Assembly (NCBI RefSeq): GCF_002970935.1
Contig: NZ_CP027194.1
Coordinates: 1,240,001-1,304,000, forward strand
Length of the DNA: 64,000 nt
Source: Lactobacillus sp. CBA3606
Lineage (GTDB): Bacteria > Bacillota > Bacilli > Lactobacillales > Lactobacillaceae
Direction: 5' to 3'
Shown here: positions 1-64,000 of the stretch, one piece after another
Numbering within the stretch: position 1 is the stretch's first letter
How the letters are laid out: each line of letters opens with the position of its first letter
Notes under the pieces: generated by a model
Database searches by the model: none
What the model was told of the DNA's origin: nothing
Seen by the model: only the letters and a program-made list of their open reading frames with translations
Made by a program: the position numbers and the translations under genes

Positions 1-882
1 ATCAATATCGACCCCATTCACCTTAGGCCGATTGGGATTGCTTACATCAACGTCAACATTTTCACCAAAAATCACTTTATTCTCCCGCGTGTCACCGGCC
101 GAGACGAAGGAGCTATTCGCAATCGTTGTGATATTTTGAATATATGAAATATCTTTATCTAATAATTCTTCAATGATACTCGTCCCAAAATTAACGTTCC
201 CCGATAGATTGGCGACGGCAATATTCCCATTAGTATGCGCATTTAATTCAGCTTCACGCGCAAAGACATGAAACTGCGAAGCAACACCCAATAAATTATG
301 TAAATCTGGATAGTCATCGGTCACCGTCCCCCCGGACTGAACAGCATCATTGGCTACCGGTGTGACTGTCGTTTTAGTCGCTGGTAACGCTGACGCAGTA
401 GTCACGGACTGATGACTCGCCGCTACAACTGCACTAGCGCTACTAACTGACATACTGCTAGCACTGGTCGCAACACTACTGGTGGCTTGGCTAGCTACTG
501 GACTAGTGGCCGACGACGAAACTGAAGTAGTTATTGCACGACTACTAGTGGCTGAACTTGCGCTCGTTGTTGTTGGTTGGCTGGCACTGGTCAGACTTGT
601 CTGACTGGTTGCACTCGTTGCGCTTACTGAACTCGCACTTGAACTGGCAACGCTACTGGTGCTCACACTGGCCTTGGTACTCGAATCACTAGCAACGGCA
701 GTTGGCGCCGCCACGGCCGTCTTAGTCGTCGCAGTTATCGTACTAGTTGCAGTCGCCTGACTAGTCATTGTGTCAGCATTAGCAGTAACCGCCATTCCAC
801 TTAATCCAGCAATCACAGCACATGTAAAAACCCAGCGACGACCAATTTTATACATCTTAAAATGCGTTTGTTTACTTTCCAT
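1..882 (-). CDS. Surface adhesin with KxYKxGKxW-type signal peptide, choice-of-anchor A-like domain (C-terminus outside window)
   Basis: The reading frame is open from an ATG at 882 to the window edge (294 codons), so the gene continues beyond base 1. The N-terminus carries MYKIGRRW followed by a hydrophobic stretch ending in ANA, the arrangement of KxYKxGKxW-type signal peptides of Gram-positive surface proteins. Residues about 35-180 are almost entirely Ser, Thr, Ala and Val, a likely glycosylated stalk. From about residue 200 the sequence DLHNLLGVASQFHVFA and the following NGNIAVANLSGNVNFG fit the start of a choice-of-anchor A/adhesion domain. Exported wall-associated adhesin is the likely role. 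The ribosome binding site is modest (GGGTG seven bases before ATG). The anchor type cannot be seen. Confidence 0.75.
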   Translation of the reverse strand, partial: MESKQTHFKMYKIGRRWVFTCAVIAGLSGMAVTANADTMTSQATATSTITATTKTAVAAPTAVASDSSTKASVSTSSVASSSASSVSATSATSQTSLTSASQPTTTSASSATSSRAITTSVSSSATSPVASQATSSVATSASSMSVSSASAVVAASHQSVTTASALPATKTTVTPVANDAVQSGGTVTDDYPDLHNLLGVASQFHVFAREAELNAHTNGNIAVANLSGNVNFGTSIIEELLDKDISYIQNITTIANSSFVSAGDTRENKVIFGENVDVDVSNPNRPKVNGVDID

Positions 883-1133
883 CCTTTTTCACCCAAAATT
901 CTACTTTTATTGTGTAAATATCTTTCAACCTAACATCATTTTCACGCTTTTCTCAAAAACAATCAAGCCGCTCAGATAACTTCATTCAGATAAAACGATT
1001 ATTTTTTATTAACCGTAAAGGCAACAGTCCCAACGATTTAGGCTGTTCATTACTAGTCGTAATTAATCATCATAACACTATAGTTATCGACGACTGATAA
1101 TTCAGCAACAGGGTGTTTTCAAAATAGTTTTCA
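883..1133. other. Intergenic region upstream of the adhesin
   Basis: No gene seen. On the minus strand a possible promoter for the adhesin is TTGAAA followed 19 bases later by TAGAAT (between about 898 and 930). The rest is AT-rich with no convincing reading frame. Confidence 0.3.
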
Positions 1134-1263
1134 ACAAAAAAAGCCGATGGTCGCGTCCATCGACTTTCAAACTATTCTAGGTGGTAACGTCAAGTTCACC
1201 TGACTCTTAAGCGTTAGTACTCTGACTAACTTACCCGAAACAAGTGCCTGTTACCCTGATGCA
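1134..1263 (-). ncRNA. Candidate structured small RNA with intrinsic terminator
   Basis: Between rsgA and the adhesin, minus strand. A possible promoter is TTGACT (1294-1299) with a weak TTACAC 18 bases on. The predicted transcript has nested pairing: GGTAAC pairs with GTTACC further on, and inside it GTTAGT and ACTAAC close a six-base loop. It ends in a strong hairpin, GTCGATGG/CCATCGGC, followed by seven T. No reading frame of note lies in it. It could equally be the structured 3' end of the rsgA transcript. I do not recognise the family. Confidence 0.4.
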
Positions 1264-1317
1264 AATTCAGTGTAACAGCTGAAACGCTTTTCTAGTCAAG
1301 CAAAAATTTAACTTTGT

Positions 1318-2388
1318 TTACTTATTCTTTTTAAACTGGCGCACCATTTGTTTCATTTCACGCTTACTCCCAAACATCCGCTTAATTTTCTGGGCTTCCA
1401 TTTGGCGAGAATTAAGTCCTTCATAGGCCATTTCACGTTGTAACTTTTGATAACTGTTGAATCTGGCCGACGTTATATCGCCCGCTGTTATCGCCGCCTG
1501 AACTGCACAGCCCGGTTCGTTAGTATGGGTACAATTGCGGAATTTGCATTGCGCCGCCAACGTCGTAATGTCTTCAAAAGTCTTCGCTAAGTCACCGGTG
1601 TACAATTGCAATTCCCGCATGCCCGGTGTATCAATCACCATTCCACCAGTCGGTAATAATAATAATTGTCGGGCAGTCGTCGCATGCCGCCCCTTATCAT
1701 CATCTGCTCGAATCGTCTTAGTTGCCAAGCGGTCCTGACCTAATAGCCGATTAATCAGCGTTGATTTTCCCACTCCCGATGACCCGACTAACGCTACCGT
1801 TTGACCGGCGCCCAGATAGGCTCGAATCTCAGTTTCCCCAACCTCAGTTGTCGCTGAATAAGGAATAACGTCAACGCCCATGCTAACTTCAGCCAACTCA
1901 GCTAATTTTGCTGCTAGATCCGTGCATAAATCAGCTTTGGTTAGGACAATCACCGGAGTTGCCCCACTATCCCACGCCATTGTTAAGTAGCGCTCAACGC
2001 GCCGAACATTAAAATCAGCGTTCAATGACATACAAATAAAAATCGTGTCGAGATTCGCCGCAATTAACTGGCCCTGTGACGTATTGCCAACCGCCATCCG
2101 CGCTAAGACACTTTTTCGTGGTAAAACTTGATTAATCATGGCAACATCTGGCGCAACGGTGCCCGCATCAATCAGCACCCAATCGCCAACGGCTGGAAGC
2201 TCGGTAACATCCGCCGTCTGATAAGTGAAACGGCCGGTCACTTTAGCATACAATTCACCGGTTGCACTCATCAGTTGATACAACTCACGATGTTGCGCTG
2301 TCACCCGAGCGATTACTTGCTGAGGTGCTTGCTCAGCAGTGGCTTTCAAACGTGACGTTAACCCATATTGGCTTAAATTAATTTTCAA
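1318..2388 (-). CDS. rsgA: Ribosome small subunit-dependent GTPase A (RsgA/YjeQ)
   Basis: Circularly permuted GTPase that helps late maturation of the 30S ribosomal subunit. The order of motifs is diagnostic: TKAD (G4) at about residues 150-153, then GSSGVGKST (P-loop) at 202-210, then DTPG (G3) at 253-256, after an N-terminal OB-fold-like region. A C-terminal zinc site is visible as Cys281, Cys286, His288, Cys294. I chose the TTG at 2388 because AAAGGA lies ten bases before it; a GTG at 2418 in frame would place that ribosome binding site inside the gene. It stands alone next to the BREX island and looks chromosomal rather than part of it. An intrinsic terminator hairpin sits just upstream (2434-2460). 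Confidence 0.93.
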   Translation of the reverse strand: MKINLSQYGLTSRLKATAEQAPQQVIARVTAQHRELYQLMSATGELYAKVTGRFTYQTADVTELPAVGDWVLIDAGTVAPDVAMINQVLPRKSVLARMAVGNTSQGQLIAANLDTIFICMSLNADFNVRRVERYLTMAWDSGATPVIVLTKADLCTDLAAKLAELAEVSMGVDVIPYSATTEVGETEIRAYLGAGQTVALVGSSGVGKSTLINRLLGQDRLATKTIRADDDKGRHATTARQLLLLPTGGMVIDTPGMRELQLYTGDLAKTFEDITTLAAQCKFRNCTHTNEPGCAVQAAITAGDITSARFNSYQKLQREMAYEGLNSRQMEAQKIKRMFGSKREMKQMVRQFKKNK

Positions 2389-2433
2389 TTTTCTAAAATC
2401 CTTTCGTAAGTCCGGCACCCTTTTGCTTACGAT

Positions 2434-2610
2434 AAAAAAGCACAGTTACCCACTGTACTTCAAAATGAACCGATTAAAAGCGGCTGCCATTCATCAGTCA
2501 TTTATCTGGCCTTAGGGTACACTAAACAAAGCAGGCATTATCCTACTTTTTTCGTATAAACTAATTACCTGATTAAACGGCCGACATAATGACACCCCTT
2601 ATGATTTAGT
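2434..2610 (-). ncRNA. Candidate leader RNA or small RNA between pglZ and rsgA
   Basis: Minus strand. A good promoter, TTGACA (2640-2645), 17 bases, TAATTT (2617-2622), is followed by about 170 nt ending in a hairpin AAGTACAGT/ACTGTGCTT plus T-tract (2434-2460) just before rsgA. Near the 5' end a ribosome binding site AAGGGG precedes a four-codon reading frame (ATG at about 2590) that could be a minimal leader peptide. Either an independent small RNA or an attenuated leader of rsgA. The family is not recognised. Confidence 0.4.
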
Positions 2611-2616
2611 TCTTAA

Positions 2617-2645
2617 AAATTAACATGAATTTTAAAGCTTGTCAA
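2617..2645 (-). promoter_or_regulatory. Promoter for the leader RNA / rsgA
   Basis: TTGACA and TAATTT separated by exactly 17 bases on the minus strand, downstream of the pglZ stop codon. It reads toward rsgA. Confidence 0.5.
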
Positions 2646-2692
2646 TTGTCGTTTTAGCCAACTAACACGGACTAATTACTAATTACTGATTT

Positions 2693-5221
2693 TTAAATAT
2701 CATCAGGATTCACAAGATCCATAGTATATTGCAACTTACTTATAGAATGATCTGTTAAATTTTCAATCACTAAATAATAAACTGAATTACGATTATAAAC
2801 CTGATCAATTAACGTACTGCGAACAGTTTGAATTCGTTCACCAATTGCCTTTTTTTCGCTGTTAGCGTTAACCACTAATTGACCTGAAATTTGGTGATCC
2901 TGATCATCCACAAAATATAACTTATAACTAGTTGGAACGACAGTGGCGCTAATTGGTTCAGGCTGCATAATACTTAAGGGTACTTCTAATGACGTTATAC
3001 GCCGTTTAGTATTCACTAACTGTAACTCCGCCATTTGTGCATTAGATTTGTCACTACTTGTTCGAATTTCCAACAATGGTACCAGCATTTCTTGTAATGA
3101 AGACCCTCCATGGACATAATTATCTCCACCGTTGGCCCGAAATACATTCGCCGTTGTTGGATAATAAACATAACGTTCATCTTCATTATTTAGCACTGTA
3201 GCTAGTGATTGCCGATTAATACCAGGTTCTTTAACCTCACGCTTTGTAATTAAATAGCGTGGCGCTTTCCAATCGGCATCATCAGTAGGTAATTCGATCT
3301 TATCTACTGCCTTTAACTTCTCATCCCGATATAAATAGCCATGATCAGCTGTGATGTAAAGATGGGCAATACTAGCACTCCGCAAACGATTTACAAACCC
3401 ACGCAATTCATTAATAGCTTCATTAGCGGCAGCAAAGGTTTCGTCTTCAGTTCCCTGATTCTCTGCAGTTGTATCAATTTGATTATGATAAATATAAATA
3501 ACATCCTGACCAGCAAATGCCGTTCGTAATTCATCTCTAGTCTTACTCTTCAACTCTTTGAATCGGTAAGCTACACTACGTGGATTAGCTTGCTGTAAAA
3601 TCAACTGTCGTTTTTTTACATTATCAGCTTCCATACCGTCAACAGCAACACGCCGTGTATTAGTCTGCAATGCCAACTGCCTATGTGGTAATAGTGCTGA
3701 CATCCCCATATAAGTTACTGATGGTAAACCCGTCACCAAATAATGCATGTTTAACTCATTGATTTGATCATCTAACGAAAATTGATTTTGTAACTCTTTA
3801 GCAACTTCAAATCTTAAAGAATCCGAAATGATAACCACAATACGATTATTTTCCATCCCAACATATTGTTTATAAAAATTACGTTGCAAGACTTTGGGTG
3901 CAAGTTCTTGATAGTTAAAGTTTCGATTCCACGTGACCGCGTATGTTGACAGATAATCCACATACCAGGCCTCCACTAAATTCTTTACAGGCTGAAAGTC
4001 CTCCGGAAAACCAGCCTGTTGGTATTCATAAACAAAATGGCGGTAATCCGTATCTACCAAATAACCTGCTTCTAAGTAATCATTAATTAAACTACTCATA
4101 TTGTCAGCTGGAGAAGTCCCTACCATTTTTTTTAGCCACCACGCATTACACATCATTTGGTATAAATGATTAAAGTAAGGCGTTTGTCCATAATGTGTCG
4201 TTTCTCGCTGCTTAGTTAACTGATCAATTTCAACGCCATTAACAGTCACATCACTAATATCTAATTTCAGTTGCGTCTGAATCCACAGCAGTATTCGTTT
4301 ATCAAATTGCTTAAAAACATCTGCTCTTGCAATATCATCAATTTCTAACTGCCTAAATAGCTGTTTTTGATCAATAACTTGCCAGACAGCCGCTGCCACT
4401 TGTGCAAAGCTATCTTGATTATCTACTTTTTCACTAGCACTAAATTGTTGCATAAAGGTTTGTACATTAGCAATTTTTCGATCCAGATTCCATTGTTGAA
4501 CTTTAGCTGGGACTTTTAAGTCCATCTGTCTGAAAGCCATCGTGACGTACAATGCCGTACTCAAATCCAACACTTGAGTTTCGTTGGGATCACTTTCAAA
4601 ATTAAATTGTTGATGCACCTTGTCCCAAAATTCAGATAAAACGCCATATTTTTTAAATTCATTTAGGTATTTATTATTTACTAAATCGGCTTTTAAAATT
4701 GCCTTTAATACACCAAAAAAATCCACTAACGGTTGGTCTAATCGTGTAATCGTCGCCATAATGGCTACAGCAGGTTGACTATGGTAACTATCAATATCAA
4801 ATTTAGCAAATCGTGCTCGTCGAACTTTATTAGCAAAGAAGGTCTTATGATCTTTTAAAAATCGATGTAAATTAGTCGGTAAGCCTAATTCTTGACGCAA
4901 AATTTCTTGAGCATCTGCTTTGAACGTTACCGAATACAACACCATATCACGTAAATGATTTTCTTCTATCGGTGGCTGCGGCTGTGGAGAATAAACTAAG
5001 AACTTCTCACTTTGATCTGCATTTAAAAGTCGTAGTTTAGTCTCTAATTGGTGCCCTGACATTAATTCAATAACGATTGCAACATCTGCCAGTGCTGTCG
5101 TTAATTCTGAAATACTATCTTTAAATCCGCCGTCATCATCATACCAAAAAACAATTTGATGCCCGTCAGAAAAATCGTTTTTTAATGTTGTAACTACTTG
5201 TTTAATGTCCATATCAGCCAT
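2693..5221 (-). CDS. pglZ: BREX type 1 phosphatase-like protein PglZ
   Basis: PglZ belongs to the alkaline phosphatase superfamily and is a core, essential part of BREX phage defence, acting with the PglX methyltransferase and BrxC. The metal-binding motifs are present: VVIISDSLR at about residue 467 and TADHGYLYR at about 626. Length (842 residues) fits the family. I prefer the ATG at 5221 because AGAGG lies eight bases upstream; the in-frame ATG at 5242 has no such site. It lies on the same strand as brxABC-pglX but is separated from them by an oppositely oriented recombinase and silent pglX cassette and by a bidirectional terminator at 8625-8660, so it probably needs its own promoter. Confidence 0.93.
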   Translation of the reverse strand: MADMDIKQVVTTLKNDFSDGHQIVFWYDDDGGFKDSISELTTALADVAIVIELMSGHQLETKLRLLNADQSEKFLVYSPQPQPPIEENHLRDMVLYSVTFKADAQEILRQELGLPTNLHRFLKDHKTFFANKVRRARFAKFDIDSYHSQPAVAIMATITRLDQPLVDFFGVLKAILKADLVNNKYLNEFKKYGVLSEFWDKVHQQFNFESDPNETQVLDLSTALYVTMAFRQMDLKVPAKVQQWNLDRKIANVQTFMQQFSASEKVDNQDSFAQVAAAVWQVIDQKQLFRQLEIDDIARADVFKQFDKRILLWIQTQLKLDISDVTVNGVEIDQLTKQRETTHYGQTPYFNHLYQMMCNAWWLKKMVGTSPADNMSSLINDYLEAGYLVDTDYRHFVYEYQQAGFPEDFQPVKNLVEAWYVDYLSTYAVTWNRNFNYQELAPKVLQRNFYKQYVGMENNRIVVIISDSLRFEVAKELQNQFSLDDQINELNMHYLVTGLPSVTYMGMSALLPHRQLALQTNTRRVAVDGMEADNVKKRQLILQQANPRSVAYRFKELKSKTRDELRTAFAGQDVIYIYHNQIDTTAENQGTEDETFAAANEAINELRGFVNRLRSASIAHLYITADHGYLYRDEKLKAVDKIELPTDDADWKAPRYLITKREVKEPGINRQSLATVLNNEDERYVYYPTTANVFRANGGDNYVHGGSSLQEMLVPLLEIRTSSDKSNAQMAELQLVNTKRRITSLEVPLSIMQPEPISATVVPTSYKLYFVDDQDHQISGQLVVNANSEKKAIGERIQTVRSTLIDQVYNRNSVYYLVIENLTDHSISKLQYTMDLVNPDDI

Positions 5222-5254
5222 TAAAAATACCTCTTTTCCCATGAATCCTTACGT

Positions 5255-5291
5255 ATATCATACCCTATCAACCTTAAAATCTCACATTATA
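5255..5291 (-). promoter_or_regulatory. Possible promoter(s) of pglZ
   Basis: On the minus strand, TATAAT (5286-5291) and TATGAT (about 5258-5263) lie 40-65 bases before the pglZ start. The -35 elements are weak. They sit just outside the left edge of repeat block 1, so inversion would not separate them from pglZ. Confidence 0.3.
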
Positions 5292-5299
5292 AAAAAATT

Positions 5300-5437
5300 A
5301 TTATTGTTCACTCCAAACTATCATGATGGCGTTATTCAGCAATTAATCACGACTATTCCAGTAGCTGATTTTGATGTTGCGCAAGGCGGGCAAGTTGAAA
5401 TTATTGGTTGGTTGTATCAGTACTATAATACGGAACC
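5300..5437 (+). repeat. pglX inverted repeat block 1, silent copy
   Basis: 138 bp matching the reverse complement of 11499-11636 in pglX without an obvious mismatch. It encodes a segment beginning FTPNYHDGVIQQL. Homology ends sharply on both sides. Confidence 0.92.
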
Positions 5438-6674
5438 TAAGGATTTAGCTTTCAAAAAGAAAAAATACGCTAAAACTGATATTCCAGCTGTAACACAGTT
5501 ATTTACCCCAGATTGGATTGTAAAATATATGGTTCAAAATTCACTGGGCAGATATTGGATAGATGTCTTAAAATCTAAAGGCGATACTCGAAATGAACAT
5601 GCGATTGCAAACGCCTATGGTTGGCAATACTATATGCCAGCCGCGGATCAGTCTGCGGCGAGCACAATCAAAATCAATTCTGAACAAAATGACCTGAGCA
5701 ACGTAGAAATAGAAGACATAACCTTGATTGATGCTGCAACTGGATCAGGTCATATTCTGGTGTATGCATTTGATGTGTTTATGCAGTTTTATGAAAATGA
5801 GGGGTTTTCGAAACGAGAAGCAGCTCAATTAATTATTAAAAAAAATATTTTTGGCTTTGATATTGACACACGTGCGTTTCAGCTAACTTATTTTTCACTA
5901 GTCATGAAGGCCCGGGAGTTTGATCGTCGTTTCTTAAATAGTGATGTTCAACCTAAGGTCTTCGATATTCCAGAAACAGCAGATCTTTCAAGTGCTGATT
6001 TTCATGAACTGATTAAAAATTCCATTGAAAAAAAGGAACTTGATGAATTATTAGCACCATTTCAATATGGTAATAATTACGGTTCATTAATCCATTTTAA
6101 GTCTCAACCAAATTGGAAAATTTTGGATAGGATTGCAACTGAGCAAGTTGGTGATACTCAACTATCGTTTGATAGCATTAACTTAGAATATAACCAAGCA
6201 AAATTATCAAGGGTTATCAAAATTGCTAAATTACTCAATCAGGAATTCACAGTTGGTGTAATGAATCCCCCCTATATGGGGTCTAGCAAAATGAACTTGA
6301 TTTTAAAAAAATACGTTGAATCTAACTTTCCCGATAGCAAATCCGATTTATTCGCAGCTTTTATGGAACGACTGAGAATGTTTGTCTCTCCTCAAGGATA
6401 TTATTCAATGATTACACAACACGCTTGGATGTTTTTATCCAGCTATGAAAAATTAAGAAAATCGCTACGTCATGATACGTTCATTAATATGGCTCATTTA
6501 GGAACACGTGCTTTTGAAGAGATTGGTGGTGAAGTTGTTCAATCCACTACTTTTGTTCTTAAAAAACAAGAAAACATCAATTATGTTGGTACTTACGAAC
6601 GCTTAGTTGATTTTGATTCTCAATCAAAAAAGGAAACTGCCTATTTAGAAGCAGTTAAAGATAATGGCGTAAAT

Positions 6675-7021
6675 TATCTTTATCGAACTAATCAAGCGAA
6701 CTTTAGTAAGATTCCTGGGAATCCGATTGCTTACTGGGCAAGTGACAATTTAATTCATGATTTTGAAATAGGTACGCCAATGGATGATCTGGTAGATGCG
6801 CGACAGGGATTAGCAACAGCGGATAATAAACGTTTTTTACGTATGTGGTATGAAGTTGCTAATCAGCGTATCAGTTTCCACTCTAAATCCATCGATGAAT
6901 CGATTCAGTCAAACAAAAAATGGTTTCCATGCAATAAAGGAGGCGCCTATCGAAAATGGTATGGTAATTATGACTATGTGGTGAATTGGGAAAACGATGG
7001 TTATGAAATTAGAAATTTCAA
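6675..7021 (+). repeat. pglX inverted repeat block 2, silent copy
   Basis: 347 bp matching the reverse complement of 9996-10342. Nearly identical except for a short divergent patch (about 6784-6823) which encodes DDLVDARQGLATA in place of NLVNPKVGLQTG. Confidence 0.92.
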
Positions 7022-7285
7022 CTGGCCTAATGGCAAACAGAGATCAGTAATACGCAATCCAAGTTATTACTTCCGTGAAGCGATAACTTGGTCAGATATT
7101 ACTAGTGGTACTTTAGTATGAGATATAGAGAATTAGGAAGTATTTCGGACCATAAGGGAATGTCGGCATTTACGGTAGATCACAAGATGTTAATTTATAT
7201 TTTATCATTAATCAACACACTATTGGAAATTATATTTTAATTGCTAAATCCTACAATTTCACTAGAGTTGGCGATTTAATAGCAT

Positions 7286-7433
7286 TTCCGGTTATCATAA
7301 ATAATGATGTCGAAATTCGTAGTCAAACATTATCTAGATTGTCGATTACCACATCAAAAATGGATTGGGATTCATTTGAAACATCTTGGGATTTCACTCG
7401 TCATCCACTCTCAGCGCACATCGCTGATGATAA
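7286..7433 (+). repeat. pglX inverted repeat block 3, silent copy
   Basis: 148 bp matching the reverse complement of 9579-9726 with a handful of substitutions. Homology stops exactly after GATGATAA. Confidence 0.9.
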
Positions 7434-7443
7434 CCTATCAATA

Positions 7444-7493
7444 TGGTATTATTTATTGGTATTGACCAATTCACGTGCCAAAAATGTGCCAAT
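7444..7493 (+). promoter_or_regulatory. Recombinase promoter and candidate Int binding sites
   Basis: TGGTATTAT (7444-7452) is an extended -10 element. It is followed by an inverted repeat ATTGGT-ATTG-ACCAAT (7455-7470) and by GTGCCAAAAATGTGCCAAT (7475-7493), which contains two direct GTGCCAA half-sites. The last motif recurs inverted at the end of the recombinase gene. Placement between promoter and start suggests autoregulation or a recombination site. Confidence 0.45.
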
Positions 7494-7517
7494 ATTTCAA
7501 TCTAGGGGGCTCAAATA

Positions 7518-8606
7518 ATGGTTAGTTATCAAAAACGAGGCAATGTTTGGCAATATGAAATTTCATATAAAGACAACGATGGCAAGTACAAAAAGCTTAG
7601 GAAGTCCGGTTTCACGCTAAAATCAGACGCAATTCTAGCTGCTAGCCAGATTCAATCTGAACACCCAAATCTCAAAACTGCCAAATCTGGTAGTGAAACT
7701 CTAGTTAATTACTATGAAAGGTGGATTAAGACGTATAAGTTTAATGCCGTATCACCCATCACTTACAATAAATATCAGAACACTGCTAAACATGCACATC
7801 ATCTTTTCGGTAATTTGAAACTAAAAGATCTAACTAAACTTATTTATCAAGAAAGTTTAAATACATTCGCTGAAACTCATGCTCGCAGAACAGTGTCTTG
7901 CTTGCACAAACAGTTACGTGCTTGTATTCTTGAAGCCTTAGACGAACGAATCATAACAGTTGACCCTACTAGAAAAGCAGTGGTTACTGGTCACACGCTT
8001 CCTAAAACTGCCAGAACACTGAATTACAATGATTGGTCCACTTTGCTTAGCCATCTTAATACCGATAATATTGCAGAATTAACAATCTATCTCGCCGCCG
8101 TAACTGGCATGCGCTACGCAGAAATCGTTGGGTTAACACCAGCTGATATCAATCTAATAATGGGTACCATTAATATTGACAAAACATGGGATTATAAATA
8201 TAAAACTGGTTTTATGAAAACAAAAACTAGTGCGTCTATTCGAAAAATAGCTATTGATCAAAATACAATTGTAAAGCTACATCATTTCATGTTAGTACAT
8301 GATTTATCACCAGAACGACCTTTATTCATGAATAGTAAAGGTCATATTCTAGTAAGTGCTGAAATTAACACCATCTTAACTAATAAATTAGCGCTTCTTA
8401 ACATACCTAGAATTACGTTCCACGGTCTACGACACACTCACGCATCAATTCTGCTCTATAAGGGTGTAAGTGTTCTTTCAGTTTCTAGAAGACTTGGACA
8501 CAGTAACATCACAACTACTCAATCAACCTATTTGCATATCATTAAAGAATTGGAATCTCAAGATAACAATAAGATTATATCCATTTTAAGTGACGCATTT
8601 AAATAA
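7518..8606 (+). CDS. Phage-type tyrosine recombinase, probable PglX inversion recombinase
   Basis: Site-specific recombinase of 362 residues. The N-terminal 45 residues resemble the AP2-like DNA-binding domain of phage integrases, residues 60-150 form the SAM-like core-binding domain, and the catalytic domain shows all active-site residues: Arg199 in TGMRYAEIVGL, a Lys near 235, His302 and Arg305 in HGLRHTHAS, His328 in LGHSN and nucleophile Tyr338. The ribosome binding site AGGGGG lies eight bases before ATG 7518. It sits between the active and silent pglX copies, convergent with pglX. Recombinases in this position in lactobacillar BREX loci are associated with pglX inversion. An inverted 19-bp repeat flanks the gene. 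That it acts on the pglX blocks is inferred. Confidence 0.92.
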   Translation: MVSYQKRGNVWQYEISYKDNDGKYKKLRKSGFTLKSDAILAASQIQSEHPNLKTAKSGSETLVNYYERWIKTYKFNAVSPITYNKYQNTAKHAHHLFGNLKLKDLTKLIYQESLNTFAETHARRTVSCLHKQLRACILEALDERIITVDPTRKAVVTGHTLPKTARTLNYNDWSTLLSHLNTDNIAELTIYLAAVTGMRYAEIVGLTPADINLIMGTINIDKTWDYKYKTGFMKTKTSASIRKIAIDQNTIVKLHHFMLVHDLSPERPLFMNSKGHILVSAEINTILTNKLALLNIPRITFHGLRHTHASILLYKGVSVLSVSRRLGHSNITTTQSTYLHIIKELESQDNNKIISILSDAFK

Positions 8607-8624
8607 TTGGCACTTCTTTGGCAC
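8606..8624 (-). repeat. Inverted copy of the 19-bp repeat flanking the recombinase
   Basis: The reverse complement, GTGCCAAAGAAGTGCCAAT, matches 7475-7493 at 17 of 19 positions. It begins at the last base of the recombinase stop codon. Confidence 0.7.
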
Positions 8625-8660
8625 AAAAAGGGATCCTCTCACTTGAGAAGATCCCTTTTA
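8625..8660. terminator. Bidirectional terminator between the recombinase and pglX
   Basis: Long hairpin with outer arms AAAAGGGATC / GATCCCTTTT and inner arms TCTCA / TGAGA. It gives a T-tract in both directions and serves the convergent int and pglX genes. Confidence 0.85.
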
Positions 8661-8662
8661 AG

Positions 8663-11600
8663 CTAAATCTTAGATAATACTTTTTCACCGTCCTGAAGCT
8701 TGCTGTAGTTGACTGACACTCCGTCATCTAAATCAAGGCTAATTTGTTCATTAGCAAGATGCTGAATGATTGGATCATAGCTTTTCAATTCATTAATTTG
8801 TTGATTGACATGCTTAATGTCACGTTCTAATTGTTTTTTACGTTTAGCCATTGATTCATCGGCACTTAATTGTTGTAATTGAGACAATCTGGTTTCATAT
8901 TTACCTTGCAATGGATGTAAATAGTCCGTTCTAATCATCGCCAGCTCAGTATTGTCATACCGATGTAAATACATCAGTGCTTTGAAGCCATTTTGACGAC
9001 CACTAGAAAATTCCCAATAAATTGGCTTTTTTTGATAAACTTTTTTATGATCTTTGAAGAAATCTTCGACAAAATAACGTCTAATAGCTGCTTCAGAATT
9101 TTCAGCCTTTTTACCAACAATTCTGGCAATATAGTCCAAATTAGCTTGTAAAGTATCCATGCCAAACACAACTTCTAAGAATTGTTCTAGCCGATTAATA
9201 ATGTCTCGATCATCATTGAAATAACGTTCATCATTCAACATCACTAAATTATCTTGATTTGGCACAAATTTTTGATAATTATCACTATTCCACTTACCAC
9301 CAGCAAGGACTAACCCTTCAACATCTAACGAATAACGTCCAAACACGACACCTACAAAATATGACAGAAACGACTTAATATCCCGTACCTCATCTGCTAG
9401 TCGAACTGATACATCTTTATCCGCTACATCAGGTGTTAACTCGTCATTAAGTCCATATAAATCAATGAAAATTCGGTTTAGTTCTTCCTCATTAGCTTTA
9501 AGTTGATCAAATCGCTGTTGCGCCTCAACTTTCCATAACCCAAATGCATTTTCTAACTTTCCGCCAATTTCTTTTTGCTTATCATCAGCGATGTGTGCTG
9601 AGAGTGGATGACGAGTAAAATCCCAAGATGTTTCAAACGAATCCCAATCCATTTTTGATGTGGAAATCGACAACCTAGATAATATTTGACTACGAATTTC
9701 GACATCATTATTTATGATAACTGGAATATTATTAAAATCGCCGACCTGAGAATTAATGGTTGGATTTAGAGTTAGTATTATTTGGTTAGCAACTTTTGTA
9801 TTTAAAGCTCCTAAAATATAAATTAGCATATTATGATTTGTCGCAAATGCTTCATTACCAGCCGTTTCATGAATTGATCCTATCTCTCTATATCGAACAT
9901 TGAATTTTCCAGAGGTGATTTTAGGCCAAGTTATCGCTTCACGGAAGTAATAATTTGTGTTCTGTGGTCGTGATTTTAATTGTCCGCGATAATTTTTGAA
10001 ATTTCTAATTTCATAACCATCGTTTTCCCAATTCACCACATAATCATAATTACCATACCATTTTCGATAGGCGCCTCCTTTATTGCATGGAAACCATTTT
10101 TTGTTTGACTGAATCGATTCATCGATGGATTTAGAGTGGAAACTGATACGCTGATTATCAACTTCATACCACATACGTAAAAAACGTTTATTATCACCAG
10201 TTTGCAAGCCAACCTTGGGATTCACTAGATTATCCATTGGCGTACCTATTTCAAAATCATGAATTAAATTATCACTTGCCCAGTAAGCAATCGGGCTCCC
10301 GGGAATCTTACTAAAGTTCGCTTGATTAGTTCGATAAAGATAGCTGCTGTCAGGATTTTGAATTGCTTCTAAAACCTTATCCCGCTGGACATCCATTCCG
10401 CCTTTAAAGCTAGAAAGTTTAATATAAGTACCTTCCTCATTATTCGGCACATTTTTTAGAATAAAGGTGTTAATTGGAACAGTCGCTTCTTCAAAAGCGG
10501 AATACTCCATCTGAATCAAACTCGAAATTTCCTTTTGTTCAACAATATATTTTCTGAGCTTTTCGTAAGTCTTGATAAACATCCAGACAAAAGGCGTCAT
10601 ATAAGCCGAATAGCCACCATGCTGAACCATATTAATGTTGTTGTAGATGAAAACAGAAAACAAGTCGCCGGAATAGTCTTTGAAATTTTGTTTAATATAT
10701 TTTTTGAGTTCGGGATCAAATTTATTTAAATATGGTGGATTAGTTACTGCAACAGCATATTTTTCGCTCATGACTTGTGCAATTTTAATGATCCGCAAGA
10801 CAAGCTCTTTTGACTGTTGAATACCAAAAACATCCAAATCTTCAGTTGGTACTGAATGCACTGCCTGGTTTAAGTCATTCCAATTATACTGTTGTTGTAG
10901 CTGAATAATTGAGCCCAGTTCGCGAGCATTACTAAATAACTCAACAATTTCATGAATAGCAACGCGGTGTGTTTCATCCAAAGCGTCAAAAAATTCTGCC
11001 GTCACGGTATTAGAATCTTCAAAAACAAAGATATTAGGATCGAAATCTTCATCACTCAATGCGCGTCGATTATATTGTCGTGCTTTCATCATTACCGCAA
11101 AGTAAGCTAGTTGATAGGCACGCTTATCAATCTCCAAGCCAAATAAATTATGTTTCAAAATTGATTTGGCGGCATCACGTGCACTATAGCCTTCTTCCAA
11201 ATAAATACGCATAAAGACTTCGAATGCATAGATTAAAACATGACCAGACCCCATGGCATTATCAATGAATTGAATGTTTTCTAATGTCTCATTATCTGAG
11301 ATAGAAGTTATTTTACTAGGCAATAGAAAATTGAGCTTAGTTGCAAGCTTGCTTTCAGGGTGCCGTTCTAACCAATATCGGCCTAATGAATTATCCACCA
11401 TGTAGCGAACTACCCAATCGGTGGTAAATAATTGAGTTGCTGCTGGAATTTCATTTTTAGTTACAGCACCACCAGTAATGTTGACTGCATAATTATGTGG
11501 TTCCGTATTATAGTACTGATACAACCAACCAATGATTTCAACTTGCCCGCCTTGTGCAACATCAAAATCAGCCACTGGAATAGTCGTGATTAATTGCTGA

Positions 11601-12217
11601 ATAACGCCATCATGATAGTTTGGAGTGAACAATAATTCAGCATAATCGTTAGTTTTTTCGAATAAATGTGGCAGATTTTTATATAATGCATTGGCTTGTT
11701 TGATGAAAAGCATCCGATATAGGCGATCCATATCAGTTGTTAGCTCAGTTTCTTGTGCAACTTTAATCAAGCCCAACTCTTCATCAGTAAAATGTCCGAG
11801 ATAAGGTTCCAGTACAATTGGATCAATCATAATATCAGGTTCATGCCGACCTTGACTACTCGATAATACGCGTGTTCGACTCGGAAGATAATCATTGACC
11901 TCCATAAAGCGAATCGCAATTAAACGATTAAACCAGGTGTACGCAATTTCCTCTACCAAATCATTAAAAGCAGTTTTTAAATCACTATTTGTCGCCCGTT
12001 GTAACAATTCAGTAACTAATCGCTGTCGTTTTCCAATATCAGAACCAGTAATTGGATTACGATCATCAACATAGTATTCAATCTCTGAGGTGGAAGTTGC
12101 TAGCTTACTCGCAATTTCCTCCTCTGTAATACCTAGCATTGCTGCCTTTAGTTTAGTGTCTGCAATTAACTTTCGTCGCGCATTAATCGCAAAATTTTTG
12201 ATAGCTGTTTTGTCCAT
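8663..12217 (-). CDS. pglX: BREX type 1 adenine-specific DNA methyltransferase PglX (active copy)
   Basis: Class I N6-adenine methyltransferase that marks self DNA and gives BREX its sequence specificity. Full length for the family (1184-1185 residues). The SAM-binding motif is FIDNAMGSGH at about residues 315-325 and the catalytic NPPY at about 494. The N-terminus DKTAIKNFAINARRKL is typical. Two ATGs are adjacent; 12217 has the better spacing to AAAGGA. Residues about 195-241, 625-740 and 831-880 are encoded by three repeat blocks shared in inverted orientation with the silent cassette at 5300-7433, so the stretches between them can be exchanged while the N-terminus and last 300 residues stay constant. 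It is fourth in the brxABC-pglX operon. Confidence 0.95.
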   Translation of the reverse strand: MDKTAIKNFAINARRKLIADTKLKAAMLGITEEEIASKLATSTSEIEYYVDDRNPITGSDIGKRQRLVTELLQRATNSDLKTAFNDLVEEIAYTWFNRLIAIRFMEVNDYLPSRTRVLSSSQGRHEPDIMIDPIVLEPYLGHFTDEELGLIKVAQETELTTDMDRLYRMLFIKQANALYKNLPHLFEKTNDYAELLFTPNYHDGVIQQLITTIPVADFDVAQGGQVEIIGWLYQYYNTEPHNYAVNITGGAVTKNEIPAATQLFTTDWVVRYMVDNSLGRYWLERHPESKLATKLNFLLPSKITSISDNETLENIQFIDNAMGSGHVLIYAFEVFMRIYLEEGYSARDAAKSILKHNLFGLEIDKRAYQLAYFAVMMKARQYNRRALSDEDFDPNIFVFEDSNTVTAEFFDALDETHRVAIHEIVELFSNARELGSIIQLQQQYNWNDLNQAVHSVPTEDLDVFGIQQSKELVLRIIKIAQVMSEKYAVAVTNPPYLNKFDPELKKYIKQNFKDYSGDLFSVFIYNNINMVQHGGYSAYMTPFVWMFIKTYEKLRKYIVEQKEISSLIQMEYSAFEEATVPINTFILKNVPNNEEGTYIKLSSFKGGMDVQRDKVLEAIQNPDSSYLYRTNQANFSKIPGSPIAYWASDNLIHDFEIGTPMDNLVNPKVGLQTGDNKRFLRMWYEVDNQRISFHSKSIDESIQSNKKWFPCNKGGAYRKWYGNYDYVVNWENDGYEIRNFKNYRGQLKSRPQNTNYYFREAITWPKITSGKFNVRYREIGSIHETAGNEAFATNHNMLIYILGALNTKVANQIILTLNPTINSQVGDFNNIPVIINNDVEIRSQILSRLSISTSKMDWDSFETSWDFTRHPLSAHIADDKQKEIGGKLENAFGLWKVEAQQRFDQLKANEEELNRIFIDLYGLNDELTPDVADKDVSVRLADEVRDIKSFLSYFVGVVFGRYSLDVEGLVLAGGKWNSDNYQKFVPNQDNLVMLNDERYFNDDRDIINRLEQFLEVVFGMDTLQANLDYIARIVGKKAENSEAAIRRYFVEDFFKDHKKVYQKKPIYWEFSSGRQNGFKALMYLHRYDNTELAMIRTDYLHPLQGKYETRLSQLQQLSADESMAKRKKQLERDIKHVNQQINELKSYDPIIQHLANEQISLDLDDGVSVNYSKLQDGEKVLSKI
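9579..9726 (-). repeat. pglX inverted repeat block 3, active copy
   Basis: Reverse complement of 7286-7433 with a few substitutions. Marks the boundary between the exchangeable part and the constant C-terminal part of PglX. Confidence 0.9.
9996..10342 (-). repeat. pglX inverted repeat block 2, active copy
   Basis: Reverse complement of 6675-7021, 347 bp, with one clustered divergent patch near 10194-10235. Confidence 0.92.
11499..11636 (-). repeat. pglX inverted repeat block 1, active copy
   Basis: Reverse complement of 5300-5437, 138 bp. Lies upstream of the SAM-binding motif. Confidence 0.92.
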
Positions 12218-12249
12218 CATCGATTCCTTTCATCATTTGAATTGAATGC

Positions 12250-15200
12250 TTATAAATTCAATTTAATCTGATCTACCTCAGCCAACTGAGCAACTAATGC
12301 AGCCCGTAATTGTGCCAATTGAGTGTCAATATCTTTATCACTAGTTAGTTGCCAAGTTCTTGAAACTGGCAAACTACTTAAACTAATATGCTTAACCATC
12401 GGTATATTTGCTTTGGAACTATTGCCCGCAGTTGGCGTGGTTACATTGGTCTTAATCTTATTGATCTTTGCTTTTTCCTGGTCATTACTATCAGAAGTTG
12501 CCTTTTCATTAGCCTGATTCTTAGCTGCTAATCGAGCGGCTTGTTGCTCATTTTCAGCGATAATTTGATCCGCCTTCGTTAGGAACCGATCTTTACGAAC
12601 ACCTGCTTTGGATTTTATAATAACCAACTCATCTAGGTTAGCAGCTACTTTGGCCTCAGCAATAAAGTGTTCAAAATCATGATTAATCTCAGCTTCAAGC
12701 GCTGTTGGTACTGCCTTTGCTTGAATATATGTTAATGTTGCCTGCCACTCATCATTCACAACTTGTTCAACATCCGTTTCGATCTTATCGAACTCATTAT
12801 TGTAAACTTCATTAAAGGCTTCATTGTATCGTTTTAAATCATTGAGATTTCCTTGTGGTTTGTTAGAATCAACAATCGCCTTTATTTTGTGATAACTGTC
12901 AGGAACTTCATTACCGCTAATAAATGAACGTGACTTCTCATAAATATCGACTTTAGAAAGGGCATCATCCCAAATATGTTTTTGATCAGCACTATTATAA
13001 AAATCCTCTAGGCCATCATCATACATATCATCATGCCAATCCAACAAGTCATTCTTCTTAGCGCTAATTAATGCATAAAATGCATCAGTATCCTGTCGAC
13101 TTAATAGTTGTTTCAGTAAAGCTTGTCCATTTTCTAAGATATTTCGTCCTGGATAACGATTAGATAGACCTAGTTGCCTAGTCAAAAGTTGATTTGCATT
13201 GTCAATCGTATGCCGTAACTCTTGAACTAGTGTGTCATCCTCATCATTATCAAAAAAGTTTTTATTGAAAACTTCCCGCGCAACTTCTTTTAAATCCCGT
13301 TTTTGTGTGTCAGAAACTGCCACTCTTGGAACCAATTGCAACTTATCAGTATATTGCTTCATCGTAAAGAAATCGGCAATCTTGTTACTGGTTTTGTCTG
13401 AAGACAGATTAATTTGTTCGCCGTTTACATAAGCTTTGATTTGAGCACCAACAAACAGTTTCGCAATTATCCATTTAACATCCCAATCATGATAGCCATA
13501 CGGTGCCGCAATAAACCGCTCTAAAAGAGCCTTATACGAGATTTTGCTAGGGCTACGATAGTCCCGATTAATTCGATCTAAAACTGCTTGAATAGCTTGC
13601 TTATTTTCATCTGTATCAACTAATTCAAAATCTGATTTAAATAATTTAACAATATCAGTTTCGGATTTAACGACGTCAATAAAACTCAAATTACGATAGA
13701 CTTCATCAATTAAGTGAACTTGTGCCATACCTAACCGCTTTTCAAAACTTTTACTGTTGGCCTCTAACCGCTCATCACCAACGTAAATATCAGCATCTTC
13801 AAGAGCTGCTTCCAATTCACTTTGTGATTTTTTATTTAGCGTCTGCCGCTCTAATCTTTTTACATCAATTATCTTTTCAGAGCGAGCATCATCTTTACGA
13901 TTACTCGTGTCACGTAAAAATTTACCGATTTGTAAGGCTTGTCTCACATCATCAATGTACTGTCCGTCTGCTGGCATATCAATAATGATTTGCGGATCAG
14001 TTGGTGATAATGCAATTCTGCGTAATTCCATTTCAACATGGTTAGTATCACTTTCTGGTGTATTAATCTTAATACTCATCGCATTATTCGCCACACCATG
14101 TGGATGACCATCTACAAATTGATTAAACTTAAATGAATATTGACGATCTAGCTTAGGGTATACAAAACGACCATTTATTTGATTGTTCGAAAATAAATAT
14201 TCACCAATTTCTCGAGAAATTTCATTACCATCAACACTTTGTTTGTTGATCTGTCGACTAACATCCTGTTCAGCATCCGTTAAAAACTCAAAGCCATTAG
14301 TGGTCTTCTCAACAACCTTCTGACTAATTAAAACGGTCATCGCATCTTTAACTTGTTTTTCCAACTTAATGCGATCGGTATCAATTGAATCAATCATCAA
14401 TGTTGTCACATTATTCAAAGTTGTTTTGAAATTAGCAAGATACTTTACCATGAATAAGGTCTCTAACACTTGAACTGCAAATGGATGATCCTGATGTTCT
14501 GGATTAATCACATCATTATCCAGTGCTCGCTTAATTACAATCATATGTGTATGATCTAAGAATTGATCTAAGCCTTGAAAAAAGAGACTGAATGGGACTA
14601 ACGATCGAACATCTTGCTGCTCTAAACGCTGCGCTGATTCTTGGAATACTGCCAACATCGACCGCTCCCCATTAGCTAAATGCTTCCCATCTGAGCCATT
14701 TTTTCGAATTGCCGTTAAGGTATCCTGTAATAAATTAAACTGATAAGGTACAAATGGATAAACATCAGCGAAATTTTGCGGACTTCGATAGTGATCTCGA
14801 TCAATATCTGCTTCAAAGGTGATCAGATTATTAATAGCATGTTGATCATTGTCATAAATATTAGCTAAACTCTGTTCACTTTCAACTGTTTTAGTTAATA
14901 ATCGCTTGTTAATGACTTCGTCAACATTAGCTGATGACATCGCAATCCGGGTGTTAAACCGCCCCTGAATTTTAGAAAAATCTTGTCCATTAATATTATC
15001 AGTTACCTGATCAATGGCTTGTTGACTGGTAACAATCACCCATGCCTTACCATGTGTATACGTTCCCAGATCTTCAACTACACTCTGTAAATTCAGCATC
15101 CGTTGTTGACTATTACCAATATATTGGCCAACTTCATCAACTAAAAAGACTAAGTGATAATTTGGATCTTGCTTAACAATGTAATCATTAACTCGTTCTG

Positions 15201-15933
15201 CAAAATTCTCAACACTGATTGGATAATTAGTTTTAAGCTGTTCAATAAAGCCAGTCGCATTTTCTTCAGTCATATAACCAATTGCAACTAAAGCGTCTTT
15301 AATTGTCCCCTTTAGAAAAGCAAACCCATTTCGAGCATCAAGCCATGTCCGATGTTGCTTATCCAATTCCTGAAATTTTTCTTGAAATTCTGTGTATTGA
15401 TCGTCTTGAATCAGATCCCGCTCCATGTCAGCAATCCAAAAATCAACCCCAATCAACCCCAATTGTTCATTGAACACTTGCAAGAAGACATTTAAAATGG
15501 CATCTTTTTGTGATTTATTACCATTTTTAGCTTTTGAATCAATATTAAACAGAATAGTTTCGTTATGTATCGAAGCTGCCGCTTGTAAATTTGTAATCGT
15601 ATTAGGATTACTCAATTTTTGATCATCAAGAAAATAATCTATTGCTGGTTTACCGGCAACTTCACGATTTTCTAATAAATAAGCTAAAATTTTTAAAAAA
15701 TGTGATTTCCCAGAACCAAAGAATCCGGAAATCCAAACACCCATCTTAGTTGTATCTTGATTGATGCTATCCGTATAGGCGCTAAAAAATTCTTGAAAAT
15801 GTTGTTGTAACTCCTTGGTAACCACATACTCTTCCAATTCTTGCTTAATATTAGCGTCCTGTTCATCCCCAATGGTAATAACACCCTTAATATTACGATC
15901 AATTGGCTTAGCAAATATCTCTTTTATTTTCAA
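12250..15933 (-). CDS. brxC: BREX type 1 P-loop ATPase BrxC
   Basis: Large AAA+-like ATPase of the BREX system (about 1227 residues, normal for BrxC). The Walker A motif GFFGSGKS is at about residues 70-77. The N-terminus KIKEIFAKPIDRNIKGVI matches the family when translation starts at the TTG at 15933, which has AGGAGA six bases before it. The upstream in-frame ATG at 15948 would encode that ribosome binding site, so I reject it. A Lys/Glu/Ala-rich stretch at about 1110-1170 looks like a flexible or coiled-coil linker. Thirty bases separate it from pglX. Confidence 0.95.
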   Translation of the reverse strand: MKIKEIFAKPIDRNIKGVITIGDEQDANIKQELEEYVVTKELQQHFQEFFSAYTDSINQDTTKMGVWISGFFGSGKSHFLKILAYLLENREVAGKPAIDYFLDDQKLSNPNTITNLQAAASIHNETILFNIDSKAKNGNKSQKDAILNVFLQVFNEQLGLIGVDFWIADMERDLIQDDQYTEFQEKFQELDKQHRTWLDARNGFAFLKGTIKDALVAIGYMTEENATGFIEQLKTNYPISVENFAERVNDYIVKQDPNYHLVFLVDEVGQYIGNSQQRMLNLQSVVEDLGTYTHGKAWVIVTSQQAIDQVTDNINGQDFSKIQGRFNTRIAMSSANVDEVINKRLLTKTVESEQSLANIYDNDQHAINNLITFEADIDRDHYRSPQNFADVYPFVPYQFNLLQDTLTAIRKNGSDGKHLANGERSMLAVFQESAQRLEQQDVRSLVPFSLFFQGLDQFLDHTHMIVIKRALDNDVINPEHQDHPFAVQVLETLFMVKYLANFKTTLNNVTTLMIDSIDTDRIKLEKQVKDAMTVLISQKVVEKTTNGFEFLTDAEQDVSRQINKQSVDGNEISREIGEYLFSNNQINGRFVYPKLDRQYSFKFNQFVDGHPHGVANNAMSIKINTPESDTNHVEMELRRIALSPTDPQIIIDMPADGQYIDDVRQALQIGKFLRDTSNRKDDARSEKIIDVKRLERQTLNKKSQSELEAALEDADIYVGDERLEANSKSFEKRLGMAQVHLIDEVYRNLSFIDVVKSETDIVKLFKSDFELVDTDENKQAIQAVLDRINRDYRSPSKISYKALLERFIAAPYGYHDWDVKWIIAKLFVGAQIKAYVNGEQINLSSDKTSNKIADFFTMKQYTDKLQLVPRVAVSDTQKRDLKEVAREVFNKNFFDNDEDDTLVQELRHTIDNANQLLTRQLGLSNRYPGRNILENGQALLKQLLSRQDTDAFYALISAKKNDLLDWHDDMYDDGLEDFYNSADQKHIWDDALSKVDIYEKSRSFISGNEVPDSYHKIKAIVDSNKPQGNLNDLKRYNEAFNEVYNNEFDKIETDVEQVVNDEWQATLTYIQAKAVPTALEAEINHDFEHFIAEAKVAANLDELVIIKSKAGVRKDRFLTKADQIIAENEQQAARLAAKNQANEKATSDSNDQEKAKINKIKTNVTTPTAGNSSKANIPMVKHISLSSLPVSRTWQLTSDKDIDTQLAQLRAALVAQLAEVDQIKLNL

Positions 15934-15965
15934 CTTATTTCTCCTCATATTCTGCGTCCATATTC

Positions 15966-16547
15966 CTAATTAATCTGAAAGGCACGATAATAATTATCTT
16001 CTTTCACTTCACCGAACATGCTCAAACTTAAATTATCGTATTTGCCGGGATAGAAAAGTACTACCGGTACCTGAGTAATAATTTGATGCATCGTATTCAA
16101 AATCTTATGCGCCCGAATTAATGGATAGACCTCTCCAATTCCCGTTACAAAAACAACTATGTTATCCGTGGAAACCAATTTTTCTTCCATATATGTCACA
16201 AACATATTTTCAGAATCAGTCATACCTAAAGTATTATTTAGCTGTTCTACTAAGTAGTCGAGTCCTTCATCCGCTTCCATCGCAATAACATCATCTTTAA
16301 TTCCCATTTGAGTTAAAAGATCCCACATAATATGGTAAACATTAAATTCAATAATATCGATGCCTACTGTGGCCTGATTCAATTGATGCTTCATATTGTC
16401 AATCTCATCTCGTACTAAAAGCTTATCCTGAGGGGTATATCCTAAAATATAATAGGATACTTCATTTGAAAGACCACGACTGTGCTGAAAATCCTGGCTA
16501 GTGATTTTTTCGCGTAAACTTTTTAACTTCATTCTCGTATCTGTCAT
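15966..16547 (-). CDS. brxB: BREX type 1 protein BrxB (DUF1788)
   Basis: 193-residue BREX core protein whose molecular role is not settled. The C-terminal half (TGIGEVYPLIRAHKILN ... VVLFYPGKYDNLSLSMF) is the recognisable DUF1788 signature. The ATG at 16547 follows the brxA stop in TAAAATG, with GGGGAG inside the end of brxA, so the two genes are probably translationally coupled. Order brxA-brxB-brxC is canonical. Confidence 0.93.
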   Translation of the reverse strand: MTDTRMKLKSLREKITSQDFQHSRGLSNEVSYYILGYTPQDKLLVRDEIDNMKHQLNQATVGIDIIEFNVYHIMWDLLTQMGIKDDVIAMEADEGLDYLVEQLNNTLGMTDSENMFVTYMEEKLVSTDNIVVFVTGIGEVYPLIRAHKILNTMHQIITQVPVVLFYPGKYDNLSLSMFGEVKEDNYYRAFQIN

Positions 16548-16548
16548 T

Positions 16549-17142
16549 TTATCTCCCCAATAGTACAGCTAGTATCTGATGTTCATCTTTATTTCGTAAC
16601 ATGTCCTCTAAATCAAGATCTAATAAGGGACGACTTACTTGGTCAAAACTCCCTTGATTTTTCATCAGCCCTGCTTCACGGACAAATGTTTTAAAGACAC
16701 CTATTAAACGCGTAATTGTTTCATCAGTCCAACTCGCAATTTGTTGATTTTCAGCTTGTTTGCGACTAAAAAAAGCTTCAATTTCATAATCATGTAACTC
16801 GGTATCTCCGAGTACTAATTCATCACGATAAACCTCATACATAAACTCTTCAAAAAGTTGATTTGATTTCATAACAGTTATCAAATCAATTAACCGTTGA
16901 TTTGCGATATCAAGGCGTGGAAAAAGACTCATATAGTCTTGATCCAGGCTATCGATTCGATGTGTTATTATTTTAAGCATGTCTTGAATACGAGCAACTG
17001 TACTCTGTTTAAAGATATTGTCTTTAATGGCTCGGCTATTAATTTCGCCTTGAGTTAACCCCTTATTTAACAATTCAATATACTGCTGAAACTCATTAAA
17101 CCAAAAAGAATGTGAAACTATCGCAGCACTATATTTTATCAT
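16549..17142 (-). CDS. brxA: BREX type 1 protein BrxA (DUF1819)
   Basis: First gene of the BREX operon, 197 residues, the usual length for BrxA, a helical DNA-binding protein in characterised systems. The N-terminus MIKYSAAIVSHSFWFNEF is typical. A GTG at 17148 is in frame, but GGAAG is only three bases before it, while ATG 17142 sits nine bases after it, so I use 17142. The gene follows an extended -10 promoter at 17216-17224 and marks the right edge of the AT-rich island. Confidence 0.92.
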   Translation of the reverse strand: MIKYSAAIVSHSFWFNEFQQYIELLNKGLTQGEINSRAIKDNIFKQSTVARIQDMLKIITHRIDSLDQDYMSLFPRLDIANQRLIDLITVMKSNQLFEEFMYEVYRDELVLGDTELHDYEIEAFFSRKQAENQQIASWTDETITRLIGVFKTFVREAGLMKNQGSFDQVSRPLLDLDLEDMLRNKDEHQILAVLLGR

Positions 17143-17190
17143 TTGCACTCACTTCCTAATTTCAGCGTAAATAATCACGACATATTGCCC

Positions 17191-17224
17191 ATTATACTTT
17201 ATAAAATACGCTAAAATTATACCA
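17191..17224 (-). promoter_or_regulatory. BREX operon promoter
   Basis: Minus strand TGGTATAAT (17216-17224) is a perfect extended -10 element about 70 bases before brxA. A second TATAAT lies at 17191-17196. No good -35 is visible for either. Confidence 0.55.
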
Positions 17225-17261
17225 TATCCGCCAAAAGATTCTTGATTCCATTCGTTTGATC

Positions 17262-18146
17262 TTACCCCAATGCTGGATAAGTCTGCTCAAAATCAACCAC
17301 TGCACCGCGTAAATTGGCTTCATCGGTGTACTTGCACACGACTAATTGCGGTTTTATTGACGCAATCTTAACTCGGTCCCGGATTTTCTCAATTTCACGT
17401 TCAATCCCTGGAATCAGTTGCGGATTATTAGAAATACCACCACCCAAAACTATTTTTTCAGGATCAAAGCTATATTGTAGATTATAAATTCCGATGGCTA
17501 ATGCATGGTACATCACCGTTACTGCATCGATTGCATCCGAATCACCGGCCGCCGCTAGCTCGAATAACTGCTGACCGCTTAAGCGCGTACCAGTCGGTTT
17601 AGTCGCTAAAAACCGTTTCAGCGCCTGAGGAACCGTCCCCAGTTCGCTCAGAGTTGCCTGCTCATTAACCATAGTATAGCCAAATTCACCCCCAAATAAA
17701 TGAGCGCCGTGCCAAATATGATGATTCAGGATTAAGGCGCCACCAACTCCGGTACCGATGACTAACAAGGCCAGGCTATCGACATCCTGACCAGCCCCAC
17801 TGGCAAGTTCCGCTAAAGCAGCACAATTTGCATCGTTTTCCATACTAACTGGCACCCCAAATTTAGCCGTTAATTCGGCCTGAATTGAAAAATGATGCAG
17901 GTATGGAATCGCACTTGCCCCTTCTACCACACCCGTTTTTTTATTGACGGCTCCAGGCGAACTAATCCCCACCCCAACAATTGACCATTGCATCCGCATG
18001 GCATTGACTTCTGCCGTGAGCAATTCGAAAAAATCCAGTTTAGTAGTGGGTGTTGCGACTGCATGGTGTTGACGTAACGTTTGACCATCCCAAATAGCGA
18101 ACTTAATCGTCGTACCACCAATATCAATTAATCCTAATGTTTGCAT
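17262..18146 (-). CDS. ROK family sugar kinase
   Basis: Cytoplasmic kinase of 294 residues with the ROK phosphate-binding motif DIGGTTIKFAIWDG at the N-terminus, ENDANCAALAE in the sugar-binding region and GTGVGGALI. The usual ROK zinc motif (CxCGxxGC) is missing: the corresponding region reads GAHLFGGEFGYTMVN, as in beta-glucoside kinase-like members. The sugar cannot be fixed; glucose, a phosphorylated-glucoside or N-acetylmannosamine are all possible. The promoter overlaps a CcpA-type site, so carbon catabolite repression is likely. It is monocistronic, flanked by the BREX promoter and an IS element. Confidence 0.85.
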   Translation of the reverse strand: MQTLGLIDIGGTTIKFAIWDGQTLRQHHAVATPTTKLDFFELLTAEVNAMRMQWSIVGVGISSPGAVNKKTGVVEGASAIPYLHHFSIQAELTAKFGVPVSMENDANCAALAELASGAGQDVDSLALLVIGTGVGGALILNHHIWHGAHLFGGEFGYTMVNEQATLSELGTVPQALKRFLATKPTGTRLSGQQLFELAAAGDSDAIDAVTVMYHALAIGIYNLQYSFDPEKIVLGGGISNNPQLIPGIEREIEKIRDRVKIASIKPQLVVCKYTDEANLRGAVVDFEQTYPALG

Positions 18147-18173
18147 CTATTGATCCTCGTTTCTAAACAATGA

Positions 18174-18197
18174 TTGGTACCGCTTTCTTAGATTATA
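18174..18197 (-). promoter_or_regulatory. ROK kinase promoter with cre site
   Basis: Minus strand TATAAT (18192-18197) is followed at once by AAGAAAGCGGTACCAA (18174-18189), which matches the cre consensus WTGNAANCGNWNNCAW at all fixed positions but one. The site covers the transcription start, a repressing position for CcpA. Confidence 0.6.
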
Positions 18198-18240
18198 CCC
18201 ATCATTATCCCATTTAAATGGATTTTCTCTATTTTTTAAT

Positions 18241-18368
18241 GTGAACTACTCGGACATTAATGACCGAGCTTCTGAGAACACTGCTAACTTACGCAATAGT
18301 GACTAGCACTATGCCCAGCGGTTACAGCTATTTATCACGGCTCGTTCCGAGCCTAGTTAGTCTTTTCT
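18241..18368 (-). ncRNA. Candidate omega/reRNA at the element right end
   Basis: TnpB proteins use a guide RNA made from the 3' end of tnpB through the right end of the element. Here that stretch contains two hairpins, GGCTCG/CGAGCC (near 18345) and CTCGG/CCGAG (18250-18270). The guide would begin at 18240 and read toward the ROK promoter. Whether it is made is unknown. Confidence 0.4.
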
Positions 18369-19427
18369 TTAAGCATGCAATATGTTCTTAGCGGCGTTAA
18401 TATCCCGATCATGGTTAATGCCACATTTTGGACACGTCCATTGTCGGATAGCTAGCCCATGCTTACCATCATCGTAACCACAGTCGGCACAAATTTGGCT
18501 AGTTTTTCTAGGATTCACAGTGACCAGCTGCTTACCATACCAGGCACATTTATATTCAAGTTGAGTGCGCAATTCACGCCAAGCTTGCTTGGCAATTGCA
18601 CGGGCGAGCTGATGTAAATAGTTATTTCGCTGGTTAGCGATTTTCTCGTTATATTTGGCAACCATGAGACGCGCCTTACGATAATTACTGAAGTCATTCA
18701 GTTCACATGGTTCTAAGACTTGATTGTGTTTATCCCACGAAACTTCTTTTTGAGCTTGTAGTCTTCGACGGGCTAACCGTTTTTCCCAATAGTGTTTCTT
18801 TTGTGATAAGGCCTTATCAAAACGAATAGTCGGATATTTGACACCATCACTGGTAATCATTAAATCCGCTACACCCATATCAATTCCCACCGCTTGCTTA
18901 GTTTTAGGCAGTTCTTGCACATCATTATCAACTAACACAATGGCGTAGTATTTGCCGGTAGCAGATAGCCGGATTGTGACATTCTTGATTTTACCGGTGA
19001 GTTGTCGGCCAGATTTAAAGGCAAGACGGCCTAATTTGGGAATTTTAAGCTGATGTTGATCGATTTGACTAATATTATGATTGACTGAATTAGACTGATA
19101 ACTCTGTTTTGGGAATTTTCGTGATTTGAACTTCGGAAAACCAACATGCTCCTTAAATAATTTCTGAAAAGCATGATGCAAATCACGGCTAACGTGTAAA
19201 AGACTGGTTGATTCTGCTTGCTTAAGAAACGGATATTCTTGTTTAAGACACTTAATCAGATAATTCATGCCAAATTCATTGACATAAGATCCACCATTGT
19301 TATGACGCTCAATCTGCATGCTTAATAACTGATTCCAGACAAAACGACAACAGCCAAAATTGTTAATGATTTTGGCTTGTTGGTCAATTTGGGGATAGAT
19401 CCTTGTTTTTATTGCCCGCAGTGTCAT
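18369..19427 (-). CDS. tnpB: TnpB-like RNA-guided nuclease with RuvC-II segment deleted
   Basis: 352 residues, somewhat short for TnpB. The N-terminal region and wedge resemble lactobacillar TnpB; RuvC-I Asp is present in VGIDMGVADLMITSDG; the zinc finger CADCG ... CPKCG and RuvC-III Asp in HDRDINAAKNIL are present. The segment that normally carries the RuvC-II glutamate (xxIEDLNVKGMLKNHKL in relatives) is missing: NNYLHQL runs straight into ARAIAKQAW. The loss is in frame and about 28 codons long. The protein should therefore lack nuclease activity, whether as a dying IS gene or as a DNA-binding-only derivative. Ribosome binding site AGAGG is nine bases before ATG. Confidence 0.88.
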   Translation of the reverse strand: MTLRAIKTRIYPQIDQQAKIINNFGCCRFVWNQLLSMQIERHNNGGSYVNEFGMNYLIKCLKQEYPFLKQAESTSLLHVSRDLHHAFQKLFKEHVGFPKFKSRKFPKQSYQSNSVNHNISQIDQHQLKIPKLGRLAFKSGRQLTGKIKNVTIRLSATGKYYAIVLVDNDVQELPKTKQAVGIDMGVADLMITSDGVKYPTIRFDKALSQKKHYWEKRLARRRLQAQKEVSWDKHNQVLEPCELNDFSNYRKARLMVAKYNEKIANQRNNYLHQLARAIAKQAWRELRTQLEYKCAWYGKQLVTVNPRKTSQICADCGYDDGKHGLAIRQWTCPKCGINHDRDINAAKNILHA

Positions 19428-19666
19428 CTATAAGGACCTCTTTTATTCGTTGGTCATCAATATATGTTTAGCAACTACTTGCTGGTTAGTGGTGCCAATA
19501 ACTTTGGCGGTACATTAACTAATAAGTGACTACAATCGTCGTGACCAATTTCCATCTATTCAATACTAAATACGCATTTTGAAACGATTTCTATTAAATA
19601 GACGCGACGTACAAATCAAAAGCGATTCATCACGTCCTTAAAAGAACGTGTTTCCTCGCCTAATTT

Positions 19667-19698
19667 AAAAAAAAGACCCAAGTCCAATGACTTGAGTC
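19667..19698 (-). terminator. Terminator after the DUF2798 gene
   Basis: Minus strand hairpin GACTCAAGT/ACTTGGGTC followed by a run of eight T. Confidence 0.75.
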
Positions 19699-19713
19699 AA
19701 TCCTACTTAACGC

Positions 19714-20220
19714 TTAATCCTCGTCTTCAACAGTTGAAGATTGTTCTTGGTTAGCAGTCGCTTGTTGCATCTTGCCCAACACCGCACGCGCAATTGGCCC
19801 GACGATTAGAAGTTGGAGCGGTAATGCAACAATCAAGTTAAAAATCCAGGTATGACCATATGTTGCTAACACATGGCTCCCAGTCAGTTCACCTTCCACC
19901 GCAATCCCAAAGAGGGACATGCAAGTTACCATGCCAAGGACCATTAAAACTGAGATGGTAATCCCAATTAAAACGACTCTTTTCCGCATGTAATCATTAA
20001 TGATATATTTGAAAGCTAATCCTTTTGCGATTGGTCCAACGACCAATAAATCTAAAATGATTGCCACTACTAAACCAAGGGGGTAGCCGCTCAAAATTGC
20101 GAGGACTAAGCCATTGCTGAAGCCTTGCGCCATCGTGACATTATAAGCCGTCATAACAAAAACCATCAATCCAGCCATAATCGCCGTGAACACAACTTCT
20201 TCTTTTAAATTACGTGGCAT
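19714..20220 (-). CDS. DUF2798 family membrane protein
   Basis: Small integral membrane protein of 168 residues made of two homologous halves, each with two membrane helices and a PLGLVVAIILDLLVVGPIAKG / LPLQLLIVGPIARAVLG motif, the tandem DUF2798 arrangement. Function is unknown in the family. The ATG at 20220 is chosen because AGGAG lies eleven bases before it; an in-frame GTG at 20232 overlaps the ribosome binding site. An extended -10 candidate, TGCTATAGT, lies about 35 bases upstream. Confidence 0.8.
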   Translation of the reverse strand: MPRNLKEEVVFTAIMAGLMVFVMTAYNVTMAQGFSNGLVLAILSGYPLGLVVAIILDLLVVGPIAKGLAFKYIINDYMRKRVVLIGITISVLMVLGMVTCMSLFGIAVEGELTGSHVLATYGHTWIFNLIVALPLQLLIVGPIARAVLGKMQQATANQEQSSTVEDED

Positions 20221-20340
20221 TTCTATACACACTCCTAGGTTTAGTTTCGAGTGTTACTATAGCACGCGCCATCGAGCCTTCGTAAGTAACAATTTGATGA
20301 CAAATTATAGAACGCTTACAACTTCAGCTCATTGAGCAAC

Positions 20341-20368
20341 AAAAAAAGACCGGCCAAGTGGCCCGATC
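20341..20368 (-). terminator. Terminator after the cytochrome b5-like gene
   Basis: Minus strand hairpin GATCGGGCC/GGCCGGTC with minor mismatch, followed by seven T. Confidence 0.75.
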
Positions 20369-20380
20369 TCTTCACCGTAT

Positions 20381-20620
20381 TTAAGCTTGGTATTGACCGA
20401 CAACCGTTAACTTTGCTAACACTTTTCGGCCATGTGGTGATTGATTATCAATGACTGTCGTTAAATCTTGCCCGGCTAAATTACCATGGTGCTTGCCACC
20501 GGCCCAAGCGGCGATGTTTGTCACATCATAAACAACACCATCAACTGCCACATAAGCGGCCTGACCATTTTCACCATTATATTGTGCTAATTCGGCCTGA
20601 TTAAAAGTCGTTGTACTCAT
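20381..20620 (-). CDS. Cytochrome b5-like haem/steroid-binding domain protein
   Basis: 79-residue soluble protein, a single cytochrome b5 fold: FNQAELAQYNGENGQAAYVAVDGVVYDVT at the start, then AWAGGKHHG and SPHGRKVL, which hold the histidines that would ligate haem. It has no signal peptide or membrane helix, so it is cytoplasmic. Such small b5-like proteins occur in fermentative Firmicutes; the partner is unknown. GGGAG nine bases before ATG. Monocistronic, with its own terminator. Confidence 0.85.
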   Translation of the reverse strand: MSTTTFNQAELAQYNGENGQAAYVAVDGVVYDVTNIAAWAGGKHHGNLAGQDLTTVIDNQSPHGRKVLAKLTVVGQYQA

Positions 20621-20718
20621 TACGCATCACTCCCTATTAAGTTAGTTTAATAGTAAGCTGACTAACCAAACAAAAGCAAACATTCCGCTCGGCACACGTC
20701 AAAAAAAACGTATGTAAG

Positions 20719-20783
20719 TTAGGCGGCCTAATTAGGATTCTGCTAAAAAGCCGGTTGAACCCCGCCGAATCCCCTGAAATAAT
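20719..20783 (+). promoter_or_regulatory. mntH promoter with DtxR/MntR-like operator
   Basis: TTGAAC (20755-20760), 17 bases, AATAAT (20778-20783). Just upstream is the perfect palindrome TTAGG-CGG-CCTAA (20719-20731), followed by a further TTAGG, resembling DtxR-family operators. A manganese-responsive repressor is a reasonable guess given the gene. Confidence 0.5.
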
Positions 20784-20839
20784 TTAATTGGCTACACCGA
20801 CAGCGTACAATGAGCCTGGTTAGAAAGGTGGTCAACTTC

Positions 20840-22417
20840 ATGGGAAAATTTAAAACAAACAACCGGTCGCACAAATTAATAGAGTATGCGAACGGGCCGT
20901 CTTTGGAAGAAATCAACGGTAAGATTGAAGTTCCTAAAAATATCGGCTTTTGGCGAACCCTCTTTGCGTATTCTGGGCCGGGCGCACTAGTGGCGGTCGG
21001 TTATATGGATCCTGGTAACTGGTCAACGTCGATTACCGGTGGTCAAAATTTCCAATATTTATTAATGTCTGTCATCTTGATGTCAAGTTTGATTGCGATG
21101 TTACTGCAATACATGGCCGCTAAACTTGGTATCGTGAGTCAGATGGATCTGGCCCAAGCGATTCGGGCCCGCACCAGTAAATCATTAGGAATTGTTCTGT
21201 GGCTCTTAACCGAATTAGCGATTATGGCCACTGATATTGCGGAAGTCATTGGGGCCGCAATCGCCTTGTACTTGTTGTTCCATATTCCGTTAATCATTGC
21301 CGTCTTAATCACCGTTTTTGATGTTTTGCTTCTATTATTATTAACTAAGATTGGCTTTCGTAAGATTGAAGCAATCGTGGTTTGTCTGATTCTCGTCATC
21401 TTGCTCGTGTTCGTCTACCAAGTCGCCTTGTCTAATCCCAACTGGGGACAAGTCATTGCCGGCTTAGTCCCAACTAGTCAAACCTTTTCCAATAGTAAAA
21501 CAGTCGCTGGCATGACGCCCTTGAGTGGCGCTTTAGGGATTATCGGGGCGACTGTAATGCCGCATAATCTGTACTTGCATTCCGCAATCTCACAGACACG
21601 TAAAATCGATCATCATGATGAAGCCGACGTGGCCCGCACGGTTAAATTCGCCAGCTTGGATTCTAATATCCAACTCACAGCCGCCTTTTTCGTCAACGCC
21701 TTGCTCCTAATCATGGGCGTGGCTGTTTTCAAGACTGGCGCCGTTAAAGACCCCTCATTCTTCGGCCTTTACCAAGCCTTATCCAATACGTCGACACTTA
21801 GTAATGGGCTATTAATTGACGTTGCTCGTTCCGGCGTTTTATCCGTCCTCTTCGCAGTGGCACTATTAGCTTCTGGTCAAAATTCGACTATTACAGGTAC
21901 CTTAACCGGGCAGGTCATCATGGAAGGGTTCGTCCACATGCGGATGCCGCTCTGGTTACGTCGGCTTGTCACCCGGTTATTATCCGTGATTCCGGTTATT
22001 ATCTGTGTCCTACTAACGAGTGGCAAAAGTGCCCTCGCTGAACACGAAGCCTTGAACGACTTGATGAACAATTCGCAAGTCTTTCTCGCATTTGCGTTGC
22101 CCTTCTCAATGCTACCGCTCTTGATGATGACCGATAGTGCCGCTGAAATGGGGCAACGTTTCAAAAACAAATTGTGGATTAAGGGCCTCGGTTGGCTATC
22201 AGTCATTGGCCTAACTGGTCTCAACTTACTTGGTCTGCCATCACAAGTTGCGGGCTTCTTTGGCGATAATGCCACGGCGACTCAATTAACCATTGCCAAC
22301 TTGATTGCCGGTGGTTTAATTCTCATCATCTTAGCATTATTAGCTTGGACCGTAATTGAACTTTATCGTGGTAATCAACGTTACGCGGCTAAATTAGCGC
22401 TTAAGGAAAAAAACTAG
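20840..22417 (+). CDS. mntH: Nramp-family Mn2+/H+ symporter MntH
   Basis: Proton-coupled divalent metal importer, mainly for manganese, in the cytoplasmic membrane. 525 residues with about eleven membrane helices. The Nramp metal-site motifs are clear: [10 protein letters not shown] in helix 1 and [14 protein letters not shown] in helix 6. ATG 20840 is chosen because AAAGGTGG lies eight bases before it; an ATG at 20810 is in frame without a site. A palindromic operator and promoter lie upstream and a strong terminator downstream, so it is transcribed alone. Lactobacilli depend on manganese for oxidative-stress tolerance. Confidence 0.95.
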
Positions 22418-22426
22418 CTGCCGTTT

Positions 22427-22480
22427 AAAAAGCGCTTTGTTAAACAATGACGACTGTCACTGCTTAGCAAAGCGCTTTTT
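22427..22480. terminator. Bidirectional terminator mntH / GGDEF gene
   Basis: Perfect 13-bp arms AAAAAGCGCTTTG / CAAAGCGCTTTTT giving T-runs on both strands between convergent genes. Confidence 0.9.
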
Positions 22481-22487
22481 ATTTACC

Positions 22488-23618
22488 CTAATCGGTCGTA
22501 ATTTGCATCCGACCATGCCGTTTTGAATGGTATAAATTATGATCTACACGATTATAAAAATCGGTTGGTGTCGCATCTGCTACTGTCAATGTTGACACCC
22601 CAACCGAAATCGAAATCGGAATTTGCTGATTACCGAAGTTTACGGTCAAGTGATTTAACGCACCAAAGATTTGGCGAACCACCTGATTAGTGCTAGCAAG
22701 GTCATAACCTGGAAAGAGCACATTAAATTCCTCGCCACCCGTTCGATACAACTTCACTTGTGAGTCATTGGCATCAATCACAGTTTGAACAACATCGGCA
22801 ACGTGTTGTAAAACCCGGTCTCCCGCCAAGTGACCGTACGTATCATTCACTTGCTTGAAGTGATCAATATCAAACATCATCATTGATAACTTCAAATGAT
22901 TCTTTGAACTATCATCAAATAAGTATTTGATTTCACCCGTATAGGCGGCAAAATTTTCAGTTTGTGTTAACGCATCGTGACTTGCATATTGCGCTAACCG
23001 CAACTTAAACTGACTGTCGCGCGTCAACATGGTCACGTAGGCGTAGAGCAGCAGTTCAAAAATGGCTAAGTATAACCATTCTTGAAAGAAGGTTGACCAG
23101 CTCAATTCAAATTTAAGCTTCATCCAAAACCACAACAAGCCTCCAAATGGTAAGCCGACTAACATGTAAATTAGCCATGCATCGTGACGGCTTTGAAACC
23201 GAATCCGAATATAATTCAGTACCAAAAAGAAAACCATTAACGTCAATGCATGCCCCCATGATTGCCAGTAGCCAATCGAGTGATCAAAGAGCATGTAGAG
23301 GATAATGACTGGAAATAGTAAATAATACGGAATGCGAATATTTAAAAAGTAACCACAGAAAATAATCGCAATTAACTGGAAATTCATAAATTGCCAAGCC
23401 GTCGATTGCCCAACGATCAACGACTGCAACCCAAACACAAATATCAGCATGTAAATCACCCCATGCCAAGAGTTGACAACATCATCAGCAATATTAATGT
23501 GTCGGGCATGCAACCATGACGTAATCCAGTTAAAAAGAACCCAATATAACGTAAAGACACCTAAAATAAAGAAAATGCTCGTTATAAATGGGGGCACCTG
23601 CCAGTTAGACCATGTCAT
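22488..23618 (-). CDS. Membrane-bound diguanylate cyclase (GGDEF)
   Basis: Makes c-di-GMP from two GTP. Residues 1-200 form about six to seven membrane helices, a sensor region of unknown ligand; residues about 210-376 are the GGDEF domain, with MMFDIDHFKQVNDTYGHLAGD, signature RTGGEEFNV at about residue 295, and ISVGVS. The inhibitory RxxD site normally just before the signature is absent, so product inhibition through it is not expected. It follows the EAL gene by 14 bases, so synthesis and breakdown enzymes share an operon. A likely target is the PilZ-containing synthase at 54676-56652. AAGGA seven bases before ATG. Confidence 0.93.
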   Translation of the reverse strand: MTWSNWQVPPFITSIFFILGVFTLYWVLFNWITSWLHARHINIADDVVNSWHGVIYMLIFVFGLQSLIVGQSTAWQFMNFQLIAIIFCGYFLNIRIPYYLLFPVIILYMLFDHSIGYWQSWGHALTLMVFFLVLNYIRIRFQSRHDAWLIYMLVGLPFGGLLWFWMKLKFELSWSTFFQEWLYLAIFELLLYAYVTMLTRDSQFKLRLAQYASHDALTQTENFAAYTGEIKYLFDDSSKNHLKLSMMMFDIDHFKQVNDTYGHLAGDRVLQHVADVVQTVIDANDSQVKLYRTGGEEFNVLFPGYDLASTNQVVRQIFGALNHLTVNFGNQQIPISISVGVSTLTVADATPTDFYNRVDHNLYHSKRHGRMQITTD

Positions 23619-23632
23619 AAGTATGTCCTTCC

Positions 23633-24328
23633 TTATTGACGACCATCACTTACTTGGTGACCTGACGATTGCGGGCATTTAACAACTAGTTGCGGCTTAC
23701 CATATAGATAACCCTGATGTAATTCAATCCCTAATTGTTGTGCCATAGCTTGATCCTGCTCATCTTCGACCCCTTCTAAAATCAAGTCAAGATGATACTG
23801 CTTGGCAATCGTCTGCCAAAAAGCTAACGCCGTTGGAATTTGATCAGCTTTTCCGCTCATCCGCAAATTCTGCATGGCAAACTTAATCTGGTCGACAAAC
23901 GGCAGCACAGGTTCAATATTATCAAATGTGTTGGAGCCAGTCCCCACGTCATCGATACTTAACTTAATCCCATATTGACGAAAAAGCATACTGTATTTTT
24001 GAATTTCCGTCACAGTTGGACTTTCAGTTAACTCAATGGTTAAAGCCGCTGGATTCAACCGTTTCTTTAAATAAATAATCGTCCCTAGCATCCGTTCATC
24101 TTCGGCTTGTTCCCGATTCAGATTTAAGGCTAGAACCCGATTAGTTGTTTTAGTCGCTAATTGACCGGCCAATTCTTCTAATAAGCTGGCTTGCTTCATC
24201 AATGGTAATTCGGTAAAAGTTGCGGGTACAGCCCACTGACCATGCGTTTCTTTACGTAATAATAGTTCATAACCAAAAATTGATTTTTGATTGCGATCAA
24301 CTTGTGGTTGAACAAAAAAGCGATACAT
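23633..24328 (-). CDS. c-di-GMP phosphodiesterase (EAL domain)
   Basis: Stand-alone EAL domain of about 231 residues without membrane helix. Catalytic positions look intact: YELLLR (the EAL motif as ELL), NLN, ELTES, IDDVGTG, the following IKFA lysine, EGVE and QGYLYG. It should hydrolyse c-di-GMP to pGpG. The ATG at 24328 has GGGGG eleven bases before it; an ATG at 24346 and a TTG at 24367 are in frame but have no site. First gene of the EAL-GGDEF operon. Confidence 0.92.
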   Translation of the reverse strand: MYRFFVQPQVDRNQKSIFGYELLLRKETHGQWAVPATFTELPLMKQASLLEELAGQLATKTTNRVLALNLNREQAEDERMLGTIIYLKKRLNPAALTIELTESPTVTEIQKYSMLFRQYGIKLSIDDVGTGSNTFDNIEPVLPFVDQIKFAMQNLRMSGKADQIPTALAFWQTIAKQYHLDLILEGVEDEQDQAMAQQLGIELHQGYLYGKPQLVVKCPQSSGHQVSDGRQ

Positions 24329-24378
24329 CTTACAAAAAACCCCCATTTCTAACTTGATTTGTGTCAATTTAAATTAAC

Positions 24379-24387
24379 ATTCTAGCA
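24379..24387 (-). promoter_or_regulatory. Promoter of the EAL-GGDEF operon
   Basis: Extended -10 element TGCTAGAAT on the minus strand about 50 bases before the EAL start; no clear -35. Confidence 0.4.
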
Positions 24388-24456
24388 CGCTATAAGTATA
24401 GCCTTTTATTCATTAAATATCGACACAAAATCCACCAACCGCTTGAATTTTAGCAG

Positions 24457-25059
24457 CTAACTGGCACTGCCTAACCAAATCCCCATGAGGTAAGTCATTA
24501 GCGCCGTCGCCACCCCAACCAAAATATTGCGCCAAATTATTTTATGCACCGGCACAACCGTATGACGCGCACTAACGGTCGCATTTAGCGTCAACGCCAC
24601 GCCCATTGCCACTAGGGTGTTGAGCAACCGCCAACGGGGTAGCGACAAACTAATGGCAGCCAACGGAATCAAAGCCCCCCCGATAAAAGCCAGCAGTGAT
24701 GTTGCGGCCGCGTGGAGCGGATTTAAAACATCGATGGCTTGTAATCGGGTTTGTGCTTGGTCAGCTTCCGCTACTGGTGCCGTCGCTAACTGTAATTTTA
24801 ACTGGCTTAATTGCACATCCTTTTGGGCACTGACCGACACATATTCGCCGCCCGCCATCGAGCAGGCCCCAGCAATCATGCCCGAAACGCCACTAATCAG
24901 CAGCGTCGTTGCACTTAAATCCGCGCCCACCGCCCCTAAGACAATGCCGGACACTGAAATAATGCCATCATTGGCCCCTAAAATACCCGCACGTAAAACA
25001 TTTAATTGATTCCAAAAGTGATAATATCGCCGTTGCCATTGCTTAAACCAGATTAACAT
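24457..25059 (-). CDS. VIT1/CCC1-family Fe/Mn transporter
   Basis: Membrane protein of 200 residues with the family signature LRAGILGANDGIISVSG in helix 1 and AGACSMAGGEYVSVSAQKD after helix 2. Members move Fe2+ or Mn2+ out of the cytoplasm in exchange for protons. Compared with longer VIT proteins, the cytoplasmic metal-binding helices are short (about residues 75-105). AAGGGG eleven bases before ATG. It could balance uptake by MntH nearby, but this is inference. Confidence 0.85.
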   Translation of the reverse strand: MLIWFKQWQRRYYHFWNQLNVLRAGILGANDGIISVSGIVLGAVGADLSATTLLISGVSGMIAGACSMAGGEYVSVSAQKDVQLSQLKLQLATAPVAEADQAQTRLQAIDVLNPLHAAATSLLAFIGGALIPLAAISLSLPRWRLLNTLVAMGVALTLNATVSARHTVVPVHKIIWRNILVGVATALMTYLMGIWLGSAS

Positions 25060-25135
25060 TTTGCTTAATGCCCCTTCTAATCAATTTTTTGAAAAAAATA
25101 ACGTCGAGTCCGGTGACCCGACGCTACCATGCCAC

Positions 25136-25717
25136 TTAACGCACCAGCTTATCCCAAATAACCACTTCATGACGGGCTAGTGATTGTGGCACATCAATAA
25201 TTCGTTGATTCGCACTCCCACGAAATTGGAGTGACAAATCCATTTGGTCTTTTAAAAATCGACCGTCCACTAAAATATCAATTAACGACAACATTTTTAA
25301 TTTATCCGTAGAATCTTGTTGCAGCTCATCCCAGGTATACCCTGACCATGACCAGATATCTTTCGTCTGCCCAAATTCTTGGCGAACACGTTCACAAATT
25401 CGAATTCCAACTTGGGTATTCAAAAATGGTTCGCCACCTAACAACGTCAAACCTTGCACATAATCTTGGCTTAAATCGTCAATAATTTGTTGTTCAAGCT
25501 CTGCCGTATAGGGCTGTCCATAATGGAAATTTTGAGCGGCCACGTTATAGCAACCGGGACAGCGAAATGGACAGCCACTTAGATATAAGCTACAACGGAC
25601 CCCTTCACCATCGACAAAATTAAACGCTTTATAGTCAGCAACATATTGTTCACTTAGCTCCTCCGCTAACCATTCTTTGGGCATCGGATTGTTTGGTCCT
25701 TTCGTAACGTGCGGCAT
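25136..25717 (-). CDS. nrdG: Anaerobic ribonucleotide reductase activating protein
   Basis: Radical SAM enzyme that installs the glycyl radical on NrdD under anaerobic conditions. The iron-sulfur motif CPFRCPGC (CX3CX2C; Cys49, 53, 56) follows FVDGEGVRCSLYLSG. 193 residues. The start at 25717 has GGAG ten bases upstream; an in-frame ATG at 25684 is an alternative. It overlaps the 3' end of nrdD, indicating translational coupling. Confidence 0.95.
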   Translation of the reverse strand: MPHVTKGPNNPMPKEWLAEELSEQYVADYKAFNFVDGEGVRCSLYLSGCPFRCPGCYNVAAQNFHYGQPYTAELEQQIIDDLSQDYVQGLTLLGGEPFLNTQVGIRICERVRQEFGQTKDIWSWSGYTWDELQQDSTDKLKMLSLIDILVDGRFLKDQMDLSLQFRGSANQRIIDVPQSLARHEVVIWDKLVR

Positions 25718-27872
25718 TTTTTATCATCTCCGGTGACATATTTTTTTGACGTGACGTAATCTCAACGTGGCGACCATGCACCATCGGCCGTTGTTGGGGA
25801 TTTCCTAAATAACCACAAGTCCGCTTCACCACATCACACGTTTTAGGGTCATGATTACCACATTGCGGACACACAAAGCCACGAGCAGTTGACTTAAATT
25901 CTCCTTTAAACCCACATTCAAAACACTGGTCAATCGCCGTATTAGTGCCCAAATAACCGACATGATCATAGGCCCAATCCCAGACAGCTTCCAACGCTTT
26001 CGGATTTTGCGTCAGGTTTGGATATTCACAGTAATGAATGAAACCGCCGGACGCATACTTGGGAAACCGTTCTTCTAACGTTAATTTATCAAACGGTGTT
26101 GGATGTTTCCGGACATCATAGTGAAAACTATTCGTATAATATTCCTTATCCGTCACATCTGGCACCCGACCAAACTTCAAGATGTCATCACGACAAAATG
26201 TATCCGTTAAGGATTCCGCCGGCGTTGAATAGAGGCTATAATGATACCCACTCGCTTGCGCCCATTGCTGACACTTATCGCGCAACGCCTTGACAACTTT
26301 TTCGGCAAACGCTAAAGCCGCAGCATCTTGCTCCCAATCCGGGCCAAAAAAGGTGGTACAAACTTCATAGATTCCAATGTAGCCCAGTGAAATCGTCGCT
26401 CGTTCATTTTTAAATAAGGCATCAACCGACTCGCCTGGTTGTAGGCGTTTCCCAAAAGCCCCATACATATAGAGTAACGGCGCATTTTCAGGCTGGGCTT
26501 CCTTGGTCCGTTCAATTCGATAGGCTAATGCTTGATGACACGTCGCCATCCGTTCTTCGAAAATCTCCCAAAATAACGTTTGGTCTCCGTGAGCTGATAA
26601 AGCAATCCGCGGTAGATTAACGGTCACGACGCCTAAATTCATCCGCCCCGAGTTCACTTCGACCCCATTTTCATCCCGCCAACCTTGTAAAAAGGAACGA
26701 CAGCCCATCGGTGTTTTGAAGCTACCAGTCAAAGCCTTGATTTTGTCATACATTAATAAATCAGGATACATTCGCTTGGTCGCACACGCAATCGCTAAGC
26801 TTTTAATATCATAGTTCGGGTCAGTTGGATCGAGATTCAACCCACGTTTGACTGTAAAAATTAGCTTCGGAAAAATCGCTGTCCGCTGTTCTTTACCTAA
26901 GCCTTTAATCCGAATTTTAAGAATGGCTGTTTGAATTTCACGTTCAATCCAACTCGTGCCTAAGCCAAAATTGACCGTCGTAAAGGGTGTCTGTCCCTGA
27001 GATGAATATAGCGTATTAATCTCATACTCTAGTGCTTGCATCGCATCATAAATATCTTTTTTAGTTTTGGTCTGCGCATAGGCCTCACGCTGCGCTGCGA
27101 CAACCCATTTTTCAGCATCAGCTAAATGTTTTTGATAATTAATTGCCGCAAATGGCGCCAATAACTGATCAACACGATTCGCTGAACAGCCACCATATTG
27201 TAATGACGCCACGTTAGCAATGATTTGAGCCATCTGGGCGGTGGCTGTTTGAATAGAGCGGGGTGAGGCAACTTCGGCATTTCCAATTTTATAACCATTT
27301 TTAAACATGCCATCAAAATCAATTAGACAACAGTTTGTTTCTGGCGTAACTGGTGAATAATCCAAGTCATGCCAATGGATATCGCCACGCAAATGCGCTT
27401 TAGCCACCAAATCAGGTAACATTTTGAGCCCAATCGCCCGACTTGCGGCCCCGGCTTCTAAGTCCCGTTGCGTGTTAAACACGTTGCTATCCTTATTCGC
27501 ATTTTCATGAACCACATTGGCATCACGACTGAATAACTGCTCAATCCGGTCCCGCACATTCGTGGCCGCAGAAAATCGCGCTTGTTCCGCAATAAAATAA
27601 TCTTGATAAGCTTTAGCCGCCGTCGTTAAATCCAAGTCCTGTAGAATTTGAATCAACGCTGGTCGTAATTCACGGGTTTCAATGGCCGTGGCGGTCCGAT
27701 AATGTACGACTAACGCTTGCCGCACTGCTTGGCGATCAGCCTCAGCTGGTACTAATTGTGCTAGAACATAATTCAATTTATAAGGATGAAACTTAGTTTG
27801 CGTTCCCCCACGTTTAATGACCGGTAATTCTCGTAACTGATCTAAACTAGTTGCTGCTGCCCTTGTTCCCAT
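25650..27872 (-). CDS. nrdD: Anaerobic ribonucleoside-triphosphate reductase
   Basis: Class III reductase making deoxyribonucleotides without oxygen. 740 residues: an N-terminal ATP-cone (VIKRGGTQTKFHPYKLNYVL), the barrel domain, a C-terminal zinc site (CFECG ... CPQCG) and the glycyl radical motif RTCGYLGNP at about residue 700. GGGGG six bases before ATG. Operon with nrdG. A candidate NrdR box lies 80 bases upstream, and an inverted repeat (about 27910-27938) lies in the leader. Confidence 0.96.
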   Translation of the reverse strand: MGTRAAATSLDQLRELPVIKRGGTQTKFHPYKLNYVLAQLVPAEADRQAVRQALVVHYRTATAIETRELRPALIQILQDLDLTTAAKAYQDYFIAEQARFSAATNVRDRIEQLFSRDANVVHENANKDSNVFNTQRDLEAGAASRAIGLKMLPDLVAKAHLRGDIHWHDLDYSPVTPETNCCLIDFDGMFKNGYKIGNAEVASPRSIQTATAQMAQIIANVASLQYGGCSANRVDQLLAPFAAINYQKHLADAEKWVVAAQREAYAQTKTKKDIYDAMQALEYEINTLYSSQGQTPFTTVNFGLGTSWIEREIQTAILKIRIKGLGKEQRTAIFPKLIFTVKRGLNLDPTDPNYDIKSLAIACATKRMYPDLLMYDKIKALTGSFKTPMGCRSFLQGWRDENGVEVNSGRMNLGVVTVNLPRIALSAHGDQTLFWEIFEERMATCHQALAYRIERTKEAQPENAPLLYMYGAFGKRLQPGESVDALFKNERATISLGYIGIYEVCTTFFGPDWEQDAAALAFAEKVVKALRDKCQQWAQASGYHYSLYSTPAESLTDTFCRDDILKFGRVPDVTDKEYYTNSFHYDVRKHPTPFDKLTLEERFPKYASGGFIHYCEYPNLTQNPKALEAVWDWAYDHVGYLGTNTAIDQCFECGFKGEFKSTARGFVCPQCGNHDPKTCDVVKRTCGYLGNPQQRPMVHGRHVEITSRQKNMSPEMIKNAARYERTKQSDAQRMVSGGAK

Positions 27873-27952
27873 GCTAATCCCCCACTTTATTAAAATAAGT
27901 CATTTAAGCCAGCCCAGTGCTACTAGTTGCAGTGGGCTGAATTCATTTACCA

Positions 27953-27993
27953 TACTATATATAGTAGCTCATTTTGATTAGTCTGCCTATAGG
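27953..27993 (-). promoter_or_regulatory. Candidate NrdR boxes upstream of nrdDG
   Basis: TACTATATATAGTA (27953-27966) is a perfect palindrome fitting the NrdR box core (CWATATNTWG). A weaker palindrome CCTATAGG (27986-27993) lies about 30 bp away centre to centre, the usual three-turn spacing of NrdR box pairs. Confidence 0.5.
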
Positions 27994-28108
27994 TCCCTTG
28001 GCCGTTTAAATCACCTAGCTTGTGTTAAACGGGTAACTACCAACGTTACGCCGACCGATAAATAACTCACATTTTTGTTTTATATGGCTTAACTTATATA
28101 ATCGGAAT

Positions 28109-28272
28109 ATTCATTTCAAGGCGTCAACTGTTACGGACAATCGCATAGCCGCAACGTTTAATCCGCGTAACTTGCGACCGATTTCATCGCAATCAATCGT
28201 CTAAAATTGAAAAGGTCCCGATTCAATCGGTACAAAATGGGTTGTCCAAGGTCAGCTGCGACGTTTTTTTAC
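28109..28272 (+). ncRNA. Candidate structured small RNA in the nrdD-lipoprotein gap
   Basis: In a 540-base gap without a gene. A promoter TTGTTT, 16 bases, TATAAT ends near 28102. The following 160 nt can fold with its ends paired (GGACAA with TTGTCC, CGTC with GACG) around two internal hairpins, TTGCGA/TCGCAA and ATTGAA/TTCAAT, and ends in seven T at 28264-28270. No reading frame fits. Family not recognised. Confidence 0.4.
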
Positions 28273-28347
28273 TAAAAATCATTGTAATCGGTTTAATTTT
28301 TTACTATAAAGCATGGCCTATTGGTTCCACTTCACGCAAGCTTCCTT

Positions 28348-28398
28348 TATAATGAAATTCAAGAGAGAAAAAGTTCCTAATTGTCGGGATTAGGACTT
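28348..28398 (+). promoter_or_regulatory. Lipoprotein promoter and leader hairpin
   Basis: TATAAT at 28348-28353 with a weak -35. The leader contains a hairpin AAAGTTCCTAAT / ATTAGGACTTT ending just before the GGAGGAG ribosome binding site, placed where it could affect translation. Confidence 0.45.
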
Positions 28399-28412
28399 TG
28401 GAGGAGATTATC

Positions 28413-28910
28413 ATGAAAAATTTACGGGGAATGTTAGGGTTAACTTTACTACTAACATTGGGGCTAGCCGGTTGCCAAGCGACCACCAGCAAGTCCTTTC
28501 GGTCAGAACCCAAGGCTGTGCAAACCACAACCAAGGTCACCGCAGTTAATAAGGTTCAAACAAACGATTACTTAGGACGCTGGGTCAGTCCATCTGATCA
28601 AGTGGCGTTATACCTAACTTCAAAAAAACAATTGGCTTTTTTTCAAGCTAACCACCCTACAATTAAGGGCGGGTTTACTTTAAAGCTTGCTGGTAACAAC
28701 CAAGCTAACTTAACACAACTCAAGTTTGGTTCCGCCAACTTGAATCTCACGACTGCCACTAGTATGATTTTAAAACGCGGCAATACGACGATTCAGCTAA
28801 CAAAAGATTCCGGTTGGAGCCCGCAACACAATGTCATTCCAACCGATGCCAAAACAGCCCTGCAAACAACGGCCTTGGCGGCACCCGCCGCATTAAAACC
28901 AGAATACTAA
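28413..28910 (+). CDS. Small lipoprotein of unknown function
   Basis: 165 residues. A lipoprotein signal peptide ends in the lipobox LGLAGC, so the mature protein is lipid-anchored outside the membrane. The rest contains one globular region (NDYLGRWVSPSDQVALYL ... GNTTIQLTKDSGW) with no family I recognise. GGAGGAG six bases before ATG 28413 settles the start; an ATG at 28398 in frame has none. Transcribed alone between its own promoter and a strong hairpin terminator. Confidence 0.85.
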   Translation: MKNLRGMLGLTLLLTLGLAGCQATTSKSFRSEPKAVQTTTKVTAVNKVQTNDYLGRWVSPSDQVALYLTSKKQLAFFQANHPTIKGGFTLKLAGNNQANLTQLKFGSANLNLTTATSMILKRGNTTIQLTKDSGWSPQHNVIPTDAKTALQTTALAAPAALKPEY

Positions 28911-28921
28911 TGACACACACT

Positions 28922-28973
28922 AAATAATCGCTGCAAGAATTTTCATCACTAATTCTTGCAGCGATTATTTTTT
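28922..28973 (+). terminator. Long hairpin terminator, copy 1 of a repeat family
   Basis: 20-bp perfect arms (28922-28941 and 28951-28970) with core GCTGCAAGAATT / AATTCTTGCAGC, followed by T. Related hairpins occur at 50699, 59532 and 62685. Confidence 0.9.
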
Positions 28974-29013
28974 ACGATCAGTTAATTAGAACTTAATCGC
29001 ATATTTGACCAAT

Positions 29014-29106
29014 TCATATACCGTAACCGCGTTTGTTCAACACTCTTGAAACTGTTATCTTTGATACCCCGGCCACGCTTGCAACATCAGCTATTTTTGC
29101 TCTCAT
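29014..29106 (-). pseudogene. Remnant of a LacI-family regulator (HTH only)
   Basis: The ATG at 29106, with GGTGAC just upstream, opens a frame of 30 residues, MRAKIADVASVAGVSKITVSRVLNK..., the N-terminal helix-turn-helix of LacI-type regulators, and stops right after GYGI. The ligand-binding domain is gone; the sequence beyond does not continue it in any frame. It lies divergently next to the fructokinase gene, where sucrose or fructose regulators are often found, and is probably the remains of that regulator. Confidence 0.75.
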
Positions 29107-29142
29107 GACGTCACCTATCTCGTTGTATCCATCAGTTGCCAT

Positions 29143-29195
29143 TTGACATAAAATTTGAATAACTGTATTATGTAAAAAAATGAAAACGATTTCTT
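29143..29195 (+). promoter_or_regulatory. Fructokinase promoter with cre/LacI-type operator
   Basis: TTGACA (29143-29148), exactly 17 bases, TATTAT (29166-29171). Downstream ATGAAAACGATTTCTT (29180-29195) matches the cre consensus except one position and could also be a LacI-family operator. Confidence 0.7.
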
Positions 29196-29216
29196 TTCGT
29201 TTAAGGAGCGATGACT

Positions 29217-30089
29217 TTGTTAGTAGGTAGTATTGAAGCTGGCGGAACAAAATTTGTGTGTGCAATTGGTGATGAAGACTATCGCATCAAGGATAGCATT
29301 CATTTTCCAACCACGACTCCCGCTGAAACTTTGCAAAAGGCAATTGATTATTTCAAACAATTTAAGATTGAAGCGTTAGGCGTCGCATCGTTCGGACCCA
29401 TCGAATTACGCAAGAATTCACCTAAGTATGGCTATATCACATCCACCCCTAAACCCGGTTGGCAAGATACAGATTTTATTGGCACGCTAAAAAAACATTT
29501 TGATATCCCAATGTTTTGGACCACGGACGTGAATGGCTCCGCTTATGGCGAATATGTGATGTCGACGTTAGCCAATGAGAAAATCAATTCCTTAGTTTAT
29601 TACACCATTGGTACCGGCGTCGGTGCTGGCGCTATTTCTGACGGTAAATTCGTTGGCACGACTGGTCATCCTGAAATGGGCCACACCTTCCTAAAACGCC
29701 ACCCTGATGATCTAGATTTTAAGGGGGTCTGTCCCTTTCATGGCGATTGTCTAGAAGGCTTAGTTGCGGGTCCAACATTCGATGCTCGGTTAGGTCGTCC
29801 AGGTAAAGATGTCCCCCTAACTGACCATGTTTGGGATATTATGGCCTATTACGTGGCCCAAGCTGCAATCCAAGCGACTTTAATCCTGCGACCAGATAAG
29901 ATTGTTTTCGGCGGTGGTGTGGTTAGCGAAGCGTTCTTAACCAAGGTCCGCGCACAATTTAAGACGCTTTTAAACGATTATGTGACCGTCCCAGCTTTGG
30001 ACACTTACATCACGATGCCAGTCATCAAAGCCAACGGTTCTGCAACACTCGGTGACTTTGCTTTAGCCATCCGTGAATTACAAGATTAA
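29217..30089 (+). CDS. scrK: Fructokinase, ROK family
   Basis: Phosphorylates fructose to fructose 6-phosphate, typically in sucrose use. 291 residues with GSIEAGGTKFVCAIGDE at the start, DVNGSAYGEY, GTGVGAG and the ROK zinc site HPEMGH ... CPFHGDC. The TTG at 29217 gives the usual N-terminus MLVGSIEAGG and has AAGGAG eight bases before it; the ATG two codons earlier is too close. No sucrose hydrolase is adjacent. The regulator beside it is reduced to a fragment. Confidence 0.92.
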   Translation: MLVGSIEAGGTKFVCAIGDEDYRIKDSIHFPTTTPAETLQKAIDYFKQFKIEALGVASFGPIELRKNSPKYGYITSTPKPGWQDTDFIGTLKKHFDIPMFWTTDVNGSAYGEYVMSTLANEKINSLVYYTIGTGVGAGAISDGKFVGTTGHPEMGHTFLKRHPDDLDFKGVCPFHGDCLEGLVAGPTFDARLGRPGKDVPLTDHVWDIMAYYVAQAAIQATLILRPDKIVFGGGVVSEAFLTKVRAQFKTLLNDYVTVPALDTYITMPVIKANGSATLGDFALAIRELQD

Positions 30090-30112
30090 TCTGATAACCA
30101 GTAAAAGCCGGT

Positions 30113-30153
30113 CAAACTAGTGACTAAATTCATCACTAATTTGACCGGCTTTT
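30113..30153. terminator. Bidirectional terminator after scrK
   Basis: Arms AAAAGCCGGTCAAA / TTTGACCGGCTTTT between convergent scrK and the M20 peptidase gene. Confidence 0.9.
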
Positions 30154-30166
30154 AAAGTACCAAAAT

Positions 30167-31312
30167 TTAGTTGAAATAGGCAACAAATAAGCGTTCATAC
30201 AGGTGAATAAAGTCCAAATACATCTGTTTATCCACACATTCATTGACTTGGTGTGGCGTCATATTGCCGGGACCAAACATGATAAATGGAAAATCATCAG
30301 GTTTGTCTTTTAGCAAGTTCGACGCATCCGTTACCGCTGGAATAGCCACTTTCGGAATGGGCGCACCGGCGTAAGTTGCCCCCACTTCAGCCGCTAAATC
30401 ACTCAACTTGGAATCCCGCGGTGCGGCCACTGGATTCTGTGACATAAAGACCGTCAGCGTCAACTGGGCGCCGGTTGCATTCTGCTGATCGACTAATTTT
30501 TGTAACAAGGCAATCGCAGTCGCATTATCGAATTCAGGAATTGATCGAATATTGATTTCAGCAGTGGCAGTCGCTGGAATCGAGTTCACTTGATTGCCAC
30601 CGTTAACAATCGTCGTGTTGAACCCTAAATCACCTAGTAGCTCGCTATGTCGATCACTATCACGAAAAGCATGTTGCGCTTGATAGAGCACCTCAATCAA
30701 CGGATCAAGGGCATTGTAACCTTGTTCCGGCATCGAACTATGCGCTGTTTGACCAGCCGAATCGATGCGACTGTCAATTGACCCCTTGTGGGCAAACGCA
30801 ATGTTATATCCTGAGGGTTCCCCGATTAGCAAGGCATCCACGTCTTGCATCGTCCCTTGCTCATAGAACAACTGTGACCCGGTTTCACCGACTTCTTCGG
30901 CAACTGTCGCCATTAAACGAATGCGGCCAGTCGTTAAAGTCTGGGCGGCTTCAATCTCAATCATCGCAATCACCATCGCCGCTAGCCCCGACTTCATATC
31001 CGTTGCGCCTCGACCGTAGAGTTTGCCCTGTCGTTCCGTCAATTCAAATGGATCTGTATCCCACTGATCCAAATCGCCCGGAGTAACCACGTCCATATGA
31101 CCAGAAATCCCTAACACTGGCCCTTTTGTCCCTATCTCGGCCACCAGGTTGCTCCGGGTTGGGCTTAATGGCATCAAAGTCGCCTTGATGCCATGTTCTG
31201 CTAATAACCGTTGTAAGTAAGTCGCCACGGTCGTTTCATGATCATTGACCGACTTAATGCGCACTAAATCAGCAAAGATTTTAATTTTATCTTCATCACT
31301 AAATACTGCCAT
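30167..31312 (-). CDS. M20 family metallopeptidase, ArgE/DapE type deacylase
   Basis: 381-residue cytoplasmic zinc enzyme that removes an acyl group from an amino acid derivative or cleaves a small peptide. The zinc ligands and catalytic residues are visible: GHMDVV (His, Asp), GRGATDMKSG (Asp), TVAEEVGETGS (catalytic Glu pair) and a C-terminal His in GNMTPHQVNE. The dimerisation lid domain is between. Assignment to succinyl-diaminopimelate desuccinylase specifically is not certain. GGAAGGTGA before ATG. Monocistronic. Confidence 0.88.
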   Translation of the reverse strand: MAVFSDEDKIKIFADLVRIKSVNDHETTVATYLQRLLAEHGIKATLMPLSPTRSNLVAEIGTKGPVLGISGHMDVVTPGDLDQWDTDPFELTERQGKLYGRGATDMKSGLAAMVIAMIEIEAAQTLTTGRIRLMATVAEEVGETGSQLFYEQGTMQDVDALLIGEPSGYNIAFAHKGSIDSRIDSAGQTAHSSMPEQGYNALDPLIEVLYQAQHAFRDSDRHSELLGDLGFNTTIVNGGNQVNSIPATATAEINIRSIPEFDNATAIALLQKLVDQQNATGAQLTLTVFMSQNPVAAPRDSKLSDLAAEVGATYAGAPIPKVAIPAVTDASNLLKDKPDDFPFIMFGPGNMTPHQVNECVDKQMYLDFIHLYERLFVAYFN

Positions 31313-31369
31313 TTGCTCACCTTCCCTATAGTAACTAGTGTAACTTATTTCAAGTTAAGGTTGGGCAAA

Positions 31370-33325
31370 TTAGGCTTTATCCGGTGTACTTTTAGCCAAC
31401 ATTTTATCAGAAAAGCCAAAACAATAGACTAAAACGGTCGCAATAATCAACGTCCCATAATGTGAAATCAAATAGCCATAAAAGTTGGGACCGATGCCCA
31501 CGCCGGGGGTAATAAACGCTGGGAAACCAATCAAGGCCCCCGATAACGCATAGTTATTAACTCGGAGTAAACCGGTAAGTAAGCCGCCTAAGGCCCCCGC
31601 AATACTAGCAACGACAAAGACGCGCTTATACTTTAAGTTAACCCCATACAAGGCCGGTTCAGTGACACCACAAAAAGCAGAAATTGCGGCCGCAATTGAG
31701 ATTTCACGTAAGTGTTTGTTCCGGGTTTTCAAAAAGACCGCTAACGATGCGCCACCTTGCGCAACCATCGTAATCGACAAAATCGCATTTACATAACTAT
31801 GACCATTCGTCGCAATGTCATTAATGACGATTGGAATTAACGCCCAATGTAGCCCGAAGATGACCATGGTCTGATAAAGGCCCCCAATCAGTAATCCTGA
31901 AAGGGCGGGACTAAAGTTGTAAACTGTAATAATTGCATTCGCTAACCCAGCACTGATGACCGTAATAATCGGCCCAATACCGACTAGAATTACCAGACTC
32001 AAGACAAGGGCTTCCAGAATTGGCACGAACACACTTCGTAAATACAACGGAATAATCTTCTTTAACCCACGCTCGACATACTTACCCAACCAAGCAGCAA
32101 TAATAATTGGGAAAACGGACGCTGAATAACTCACTAAATGCGTCGGTAACGTTAAAAAACTAATTTCAGCAGTCGCCGCTTTCCCCGCCGCCGCGATAAT
32201 CGTCGGATATATCAGAATACTCCCGACAATTGCGAGCACGATTGGATCTGAACCTAACTTTTTAGCCGCCGTAAACCCTAAAATTACCGGCAAAAAGTAA
32301 AAAATAGCATCACCGACTGCATTTAAAACTAAGTAAGTCCCACTAGTCGTACTTAACAGCTTAAACCCAGTCAGCGCCGCCAAAATTCCTTTTAAAATCC
32401 CGGAACCGGCCAAAATCCCAATCACGGGAATCATTGAAGCCGTCATCACACCAATCATTGCACCAAATTGATGTTGGCCCCACGTTAACCAATTTCGCGA
32501 CCCTGGCGCAGGACTAGTGGCCGCCACAGCTGCTTTAGTCGCCGCTGTATCCGCATATTGGGGGCCTAATTGCGCAATAACCTCATCGTAAACGTCATTA
32601 ACTGCGGGGCCGATGACGACTTGATATTGACCACCGGCCTTAGCAACATCAATCACGCCGGTTAAGCCTTGAATCACAGCGGTATTGGCTAACGTTTCGT
32701 CTTTTAAATAAAAACGTAACCGCGTAATACAATGAATCAAGCTATTAACATTGTCAGCACCACCCACATTTTCAATGATCGCCTGAGCTAACGCCGCATA
32801 CTTGCTTTGACCTTTGACCTTGGTCATTGGCTTAGTAGTCGTCTCAAGTTGGCTGGTCACCATCGCAACCGGCTGACCGGCTTTTACAGTTGCGTCGCCG
32901 GCCGTTAAGAACAGCTGAGCGGCGCGATCCGCGGCATTCGTCAATACCGTGATGACGGTCACCGGTTTACCAGCTTGTCGAATTGCAGCCAAATCCATTG
33001 TGACTAATGGTTGCCCGGCTGTTACCTGCGCGCCCATCGCAACCGTCACGGTATAGGGTGCCCCCCTTAATTCAACCGTATCCACGCCTAAATGCAATAA
33101 AACTTCTAACCCCGTTGCCGTGCGAATGCCAATGGCATGTTTTGTTTCAGCAACCAGCATCACTTCACCCGTCACTGGGGCTAAAATCTGACCATCCTGT
33201 GGTTCAATCCCGAACCCGGGGCCCATTAACCCTTGTGAAAACACCGGGTCATCAATTGCTTTTAACGCTAGTAACTGGCCATTTACTGGCGCTTGCATTG
33301 TTATTTGTCCTAACTTAGCCGTCAA
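31370..33325 (-). CDS. PTS glucose/beta-glucoside-family permease EIIABC
   Basis: Sugar uptake and phosphorylation in one 651-residue protein. Domain order is IIA (residues 1-150, phosphorylated His in LLHLGVDTVEL), IIB (about 170-260, Cys in IHCITRLRFYLKD) and IIC (about 290-640, ten or so membrane helices, with GVTEPALYGVNLKYK). The order A-B-C differs from the commoner B-C-A of beta-glucoside permeases. The substrate is not determined: beta-glucoside, sucrose or trehalose are candidates. It starts at TTG with GAGGAGG eight bases upstream. No hydrolase or antiterminator gene is adjacent. Confidence 0.9.
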   Translation of the reverse strand: MTAKLGQITMQAPVNGQLLALKAIDDPVFSQGLMGPGFGIEPQDGQILAPVTGEVMLVAETKHAIGIRTATGLEVLLHLGVDTVELRGAPYTVTVAMGAQVTAGQPLVTMDLAAIRQAGKPVTVITVLTNAADRAAQLFLTAGDATVKAGQPVAMVTSQLETTTKPMTKVKGQSKYAALAQAIIENVGGADNVNSLIHCITRLRFYLKDETLANTAVIQGLTGVIDVAKAGGQYQVVIGPAVNDVYDEVIAQLGPQYADTAATKAAVAATSPAPGSRNWLTWGQHQFGAMIGVMTASMIPVIGILAGSGILKGILAALTGFKLLSTTSGTYLVLNAVGDAIFYFLPVILGFTAAKKLGSDPIVLAIVGSILIYPTIIAAAGKAATAEISFLTLPTHLVSYSASVFPIIIAAWLGKYVERGLKKIIPLYLRSVFVPILEALVLSLVILVGIGPIITVISAGLANAIITVYNFSPALSGLLIGGLYQTMVIFGLHWALIPIVINDIATNGHSYVNAILSITMVAQGGASLAVFLKTRNKHLREISIAAAISAFCGVTEPALYGVNLKYKRVFVVASIAGALGGLLTGLLRVNNYALSGALIGFPAFITPGVGIGPNFYGYLISHYGTLIIATVLVYCFGFSDKMLAKSTPDKA

Positions 33326-33440
33326 TTGTTACTCCTCCTCAATCATGCGTGCATCCGGTTACATTTACAATCAAAAAAATGATAATAAGCCATTCAAACG
33401 AATAGGTTATTATTATAAATGACGCACCAACCAGTACCCA

Positions 33441-33493
33441 ATGTTAGTCAGCTTTAGTCATTGGGACAAGTCTACCAAATGTTAGCGCTTAAT
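33441..33493 (-). promoter_or_regulatory. Possible promoter and cre-like site of the PTS gene
   Basis: Minus strand TTGTCC, 17 bases, TAACAT (33441-33469), with a cre-like ATTAAGCGCTAACA (33480-33493, two mismatches to consensus) just upstream. Confidence 0.35.
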
Positions 33494-33538
33494 TGAAGCA
33501 TATGGACATGTTAAGTCTGCCAACTAACCAACGCCACC

Positions 33539-33572
33539 AAAAAAAGACCCGAGTTAGACCACTCGCGTCTTG
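33539..33572 (-). terminator. Terminator of the XrtG operon
   Basis: Minus strand hairpin AAGACGCGAGT / ACTCGGGTCTT followed by T-run, 20 bases after the last gene. Confidence 0.85.
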
Positions 33573-33593
33573 CTTGGTAGCACTACTTTCAAG

Positions 33594-35171
33594 TTAAGCA
33601 TCCGCCGCCTTGGCTTTTTCAACCTTGGTTTCATACCAGCCAAAGAGCCGCTGGAAATTTCCCAACGCCGTTTCAAATGAGAAGGCAAATAGCAGCAGCA
33701 GGCATGGCAGATACTGAATCAAGTATCGGCTCCGACCGCCTTCAAATAGCAGTAGGAACATAAACCCACCGACCATGGCTAATCGCAACATCTGAATGAC
33801 ATCCCGTCGTGGCCCAAAGCCTAACGCAATGGTCACCAGCAGTACAATCCACCACAACTGGGCTGCAAATCGAAAATCTGCGATATGCCGACCATATAAA
33901 TAAATATAGTTTTTCAACTTATTACTGATACCTTGATTACTTGGCTTTTGGCTCTCACGGAAGAAATGACCTTCCCGCAACCAACCAAAGGTCCCATCAG
34001 CGGTATTATTCCGTTGTTTCAAAACTAAAAACTTCAAATAGCCCAAGCCGCCCAATTTCTTTAACCGGGTGGTCAACATCTTAATGGAATAATCCGTTTT
34101 TTGTTTTTCAGTTGGTAAGACGGCCATTTTAATAGCTTGCTTTTCGCTATAGCCCCCTTCACCATAGACCCCCATCGCCATAAAATGAATCGCTGGAATC
34201 GACCGCGACTTATCCAACTTAATGTAGGTCTGATGCTGAATCTTGTTATTAACGATCATATACGTGGCCGCACCACTATCACCAATTAAGACAGCCATTG
34301 CTAACATTAACAAGACCCCTTGGGCCGTAAAATGCCGTTTTTGAATCAGCCAAGCCAATGCTTCAATAATCACAATCGCAATCACTGGAATGATGGAAGA
34401 CGGCTTCATGAAGTACGTTAAAATTACGCTAATCCCAAAGCCAACGGCGGCACCACCGCGCGCTGCAAATGGCATTGTCTTTTTCCGCATGATGAAATAG
34501 CAAAGTAGGTAAAATGAAACCAGTGGTAATCCCCAAGCATCGGTATAAGGCATGATAATACTTGGAAAAACAGCCAGCCAACCGCAATGGATATAGATTG
34601 CAGCCCCAACGGCGCGCCGTTGAACCACGGCCACACTAAATAAGTTAAGCACAGCCGACAAATCTACGAAGAACAACGTGACAAAATCAAAGAATTCCCA
34701 CGACGTCTGCCCCGTTAACTCGGTGAGCCAATGCATAAACAGCATAATTGGCATATTATTTTGATTTAAACTGTAATAGGCAGTCACGCCCGTCTCTTGA
34801 ACATGCTTCGCGCTAGTCGCCGCATAATGCAACATGCCGGCATCAAAACCACTCACCGGATGGACATAATGGACAAAGAAAATCTGACCAATTAGAATCG
34901 CCACTAACATGAAACTCCCCGTCCATAATTGGTAGGTCACAAAGATTTTCCGAAACCAATGATTGAAACCTGGATAAGCATAAATCATGACCATAATCAC
35001 GATAATCGCAATCACTAAGCTAGTGGTGACCATCGTGGTACTCGTGCCAAAGGTGGGATTGTCCCCAATAATAATATTAGTCGAGGTCAACGCAAAAAAG
35101 AGGGTCAGAAAAAACAAGACCCGCCAAAAAATATTAATCACGGTATGACTGAAATTATAAAATCTACGCAT
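33594..35171 (-). CDS. XrtG-associated membrane glycosyltransferase-like protein (TIGR03766 type)
   Basis: 525-residue integral membrane protein with about eleven helices, resembling GT-C glycosyltransferases and the conserved large membrane protein of exosortase G loci. An early extracytoplasmic loop contains HPVSGFDAGMLHYAATSAK, where an acidic catalytic residue of GT-C enzymes would sit. The start ATG 35171 has AAGGA seven bases upstream and overlaps the stop of the preceding gene (ATGCGTAG), so the two are coupled; a longer upstream frame overlapping that gene is not used. Last gene of the operon. Donor and acceptor are unknown. Confidence 0.8.
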   Translation of the reverse strand: MRRFYNFSHTVINIFWRVLFFLTLFFALTSTNIIIGDNPTFGTSTTMVTTSLVIAIIVIMVMIYAYPGFNHWFRKIFVTYQLWTGSFMLVAILIGQIFFVHYVHPVSGFDAGMLHYAATSAKHVQETGVTAYYSLNQNNMPIMLFMHWLTELTGQTSWEFFDFVTLFFVDLSAVLNLFSVAVVQRRAVGAAIYIHCGWLAVFPSIIMPYTDAWGLPLVSFYLLCYFIMRKKTMPFAARGGAAVGFGISVILTYFMKPSSIIPVIAIVIIEALAWLIQKRHFTAQGVLLMLAMAVLIGDSGAATYMIVNNKIQHQTYIKLDKSRSIPAIHFMAMGVYGEGGYSEKQAIKMAVLPTEKQKTDYSIKMLTTRLKKLGGLGYLKFLVLKQRNNTADGTFGWLREGHFFRESQKPSNQGISNKLKNYIYLYGRHIADFRFAAQLWWIVLLVTIALGFGPRRDVIQMLRLAMVGGFMFLLLFEGGRSRYLIQYLPCLLLLFAFSFETALGNFQRLFGWYETKVEKAKAADA

Positions 35172-35589
35172 TTGATTGTCCTTGTTGAGTTTGATCCGCC
35201 TGAACTTCTTCAGTCGGTAATTTTCGTTCCGTGACATCAATACAAAATGATCGTGTCGGTGAATCACTGACTTCAATTCGTAAGAGCATCGCACCGTTGG
35301 CTCGTAAAATTTCATCAATTTTATCGAAAAGGTATTCAGTCACATTTTCAACGGTCGGATTAATCACTTCAAAAGCTGGCAAATCATTCAAATACTTCCC
35401 AGACAATTCGTCAATGGCGCCATGCAACGACTTTTCAATGTCAAAAAAGGAAACCATGCCTTCAAAGGCGTGCAATTCGCAAATGACTTCCCAAGTATGA
35501 TTATGCTTTTTACCCGTTCCAGACTTCCAACGGACCGCATGACTAGCATTAACGTATGATTTAATTTTGTATGACCGTTGTTTGACCAT
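35164..35589 (-). CDS. 6-pyruvoyl-tetrahydropterin synthase/QueD-like protein of the XrtG locus
   Basis: 141 residues with the PTPS/QueD fold signature: ASHAVRWKSGTGKKHNHTWEV holds the zinc-binding histidines (His in SHAV and the HNH pair) and IEVSDSP matches the C-terminal Glu region. The catalytic cysteine found before the histidine pair in true PTPS/QueD is not seen, so the reaction is probably different or lost. A member of this family is a fixed part of exosortase G loci; its role there is unknown. No folate or queuosine genes are nearby. Confidence 0.8.
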   Translation of the reverse strand: MVKQRSYKIKSYVNASHAVRWKSGTGKKHNHTWEVICELHAFEGMVSFFDIEKSLHGAIDELSGKYLNDLPAFEVINPTVENVTEYLFDKIDEILRANGAMLLRIEVSDSPTRSFCIDVTERKLPTEEVQADQTQQGQSNA

Positions 35590-35592
35590 GAC

Positions 35593-36951
35593 TTATTTTC
35601 CTTTCCGATCCTTTTGACGGCGCGCTTGAGCTGTCTTGACGTCATCTTTAAGCACGTCGGTCAACTGTTGCATCTCATCATTAATCCCACGTAACTTCCA
35701 CGAAGCCTTGGTCGTCATGGCATTGATAATCCCAATCAACCGGATCCATGAACAGATTAACGTATAGACTGGGAGGGTAAAAATCACCCACCACAGATGT
35801 AAATAATAATGTTGTTCCTGTTGATAATTGCGCAGTAAGACCCCGACACTAATGAAATTGACCAAGGCCACAAACACGTATAAGAAATAAATCAACACGT
35901 ATGACAACATCATAATAATCGACGAATAACCAAACGCAATTAAAACCACGCTGGCAAAAGTCCAAATCATCTTGGGAAAACTAAAGGTATGGTCAATCAT
36001 CATCCGCCGCACTAAAAAATTATTAAAAAACTTTTTTAAGCTGGCTGATTTGGCCATATAGTTATGCGCCACTTCCATTTCGCCTCGTTGCCAGCGTTGC
36101 CGCTGTGTATACAACTCCGCTAATCCCGAAATGGGCTCCACATAAAAGATCGCATCCGCACAGATAATCACCTTTTTACCCAATCGCGTTCTAATCTGGA
36201 ACGTCATATCGGTATCTTCACCAATCGTGTCAATGTCATATAAGAACGTCTCCATGAGGACTTCACGGCGAAACGCTGAGAATGCCCCAGACATTGTAAA
36301 TAATTGATCACGTGATGATTCGATGGTCCGTCCGGATAAAAACGCTTGGGCATATTCGTAATATTCATTTTTAGCAATCATGCGATGCCACCAGCCCTTA
36401 ACCCCGTCCACGAGGTCAGATTTAGGCAAAATAGCACCCGTCATCGCCGCAATACTCAAATCATTTTCAAACCGTAAGACCATCTCTTCAACCGCTCGAG
36501 GTTCCAAAACGCCATCACTATCGATATTGATCACATACGTGCCAATACTTTCATAAATAGCGGTATTGAGCGCTTTAGCTTTCCCATTATCGGTATTAAC
36601 ATAGCGTAAAATCAGCTCTGGAAATGTATTTTGCGCCCGTGCATAAGCCCCAAAGCTATCATCCGTACTTTGATTATTAGCTAACACAATTTGCATCGCA
36701 TCTTTGGGATAGGTTTGATTATTAATTGACCGAATACACTCAAACAACGTATCTTCTGAATTATAGACCGGCACAATAATCGAGACCCATGGCCATTTAC
36801 CCGGTGGCGTTAACTTAGGCTCATGTAGATGTGAATGCAGTAACTTGATGGTTGACGTGATCGCTGGAATAATTTCAACAACAATCGGAATCAGCGCCCA
36901 TGTAATCCAGAAACCCATTCTGGTCAATGCTAAATTAATCCAGTACATCAC
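35593..36951 (-). CDS. Exosortase G-associated processive glycosyltransferase (GT2)
   Basis: 452 residues. N-terminal membrane helices, a GT2 domain (VSIIVPVYNSEDTL, NIDSDGVL as the DxD, GEDTDM, then QRQRW as the QxxRW motif of processive synthases) and C-terminal membrane helices. Such enzymes polymerise and export a polysaccharide through the membrane, like cellulose or hyaluronan synthases. The start overlaps the xrtG stop (ATGA). Matches the GT2 always paired with XrtG. The polymer is not known. Confidence 0.88.
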   Translation of the reverse strand: MMYWINLALTRMGFWITWALIPIVVEIIPAITSTIKLLHSHLHEPKLTPPGKWPWVSIIVPVYNSEDTLFECIRSINNQTYPKDAMQIVLANNQSTDDSFGAYARAQNTFPELILRYVNTDNGKAKALNTAIYESIGTYVINIDSDGVLEPRAVEEMVLRFENDLSIAAMTGAILPKSDLVDGVKGWWHRMIAKNEYYEYAQAFLSGRTIESSRDQLFTMSGAFSAFRREVLMETFLYDIDTIGEDTDMTFQIRTRLGKKVIICADAIFYVEPISGLAELYTQRQRWQRGEMEVAHNYMAKSASLKKFFNNFLVRRMMIDHTFSFPKMIWTFASVVLIAFGYSSIIMMLSYVLIYFLYVFVALVNFISVGVLLRNYQQEQHYYLHLWWVIFTLPVYTLICSWIRLIGIINAMTTKASWKLRGINDEMQQLTDVLKDDVKTAQARRQKDRKGK

Positions 36952-37553
36952 AGTTTAACGTGCCTCCAATCCAGAAATTCGCGATAAATACCGCGGGCCA
37001 ATTGGGAGTAAGTGAAGACATTGTAATACAACGCGATGACCAGCACATAAAACACTAACCGACCAATCACAGAATGCGCTAAAAAGAACGTGTCACCCCC
37101 GCCAAAATGCACAATGGTGATCACGACAATCAACCGTAAAACGTTGATTAAATAAATGTAAACCACACCAAATAACGCATAGAACACTTTTTCTTTCCGT
37201 TGATACATCGGGAAGAAAACGACTAAGGCCACAAAGGCACAGGTTTCAATAATGCCGGAACATTCATAGTCAATCGACATGATGACTGGATTGTGCCCAT
37301 TAGTGATATAAACCAGGCCCGACTTAAACATGACGTTACACCAGTGTGTCACAAACGCAAAGCCATTGACACCATGAATCACGGCGTGCGTAAATAGCCA
37401 GACCCAATAGGGGCGACTTAACGCTGATAAAATAAAGAAAAGTCCGGCGCTGCCGACAATAAAGAAGAAAGCAGACAACCGGGCTCGCTGTAGCACTGAT
37501 AGCACGTACAGCCATACTACCGTTCCCAGTAGGATATATACGTTCATTAACAT
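36948..37553 (-). CDS. xrtG: Exosortase family protein XrtG
   Basis: Integral membrane transpeptidase-like protein of 201 residues with about six helices. The exosortase/archaeosortase active site is present: Cys98 in IDYECSGIIE, Arg140 in INVLRLIV and His160 in LAHSVIGR. Exosortases process C-terminal sorting signals; the substrate here is probably the Firmicu-CTERM protein encoded 41 bases upstream. Gram-positive exosortases are rare and XrtG is the type seen in Firmicutes. Confidence 0.9.
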   Translation of the reverse strand: MLMNVYILLGTVVWLYVLSVLQRARLSAFFFIVGSAGLFFILSALSRPYWVWLFTHAVIHGVNGFAFVTHWCNVMFKSGLVYITNGHNPVIMSIDYECSGIIETCAFVALVVFFPMYQRKEKVFYALFGVVYIYLINVLRLIVVITIVHFGGGDTFFLAHSVIGRLVFYVLVIALYYNVFTYSQLARGIYREFLDWRHVKL

Positions 37554-37594
37554 CAGTCCTATATCATATTACTTGTTAAAATTTTTCATTAACC

Positions 37595-38902
37595 TTATTT
37601 ACTACTAATCCGAGGTCCTTGGCCCTTGAAGCCATTTTTCTTGAATTTAACATAACCAATACCTGCGATGAAGACCCCAATCCCAGATAACAAGATTGGT
37701 CCCGTTGACCCACCGGCGACGGTGACTTTTTCATTACCAATATTCGGATTATACATGGTAATCGTTTGGCCGGTCATCGTTGAGATATTAAACTTACTAA
37801 GGTTGACCTTAAACTCGGCAATACTATGGCTACCATCATTTGAGACGTATCCGGTCCCAACAGTACCATATTGGCTGCCTTCATTCCACTTACCACCAGT
37901 GAAACTAACCGCCTTCGACTCACCTGAGCTAACGTTGCTAGGGATATCTTTAGACCAGACGTAGTACTTCTGACCACCGATATCAAAGTTATAATCACCA
38001 TAGCCAGGGACAGTGCCATACTTCATTTTGACATAAACATAGACATAGTTACCGTCACTGACCATCGCCGTGTAACCGTTGTAACCTTCTGTCAAAGTCA
38101 TGTTTTTCCAATCGGAAAACTTGCCATCAATGCTAATATTCGCATTATCATTGTCATTATTGGCGTTGGCATCGGTTGTCGTCGTGTCTTTAGAGCTTGA
38201 GTCACTCTTATCCGTAACAACCCCGGCACTCGACGTACTGCTAGTGCTGCTGGCACTGGTTGTACTTGTGCTACTTGAGGCAGTACTGCTGGTACTACTA
38301 CTACTGTTAGCGGCACTACTGCTATTAGTTGAGGCTGCCACTGAGGCAACGGTTGTCGTCACAGCAGAACTCCCAATGTTAGGGTTAGTCATCGCAACTT
38401 TTTCACCCGCTGTTAAATCAGAAATATCAAACTTACTGAGATCGACCTTAAATTCGGCAAAATTATTTTTACCATCATTATAAACATAGCCGGTCCCAAC
38501 TGTACCGTATTGCGTGCCCTCGTTCCATTTACCACCAGTAAAGGTCACTTGTTTGGTATCACCCGAACTCAGGCTGCTAGGAATATTATTAGACCAAACG
38601 TAATACTGCTTGCCACCGATGGTAAAGTTATAGTCCCCATAACCTGGGACATTACCATTCTTCATCTTAACGTAGACATTAACTGATTGCCCATCACTGA
38701 CCATGGCGGTATAACCGTTATAGCCTTCTGTTAAGCTAACACCCGACCAATCCGAAAACTTCCCATCAATGGAAACGTTCGAACTGGTACTGTTAGCACT
38801 AGTTGTGGCAGCTGCACTTGCGCTTGTGGGCGTCATCAAAGTGACCGTACTAGTTAACCCTAGCATGGCTGCACCTACCATCATTACTGTTCGTAATTTC
38901 AT
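37595..38902 (-). CDS. Secreted protein with two CBM9/DOMON-like repeats and Firmicu-CTERM sorting signal
   Basis: 435 residues. Signal peptide to about residue 32 (SASA). Two homologous domains follow, at about 43-190 and 254-398, each starting ISIDGKFSDW and containing LTEGYNGYTAMVSDG, VPGYGDYNF and GGKWNEG-QYGTVGTGY; IDGxxxDW is common in carbohydrate-binding CBM9/DOMON-like sandwiches. They are joined by a Ser/Thr/Asp-rich linker. The C-terminus has the tripartite pattern of Firmicu-CTERM: GGSTGPILL, a hydrophobic helix and a basic tail. First gene of the xrtG operon and the likely exosortase substrate. GGAGGG eleven bases before ATG. Confidence 0.88.
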   Translation of the reverse strand: MKLRTVMMVGAAMLGLTSTVTLMTPTSASAAATTSANSTSSNVSIDGKFSDWSGVSLTEGYNGYTAMVSDGQSVNVYVKMKNGNVPGYGDYNFTIGGKQYYVWSNNIPSSLSSGDTKQVTFTGGKWNEGTQYGTVGTGYVYNDGKNNFAEFKVDLSKFDISDLTAGEKVAMTNPNIGSSAVTTTVASVAASTNSSSAANSSSSTSSTASSSTSTTSASSTSSTSSAGVVTDKSDSSSKDTTTTDANANNDNDNANISIDGKFSDWKNMTLTEGYNGYTAMVSDGNYVYVYVKMKYGTVPGYGDYNFDIGGQKYYVWSKDIPSNVSSGESKAVSFTGGKWNEGSQYGTVGTGYVSNDGSHSIAEFKVNLSKFNISTMTGQTITMYNPNIGNEKVTVAGGSTGPILLSGIGVFIAGIGYVKFKKNGFKGQGPRISSK

Positions 38903-38957
38903 ACTGTCAGCTTCCCTCCAAAAAAACTAATTTAGCTTTTAAAGCTTGAATCATTCA

Positions 38958-39001
38958 CGTTAAACCGTTTTAACGGTTTAACTATCTTAACGTTTTACTA
39001 T
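38958..39001. promoter_or_regulatory. Palindrome and direct repeats in the XrtG operon promoter region
   Basis: Arms GTTAAACCGTT / AACGGTTTAAC around TT (38958-38981) form a 24-bp palindrome. Overlapping it, TTAACGGTTTAACTATC (38969-38985) is followed directly by TTAACGTTTTACTATC, a 17-bp-period direct repeat. Likely a regulator binding region for the operon; the regulator is unknown. Confidence 0.5.
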
Positions 39002-39120
39002 CTTTGCTATGCTAACATAAATTTTAGTATTTTAACATAGTTAATTAGCCTTACCGCTACAGTTCATTATACTAGCTTCTGTCCAAATTGGCGAACAATA
39101 GTTTTGATAATTGGCAGAAC

Positions 39121-39150
39121 TTGCGTCAGCGCCTGAATGGTCGCTATAAT
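39121..39150 (+). promoter_or_regulatory. Promoter of def-apbE
   Basis: TTGCGT (39121-39126), 18 bases, TATAAT (39145-39150), 33 bases before the start codon. Confidence 0.5.
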
Positions 39151-39183
39151 AGCTTTAAAAGTAATCGCTTTAGGAGGCTTTTC

Positions 39184-39594
39184 ATGATTAAACCCATCGT
39201 ATATGACCCAACTGCTTTAACCCAACCGGCGGTGCCTGCCAAGCCAACTGATTTAGCCGTCGTGACTGATTTATTGGATACCCTCCAAGCCCATACCGCT
39301 GATTGTGTGGGCTTGGCCGCCAACATGATTGGCGTCAATAAACAAATTATTGTCGTCCAAATGGGCCCCTTTGCCATGGCCCTGCTTAATCCAGTTATGC
39401 TTAGCCATAGCGGCACCTACACAACTAGTGAAGGTTGCTTATCTTTGACCGGCGAGCGACCAACGACCCGTTATCATCAAATTACCGTTAAATTTCGAGA
39501 CCGACAGTTCAAGCCCCAGCAACAAACTTTTAATGACTTCACAGCTGAAATCATTCAACACGAAATTGACCATTGTGCTGGTATCTTAATCTAA
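39184..39594 (+). CDS. def: Peptide deformylase family protein
   Basis: Removes the formyl group from nascent proteins. 136 residues with the three motifs: CVGLAANMIG (motif 1, where the usual Gln of GxGxAAxQ is replaced), EGCLS (metal Cys) and QHEIDH (metal His and catalytic Glu). The start is fixed by AGGAGG six bases before ATG 39184. It is shorter than the housekeeping enzyme of lactobacilli, so it may be the second, Def2-like copy. Followed by apbE after 18 bases. Confidence 0.85.
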   Translation: MIKPIVYDPTALTQPAVPAKPTDLAVVTDLLDTLQAHTADCVGLAANMIGVNKQIIVVQMGPFAMALLNPVMLSHSGTYTTSEGCLSLTGERPTTRYHQITVKFRDRQFKPQQQTFNDFTAEIIQHEIDHCAGILI

Positions 39595-39612
39595 ATCGTT
39601 AGGACCGATTCG

Positions 39613-40617
39613 ATGACCACTTTAAACTTTGACGGCCAGGCCGCCATTCCACAGCTGGCAACTCAGCGCCAGCATCAAACTCACTACGCCCTTGGCACCA
39701 GTATTGACTTAACCCTCTTTGGTAAAGCACCTAACCAGGCCCTGACCAATGCTTGTGCGCTAATCGACCAATATGAAGACCAGTTGACTATCAACCGCGC
39801 CTCATCCGAAGTCATTGCCATTAACCAAGCAGCGGGCCAGCATCCGGTGCAAGTTAGTGCTGCGACTTACACCCTAGTTAAGCACGCCATTCAGCTCAGC
39901 CAACAGCACTTTGGCTTTAATGCCTTGATTGGCCCGCTAGTTAAACTCTGGGAGATTGGCTTTACTGATGCGCATGTCCCAACGCCAGCAGCAATCACTG
40001 CCCAACTTGCTTTGGTCGATCCGACCCAAGCTACTTATGATGATCAAGCCTACAGTATCTATCTCCATCAACCCGGGATGCAGCTTGATTTAGGTGGGAT
40101 TGCTAAGGGTTATATCGCCGATCGGATTCAAGACTACTGGCAAGCCTTAGGTCAGCGGGCTGGGATGATTAACCTAGGCGGCAACCTCCTAATGGTTGGC
40201 GCCTCACCACTACACGCTGATGGTCAATGGCGGGTTGGCATTCAAAATCCGTTAACGCCGCGTGGCAATGCAATTGCCAGCGTCACGATTGGCCCCTGTT
40301 CAGCAGTGACCAGTGGCATTTATGAACGGCATTTAGAAGTGGACGGCCACTCCTACCATCATATCTTAGACGCCAAGACTGGCTACCCTCGTGAAAATAA
40401 CTTACTGAGTGTCACGGTTTTTTCAAAAGCTTCTATTGATGGTGAGATTGAAACGACCCGCTTGTTTTTTGCCGGCCAACCACACCCTGATTGGGGCGTG
40501 GCACGTGACGATCTCTATGGCGCCATTTTTGTCACTAAAGATCGCCAGCTTCAGCTTGTGGGGCTAGCCCCTGAAGCAGTGACATTATTAGATGAGACGT
40601 TTACTATTGCGCCTTAA
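39613..40617 (+). CDS. apbE: FAD:protein FMN transferase ApbE
   Basis: Attaches FMN covalently to Thr/Ser of target flavoproteins outside the membrane or in the cytoplasm. 334 residues with QLDLGGIAKGYIADRI, GNLLMVG, HHILDAKTGYPRENN and the Mg-binding SIDGEIETT. No signal peptide or lipobox is visible. The target is not in the window; fumarate-reductase-like or extracellular electron transfer flavoproteins are typical in lactobacilli. Probably co-transcribed with def, ending at a strong terminator. Confidence 0.92.
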   Translation: MTTLNFDGQAAIPQLATQRQHQTHYALGTSIDLTLFGKAPNQALTNACALIDQYEDQLTINRASSEVIAINQAAGQHPVQVSAATYTLVKHAIQLSQQHFGFNALIGPLVKLWEIGFTDAHVPTPAAITAQLALVDPTQATYDDQAYSIYLHQPGMQLDLGGIAKGYIADRIQDYWQALGQRAGMINLGGNLLMVGASPLHADGQWRVGIQNPLTPRGNAIASVTIGPCSAVTSGIYERHLEVDGHSYHHILDAKTGYPRENNLLSVTVFSKASIDGEIETTRLFFAGQPHPDWGVARDDLYGAIFVTKDRQLQLVGLAPEAVTLLDETFTIAP

Positions 40618-40629
40618 CTGTTCCAAATT

Positions 40630-40661
40630 AAAAACCAACCATGACTTCTGGTTGGTTTTTT
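40630..40661. terminator. Terminator after apbE
   Basis: Arms AAAAACCAACCA / TGGTTGGTTTTTT. Its reverse complement recurs with one mismatch at 42105-42136. Confidence 0.9.
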
Positions 40662-40693
40662 TGATCTCTGACTGCTTATTTTTAAGTCGTTTT

Positions 40694-41878
40694 TTAATTA
40701 GCCTTAACAAATCTATTGCCAAATATAAGTCCAAACAACGCAATGGTGATAATTAACAAACCACAAACGACAAATACTTCAGCTGGAGAAAGCCCATTTG
40801 CAATGACCGGAGAAACCACAATACCGGCTAATTGGGCAATTGAATTCACCATTAGGGTTAGCCCTGACAATCTACTCGACTGCGACTTAGTCACTAACTT
40901 TTGTCGACGAATTTCCGCTGACATAATTATTCCGGGCGCCAGCAATCCTGCCAAAGTAACAATAATAAGCAATTCAGCAATAGTTGTGATGAAGACTACC
41001 ATACAAAGTAGCAGTCCGAAAATAAACATACTGATTAAATTCAAGGTCAACAAATTCACTTTATTAATCAGTCTAAGCACGATTAGTGACCCAATCGTCC
41101 CACCAATCCCCATTAGCGCAACAAAGACTGCTTGGATGTATGACTTATTGGTAAATGTTCTTATCAAAATTCCGGAACTAGTATCGATAGCGTTTAAAGA
41201 AAATAAAAACGTAAAGACTATGATAAAAATATAGAGCAATTCGCCTTGACTAAAGATTAGCTTAACGACCTCGAATCGATTCAATGTTTTTTTATTCTCA
41301 ACCTTTGCCTGGCGACGAGTTGTTGCTTCTTTCACCCGTAGTAATACCGCCGACCCCACAAATAAGACCGTTGCAACTAAGAATAGATTCTTGTTGGTTG
41401 TAAAGAAAGAGATACCAGCCGCGATTGATGGTCCGATTATTTTAATAATATCCGCTAACATGTAATAAATTCCTAATATATCAAAGCCATCATCATTATC
41501 AGATAAATTTCGGATGACACCAATCATGCCAGGCTCTTCAGCTGATAATACGGCATTTAACACAAACGCTAAAATAATCATCTGGATGGTACCCTGACTA
41601 AAATAACAAATAACGGCAACCAAGGCTGCAAACAGTCGACCTATTTTCACAACCAGGACCCGACTCTTCACCCGATCCAAGTATGTCCCTAAAAAACTCG
41701 GTAGTATAATTCTGGGTAAAAGCGCCGCACAGTATAAGGCAGAAACGCCGGTAATAGTCGCATTATATCTAAATATGATGATCATCTGAATGCCCAAGGT
41801 TACGCACCACGTTGCAACGCCACTAAATAGTTGTGATATAACGATTTGCATCACATTACGATTTTTAAATGATGCCAT
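40694..41878 (-). CDS. MFS transporter
   Basis: 394 residues, about twelve membrane helices, with the MFS loop 2-3 pattern GTYLDRVKSRVLVVKIGR after helix 2. It resembles the macrolide-efflux-like branch of MFS proteins but the substrate cannot be told. It is visibly AT-richer than its neighbours apbE and lepA and is framed by inverted, nearly identical terminators, both of which suggest recent acquisition. No regulator gene is adjacent. Confidence 0.82.
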   Translation of the reverse strand: MASFKNRNVMQIVISQLFSGVATWCVTLGIQMIIIFRYNATITGVSALYCAALLPRIILPSFLGTYLDRVKSRVLVVKIGRLFAALVAVICYFSQGTIQMIILAFVLNAVLSAEEPGMIGVIRNLSDNDDGFDILGIYYMLADIIKIIGPSIAAGISFFTTNKNLFLVATVLFVGSAVLLRVKEATTRRQAKVENKKTLNRFEVVKLIFSQGELLYIFIIVFTFLFSLNAIDTSSGILIRTFTNKSYIQAVFVALMGIGGTIGSLIVLRLINKVNLLTLNLISMFIFGLLLCMVVFITTIAELLIIVTLAGLLAPGIIMSAEIRRQKLVTKSQSSRLSGLTLMVNSIAQLAGIVVSPVIANGLSPAEVFVVCGLLIITIALFGLIFGNRFVKAN

Positions 41879-42104
41879 TTTCCACCTACTTTGATCATAT
41901 TATTGCCGTCAAAATCAGTTACAATCGCCTGCTTGATATTAAATGGGGGGACTGCTTTGAATTTCTCTCCCTGACTAACAAGATTATAGCACAATTAGAA
42001 TAGTTAAATATTGATTAATTTTAAGATAGTATTCAACTAATATAAAGTGTTATCTTGATACACCATGGTTTAGCTTAATGATCGACTAACTGAAACTATA
42101 AACA

Positions 42105-42136
42105 AAAAAACCAACCAGAAGTCGTGGTTGGTTTTT
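42105..42136. terminator. Terminator after the lepA-like gene
   Basis: Hairpin ACCAACCA / TGGTTGGT with A and T runs; inverted near-copy (31 of 32 bases) of 40630-40661. Confidence 0.9.
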
Positions 42137-42149
42137 GACTATATTATAT

Positions 42150-43946
42150 TTATAACGATAAATCTAAAATCGCATTAAAGACATCCTGTGATAAAACAAG
42201 CTCACTATGTGCGGCCTGCCGCTTATTCACACTCTGTCGGCGTAATAGTGCTTGCTTCTTCGACGTGCTGCGTTTTTCGCCATTCGCAGCAGCGTTCTTC
42301 CGTAACGGTGGAATATTGACTCGGGCCAACGGCTTACCTTCAACAACCGCCTGGGCTGGCATCGGGTAAAGTTTCCGTGGCACAGTGAATTTGAGCTTTT
42401 CGACTAACTTTTGTGTCATCACTGGTGCATCTTCACGGTGCACGACGAAAGATAACGCATCGACTTTGGCATAATTGATATGCACCTCAACTTTGACCAC
42501 ATCCGCTAAGTCATAACCATCAAAAGTCGTTGTCAACGTGGCGTAACCATGGGTAATCGACTTAAGACTATTGAAGAAGTCATAAGCAATTTCCGAAACG
42601 GGAATCCGATAATGTAATTCGACCAAGTCACCTTGATTTTGCATGGTTAGCAATTGGCCTTTATGCGAATCACCCAATTTCATCACCGCCCCGACTGTCG
42701 CCGTTGGTGTGGTAATCGTCGCTTTGGCAAAAGGTTCTTCGACCATGTCAATTTGGGCAAAATCAGGAAAATTAATCGGGTTATTCACAATCAGTGGCTG
42801 ATTGGTTTGCTTTAAATGGACCCGATAAGTCACATTGGGCGCCGTGGTTAATACCGCGAGACCATACTCATCTTGCAAGCGTTCCCGAATAATTTGCAAA
42901 TGGAAAATTCCGAGAAAACCACACCGGAACCCTTGACCGAGGGCTTCTGACGTTTCAGCTTGATAATGAAACGATGAATCGTTTAACGCCAACTTTTCAA
43001 TCGCTAACTGCAAGTCACGATATTGTTGGTCTTTTGGATAAAAGCCAGCAAAGACCATGGATTCGGCCGGTTCATACCCTGGATAAGGGGTCGTCGTCGG
43101 GGTTGCCTGACTGGTTAATGTATCCCCGACCCGTAGTAATTGTGGGTCTTTTAAGCCCGTAACCACGTAACCCACTTCGCCCACAGTTAACGTTTTAGTC
43201 GCTGTCATTCCCGGTGTAAATGTGCCGACCTCTTTATTGGTTAGCTTAGTTTGCTTCGCCATCAATAAATTATCAGTCGCCGCTTTTAACGTCCCATCCG
43301 CCACACGCACATAGGCAATGATGCCCTTGAACGGATCATAAAGCGAATCGAAAACCAAGGCTTTTAACGGTGCCGTGGCTGAGCCACTAGGGGCCGGAAA
43401 GACGGTTTTGATTGCCGCTAACACTGCCGGCACCCCTTGCCCGGTCTTGGCTGAAATTTGTAACGGTTCAACCGTTGCAAACTGGGAATCTAACTGGCGA
43501 ATCTGAGCGATTGTGCCGGCGACATCCGCCGCAGCACTATCAATCTTATTAATCACTGGCAAGATAGCTAAACCATTTTGCTTCGCCAACCGGAAGTTAG
43601 CCACGGTTTGGGCTTGCACTCCCTGAGTCGCATCAACTAATAAAATAGCGCCATCGCTGGCCGCCAAGCTTTTAGAGACTTCGTATGAAAAATCAACGTG
43701 TCCCGGTGTATCAATTAAATTATATTCATATTCCTGACCATCATCAGCCGTATAAAAATTCCGTACAGTACGCGATTTAACGGTCACCCCATGGGCTTGT
43801 TCAACCGCCATATCATCTAATAATTGTGCCTGGCTATCACGTTGACTAACCGTTTGCGTTAACGCCATAATGCGATCAGCCAAGGTTGATTTGCCATGAT
43901 CAATATGGGCAATAATGGCAAAGTTACGAATGTATTCTGCTTTCAA
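42150..43946 (-). CDS. lepA: EF4/LepA-family translational GTPase (probable second LepA)
   Basis: About 598 residues. GTPase motifs AHIDHGKSTLAD (P-loop), DTPGHVDF and NKIDS; the LepA C-terminal domain is recognisable (LGQGFRCGFLGIFHLQIIRERL ... KLYPMPAQAVVEGKPLARVNIPPLRKNAAANG). EF4 acts on stalled or stressed ribosomes. The effector region reads DDMAVEQAHGVTVK where housekeeping LepA has MDLERERGITIK, so this is probably the divergent paralogue of lactobacilli. TTG at 43946 is chosen: AGGAAGG lies five bases before it, inside the longer frame from 43964. Confidence 0.88.
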   Translation of the reverse strand: MKAEYIRNFAIIAHIDHGKSTLADRIMALTQTVSQRDSQAQLLDDMAVEQAHGVTVKSRTVRNFYTADDGQEYEYNLIDTPGHVDFSYEVSKSLAASDGAILLVDATQGVQAQTVANFRLAKQNGLAILPVINKIDSAAADVAGTIAQIRQLDSQFATVEPLQISAKTGQGVPAVLAAIKTVFPAPSGSATAPLKALVFDSLYDPFKGIIAYVRVADGTLKAATDNLLMAKQTKLTNKEVGTFTPGMTATKTLTVGEVGYVVTGLKDPQLLRVGDTLTSQATPTTTPYPGYEPAESMVFAGFYPKDQQYRDLQLAIEKLALNDSSFHYQAETSEALGQGFRCGFLGIFHLQIIRERLQDEYGLAVLTTAPNVTYRVHLKQTNQPLIVNNPINFPDFAQIDMVEEPFAKATITTPTATVGAVMKLGDSHKGQLLTMQNQGDLVELHYRIPVSEIAYDFFNSLKSITHGYATLTTTFDGYDLADVVKVEVHINYAKVDALSFVVHREDAPVMTQKLVEKLKFTVPRKLYPMPAQAVVEGKPLARVNIPPLRKNAAANGEKRSTSKKQALLRRQSVNKRQAAHSELVLSQDVFNAILDLSL

Positions 43947-43991
43947 ATTAACCTTCCTTTTCAAAAGTCACCCTTCATCGGTGACTTGATT

Positions 43992-45008
43992 CTACGCTTG
44001 CGGCTCAACCGGTGGTAACGTGGCTTCAATCCGGTCAATAATTGCCCGCACTTCATCGGTCGTTTGGGTTTGCATTAAATCATTACGCAGTTCCGCAGCG
44101 TGTCGCATGCCGCGCACATAAATCTTGAAAAAACGTTGTAATGGTACAAAATGGCCCTGCAACCCCATCGCCACGAATTGATCATGTAAGTCTAACTGAT
44201 AGCGTAATAACGCCAATAACTCATGGGCGGAATGCGGCCGTGGCTGAGCTTCAAAGGCAAAGGGATTGGTAAAAATACCGCGACCAATCATGACCCCATC
44301 CACGCCTGGATGCTGTTGTGCCAAAGTTAGACCAGCTTGGTAATCAGCGATATCACCATTGATTTGTAACAATGTCGCCGGTGCCAAAGTATCTCGCATC
44401 TGAATCAAATTATCAATTAATTCATAATGGGCCGGGACCTTACTCATCTCTGCACGTGTCCGCACATGTACCGTTAAGACTGGTACTTGTTGTTTTAATA
44501 AAAAGGGAATCCAAGTTTCATACTCTGACAAGTCACTAAAACCCAATCGTGTTTTCACACTCACTGGCAAGTCCGCTTGCCGCGCGCCTTCAATCACGGC
44601 CTTGGCCGTATCAAAGTGCCGAATGAGATCACTGCCGCTATGATTTTTGATCACTGCAATGTCTGGACAGCCCATATTCAAGTCAATCGCTTGATACCCT
44701 TGCCGCTGGACTTCCTGGGCCGCATTAGCGAAATCACCGCCTGCATTGCCCCAAAGTTGGACAATTGGTTTGGGCGTTTCACTGGGATCAATATACAAGC
44801 GTCCTTGCGTCGTTGCCTTGGCTTTGGGATGGGTCATACTCAACGCATTCGTAAATTCAGTATAAAAGTTATCCGGTGCGGCGGCCCGCATGATGACCCG
44901 CCGAAAAACGGACCCCGTGACGGCCTCCATCGGGGCTAAACTAAAGAATGGTCGTGCTTCTTGTCGTGCTTTGGTGGCAATGCGCTGCCAGTACGCTGAC
45001 TGCGTCAC
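43992..45008 (-). CDS. dus: tRNA-dihydrouridine synthase
   Basis: FMN enzyme reducing uridine in the D-loop of tRNA. About 338 residues with LAPMEAVTGSVFRRV at the FMN site, QLWGNAGGDFANAA, IDLNMGCPDIAVIKNHSGSDLI containing the catalytic Cys, and MIGRGIFTNPFAF. GGAG lies seven bases before the GTG at 45008; ATGs at 45014 and 45017 and a TTG at 45023 are in frame but too close to or within the site. Stands upstream of lepA on the same strand, 45 bases apart. Confidence 0.92.
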   Translation of the reverse strand: MTQSAYWQRIATKARQEARPFFSLAPMEAVTGSVFRRVIMRAAAPDNFYTEFTNALSMTHPKAKATTQGRLYIDPSETPKPIVQLWGNAGGDFANAAQEVQRQGYQAIDLNMGCPDIAVIKNHSGSDLIRHFDTAKAVIEGARQADLPVSVKTRLGFSDLSEYETWIPFLLKQQVPVLTVHVRTRAEMSKVPAHYELIDNLIQMRDTLAPATLLQINGDIADYQAGLTLAQQHPGVDGVMIGRGIFTNPFAFEAQPRPHSAHELLALLRYQLDLHDQFVAMGLQGHFVPLQRFFKIYVRGMRHAAELRNDLMQTQTTDEVRAIIDRIEATLPPVEPQA

Positions 45009-45188
45009 ACCCATCATCTCCAATCAATTCATTAATTTTACAAAGTTAGCTTAACTATAGCGATTTTTGGGGGGCTAACGCAAGTCTTAAGTTTAGCTTT
45101 AACGGTTAATTATGCCACAATCCGCAGACGAATCCGCCCTCCGGTGTTAAACTAAATTAATAATATGCCATTGAAAGCGGTGACTAAA

Positions 45189-46085
45189 TTGACCATTAAC
45201 GATATTCAGGCTTTTATCATGGTTTACGACTTGCGGCACATCTCAAACGCCGCTGTCGAAATGCACCTGTCACAGTCCGAACTGTCCAAACGGATGCAAG
45301 CCATTGAAAACGAATTAAACATCAAATTACTCGACACCTATAATAAACGCCGCCTGCAAATCACGCCGGCTGGTGAAGTATTCTACCATCATGCCCTTAA
45401 AATGATTCGTGATTATGAGACCATGATGCATGATCTTGCCCCTAATCGCCCCAATCAGACGAGCAAATTAACGATTGGTTCAATTCCCATTTCTGGTCAA
45501 TACAATATTGCCCAACCAATTGCCGCCTTTGGGACTAACCATCCAGAACTGACGTTAAAACTCGTGGAAGACGAAGGTAATCACGTCTTAGAACGATTAC
45601 TCGCTGGTGAGTTACAGGCGGCCATCATTCGTGATACCCAGACCAATGCCTTACAACCCACCAAGTTCCAAAAGCAACCGTTACTAACGGATGAATTAAA
45701 ACTCATCTTACCGCTTGGACATCGGCTCGCAACCCAACGGACGATTCGGATGCGTGACTTAGTTAATGAACAATTAGTCACGCTCCCACCGGGTTCCGGC
45801 GTCTATGAACCAATCATGTCGCTGTTCGCACGCCAAGGCTTAAAGCCCAATATTTTCTTTGAGAGCACTCATATCGAAACGCTATTGGGCTTGTTGCCTA
45901 ACACCGACAACGTGACGTTGCTATTCAAGCAATCAGTAACCCCATTTATGACTGATCAAGTCGTGATGCGGTCACTCGCGATTCCATACATCAGCCAACT
46001 GCACTTTGTTTATCCACAACGTGCTGGCAATGAACTAATGACGAACTTGATTGATTTTTTAGTCGCAAACCTGCAAAAAAAATAG
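45189..46085 (+). CDS. tanR: LysR-family regulator, probable gallate-responsive activator (TanR-like)
   Basis: About 298 residues: N-terminal LysR helix-turn-helix (AFIMVYDLRHISNAAVEMHLSQSELSKRMQAIE) and a C-terminal inducer domain. The genes beyond it, convergent, encode a DASS-type permease and gallate decarboxylase, the arrangement of the L. plantarum gallate locus, so regulation of these is likely. A palindromic LysR-type operator lies at the right distance before lpdC. TTG 45189 follows GCGGTGA closely; an ATG at 45165 in frame has no site. Confidence 0.8.
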   Translation: MTINDIQAFIMVYDLRHISNAAVEMHLSQSELSKRMQAIENELNIKLLDTYNKRRLQITPAGEVFYHHALKMIRDYETMMHDLAPNRPNQTSKLTIGSIPISGQYNIAQPIAAFGTNHPELTLKLVEDEGNHVLERLLAGELQAAIIRDTQTNALQPTKFQKQPLLTDELKLILPLGHRLATQRTIRMRDLVNEQLVTLPPGSGVYEPIMSLFARQGLKPNIFFESTHIETLLGLLPNTDNVTLLFKQSVTPFMTDQVVMRSLAIPYISQLHFVYPQRAGNELMTNLIDFLVANLQKK

Positions 46086-46129
46086 GTCGGCAACCAGTGA
46101 TTACACTCACTACTTGCCGACCTATTTTT
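46081..46129. terminator. Bidirectional terminator tanR / gacP
   Basis: Arms AATAGGTCGGCAA / TTGCCGACCTATT with T-run; it overlaps both stop codons. Confidence 0.9.
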
Positions 46130-47504
46130 AGGCTAAACCAACTAAATGGAACCAAAACATCTCAATCAATGCAACCACGAAGACAACCGCCGTCAACGGA
46201 ATACCTAAGCGCATTACATCTTTTTGCGTGTAGCCCCCACCGGTATCGGGATCGCTACCCACTAAAATAGCTAGGTTATGGAAGGGTAAAATATAGTGCA
46301 GATTAGTTACTGAGAAAACTAATAACGAAATTGCTAACGGGTCAATCCCCATATGGGCAGTTGCGGCAATAAATGCCGGAATCGTAATTCCCATCACGGC
46401 AATCACTGACCCCATAAACATATGGATAATCATGGCAAATAACGTAATGACAATTGCTAACAAGTAAATATTGGTTGGCAAATTGCTTGGAATTAACGTT
46501 TTCGCAATCCAACTGTTCATCCCAGTAACGGCACCAACATTACCAATTGCAATCGCCGAGGTTAAGAAAACCAATACATTGACGGGAACACCCTCCCATG
46601 ATTTGGCTGTCAAAATACCACCAATGACCGGTAAACTCATCATTAAAGCCACAATTAAAGTCAACCAGCCAACATCCAAACCAGTAATGCCACTTGTTAA
46701 CCAAAGCGCAATCGCTACGACTAGCCATAAAATCGTCCGGACTTCTTTACCAGTCATGCCACCTAATTGTGATTGTTGTTGTTTCAAGGCGGCCACATCA
46801 ATGTGGACTGGTTGCGATGGCTTGAATAAGAATAAGAAGACAACCATCGTCAAAATAGCCGCAATAATCATGGGTACTCCCATGTCAACGAAATATGACA
46901 CAAAGTTCACACTTTGACCGGATGCTTGAACTGCTAAGGGATTCAGTGACGTATCACCCGTATAAAAGACCCCGGACAATGGGCATGACGCCGCAAAGAC
47001 GGCTAGGCCTAACTTAGCTAAATCCCGTTTGGGCATATGCGCCGTTTCCGCTACGACGGTAATAACGGACATGATCATGAAAGCCCGTGGCCATGGATGG
47101 GGAATTAACAACGCTAAGATAAACGTCAAAACGAAGATAGAAATGACAATTCCTTTCCAACTACGGACGAATTTAATAATAAAAGCATACGCAATCCGTT
47201 GACCTAATCCTGATTCATTAACTGCACCGGCAATCAGATAAGCCCCAATCACCAGCCACATAATGGACCCCGTCCACGCTGAAGAAAAGACTTGTTTAGG
47301 AGTGGCAACATTCGTTAAAATCAACGACATTAAGTAAATCCCACCAACATAAGCTGGTTGCGCAATTTGCGTCGCCCACCAGACCACCGTCATTAAACTT
47401 AACGCTAAGTCCATTTGACCTTTAGCAGAAAGACCCGCGATTGGGAGTAAATAGATAATGGCAAAGACGATGATTCCACTAAAAAAGCCAATCGATTTTT
47501 TGTT
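46128..47504 (-). CDS. gacP: SLC13/DASS-family anion transporter, probable gallate permease
   Basis: 458 residues with about twelve membrane helices and DASS features (AASCPLSGVFYTGDTSLNPLA, and YILPFHNLAILVGSDPDTGGGYTQKD near the C-terminus). It lies downstream of lpdC on the same strand and fits GacP of L. plantarum, which imports gallate for decarboxylation. ATG 47504 follows AAAGGAG by eleven bases; the longer frame from 47537 includes that site. An intercistronic hairpin separates it from lpdC. Confidence 0.82.
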   Translation of the reverse strand, partial: NKKSIGFFSGIIVFAIIYLLPIAGLSAKGQMDLALSLMTVVWWATQIAQPAYVGGIYLMSLILTNVATPKQVFSSAWTGSIMWLVIGAYLIAGAVNESGLGQRIAYAFIIKFVRSWKGIVISIFVLTFILALLIPHPWPRAFMIMSVITVVAETAHMPKRDLAKLGLAVFAASCPLSGVFYTGDTSLNPLAVQASGQSVNFVSYFVDMGVPMIIAAILTMVVFLFLFKPSQPVHIDVAALKQQQSQLGGMTGKEVRTILWLVVAIALWLTSGITGLDVGWLTLIVALMMSLPVIGGILTAKSWEGVPVNVLVFLTSAIAIGNVGAVTGMNSWIAKTLIPSNLPTNIYLLAIVITLFAMIIHMFMGSVIAVMGITIPAFIAATAHMGIDPLAISLLVFSVTNLHYILPFHNLAILVGSDPDTGGGYTQKDVMRLGIPLTAVVFVVALIEMFWFHLVGLA

Positions 47505-47541
47505 CATTAGAGATAAGACTCCTTTCAATCTGTTCACAGAA

Positions 47542-47585
47542 AATCCGCCCTACCAGCACGATGATACTAGTTGGCAGGGCGGATT
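47542..47585 (-). terminator. Intercistronic hairpin lpdC-gacP
   Basis: Arms AATCCGCCCTGCCA / TGGTAGGGCGGATT. Followed on the minus strand only by TTTTC, so it may be a partial terminator or an mRNA-processing/stability element that lowers gacP relative to lpdC. Confidence 0.55.
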
Positions 47586-47665
47586 CCCTTGTTAATAGCA
47601 ATTTTTTTAGTTATTCAGCAGCCTAATTGCGACCCCCGCTTGGCGGTATGGGGGCCAATTAAGGC

Positions 47666-49138
47666 TTACTTCAAATATTTTTCCCAGTCATCAACTTCCA
47701 TGAACTGAGCACGTTCAAATTGGTCACGCATATCGTATGGGACAGTCCCATCGATGACTAACTTCGAACTCATCCCCCGGAACCGAATGGATTTCGGATC
47801 ATATTGCGGCCGTTCTGATGGATCCAAAGGATGATTACGCATACCTGATAAGACCATCAAGTCTTGATCGGCTTGGAAACGCGTATTCATCGTCCAAATC
47901 ACATCATTCATATCAAAGATATCAACATCTTCATCAACTAAGATAACGGTCTTCAATTCCTTGAACGCCGCAAAGGCTAGCAAGGCGGCTTGCCGTTGAA
48001 TCCCTTCATCGGCTTCGTTATCCTTATGAATCTGCATGATACTCATTAATTTACCGCCACCAGCTGGTGGATTGTACACATTTGTTACTTTACCAGGAAT
48101 TGCCCGGTCAACTAACTGTAAGATACTAGCTTCAGTGGGAATACCCGCCATGCTAACGTGTTCTTCGGATGGACCGATGACACTTTGCATGATGGCATTC
48201 TTACGGTGAGTAACTGCAGTCACCTTAATCACTTGTAAGGCAGGGTTCGCATCCCCATCATAACCAGGAAATTCAGGCATAGCCTTACCTGTATGGGTGT
48301 TGATGTCTTCTTGAATTCGTTCATTAGGCATAATGTAGCCTTCCAACGTATATTCAGAACGGGCAATTGCCTTTTCATCAACTGTGACCCCGTCAACTAA
48401 TTGGACGGCTTGCTGCCGAATAGCACCCGCAACGCCCAATTCGTTATAACCAAACGGCGTGGTCGGTGGCTCGAAAGTTGCGCCAATGGTAACCGCCGGG
48501 TCTAACCCAATATTAATTGTAATTGGCATTGGCTGATTAGCTTGCTCGTATTCCGCTGCGAACGCCCCGATATGCCGACCACCAGGCATAATATAAATTC
48601 CTAATTTATCTTTGTCTTCAAGAACCATCCGGTGAATCGTCACATCACTCTTAGACTTGTCCATATTTGACCCAAAGACCACCCCAACGGTGATATATGG
48701 CCCAGCATCTTGTGGCGTATTAGTTGGTGCGGCCACCAATTTTCGAATATCAAACCCCGCATCCGTTGCTTTATAAACAACTTCATGTGCTGGGGCATCC
48801 GCTTCGGCTACCGTTACTGGTGCCACTGGGTTAGACACCGCTTCATTCAGATATTGACCAAGCGTTTTATAATCATGATGGAACATTTTGCCAACACGCC
48901 GGCGACTCGCCATCAACCCCGTCAAAACTCGCGTATCGGGAAACCCCTTCACGTTATTAAACATCATTGCTGGCCCTTCTTTAGTTGGTCGTTGTACGGT
49001 ACCACCGGCACCAATATAACGATATACGCCAGAAAGCTCAGCATTCGGATCAACGGGAACATCGGTTTCATGATATTGTTCGGGATCAGCTTTAAGCTCA
49101 TCCAAGACACGACGCAAGTCCCATAATTCTGCTGCCAT
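47666..49138 (-). CDS. lpdC: Gallate decarboxylase catalytic subunit (UbiD family)
   Basis: 490-residue prenylated-FMN-dependent decarboxylase converting gallate to pyrogallol (also protocatechuate). The sequence agrees closely with what I know of L. plantarum LpdC, for example DPNAELSGVYRYIGAGGTVQRP, VTIHRMVLEDKDKLGIYIMPGGRH and the UbiD region AIPGKVTNVYNPPAGGGKLM. ATG 49138 follows AAAGGAG by nine bases; the ATG at 49147 touches it. The prenyltransferase subunit LpdB and LpdD are not in the window, as in L. plantarum where they lie elsewhere. The promoter and a LysR operator precede it. Confidence 0.93.
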   Translation of the reverse strand: MAAELWDLRRVLDELKADPEQYHETDVPVDPNAELSGVYRYIGAGGTVQRPTKEGPAMMFNNVKGFPDTRVLTGLMASRRRVGKMFHHDYKTLGQYLNEAVSNPVAPVTVAEADAPAHEVVYKATDAGFDIRKLVAAPTNTPQDAGPYITVGVVFGSNMDKSKSDVTIHRMVLEDKDKLGIYIMPGGRHIGAFAAEYEQANQPMPITINIGLDPAVTIGATFEPPTTPFGYNELGVAGAIRQQAVQLVDGVTVDEKAIARSEYTLEGYIMPNERIQEDINTHTGKAMPEFPGYDGDANPALQVIKVTAVTHRKNAIMQSVIGPSEEHVSMAGIPTEASILQLVDRAIPGKVTNVYNPPAGGGKLMSIMQIHKDNEADEGIQRQAALLAFAAFKELKTVILVDEDVDIFDMNDVIWTMNTRFQADQDLMVLSGMRNHPLDPSERPQYDPKSIRFRGMSSKLVIDGTVPYDMRDQFERAQFMEVDDWEKYLK

Positions 49139-49169
49139 AACTGTCATCTCCTTTAAAATTTACAGTTAT

Positions 49170-49237
49170 ATCATACGGCCCCCACCTAATCGGTATCAAT
49201 TCGAAAACGGCCGGTGTGTTATTCCGATGTCGAATAA
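49170..49237 (-). promoter_or_regulatory. lpdC promoter with LysR-type operator
   Basis: Minus strand TTGATA (49194-49199), 18 bases, TATGAT (49170-49175). Upstream, TTATTC-CGATGTC-GAATAA (49219-49237) is a perfect inverted repeat with the T-N11-A pattern, centred about 65 bases before the expected start, the usual place for a LysR activator. Confidence 0.65.
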
Positions 49238-49293
49238 TAAAGTCAAGTCCTGTTTTTTCCTCAAAATTCCAGCGTCGGTCTTTAAGATCCAGC

Positions 49294-49415
49294 TCATCCA
49301 CAGGAGCCTGTGGCTAACTCCCGCCTTACCCACAAGCAAGGCCATTTTTAGCCTCGCCAACTGAGTTATCCACAGTGGATAACGCAAAAAAGCCCTCGCA
49401 CTACGGTTATCAACA
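49294..49415. repeat. Cluster of DnaA-box-like sequences
   Basis: TCATCCACA (49294), TGTGGCTAA (49309), TTACCCACA (49326), TTATCCACA (49366, perfect), AGTGGATAA (49374, inverted and sharing one base with it) and TTATCAACA (49407). All others are one mismatch from TTATCCACA or its complement. No gene lies in the interval. Confidence 0.5.
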
Positions 49416-49430
49416 CCCGTTGTGCGAAGA
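49386..49430 (-). terminator. Terminator of the czrA-CDF operon
   Basis: Minus strand arms CTTCGCAC / GTGCGAGG with an inner AACGG/CCGT pairing, followed by CTTTTTT. Confidence 0.7.
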
Positions 49431-49443
49431 CTTATCTTTTTAA

Positions 49444-50061
49444 TTAGGCTTTACCACGACCAGCTTGAAACGATTCCCAACCTTCGCCAGCGATAAAATA
49501 AACCAAGACTAATGCTGCGACGGAATCGACCCACCACCAGTTGAATAATGCCGTTAATAGCGCACCGACTAGGACCGTTCCGGCCATATAGGCACAAGTA
49601 ATATTACACATACCATCTTCAACTAAGGCTGGTGACTGTAACGCTTGTCCTAGTTGCCGTTTGCGTAACGTTAAAAATGGCATTAAAACAACCGATGCCA
49701 CGGCAATCCCCATGCCCATGAGACTTTCATTGGCCACCTGATGCGTCACCAAATTGAAGCCAGAAACGGCTGTGACATAAACGGATAAGCCCAACAAGAC
49801 CGTCCCAACAACTAGTGAAGACCGCCGTTCAGCGCGCGCAATTTCTTCAGCGGTGGCGCCCCGAGCTTCTTTGCGTAACCGCCAGATCAAGGTACTACCG
49901 GCAATAATTTCTAAGAAACTGTCTAACCCAAATGCAATTAACAGGATGGACCCAGCTTGCAACCCAGCCGTCAAGCCAATCACAAACTCAAAAGCCATCC
50001 AGCCAGTTGAAAAGAGTTCTGTTCGGATACTTTGTTGTACTAATTTGGGCTTAGTCACCAT
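49444..50061 (-). CDS. Cation diffusion facilitator-like metal efflux protein
   Basis: 205-residue membrane protein with about six helices. [12 protein letters not shown] in helix 2 and [15 protein letters not shown] in helix 5 are in the positions of CDF metal-site motifs, and there is little or no C-terminal cytoplasmic domain. It overlaps the 3' end of the ArsR-type regulator gene, so both are co-expressed; with a CzrA-like sensor, zinc or cobalt export is likely. ATG 50061 has AGGTG six bases upstream. Confidence 0.8.
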
Positions 50062-50377
50062 GTTTCGCACCTCGCATCACATGGTCAGCATGCGCAATCA
50101 TCTCGTTAATAACATCTAAGATATGAGGATCATCTAACCGATAATAGCTGGCCTTGCCGACTTTATATGCACTGACAAGTTGGTGTTGCCGCAACAAAGC
50201 AAGCTGATGTGAAACCACTGACTGCTCGAGTGTTAAACGTTGCCCTAACTCACTAACATTAAGGTCCTGTTGCTCTAACACATATAATAACTGCAACCGA
50301 GTCGGGTGACTTAATAACTTAAAAATCCGCTCTGATTCTTGCAAATGAGCCGTATCAATTAATTTAATCGTTGGCAT
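50051..50377 (-). CDS. czrA: ArsR/SmtB-family metal sensor, CzrA-like
   Basis: 108-residue winged-helix repressor ([41 protein letters not shown]). The alpha5 metal site of CzrA is preserved with exact spacing, D-x-H-x10-H-x2-H, in [18 protein letters not shown], pointing to Zn2+/Co2+ sensing; no alpha3 cysteine pair is present. ATG 50377 follows AAAGGG by twelve bases; an ATG at 50398 lies inside the operator palindrome at about the transcription start. It should repress its own operon until metal binds. Confidence 0.85.
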
Positions 50378-50392
50378 TACACATGTCATCCC

Positions 50393-50420
50393 TTTCATAT
50401 GTAAATAGTAACATATGAAA
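50393..50420. promoter_or_regulatory. czrA operator and promoter
   Basis: Perfect 9-bp inverted repeat TTTCATATG / CATATGAAA separated by ten bases, similar to CzrA/SmtB operators. It lies over a promoter, TTTACG, 17 bases, TACTAT with TG extension (minus strand). Confidence 0.7.
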
Positions 50421-50448
50421 GGGTAAACGTAAACTGCTAAAAATTAAG

Positions 50449-50553
50449 CTATTTTTCAAACCGTGTCGCTGTTTGATACAGCTTGACCATGATCGTTATT
50501 AATACCCCGGCGGTTGCCAAGGTCTTGATTAATGGTTTTGCTTTCATTTTCAT
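50449..50553 (-). CDS. Possible 34-residue membrane peptide
   Basis: ATG at 50553 opens a frame of 34 residues: a basic start (MKMKAKPLIK), one hydrophobic helix (about residues 11-25) and a charged end RFEK. A purine-rich GGTGA lies just upstream. The charge pattern is that of a single-pass small membrane protein. No function known. It fills part of a 420-base gap between czrA and the adhesin gene. Confidence 0.4.
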   Translation of the reverse strand: MKMKAKPLIKTLATAGVLITIMVKLYQTATRFEK

Positions 50554-50698
50554 TTCACCTACCTATCGCTAGTTACTGTTCAAATTATCAACTCAAGCTT
50601 AAGGCCAATAATACACCCAAATCGCCCATGAATTATCATCACAAACCTGAAGTAGCGGCTATTTAAGCTTGGAAAATTTTCTAACCACCTTTTAAAAA

Positions 50699-50743
50699 AA
50701 ATAATCACTGCCAGAATTTTGTAAATTCTGGCAGTGATTATTT
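50699..50743. terminator. Long hairpin terminator, copy 2 of the repeat family
   Basis: Perfect 21-bp arms around a three-base loop, core CACTGCCAGAATTT / AAATTCTGGCAGTG. Lies downstream of the serine-rich adhesin gene. Confidence 0.85.
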
Positions 50744-50797
50744 AGCATCAATGGGCATCAAATAGCTTATCCCACGTTGATCACTTATTTAGTTTTT

Positions 50798-52549
50798 TTA
50801 AAACCAATGCCGCAATAATGCGCCACCGCCTAAAGTTAATGTTGCAATCAAAACCCCGACTGCCACTAACCCATGACTATCACTACTTGATTCATTAGTT
50901 TGTGGCAACGTCGCCGTGGTCTGCACACCAGGCGTCAAAGCCTCACTTTTTGAAACGGTAGTGGTTGCACTAGATTTTTTCGTCGCTGAAGCTGGCTGTG
51001 TCGTTGAACTTGTTGGCACACTTGCAACCGATTGACTAGTACTGGTTGCTGACGAGCTCGTCGCCGGGACGGTCGTGGCCCCATCATAATCTTTATCAAA
51101 GCCACCATCAATATCAATGGTCCCGGTATCTTCATCGGTATCCGGAGTGACTAAGGTGTTATCTTCAAAATCATCTGGCTCAATTCCCTCACTACCGGAA
51201 TTCGAATCGTCAGTAGTTGAATTTGATGAGTTGGAAGAACTAGAGCTCGATGTACTTGAACTTGATGAACCTGATGAACTTGAGCTTGATGAACTTGAAG
51301 AACTTGAAGAACTTGAGCTTGATGAACTTGAAGAACTTGAAGAACTTGAAGAACTTGAAGAACTTGAAGAACTTGAGCTTGATGAACTTGATGAACTTGA
51401 TGAACTTGAACTTGATGAACTTGATGAACTTGATGAACTTGATGAACTTGATGAACTTGATGAACTTGAACTTGATGAACTCGAATCTACATCACTCGAA
51501 CTATTCGAGCTTGAATCTACATCGCTGGAACTCGATGAACTCGAAATAATGTTGGAACTTGACGAATCAATAATTGATGAACTTGAACCGCCACCGATGC
51601 CACTACTCCCATTTGATGAGGAAACTTTTCCGTTGGCTTCTTCAGTATTCGTGCCACCAGAAATGCCACCGCCCCACTCCATTTGAGCTTCGTTACGGAA
51701 TTTATAGCCACTGTCAATTAATTCCTGGCCTTCATCGGTAATCTGGGTATAGTAATCAATGACAATGAGGTTGCTGACGGTATCATTAAAGGATAAATCG
51801 AAACCATTTTCTTGATAATCAACCTTGTACGCATCACTATCAACGTCACTACGACGCTTATAGGTCGTATCGGTAACCCATTCGCCATTGTATACTTCAA
51901 TGTCATTAATCATCGTTTGATATTTACCAATCGTATCGCTGATTTTTAGGTTTTTCATATCAACTTCATTACGATTAACCACAATGGTCCATTTGATCGT
52001 TCCATCAGCTTGCAACGTCCCTTTTTTGGACATGTTCGCTTCATTAGTAACCATATTAATCACTGAGGTGCTCTGTTCACCATCTTCAAGGTCAAAGATG
52101 ACGTCTTTTTCACCGTTATCACTGCCACGATACTTGGTCGCCAAGTTAATCGTTAAATCGTCTTGAACTTTACCCTCAAGGGCCTCATTCATCGTAATAA
52201 CGACTTGACTATCCGAGGTAACCTCAGCCTCACCAATTTTCACGCCATGTTCATCCAATACATCGAACTTATCGCCCACGGTTTTAGCTTTTAGATTTTC
52301 AGGTAAATCAATGGTAATGGTATCCCCATCTTTAATCTCAATCTCGCCAAATTCCATTTTGTATTGAATATCAATCGTTTCCGAATGCTTAAAATCAGGA
52401 CCATTAATAACTGATGCCGAAGTTGTAAAATCCTTTGCGTTATGGTTAGTCGCTGCCTTTGCGGGCGTGGCTAATTGACTGGCAAACAATAAGGCTATTA
52501 AACTAACGATCCCCAAAATCAAACGTAAAATTTGCTTATTTCCCTTCAA
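50798..52549 (-). CDS. Serine-rich LPQTN-anchored surface adhesin
   Basis: Cell-wall protein of 583 residues. Signal peptide (LILGIVSLIALLFASQLATPAKAA), then about 260 residues of Ig-like adhesin fold of the collagen-binding/CnaB type (GEIEIKDGDTITIDLPENLKAK, KISDTIGKYQTMINDIEVYNGEW), then about 130 residues almost wholly Ser with Asp and Asn, an acidic and Thr-rich stretch, and a C-terminal LPQTNE, hydrophobic helix and RHWF tail: a sortase A signal with Asn in place of Gly. The TTG at 52549 has AGGAGGGG five bases upstream; an ATG at 52567 would include it. Confidence 0.88.
   Translation of the reverse strand: MKGNKQILRLILGIVSLIALLFASQLATPAKAATNHNAKDFTTSASVINGPDFKHSETIDIQYKMEFGEIEIKDGDTITIDLPENLKAKTVGDKFDVLDEHGVKIGEAEVTSDSQVVITMNEALEGKVQDDLTINLATKYRGSDNGEKDVIFDLEDGEQSTSVINMVTNEANMSKKGTLQADGTIKWTIVVNRNEVDMKNLKISDTIGKYQTMINDIEVYNGEWVTDTTYKRRSDVDSDAYKVDYQENGFDLSFNDTVSNLIVIDYYTQITDEGQELIDSGYKFRNEAQMEWGGGISGGTNTEEANGKVSSSNGSSGIGGGSSSSIIDSSSSNIISSSSSSSDVDSSSNSSSDVDSSSSSSSSSSSSSSSSSSSSSSSSSSSSSSSSSSSSSSSSSSSSSSSSSSSSSSSSSSSSSSSSSSSSSSSGSSSSSTSSSSSSNSSNSTTDDSNSGSEGIEPDDFEDNTLVTPDTDEDTGTIDIDGGFDKDYDGATTVPATSSSATSTSQSVASVPTSSTTQPASATKKSSATTTVSKSEALTPGVQTTATLPQTNESSSDSHGLVAVGVLIATLTLGGGALLRHWF
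51235..51540 (-). repeat. Hexamer-based tandem repeat encoding poly-Ser
   Basis: On the minus strand, units of TCAAGT and TCATCA/TCTTCA repeat for about 300 bp, mostly as 12-mers. Tracts of this sort change length by slippage. Confidence 0.9.
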
Positions 52550-52650
52550 ATGTACCCCTCCTACCATATCTTCAAGGAAAAGTATACGCTAGACACTCGC
52601 TATTTTTCGATAGGTCGATGAGATTTCACCTTATTATTTGATAACTAATG

Positions 52651-52755
52651 TCACTCAGCCTTTAACGCTTGACGAATCCACCGTTCCGAATAGCCATAGC
52701 GATTCGCTAATTCATGCCCATTATGCTCATTGTAAACCTGCTTTAAAATTGGCAC
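52651..52755 (-). CDS. Possible 34-residue helix-turn-helix peptide
   Basis: GTG start at 52755 with AGGAG eight bases upstream; the frame encodes ILKQVYNEHNGHELANRYG followed by YSERWIRQALKAE, a clear helix-turn-helix like the C-terminal half of Mor-type activators. Either a remnant of a larger regulator or a genuine small DNA-binding peptide. It directly follows the arsC terminator on the same strand. Confidence 0.4.
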   Translation of the reverse strand: MPILKQVYNEHNGHELANRYGYSERWIRQALKAE

Positions 52756-52772
52756 GAGCTTAACTCCTCAAT

Positions 52773-52806
52773 AAAAAAACACAGCTGCTAGTTATCAGCA
52801 GCTGTG
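52773..52806 (-). terminator. Terminator of arsC
   Basis: Arms CACAGCTGCT / AGCAGCTGTG overlapping the arsC stop codon, then a run of seven T on the minus strand. Confidence 0.85.
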
Positions 52807-53216
52807 CTTAATGTTAATATTTGGCTTTTAATCGCATCTCGAACTTGCCGAAAAACAACGAGTTGTTCGGCTAGAGTTCCCGTGGCTTGGGCCGGATCTG
52901 GTAACGGCCAATGCTGCTTCAACACAGTTGGCGGTGTTACTGGACAACGATCACGGGCATCACCACAGAGTGTCACCACTAAGTCGCAGTGCTTTAAATA
53001 CACCGGATCAATTAACGTTGAAGTTTGCTTTGAAATATCTATTCCCACTTCAGCCATCACCGTGACAGCCTGCGGATTTAGTCCGTGCGTTTCAATGCCC
53101 GCTGATCGAATGGTCCAATCAGCCGGTAACAATTGCTTCGCAAAACCTTCCGCCATTTGACTGCGACAAGAGTTCCCCGTACATAAAAAATAAAGTTGAC
53201 GTGCTGGTTTAGTCAT
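52788..53216 (-). CDS. arsC: Arsenate reductase / low-molecular-weight tyrosine phosphatase family
   Basis: 142 residues with the phosphate-binding loop [15 protein letters not shown] at the N-terminus, [14 protein letters not shown] with the redox cysteines of thioredoxin-coupled ArsC, and LPDPAQATG containing the catalytic Asp. Reduces arsenate to arsenite. No ars efflux genes are adjacent, so detoxification would depend on a transporter elsewhere; a phosphatase role is the alternative. Confidence 0.88.
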
Positions 53217-53609
53217 CTAATCGTCCTCCCACAATACTCGCCATCGTTTCAAAAAAATGATGACCCACCTGAACAGTTATCAGATATTAGTCAAGCTGAC
53301 CTGATTAAGTCCTTTTAACTGATTATACTACAGATTCATCTCGAAATTTCAGCAAAACGGCATAACAAACGAGTTCCCCCACTATACAGGTGAATCACAC
53401 TAAACTCGCAGATTTTTCTTTGATTAAGTGAATTTTTTTATGCCTATCACGACTAGTTTGCGTTATGATTTAGACAAATGGTTTATTTATTTCGACTTTA
53501 ATACTTTTATGGCTAGGCATTCCGATCAAACTGTGTTCATCAGTTTTTTGTCAACTAGCCCGACTTAACCAACATTCACAATAAATCTTTTTCATAGGGA
53601 GACATTGAC
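53217..53609. other. Leader region of the exopolysaccharide operon
   Basis: 393 bases without a gene. A small hairpin AAACTG/CAGTTT followed by TTTT (53528-53549, plus strand) lies 60 bases before the operon start and could act as a leader terminator. A TATAAT for arsC lies near 53320 on the minus strand. No c-di-GMP riboswitch pattern is seen. Confidence 0.35.
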
Positions 53610-54683
53610 ATGATGCAAATTGGCGTACTCATTCCGGCACTTAACCCGGATGATAACTTAATTAAACTAACACAAGCTTTAATGACTATCAGAACGCCGC
53701 TTGCGGCCCTCATTGTGGTTGATGATGGCAGTGATGTGGCCCACCAAGCGATTTTTACTCGCTTGATGCAATTTGCTGACCCACGGATACATATTTTGCA
53801 TCATTCGCATAATCGAGGTAAAGGTGCCGCCTTAAAAACCGGTTTTAACTATTGTTGTCAATATTTTCCAGCACTTGCTGGCGTTGCAACGATGGATGCG
53901 GATGGTCAACATACTGTGCCCGCTTTGCAAGCTTGTCTGACGCGTTTTAGTGCCCAACCAACGGCCTTAGTTCTAGGCGTGCGTCAATTCACCAAAAAAG
54001 TTCCTTGGCGTAGCCAGTTTGGCAATCGCTTGACGAGTCAACTAGTCCGTGCCTTCACACACCAGCATATTTCAGATACCCAAACTGGTCTCCGAGTTAT
54101 TCCCATCAGCTATGTTCAGCAACTACGCGATTTTCCCGGTGATCATTTTGAATTTGAATTTGACATGTTACTTGAAGCTCGCCAATCAGCAATTGAAATC
54201 ATTGAGCAACCAATTCCAACAATCTATTTTGCTGGCAATCGGTCCTCGCACTTCCGCGTTATTCACGATTCACTAGCCATCTATGCGCGCTTTTTAAAGT
54301 TTGCAGCTAGCAGCCTAGCCTCATTTTTAATTGATATTGGCTTATTCAGTGCTGTCCTTATCTTACTTGGTAACCACGTACTCAATAGCATTTTAATTGC
54401 AACGTTGGTTTCGCGGCTACTGTCAGCTATCGCTAACTATTTAATCAATCATCATTTAGTCTTTGACCATGCCGGTCACCGAACCTTGCTTAAATACGGG
54501 AGCCTATTCTTAGTTCAACTATTAGCCTCTGGATATTTAACTGGTTTTTTAACACAATTATTACCGGCAAGTTCAGGCACAGTCACCCCCGTTTTAGCTA
54601 AAATAATCGTCGACTTCACTTTATTTATAATTAGTTACCAAATCCAACGTGACTTTATCTTTAAAGAGGGCGCCCATGTCTAA
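53610..54683 (+). CDS. GT2 glycosyltransferase fused to a GtrA-like membrane domain
   Basis: 357 residues. Residues 1-225 are a dolichyl-phosphate-mannose-synthase-like GT2 domain (VLIPALNPDDNL, VDDGSD, HNRGKGAALKTGF, MDADGQH as DxD, SDTQTGLRV); residues 230-350 are four helices of the GtrA type (FAASSLASFLIDIGLF, SRLLSAIANYLINHHLVF). Such proteins make or flip lipid-linked sugars used by partner glycosyltransferases. First gene of a three-gene operon; GGGAG eight bases before ATG; overlaps the next gene by eight bases. Confidence 0.9.
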   Translation: MMQIGVLIPALNPDDNLIKLTQALMTIRTPLAALIVVDDGSDVAHQAIFTRLMQFADPRIHILHHSHNRGKGAALKTGFNYCCQYFPALAGVATMDADGQHTVPALQACLTRFSAQPTALVLGVRQFTKKVPWRSQFGNRLTSQLVRAFTHQHISDTQTGLRVIPISYVQQLRDFPGDHFEFEFDMLLEARQSAIEIIEQPIPTIYFAGNRSSHFRVIHDSLAIYARFLKFAASSLASFLIDIGLFSAVLILLGNHVLNSILIATLVSRLLSAIANYLINHHLVFDHAGHRTLLKYGSLFLVQLLASGYLTGFLTQLLPASSGTVTPVLAKIIVDFTLFIISYQIQRDFIFKEGAHV

Positions 54684-56652
54684 TTTCAAAAAAATAATTT
54701 ATAGTTTAGCGGTTATTCTTTCCATCATTTATCTCATCTGGCGGCTCTTATTTACAATTCCTTGGCACGCATCAATTTTTGTTCTGATTTTCGCTTTACT
54801 ATTGGTTGGCAGTGAAATTTTTTCTAATCTAACAGCATTTATTTTGATTTTCTTTCGCATGCTGGCCTTTAAGAACCGGCGGACCTTAACGATTCCGGAC
54901 TACGATTCAGAACAGCCCTTACCGGCTATCGATATTATCGTCGTTACTCACAATGAAGATGTCGAATTACTGCGCAAAACTGTTAATGCCGCCACTTTCA
55001 TTGACTACCCAGATAAAAGTAAAGTTAATGTCGTCATTTCAGATGATAGTAATCGGCCAGAAGTTAAAGCGCTCGCCGATGAATATCACGCCGCTTACTA
55101 TGGCATGACCGGCAACACCGGTGCCAAGGCGGGCAATATCAACCACACGTTACAGTTCCTACATGCACCGTTATTTGCTATTTTCGATACTGATATGATG
55201 CCCTTTTCCGGTTTTTTAAACGATACCGTACCTTTGTTCATGGCAAACTTCAAACAGTTGCAAGCTGCCGACAATACAGATAAACCACTAGGCTTTGTCC
55301 AAACGCCACAAAGTTTTTATAATGCGGATATTTTTCAATTTAACTTATTTTCTGAAAAGATTGTTCCTAATGAACAGGACTTCTTCTCTCGCGATGTCAA
55401 CGTGTTAAATGGCAACAATGATACCGCCCTATTTACCGGATCGAATGCCGTATTTTTACGCAAAGTAGTCGATGAAGTCGGTGGCTTTCCAACGGATACC
55501 TTAACAGAAGACTTCGAACTCGGTACTGAAATTAATATGGCTGGCTATATCAGTTTGGCGACCTCTCAACCGCAGTCGAGCGGCATTACTCCCATTGATT
55601 TAAAAGGCGTAATTAAGCAACGAACACGGTGGGCACGGGGCGTCATTCAAAGTTGTCGTAATTTGCACATTTTCACCAATCGGAAGTTATCTTGGAAAAA
55701 TCGTTTAATTCTACTCAACACTTATCTCTATTGGTGGTCCTTTTCACGGCGGATTATTTATATCATCGCCCCCATCTTGTATGCATTATTCAAGATTCAA
55801 GTCGTCATGGCTAATTTCTGGATTTTGATGGTTGTCTGGGCGCCCGGCTACTTTTTACTGCATTACGTTCTAAAAGACACTTCTGATGCCATTCGTAATG
55901 AACGTTGGGGCGAAATTCAAGAAACTTTTTTTGCCCCCTACCTATTCATTCCCGTTATCTTGGAAACCTTAGGCATTAAGGCCCGTAAATTTAAAGTCAC
56001 GGAAAAAAACGTCACTTTCTCACTGCTAGATAAGCTGTATATTATCCCTTACTTCCTACTCTGGTCAGCGACTTTAATTTCAATCATTAAATTCAATTAT
56101 GGTAAGTTTGGCTCGGAAATCCTGGTTGGGAGTGTCATTACTTTTTGGTTATTAATGCATTTTATCAATCTTAGCTTTTGTCTTTTCATTGCCATGGGTC
56201 GCCCGGTTTATCGTAAAAGTGAACGATTTTCTCGCCAGTTAACTGGTGATTTTTGGTTCGGGAATACTTGGTATCCCATCAAAACGCACGATGCATCTGA
56301 AGGCGGACTCTCCTTTTCGCTAGCGCAGACTAACCGTGATATTAATCATCTCACGCTGCAACGCAATCAAGATATTCGGTTGCGACTAAAATCAACCGAC
56401 CAATATATTCACTTAAATGGTCGGATTATGCGGGTCAGTCAGTTCAACGGTCGCTTATCTTACAGTGTCCAACTGACAACGTTAGCAGCTAATGATCGTA
56501 ATCATTATTTACAACTCATTTACAACGGTTTTAACGACACGTTGCCGCAGACGCAAGATGCCTGGATATCACCATTTGATGAATTATATACAAATATCAT
56601 GGTCCGCTTGCAAACAATGGAACGACGTCTAAGTCGCTGGTTACGGTTCTAA
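54676..56652 (+). CDS. BcsA-like processive polysaccharide synthase with C-terminal PilZ domain
   Basis: 658 residues: two N-terminal membrane helices, a GT2 domain with VVTHNEDVELL, FDTDMMP, TEDFELG and QRTRW (QxxRW at about residue 314), further helices, then at about residues 512-620 a PilZ domain with RKSERFSR and DASEGGLSF, matching the RxxxR and [D/N]xSxxG c-di-GMP binding motifs. This is the architecture of bacterial cellulose synthase BcsA, which is switched on by c-di-GMP. The polymer may be cellulose or another beta-glucan. The start ATG has GAGGG six bases upstream; a longer frame from 54649 is not used. Confidence 0.93.
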   Translation: MSNFKKIIYSLAVILSIIYLIWRLLFTIPWHASIFVLIFALLLVGSEIFSNLTAFILIFFRMLAFKNRRTLTIPDYDSEQPLPAIDIIVVTHNEDVELLRKTVNAATFIDYPDKSKVNVVISDDSNRPEVKALADEYHAAYYGMTGNTGAKAGNINHTLQFLHAPLFAIFDTDMMPFSGFLNDTVPLFMANFKQLQAADNTDKPLGFVQTPQSFYNADIFQFNLFSEKIVPNEQDFFSRDVNVLNGNNDTALFTGSNAVFLRKVVDEVGGFPTDTLTEDFELGTEINMAGYISLATSQPQSSGITPIDLKGVIKQRTRWARGVIQSCRNLHIFTNRKLSWKNRLILLNTYLYWWSFSRRIIYIIAPILYALFKIQVVMANFWILMVVWAPGYFLLHYVLKDTSDAIRNERWGEIQETFFAPYLFIPVILETLGIKARKFKVTEKNVTFSLLDKLYIIPYFLLWSATLISIIKFNYGKFGSEILVGSVITFWLLMHFINLSFCLFIAMGRPVYRKSERFSRQLTGDFWFGNTWYPIKTHDASEGGLSFSLAQTNRDINHLTLQRNQDIRLRLKSTDQYIHLNGRIMRVSQFNGRLSYSVQLTTLAANDRNHYLQLIYNGFNDTLPQTQDAWISPFDELYTNIMVRLQTMERRLSRWLRF

Positions 56653-56675
56653 CTTTACTCATTGGAGGGATTGGC

Positions 56676-58535
56676 ATGGCCTGGTTAGGTCTAATTGTCT
56701 TTATAATTGCATTAATCGGTTATAGCGGGACGGCTCGTTACCTAGGCGTTAGCCCTTATCTTTCCTGGATTACCGCAATGCTCGTTCAAATTCTATTACT
56801 CTATGTTTTTGCTATGCTCGGCTGGTTGCGCTTAGGTATTTGGTTAGTTACTGGCTTAGGCTGGTTGCTGTTCGCAGTCCGAATTATTTTTGGTATCAGA
56901 GGTAAAGGACGCTTAAAGTTTGAAGGGTTACACATTTTTGACTTATGGATGATTACATTAGGCCTCGCCATGGCCGATGTTTTATATCACAGTCCCTTAA
57001 TCCACTACGATAACTTTTCACACTGGGCCTTAATCGTAAAGTTTTTAGTCTTTGAAGGCCGTTTACCGGGTGCACATGATGCGATTATCTCATTCACTTC
57101 ATACCCACCCGCAACGGCGCTCTATCTCACCCAATTCACTACCCTGGTCGGCTTTCACGATGGTACGCTATTAGTCGGTCAATTCTTACTAATTTGGGCG
57201 GCTTCTTATGCCATCTTTGGCCTGTTACGTGATCGCACCCGTGGCTTGATGTCACTAATTCTCTGTTTTTCAATCGCGGTCACGTATGTTTTCAATATCG
57301 CCATCCGTCTCAACAATTTGCTCGTCGATTACGTCTTGCCTATTTTTACAATCGCCGCCTTAGTCGGTATTTATATCTATCGGAAACAACCCAAGTTACT
57401 GGGCGTGCACGTCGCCATCTTCACCGCCACACTCCTGCTAGTTAAGAATTCCGCGACTTTTTTTGTGATTATCATTGGCGTCTACTATTTATACACTTTA
57501 ATCAAGTCAACGAACGGCTTAGGCCTCAAACGATGGTGGCGTATTCTTTATCGGTTCGGCTTATCGCTTGGTATTGGACTGCTGCCATTCCTTTGGTGGG
57601 AACGCCATGTTCATCAAACTTTTACCGTTTCGAAACACGAAATCAGTGCGACTGCCTATCGTCAGCAGCTTTCCACTGAAGGCACCGCTAAGATTTTAAA
57701 AGTCGGTCATAAAATGATCAGCCAACTTTTTAATCTCAATTCACTATCAGTCGAAGGCATTCTACTAATTAATGCCACGCTTATTATCGGCTGGTTGCTC
57801 ATTCGATTTGTGAGCCATCAACATTCTAATTTGTTAGGTATCCTAGGACTGATTGATTTAATTTTCATCACTTATTTTGCCAGTTTATTTGGAATGTATG
57901 CCTTATCAATGCCCTATAGCGAAGCAATTGTCCTTGATGGCTATGAACGCTATATGTCTAGTACGGTAATTTTAAATCTCCTCATTGGGGCGATGGCCCT
58001 CGTGCGCGCCATGGATTACGCCTTATATGAGCAGCGTTTTGAACGACGAAGTCTCCGAACTTTTAAATCGATCTTTACTAAAAATTTCTACCAAATGGCG
58101 ACCTTCATTGTCTTGATTTTTGCCATTATTATGATGTTCTCAGAAATTAACGGGACCAACTATGCTAATCGTTATAACCGCAATACTTTACCGCAACAAA
58201 TGAAGCGGATTGCGCAACCTTGGTATCATTATAGTCGGACTAAAGTTCTGATTGTCGACCCCCATGCTGGCGATGTCGCCTCATATTACACCGGCTTTGT
58301 GGCGCATTATTATTTCTTTACCAATCACGCCACCGGTCAAGAAAATTTCATGGAATCGCCTACTGACTTTGCCAAAAACGTGCAACGCTACGACTATCTG
58401 GCCATTCCAGAATATCATCATACTTTTAGCGTGATGGTCAAAAAAGTTTATCATCAAAAAGTCCGCACCGGGCTATTTCGCATTACCCGTCACGGACTTA
58501 AAAAGATTTCAGCAACTGCAACTATCGGCCGATAA
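56676..58535 (+). CDS. Polytopic membrane protein of the exopolysaccharide operon (GT-C-like)
   Basis: 619 residues with about twelve membrane helices. A loop after the fourth or fifth helix contains HYDNFSHWALIVKFLVFEG, in the place where GT-C enzymes carry a catalytic acidic residue, and the C-terminal about 120 residues form an extracytoplasmic domain. Probably transfers a sugar or modifies the polymer outside. Third gene of the operon, GGAGGG six bases before ATG. Family assignment is tentative. Confidence 0.7.
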   Translation: MAWLGLIVFIIALIGYSGTARYLGVSPYLSWITAMLVQILLLYVFAMLGWLRLGIWLVTGLGWLLFAVRIIFGIRGKGRLKFEGLHIFDLWMITLGLAMADVLYHSPLIHYDNFSHWALIVKFLVFEGRLPGAHDAIISFTSYPPATALYLTQFTTLVGFHDGTLLVGQFLLIWAASYAIFGLLRDRTRGLMSLILCFSIAVTYVFNIAIRLNNLLVDYVLPIFTIAALVGIYIYRKQPKLLGVHVAIFTATLLLVKNSATFFVIIIGVYYLYTLIKSTNGLGLKRWWRILYRFGLSLGIGLLPFLWWERHVHQTFTVSKHEISATAYRQQLSTEGTAKILKVGHKMISQLFNLNSLSVEGILLINATLIIGWLLIRFVSHQHSNLLGILGLIDLIFITYFASLFGMYALSMPYSEAIVLDGYERYMSSTVILNLLIGAMALVRAMDYALYEQRFERRSLRTFKSIFTKNFYQMATFIVLIFAIIMMFSEINGTNYANRYNRNTLPQQMKRIAQPWYHYSRTKVLIVDPHAGDVASYYTGFVAHYYFFTNHATGQENFMESPTDFAKNVQRYDYLAIPEYHHTFSVMVKKVYHQKVRTGLFRITRHGLKKISATATIGR

Positions 58536-58559
58536 TCCGCTGCTACTAATCGTAGTCTT

Positions 58560-59468
58560 TCAATGTGGCGCCCCAAAACGAGCCGCTTTGGTCGCCATAA
58601 ACTGCAAAATTGTAATGCCAACAATCAATACCGCACCTAAAATACCAATGGCATTAAATGTGACATGTAGAAAGAGGCCACTTAAAACGGTCGCCGCTAA
58701 CGGTTCGATGGCACCCAGCACACTCGCCGTCGTTGGCAAAATCAAGGCCAAGCTTTGTAGAAAAAAGAGATAGGCTAACATGGTGCCGAAAATAACCACC
58801 ACGCCCACCTCTAACCACGCTAAAAGTGATAAAGTAGGCTCGTAGCGCCAAGCTTTGGTGGTCACGGTCACTAAGCCACCCCCAATTAGCATTGACCAGC
58901 CCACGATTGGAATCGCACCATAGGCTTTTAATAAGTGCGCTGGCATTAATGTATAGACGGCCGCCCCGACTGCAGCTAGCAAGCCCCAAATAATCGCATT
59001 CACCGGTAAGGCTAACCGATTCAAATGGCCTTGCGTTACCATTAGAGCTGTCCCAATCACTGCCAAGCCAACTGAGATCACATCAATTTTACTAGGCCAC
59101 CTAAAATGAACAATTGCTAAAAAGATAATAATAATGACCGGTGATAAGAATTGTAAAATTGCCGCCGTCGCCGCATTACCGGTCTGAATAGCCATGAAAT
59201 ACGTTAGTTGCACCCCAGTCATGCCAAATAAGCTAAACACGATTAATTGGCTAGTCGCCCGTGGTCGTCGGAACACCGCCCCCATTGGCAGGTGTTGACT
59301 AAATCCGTAAATCAAGAGTAGCCCGCCAGAAACCACCATCCGGACGGCCACCAACCATATCGGTGAAATGGCAGTCGTTTCAAATAAGTGTTGGGCTACG
59401 GTACCAGAACTGCCCCATAAGAAGGCGCCGGCACTCGCCAAGCTCAATCCGATTGTTTGTTTTTGCAT
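58560..59468 (-). CDS. EamA/DMT-family transporter
   Basis: 302 residues, ten membrane helices in two repeated EamA halves (GAFLWGSSGTVAQHLF in the first; LSPVIIIIFLAIVHF and GAIEPLAATVLSGLFL as typical ends). Exports or imports an unknown small metabolite. GGGGG seven bases before ATG. The HxlR-type gene upstream on the same strand is separated by a strong terminator, so co-transcription is limited. Confidence 0.85.
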   Translation of the reverse strand: MQKQTIGLSLASAGAFLWGSSGTVAQHLFETTAISPIWLVAVRMVVSGGLLLIYGFSQHLPMGAVFRRPRATSQLIVFSLFGMTGVQLTYFMAIQTGNAATAAILQFLSPVIIIIFLAIVHFRWPSKIDVISVGLAVIGTALMVTQGHLNRLALPVNAIIWGLLAAVGAAVYTLMPAHLLKAYGAIPIVGWSMLIGGGLVTVTTKAWRYEPTLSLLAWLEVGVVVIFGTMLAYLFFLQSLALILPTTASVLGAIEPLAATVLSGLFLHVTFNAIGILGAVLIVGITILQFMATKAARFGAPH

Positions 59469-59531
59469 GTGAATGCCCCCTTAGACCCAGTCTAACAAGA
59501 CTAGTACCGTTTTCCAAGGGGTATTCAACCT

Positions 59532-59584
59532 AAAAATAGGTGCTGCCAGAATTTTCACAACTAATTCTGGCAGCACCTATTTTT
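59532..59584. terminator. Long hairpin terminator, copy 3 of the repeat family
   Basis: Perfect 22-bp arms, core GGTGCTGCCAGAATT / AATTCTGGCAGCACC, loop TTCACAACT almost that of copy 1. Ends the HxlR-type gene on the minus strand. Confidence 0.85.
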
Positions 59585-59641
59585 CACCCTCAAGGGGGGC
59601 CGACACATGAGACAATGGTCAGGTTGCGCCTCAAGTCACGG

Positions 59642-59953
59642 TTATAACGGATCATTCATTGCTGTAATCGCCCGGTTTCCCCAAGCTTCGAGCTGAACTA
59701 AACTTGTTTTTAATTCCAAGCCAGTCGGCGTTAACCCATAGGCATAATCCGCAGTCGATACGACCAATTTTAGTTCCGTTAACTTTGCCAACACAGTCAA
59801 TAGCTTTAACGTTGACAGTCCCCGTACCCGCTGGCGTAATACCATAAAATCAACGGGTTGGGCAGCTAAGTTACTCAAAGTCAGTGCATACCACTTATCA
59901 GTCAATAGTTCTAAACCGATTTTCGTGCCAATATTTAAATCTCGCATCACCAT
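59642..59953 (-). CDS. HxlR-family winged-helix regulator
   Basis: 103 residues. TDKWYALTLSNLAAQPVDFMVLRQRVRGLSTLKLLTVLAKLTEL and YGLTPTGLELK follow the HxlR pattern (GxKW ... L ... LTxxGxxL). The usual N-terminal cysteine of redox-sensing members is missing. GAGG ten bases before ATG. The target is unknown; the DMT transporter gene downstream is a candidate. Confidence 0.78.
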   Translation of the reverse strand: MVMRDLNIGTKIGLELLTDKWYALTLSNLAAQPVDFMVLRQRVRGLSTLKLLTVLAKLTELKLVVSTADYAYGLTPTGLELKTSLVQLEAWGNRAITAMNDPL

Positions 59954-60069
59954 TATCTTTACGCCTCACAATTAATAGTCCATTCAGTTTATGATTAATT
60001 CAATTTAAATGCGACTATTAAGCTCGGTCAGACGACTATCACTGGTGGCGTTAAGTAGCGTCACACACA

Positions 60070-61584
60070 CTAGGCCGCTGGTGTGTCCTGCAAACTCCAA
60101 TTAACCGTCCCTTGATAATCAGCGGCGTATACCCCTGGCTGCACATCCAAACAAATTTCGCGCCGTTGGGCCGCCGTCGTGGTCACTTTAGTCGTAGTGG
60201 CCGTTGTCCGCGTACCTGTCGCAATCAAAGTTGAGCGATTAGTCAAGATTTGTTGACTAGTATGATCGCGATAAATTAAATCTCCTTTTAGTGGCTGAGA
60301 TTTCGCTGTCATTGCGGTGGCATTCGCATAGATATACCAATTGGCGCCTTGTGCCCGGGTATCATTAACGTTAACTTCCCAAGTGTTCTGCGGTTGAAAG
60401 ACGGTCTCACGGGCCGGAATCGTAAGTGTCCCAAAGACTAACGCCGGTGACACCGCACCAAAGCTAAGCTGTCCAGCTTGCTTAGTTACCATGATCGTCA
60501 GCGGATCAGATTGGACCCCGGCTTTATTTTGACCACGGATAGCGACTGCCAGCGATTGTCCTGCTGACAGGGCCTGCAACTGTGACGCTAACTTATCAGT
60601 GGTGGCGATATACGTGATGTCGTCATTGGGCACCATCGGATTTGTCGCAACAATACTTGCCTGCTGGACCACCCAGGCGACCAGTGCTGAATCATCAGTT
60701 AACGTTGCCAAGTCATCTGGCTGAATGGCCACCTGCGACTTAAGACTCATGATCATTAATTTAGGCACCACGACCATTGCCGTAGCCGTCCCATAATCGC
60801 CCATGCTATTGCGCTCAGTGACTGTCACCTGACTAGCGGCCGTTAATGATTCCCCCAAGTCCAAAGTATAGGTTTTATCGGGACCAACCACTGTCGTGAT
60901 TCCATTCACACTGTTCGTAATCTGATCACCAACCGTGGTTCCCGTTCCCCTAATAACCGTATCGGTGGGCCTTAATGTTCCGGCAATCGTTGGCTTTAAT
61001 TGGATTGCTGGATCCGACGTGAAGTAACCGAATTGATAGGTCACGGCCGTTTGCGGCATCGTTGACGCCACAAATCGAAACCCAATGTATATCGGTAGTG
61101 CTTGTTGCAACTTGGTCAAATCAACCGTCAAAGTCTGCGTCTTACCACGGCCAAAATTAATTTTGCTCGTATGATTGCTTAAATTAGTCGCGCCAGCCGT
61201 CACTAAACTAAGCCCCGGCTGATCTGGATTGGGGTTACGCTGCATGACATCAAAATGAAAGTCATCGAATAAAAAACTCGAGCTCCCATTAGCAGCGACT
61301 GTATCGGCAAAAGTGATCGCAATCTTCGTAGTTTTCGTTGTTAACCGATTATTTTGCGTCTGATTAGCCGTGACCGCCGTTAAGGTCGGATAATCAATTG
61401 AATTTCCTGGACCAAATGCATTGCCATTCGTCTGATGAAACTGCGGTGCCGACATTACATCGGTCATCTCAGCCGCCTGTCCGGTTAAGGGTCCCCATAA
61501 ACTCAACCCCAAAATCAGCCCCCCTAAATAACCGCACCAACGGGCTGCTGGTACCTGCCTAAATGCTACTAACCAACCTAACAT
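60070..61584 (-). CDS. WxL domain surface protein (large)
   Basis: About 504 residues. Signal peptide region ends near GPLTGQAAEMTDV. A beta-rich body of repeats follows, and the C-terminus (about 150 residues) has the WxL domain, whose last motif is GTVNWSLQDTP; the earlier WYIYANATAM segment corresponds to the first motif. WxL proteins bind the peptidoglycan non-covalently and usually form complexes with partner WxL proteins. ATG 61584 is chosen for the signal peptide; a longer frame from 61683 begins with TTG and has no site. It follows another WxL gene. Confidence 0.82.
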   Translation of the reverse strand: MLGWLVAFRQVPAARWCGYLGGLILGLSLWGPLTGQAAEMTDVMSAPQFHQTNGNAFGPGNSIDYPTLTAVTANQTQNNRLTTKTTKIAITFADTVAANGSSSFLFDDFHFDVMQRNPNPDQPGLSLVTAGATNLSNHTSKINFGRGKTQTLTVDLTKLQQALPIYIGFRFVASTMPQTAVTYQFGYFTSDPAIQLKPTIAGTLRPTDTVIRGTGTTVGDQITNSVNGITTVVGPDKTYTLDLGESLTAASQVTVTERNSMGDYGTATAMVVVPKLMIMSLKSQVAIQPDDLATLTDDSALVAWVVQQASIVATNPMVPNDDITYIATTDKLASQLQALSAGQSLAVAIRGQNKAGVQSDPLTIMVTKQAGQLSFGAVSPALVFGTLTIPARETVFQPQNTWEVNVNDTRAQGANWYIYANATAMTAKSQPLKGDLIYRDHTSQQILTNRSTLIATGTRTTATTTKVTTTAAQRREICLDVQPGVYAADYQGTVNWSLQDTPAA

Positions 61585-61789
61585 CCTCCTAAATCCCCCT
61601 AAGAAAGACCACACGATAAGCGATGTGTCGTCATTTTTAACTGCTTTTATCCAGCTTTGTACATTGTCATAAATAGCCGCCAATTAGGTCGTTTAACGAC
61701 CTAATTTTCAGCTAGTCGCGACAATCAATTCATTGAATTCTTATTAATTGATTGTCCTAATCCCTCATTATAACCGGCCTATTTTGGCT

Positions 61790-62494
61790 TTAGCTGACCG
61801 GAGTGTCACTTAAGTTCCAGTTCAAAGTCGTTGCATAGGTCTGTGCTTGCACCGTATTGGCTGGGACATTTAGGGTTAACCCAGCGGGGCTCAATTGATC
61901 CACCGTCACCCCAGTCCCATTATCTTTAGCTGCCGTTAAGATTTGACTGGCACTCCCAGCTTTGGCTAAGGCGACCTCGCTTCCAACCGAAACAGCACCA
62001 TTTACCTTATTACCACTGTTAGTCACTGCGCCGGTTGGCAAGGTCACTGAAGCGCCCTTAACAATCGCACCCGTGGTACTCGTCAGATTCTCACCGGTAA
62101 CGGTTAAATTCCAGCCAGCACCTGTCCCACGAACATCCGCCACTTCAACCACGGCTTTACTGTCCCATAAAGCACTGGCACTACTAGTGGTATCCACTTG
62201 ATACGTTTGATTGTTCAAAACATCAATCGCATGACTACCAAACCCTAAACTATTCGTCACATAAATCAGCGCCAACTCGGCACCACCAGTCGCCCCATTA
62301 CTAGTATCACCCGCAGTCGTAGGTTGATTTGGATTAGTCGGTTCAACTGGTGATACGGGACTGGTCCCTTTAGTAAAAGTTGTCGTCACGGCCGTGGTCC
62401 CTTGCGTATTGGTTGCAGCTTGGGCCATCATGGGCATGGTTGTCATTAATAATAACGCACTCGTCATCACTAAACTACCCGCTATTTTATTCAT
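61790..62494 (-). CDS. WxL domain surface protein (small)
   Basis: 234 residues. Signal peptide ends in AQAA. A Pro/Thr-rich spacer (VSPVEPTNPNQP) precedes the WxL domain, with both motifs: RGTGAGWNLTVTG and YATTLNWNLSDTP at the C-terminus. Small WxL proteins of this kind are common in csc-type cell-surface complexes together with larger ones, as here. GAGG nine bases before ATG. Confidence 0.9.
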   Translation of the reverse strand: MNKIAGSLVMTSALLLMTTMPMMAQAATNTQGTTAVTTTFTKGTSPVSPVEPTNPNQPTTAGDTSNGATGGAELALIYVTNSLGFGSHAIDVLNNQTYQVDTTSSASALWDSKAVVEVADVRGTGAGWNLTVTGENLTSTTGAIVKGASVTLPTGAVTNSGNKVNGAVSVGSEVALAKAGSASQILTAAKDNGTGVTVDQLSPAGLTLNVPANTVQAQTYATTLNWNLSDTPVS

Positions 62495-62684
62495 AAACGC
62501 TAACCTCTTTTTTCGCTTTTGGTTATAGTTTACGCTATAAATTGGCTGGTTAACACTTAATAATTAAGGGTTAAAACTTACTGTTAATTGGTTGAACCAT
62601 TAAACTTTCGACCAATTTAATTGTAAACCAATCATTTTAACCAGGCAACCATAAATCGGGTTAATCAATGCTAATAACAACAAA

Positions 62685-62729
62685 AAATAGTTGCCGCAAG
62701 AATTCATAAAATTCTTACAACAACTATTT
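62685..62729 (-). terminator. Long hairpin terminator, copy 4 (imperfect) of the repeat family
   Basis: Arms AAATAGTTGCCGCAAGAATT and AATTCTTACAACAACTATTT pair with three or four mismatches; same core AAGAATT/AATTCTT as the other copies. Follows the ABC permease gene. Confidence 0.7.
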
Positions 62730-62752
62730 AACATCGGTCACTAAAAATTGTA

Positions 62753-64000
62753 TTATTCGGAACGTAATGCCGTCGCAGCGTCTTTTTTAGCCGCCATCCG
62801 GGCTGGAATGTGACCACCTAAGACCGTTAAAACGGTACTAATGATAATCAAGACAATCCCATGGACCGGATTCAAATGAGCCACGTTATTTAGTCCCGTG
62901 ATATTGCTTAAGATGGCATTCGCTGGGAAGGTTAAGCCCCAAGCAATGACCACACCAAGCACGCCGGAAGCCACCCCTAGAATGGTCGTTTCAGCATCGA
63001 AGACGCGTGTAATATCTTTCTTCCGCGCCCCCAGGGCCTTCAAAATCCCGATTTCCTTCGTCCGTTCAAGCACTGACGTATACGTAATAATCGCAATCAT
63101 GATCATACTAGTGACTAACGAGATGCCGGCAAATGCAACTAAGACATACGTAATCGCATCCATCAAACCACCGGTTAAGCTCGAAACGGTCCCAGCTAAA
63201 TCCGTATAAACAACTTTATCAGCCTTAGATTTGCCCTTATTGTATTTATCCAAATAACTGAGTAACTTGTCCTTATTCTTGAAGTTATTGGGATAGATTA
63301 AGATACTGGCTGGTGTTTTCGAACCGCCCAAAGTACTAACTAATGTCTTTTTAGCATCTGAATCAATCTTCGTCCCAGTCATGACATTGGTATCACTTTG
63401 TTTTTGTGCTTTGACAATGGCCGAGTTTTCATTAGTTTTAATGATACTTTGCGTTAATTTGTCACTGTAAGCAATCCCAGATGCTAAGACATTATCAGAA
63501 TCCTTGGTCTTGGCCCGTAAAACGCCGACCACTTTAATCGTTTGGTTGGCTGACTTATTATATAACGCATTATTAACGGTTTGGGGTAGATAATTACCAG
63601 TTGGTAGCTTTTGATAGTAATCATCATTAGCAACCACCTTAATCGTCGTCCCAATAATCTGCTTAAAATTAAACGTCTGTCCAGCTTTAGCCGTATAACC
63701 TAAGTTTTTTAACGCATTAATATTCGTCGTGTTATCGCGATTCGCAATCAAGACCACTTCATTAGCCTTCGTTGGATATTGACCAGAAACAACAGCATAA
63801 TGCTTCTTCAAGAAACTATTTTGGCCTTGCTTATCAGTCGGATAGACTGACGTGCTAACGCCAGTCATACTCGACATGGCAGCGGTCATTGATGTGGTAT
63901 TTGAACTAGCCGTATTGGAGAAGCTAACGGCCTTCGTCTTTCCGTCAACTTGGCGCAATAAGTTCATTCCAGTTGAATAAGTATAAGTAATATTCTTACT
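62753..64000 (-). CDS. ABC transporter permease, MacB/FtsX type (N-terminus outside window)
   Basis: The frame is open to base 64000 and continues beyond it, so the gene is 5'-truncated by the window; 415 codons are seen. The large extracytoplasmic MacB-like domain (about 270 residues) is followed by three membrane helices with the FtsX domain motif YTSVLERTKEIGILKALGARKKDI. Such permeases work with an ATPase to export peptides or respond to antimicrobials. The ATPase gene is expected just outside. Confidence 0.88.
   Translation of the reverse strand, partial: SKNITYTYSTGMNLLRQVDGKTKAVSFSNTASSNTTSMTAAMSSMTGVSTSVYPTDKQGQNSFLKKHYAVVSGQYPTKANEVVLIANRDNTTNINALKNLGYTAKAGQTFNFKQIIGTTIKVVANDDYYQKLPTGNYLPQTVNNALYNKSANQTIKVVGVLRAKTKDSDNVLASGIAYSDKLTQSIIKTNENSAIVKAQKQSDTNVMTGTKIDSDAKKTLVSTLGGSKTPASILIYPNNFKNKDKLLSYLDKYNKGKSKADKVVYTDLAGTVSSLTGGLMDAITYVLVAFAGISLVTSMIMIAIITYTSVLERTKEIGILKALGARKKDITRVFDAETTILGVASGVLGVVIAWGLTFPANAILSNITGLNNVAHLNPVHGIVLIIISTVLTVLGGHIPARMAAKKDAATALRSE

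Follow-up and report, generated by a model that had tools for sequence, protein, structure and literature searches.

A probable three-site shuffling switch in the BREX-1 methyltransferase gene of Lactobacillus sp. CBA3606 and related Lactobacillaceae

Introduction

Phase-variable pglX, switched by inversion, was reportedly described by Goldfarb et al. in 2015 in the BREX-1 system of Lacticaseibacillus rhamnosus. A later account of L. rhamnosus cites Goldfarb 2015 for phase variation and reports an integrase flanked by one complete and one partial PglX; its available sections do not speak of inversion (PMC7513527). In LRHMDP2/3, the PglX pieces count 1198 and 743 aa and are described as analogous to those of strain GG (PMC7513527). 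PMC11842806 also refers to previous reports in which pglX was duplicated or phase-variable, and pglX phase variation has been explained by a homopolymeric tract (PMC6326788) or by disrupted coding sequences (PMC9122589). The BREX cluster of Lacticaseibacillus paracasei Zhang contains two methyltransferase genes, only one of which is needed for 6mA at the motif ACRCAG; the L. paracasei strains IMAU30101 and IMAU10043 show no motif, although their BREX is called identical to Zhang's (PMC10164179). Outside BREX, the tyrosine recombinase PsrA of the pneumococcal cod locus inverts hsdS at the repeat pairs IR1-IR3, of which IR2 and IR3 rely on IR1-like sequences (PMC7096588).

Here, we describe a pglX locus with a linked recombinase gene in Lactobacillus sp. 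CBA3606. The window, i.e., the whole stretch of DNA that was analysed, spans 64,000 nt (contig NZ_CP027194.1, positions 1,240,001 to 1,304,000 of the forward strand).

Results

Organization of the BREX-1 locus

The minus strand of the window encodes a BREX-1 operon in the order brxA, brxB, brxC and pglX, followed by a 3.4-kb gap and then by pglZ. The gap is occupied by a tyrosine recombinase gene and a partial pglX, both on the plus strand. The features are as follows:

2693..5242, minus strand: pglZ (TIGR02687, 415.7 bits)
5300..7433, plus strand: presumably silent partial pglX cassette, PglX aa ~196-881, both gene ends missing, open to 7118
7518..8606, plus strand: tyrosine recombinase, 362 aa (PF14657 arm-binding, PF14659 SAM-like and PF00589 catalytic, Phage_integrase)
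8663..12220, minus strand: pglX (brxX), active full-length copy, 1185 aa (NF033452 BREX_1_MTaseX, 1298.8 bits, cut-off 500)
8663..9572, minus strand: constant C-terminal part of pglX, single copy
12250..15948, minus strand: brxC (NF033441, 1084.9 bits)
15966..16547, minus strand: brxB (PF08747)
16549..17148, minus strand: brxA (PF08849)

The assignment to BREX type 1 is based on a PglX/BrxX matching the type 1 model and on the clustering of BrxA, BrxB, BrxC and PglZ with it. Systems of this type are expected to methylate a non-palindromic 6-bp site and to exclude phages. The active PglX also matches the solved PglX/BrxX chains 8c45, 8zek and 9ewz. Promoter and terminator scans revealed no excess over shuffles. 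An ORF near the BREX island (18369-19427) presumably encodes an IS200/IS605-type TnpB.

Comparison of the sequence with itself returned three inverted pairs, 5300-5437/11499-11636 (138 bp, 97.8% identity), 6675-7021/9996-10342 (347 bp, 92.8%) and 7286-7433/9579-9726 (148 bp, 95.3%), exactly the lengths of the three reverse-oriented blocks announced in a preliminary description of the locus. That description was also right in placing a complete recombinase between the copies, in stating that the cassette lacks both ends of the gene and in contrasting the SAM-binding motif of the active copy, DNAMGSGH, with DAATGSGH in the cassette. A chance origin of the repeats is excluded because pglX carries repeats at these three positions (aa 195-241, 627-648 and 857-881) in most of the 35 other loci described below. 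The locus combines inverted expressed and silent copies, a linked and apparently complete recombinase and alternative arrangements in relatives, as expected of an invertible gene. The cassette is probably silent, since the N- and C-terminal ends are missing. Two frameshifts, located by eye near 7114 and 7221, interrupt its part between sites B and C, with a stop at 7119-7121; they may stem from genuine decay or from errors in sequencing.

Sites A, B and C

The repeat blocks themselves are not likely to be the recombination sites. Since blocks within a coding gene do not reveal where a recombinase acts, we scanned 23 of the 24 active pglX genes (L059, which has an in-frame stop, was left out) for synonymous conservation, that is, for codon agreement between species beyond what amino acid and codon usage explain. 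The 29 best 7-codon windows all fell within aa 191-205, 624-639 or 872-888, with a synonymous excess reaching 0.48 at the peaks against a scan mean of 0.05 (sd 0.07). These peaks correspond to sites of ~21 bp, named A, B and C, each at the outer end of its repeat block, with the conserved DNA lying around TTATTGTTCACTCC (A), TATCGAACTAACCAAGCGAAC (B) and ATCGCTGA..ATAA (C). The three sites exhibit similar arms (YATYG-N11-C) and differing 7-bp central cores. Their copies in the window are:

5302..5322, plus strand: site A, cassette copy, TATTG-TTCACTCCAAA-CTATC
11614..11634, minus strand: site A, active copy
6681..6701, plus strand: site B, cassette copy, TATCG-AACTAATCAAG-CGAAC
10316..10336, minus strand: site B, active copy
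7419..7439, plus strand: site C, cassette copy, CATCG-CTGATGATAAC-CTATC
9573..9593, minus strand: site C, active copy, CATCG-CTGATGATAAG-CAAAA

A fourth block candidate, aa 755-766, lay outside the 40 best scan windows and was rejected.

In most loci, the A and C cores mark the limits of identity between the two copies of a genome, the outer arms being different; L063 is an exception at A, where homology runs beyond the site to aa 154. Within a genome, the two copies shared their 7-bp core in every scored pair (22/22 at A, 18/18 at B and 17/17 at C), and the cores vary between genomes (permutation: 0, 33 and 0 of 20000 for A, B and C, respectively). This scoring omitted loci with more than 8 mismatches in the cassette copy over the matching window, i.e., 1, 5 and 6 of 23 at A, B and C. 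By eye, the core also matches in four of the five loci omitted at B (the other being L041, misplaced by an inserted base) and in five of the six omitted at C (all except L062); the locus omitted at A is L062 as well, the cassette of which has no site A. When trained on B and C without A, a model of the arms ranked the cassette copy of A 4th to 50th of ~39,800 positions in each of the nine loci tested out of 23. In four of these nine, the active copy of A showed weak arms (rank 239-376).

The blocks of ~108 nt inward of A are 96.8% identical within genomes and 66.4% between them. Because the blocks are homogenised within genomes, core identity is not independent of block identity. Such homogenisation is not explained by conservative site-specific exchange alone and suggests an added homologous process.

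Distribution of the layout among Lactobacillaceae

The recombinase was searched for in 397 genomes of the family, 142 of which had a match at E<=1e-60. We followed 35 loci (L036-L070), comprising 31 of the strongest matches, three matches that belong to a more distant group, and another position in G260; more than 100 genomes with weaker matches lie outside this set, except G179 and G115, in which pglX stands beside the recombinase too. In all 35 loci the recombinase gene lies between two pglX pieces. A search of genome contigs for further recombinase relatives retrieved one weak relative (L035), without pglX. The cassette covers aa ~196-880 in most loci and the recognition domain alone (from aa ~630) in four (L038, L058, L059 and L062). 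Site A was recognised in 23 of 25 cassettes, and 21 of these 23 contain no stop before site C; the cassette of L041 carries a frameshift. The same order, with brxL, was found on all four named plasmids, two from Levilactobacillus brevis and two from Lactiplantibacillus plantarum:

L089-L092: plasmids of L. brevis TMW 1.2108 and TMW 1.2111 and of L. plantarum K25 and SRCM103426

A DUF262 gene accompanies brxL and the shuffling layout on these plasmids, and both L. plantarum plasmids are predicted to be conjugative (PLSDB).

As controls we used 11 genomes with one complete pglX and no recombinase match at E<=1e-60. Their pglX genes showed no peak at A, B or C (0.14, 0.21 and 0.16; mean 0.10, sd 0.09), and in four of them the LLFTPNY stretch at site A is encoded by other codons. 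The site-B 21-mer (<=1 mismatch) occurs in 31 of the 397 family genomes and in none of the 11 controls, the reversed pattern in none. G075, counted among the 31, has no recombinase match; the pglX there is a fragment lying close to the beginning of a contig.

Several loci deviate from the common layout. L067, L068 and L069 (G062, G122 and G140) have a more distant recombinase (45-47% identity) and a split layout in which pglX stops at aa ~873 and is followed by extra cassettes, the C-terminal domain lying apart, just before pglZ; in L068, it forms a separate ORF of 311 aa. These loci possibly encode a split PglX with a C-terminal part acting in trans. L047 and L070 are damaged BREX stretches with identical A-B segments at both ends of one contig of G260, perhaps a single locus doubled by untrimmed circular overlap. 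L085 (G198) and L086 (G179) contain a second pglX start, behind the first and in the same direction, cut by the contig end at aa 187 and aa 92, respectively, which is possibly an assembly break at the repeat.

The distribution of brxL

No match to the BrxL models TIGR02688 or PF13337 was found in the whole CBA3606 genome (99.99% complete), and no brxL adjoins pglZ (window 2418-2693). Because BrxL is found in 74-76% of such systems (PMC12839542), it is not a strict requirement of BREX type 1; the same source reports that BrxL is dispensable in Salmonella and that PglZ is a nuclease. Twelve of the 34 other recombinase-bearing genomes lack brxL, as do 13 of the 17 genomes of a second set that includes all recombinase-free controls. 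brxL-lacking BREX is common among the family genomes examined, and the lack of brxL is therefore not by itself a sign of a methylation-only system. We accordingly downgraded the equation of a missing brxL with methylation only, all 11 controls being without brxL too. In a BrxC tree of 44 rows, the brxL-lacking recombinase loci group with two brxL-bearing ones (L048 and L062). A BrxL replacement was sought beside pglZ in 13 brxL-lacking loci, which revealed no common new effector. The neighbour of pglZ is RsgA in the window (Pfam) and in L036; in other brxL-lacking loci we take the neighbours, named by eye, to be RarA, a BrnQ-like transporter, FNI and YmdB/MutS.

Rearranged loci

Eleven close pairs were compared for exchanges. 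Between L089 and L090, an L. brevis and an L. plantarum plasmid, the A-B segments are reciprocally exchanged (98.1% and 97.4% identity) within flanks of 99% identity; L089/L052 show the same exchange, and L042/L044 an A-B exchange at lower identity (78-81%). In L039/L043, the B-C segment that is silent in one locus is active in the other (94.5%), with A-B in place, and in L051/L052 the active A-C module of one locus corresponds to the silent one of its partner (96.9%). L052 and L054 differ by an inversion of the stretch between the C sites, so that pglX of L054 ends near aa 880 and its cassette carries the C-terminal domain. The active A-B of the window corresponds to the silent A-B of L036 (97.4%), and one breakpoint of this pair lies inside B-C near 9915, off any site. 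The close pairs L055/L056 (99.9%) and L089/L091 (100%) showed no exchange; neither did L090/L092 and L092/L052, whose B-C modules differ but have no match in the other copy. Because the compared genomes and plasmids belong to different species or strains, some exchanges could reflect transfer. Among the 27 readable loci, 25 were assembled with a complete pglX and two (L049 and L054) in a single-inverted state; this count, over the window and the 35 loci, omits L038, L047, L050, L053, L058 and L070 as broken or cut and L067-L069 for their split layout.

Modules and predicted states

The three sites delimit two modules in the active gene:

10337..11613, minus strand: module A-B, methyltransferase domain (motif I DNAMGSGH, NPPY)
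9594..10315, minus strand: module B-C, target-recognition domain

In Escherichia coli BrxX, the N-terminal domain covers residues 1-210, the methyltransferase domain 211-650 and the recognition domain 651-837, with a hinge at 638-675; bases 1-4 are read by residues of the recognition domain, and base 6 by a loop of the methyltransferase domain (587-601) (PMC11842806). Specificity positions of Salmonella PglX likewise lie mostly in the recognition domain, plus one methyltransferase loop (PMC11341690). In an alignment judged by eye, A falls near E. coli residues 182-190, B near 642-650 and C near 871-876. The catalytic domain and the base-6 loop therefore belong to module A-B, and the remainder of the recognition surface to B-C. 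A-B segments fall into two length classes, <=1309 bp and 1345 to 1399 bp (window, L036-L066), and the two copies are of different class in 21 of the 23 loci with both measured, as if both types were maintained.

We joined the window's own pieces in silico into all eight states. A full-length reading results in two, the arrangement as sequenced (1185 aa) and A+B (1212 aa), which combines the DAATGSGH methyltransferase module with an unchanged recognition domain. The other six stop at 774-935 aa, and every odd number of inversions gives a product without the C-terminal domain. The truncated PglX that the preliminary description expected from a single inversion is thereby borne out, and L049 and L054 were assembled in that form. 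Its expectation that two inversions restore full length with swapped segments holds with one correction for the window: such swaps are seen in L089/L090 (A-B), L039/L043 (B-C) and L051/L052 (A-C), but the B+C and A+C states of the window stay truncated. States B, A+C and B+C stop inside the silent B-C and, because this segment is frameshifted, A+B is the only one of the window's double inversions to restore full length.

Discussion

We propose that this locus is very probably a recombinase-driven shuffling switch in the BREX-1 methyltransferase gene, most likely acting at three ~21-bp sites. The proposal draws on the anatomy of the locus, the sites, whose presence depends on the recombinase gene, the within-genome identity of the cores and the breakpoints at A, B and C in relatives, all read from sequence comparison. 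The targets of the tyrosine recombinase would be A, near the end of the N-terminal domain, B, at the methyltransferase/recognition hinge, and C, which lies ~35 residues beyond the start of the C-terminal domain; the active pglX and, in inverted orientation, the cassette contain one copy of each. Tyrosine recombinases are known to require matching overlaps. Since the cores differ between sites, each site would recombine only with its own counterpart, and three inversions would yield eight states. An odd number of inversions would leave PglX without its C-terminal domain, a product expected to be off and probably inactive; an even number would bring this domain back with A-B, B-C or both exchanged. 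We infer that the linked recombinase catalyses the exchange, and inversion presumably occurs in growing cultures of this strain.

The main alternative is ordinary RecA-dependent homologous recombination or gene conversion at the blocks, the recombinase being a passenger or one of two routes. It would account for blocks of 70-350 bp homogenised within genomes well past the sites and for the window/L036 breakpoint inside B-C, and it has a precedent in pneumococcal spnIII, where, according to the title of the report, recombination is independent of all known pneumococcal site-specific recombinases (PMC6620402). Yet homology between the copies stops at the cores, the 21-bp sites are conserved across species together with the recombinase gene while being absent from the 11 controls, and the recombinase stays between the copies in 35/35 loci. 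We therefore consider RecA-dependent exchange unlikely, although the homogenised blocks speak for some homologous contribution beside the recombinase-driven switch that we favour.

A role of the cassette as a regulator or as a second, functional methyltransferase is highly improbable. The partner copy in L. paracasei Zhang is indeed named a second methyltransferase with a regulatory role, but its inactivation left 6mA in place (PMC10164179). The cassette of the window has neither N- nor C-terminal domain and is frameshifted, and in four of the 35 loci the cassette encodes the recognition domain only. A decaying duplicate or an assembly artefact, which the frameshifts in the window's silent B-C and in L041 might suggest, is scarcely credible for a layout repeated in many separate assemblies and on named plasmids, with cassettes that mostly lack a stop before site C.

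In the shuffling switch, module exchange would be predicted to change the methylated sequence. As BREX marks host DNA and targets phage DNA via one protein, a domain swap would change the self-mark and the target together. The three sites, placed at the domain limits of solved PglX structures, provide an explicit and testable rule for the possible swaps. More tentatively, the locus could be a combinatorial specificity generator: with A-B reading base 6 and B-C bases 1-4, separate exchanges at A, B and C would let a single silent cassette generate as many as four recognition sequences, four further states being off, and in the brxL-lacking lineage that includes the window the role may be mainly that of an epigenetic (phasevarion) switch rather than defence. 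We regard this joint reading as possible, somewhat short of probable. The layout is widespread in Lactobacillaceae, plasmids included, and may explain BREX-bearing strains without a methylation motif.

Phase-variable pglX has already been reported in L. rhamnosus. For the three-site shuffle, we found no description in the literature searched, which comprised titles and the beginnings of abstracts, the founding 2015 paper standing outside that search. The L. rhamnosus BREX-1 shares with the window a full pglX, a shorter pglX piece and an integrase in between. For three sites with separate cores, separate module exchange or an off state caused by a missing C-terminal domain, we found no account in the literature covered, to which the 2015 paper does not belong. 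L. paracasei Zhang, as far as its published description goes, resembles the window in having a BREX cluster with two methyltransferase genes, one of them dispensable for 6mA. The second gene is read as a regulator in the available text of PMC10164179, whereas we would read it as a silent shuffling partner, and an off arrangement would explain the L. paracasei strains that show no motif despite a BREX called identical to Zhang's. The nearest mechanistic parallel is pneumococcal PsrA, which also combines a tyrosine recombinase with three inverted repeat pairs and shuffles genes by inversion (PMC7096588). The cod locus, however, shuffles the specificity subunit of a Type I R-M system, whereas the window would shuffle a BREX methyltransferase made of one polypeptide, in which the catalytic domain would be exchanged too and an odd number of inversions would remove a constant domain.
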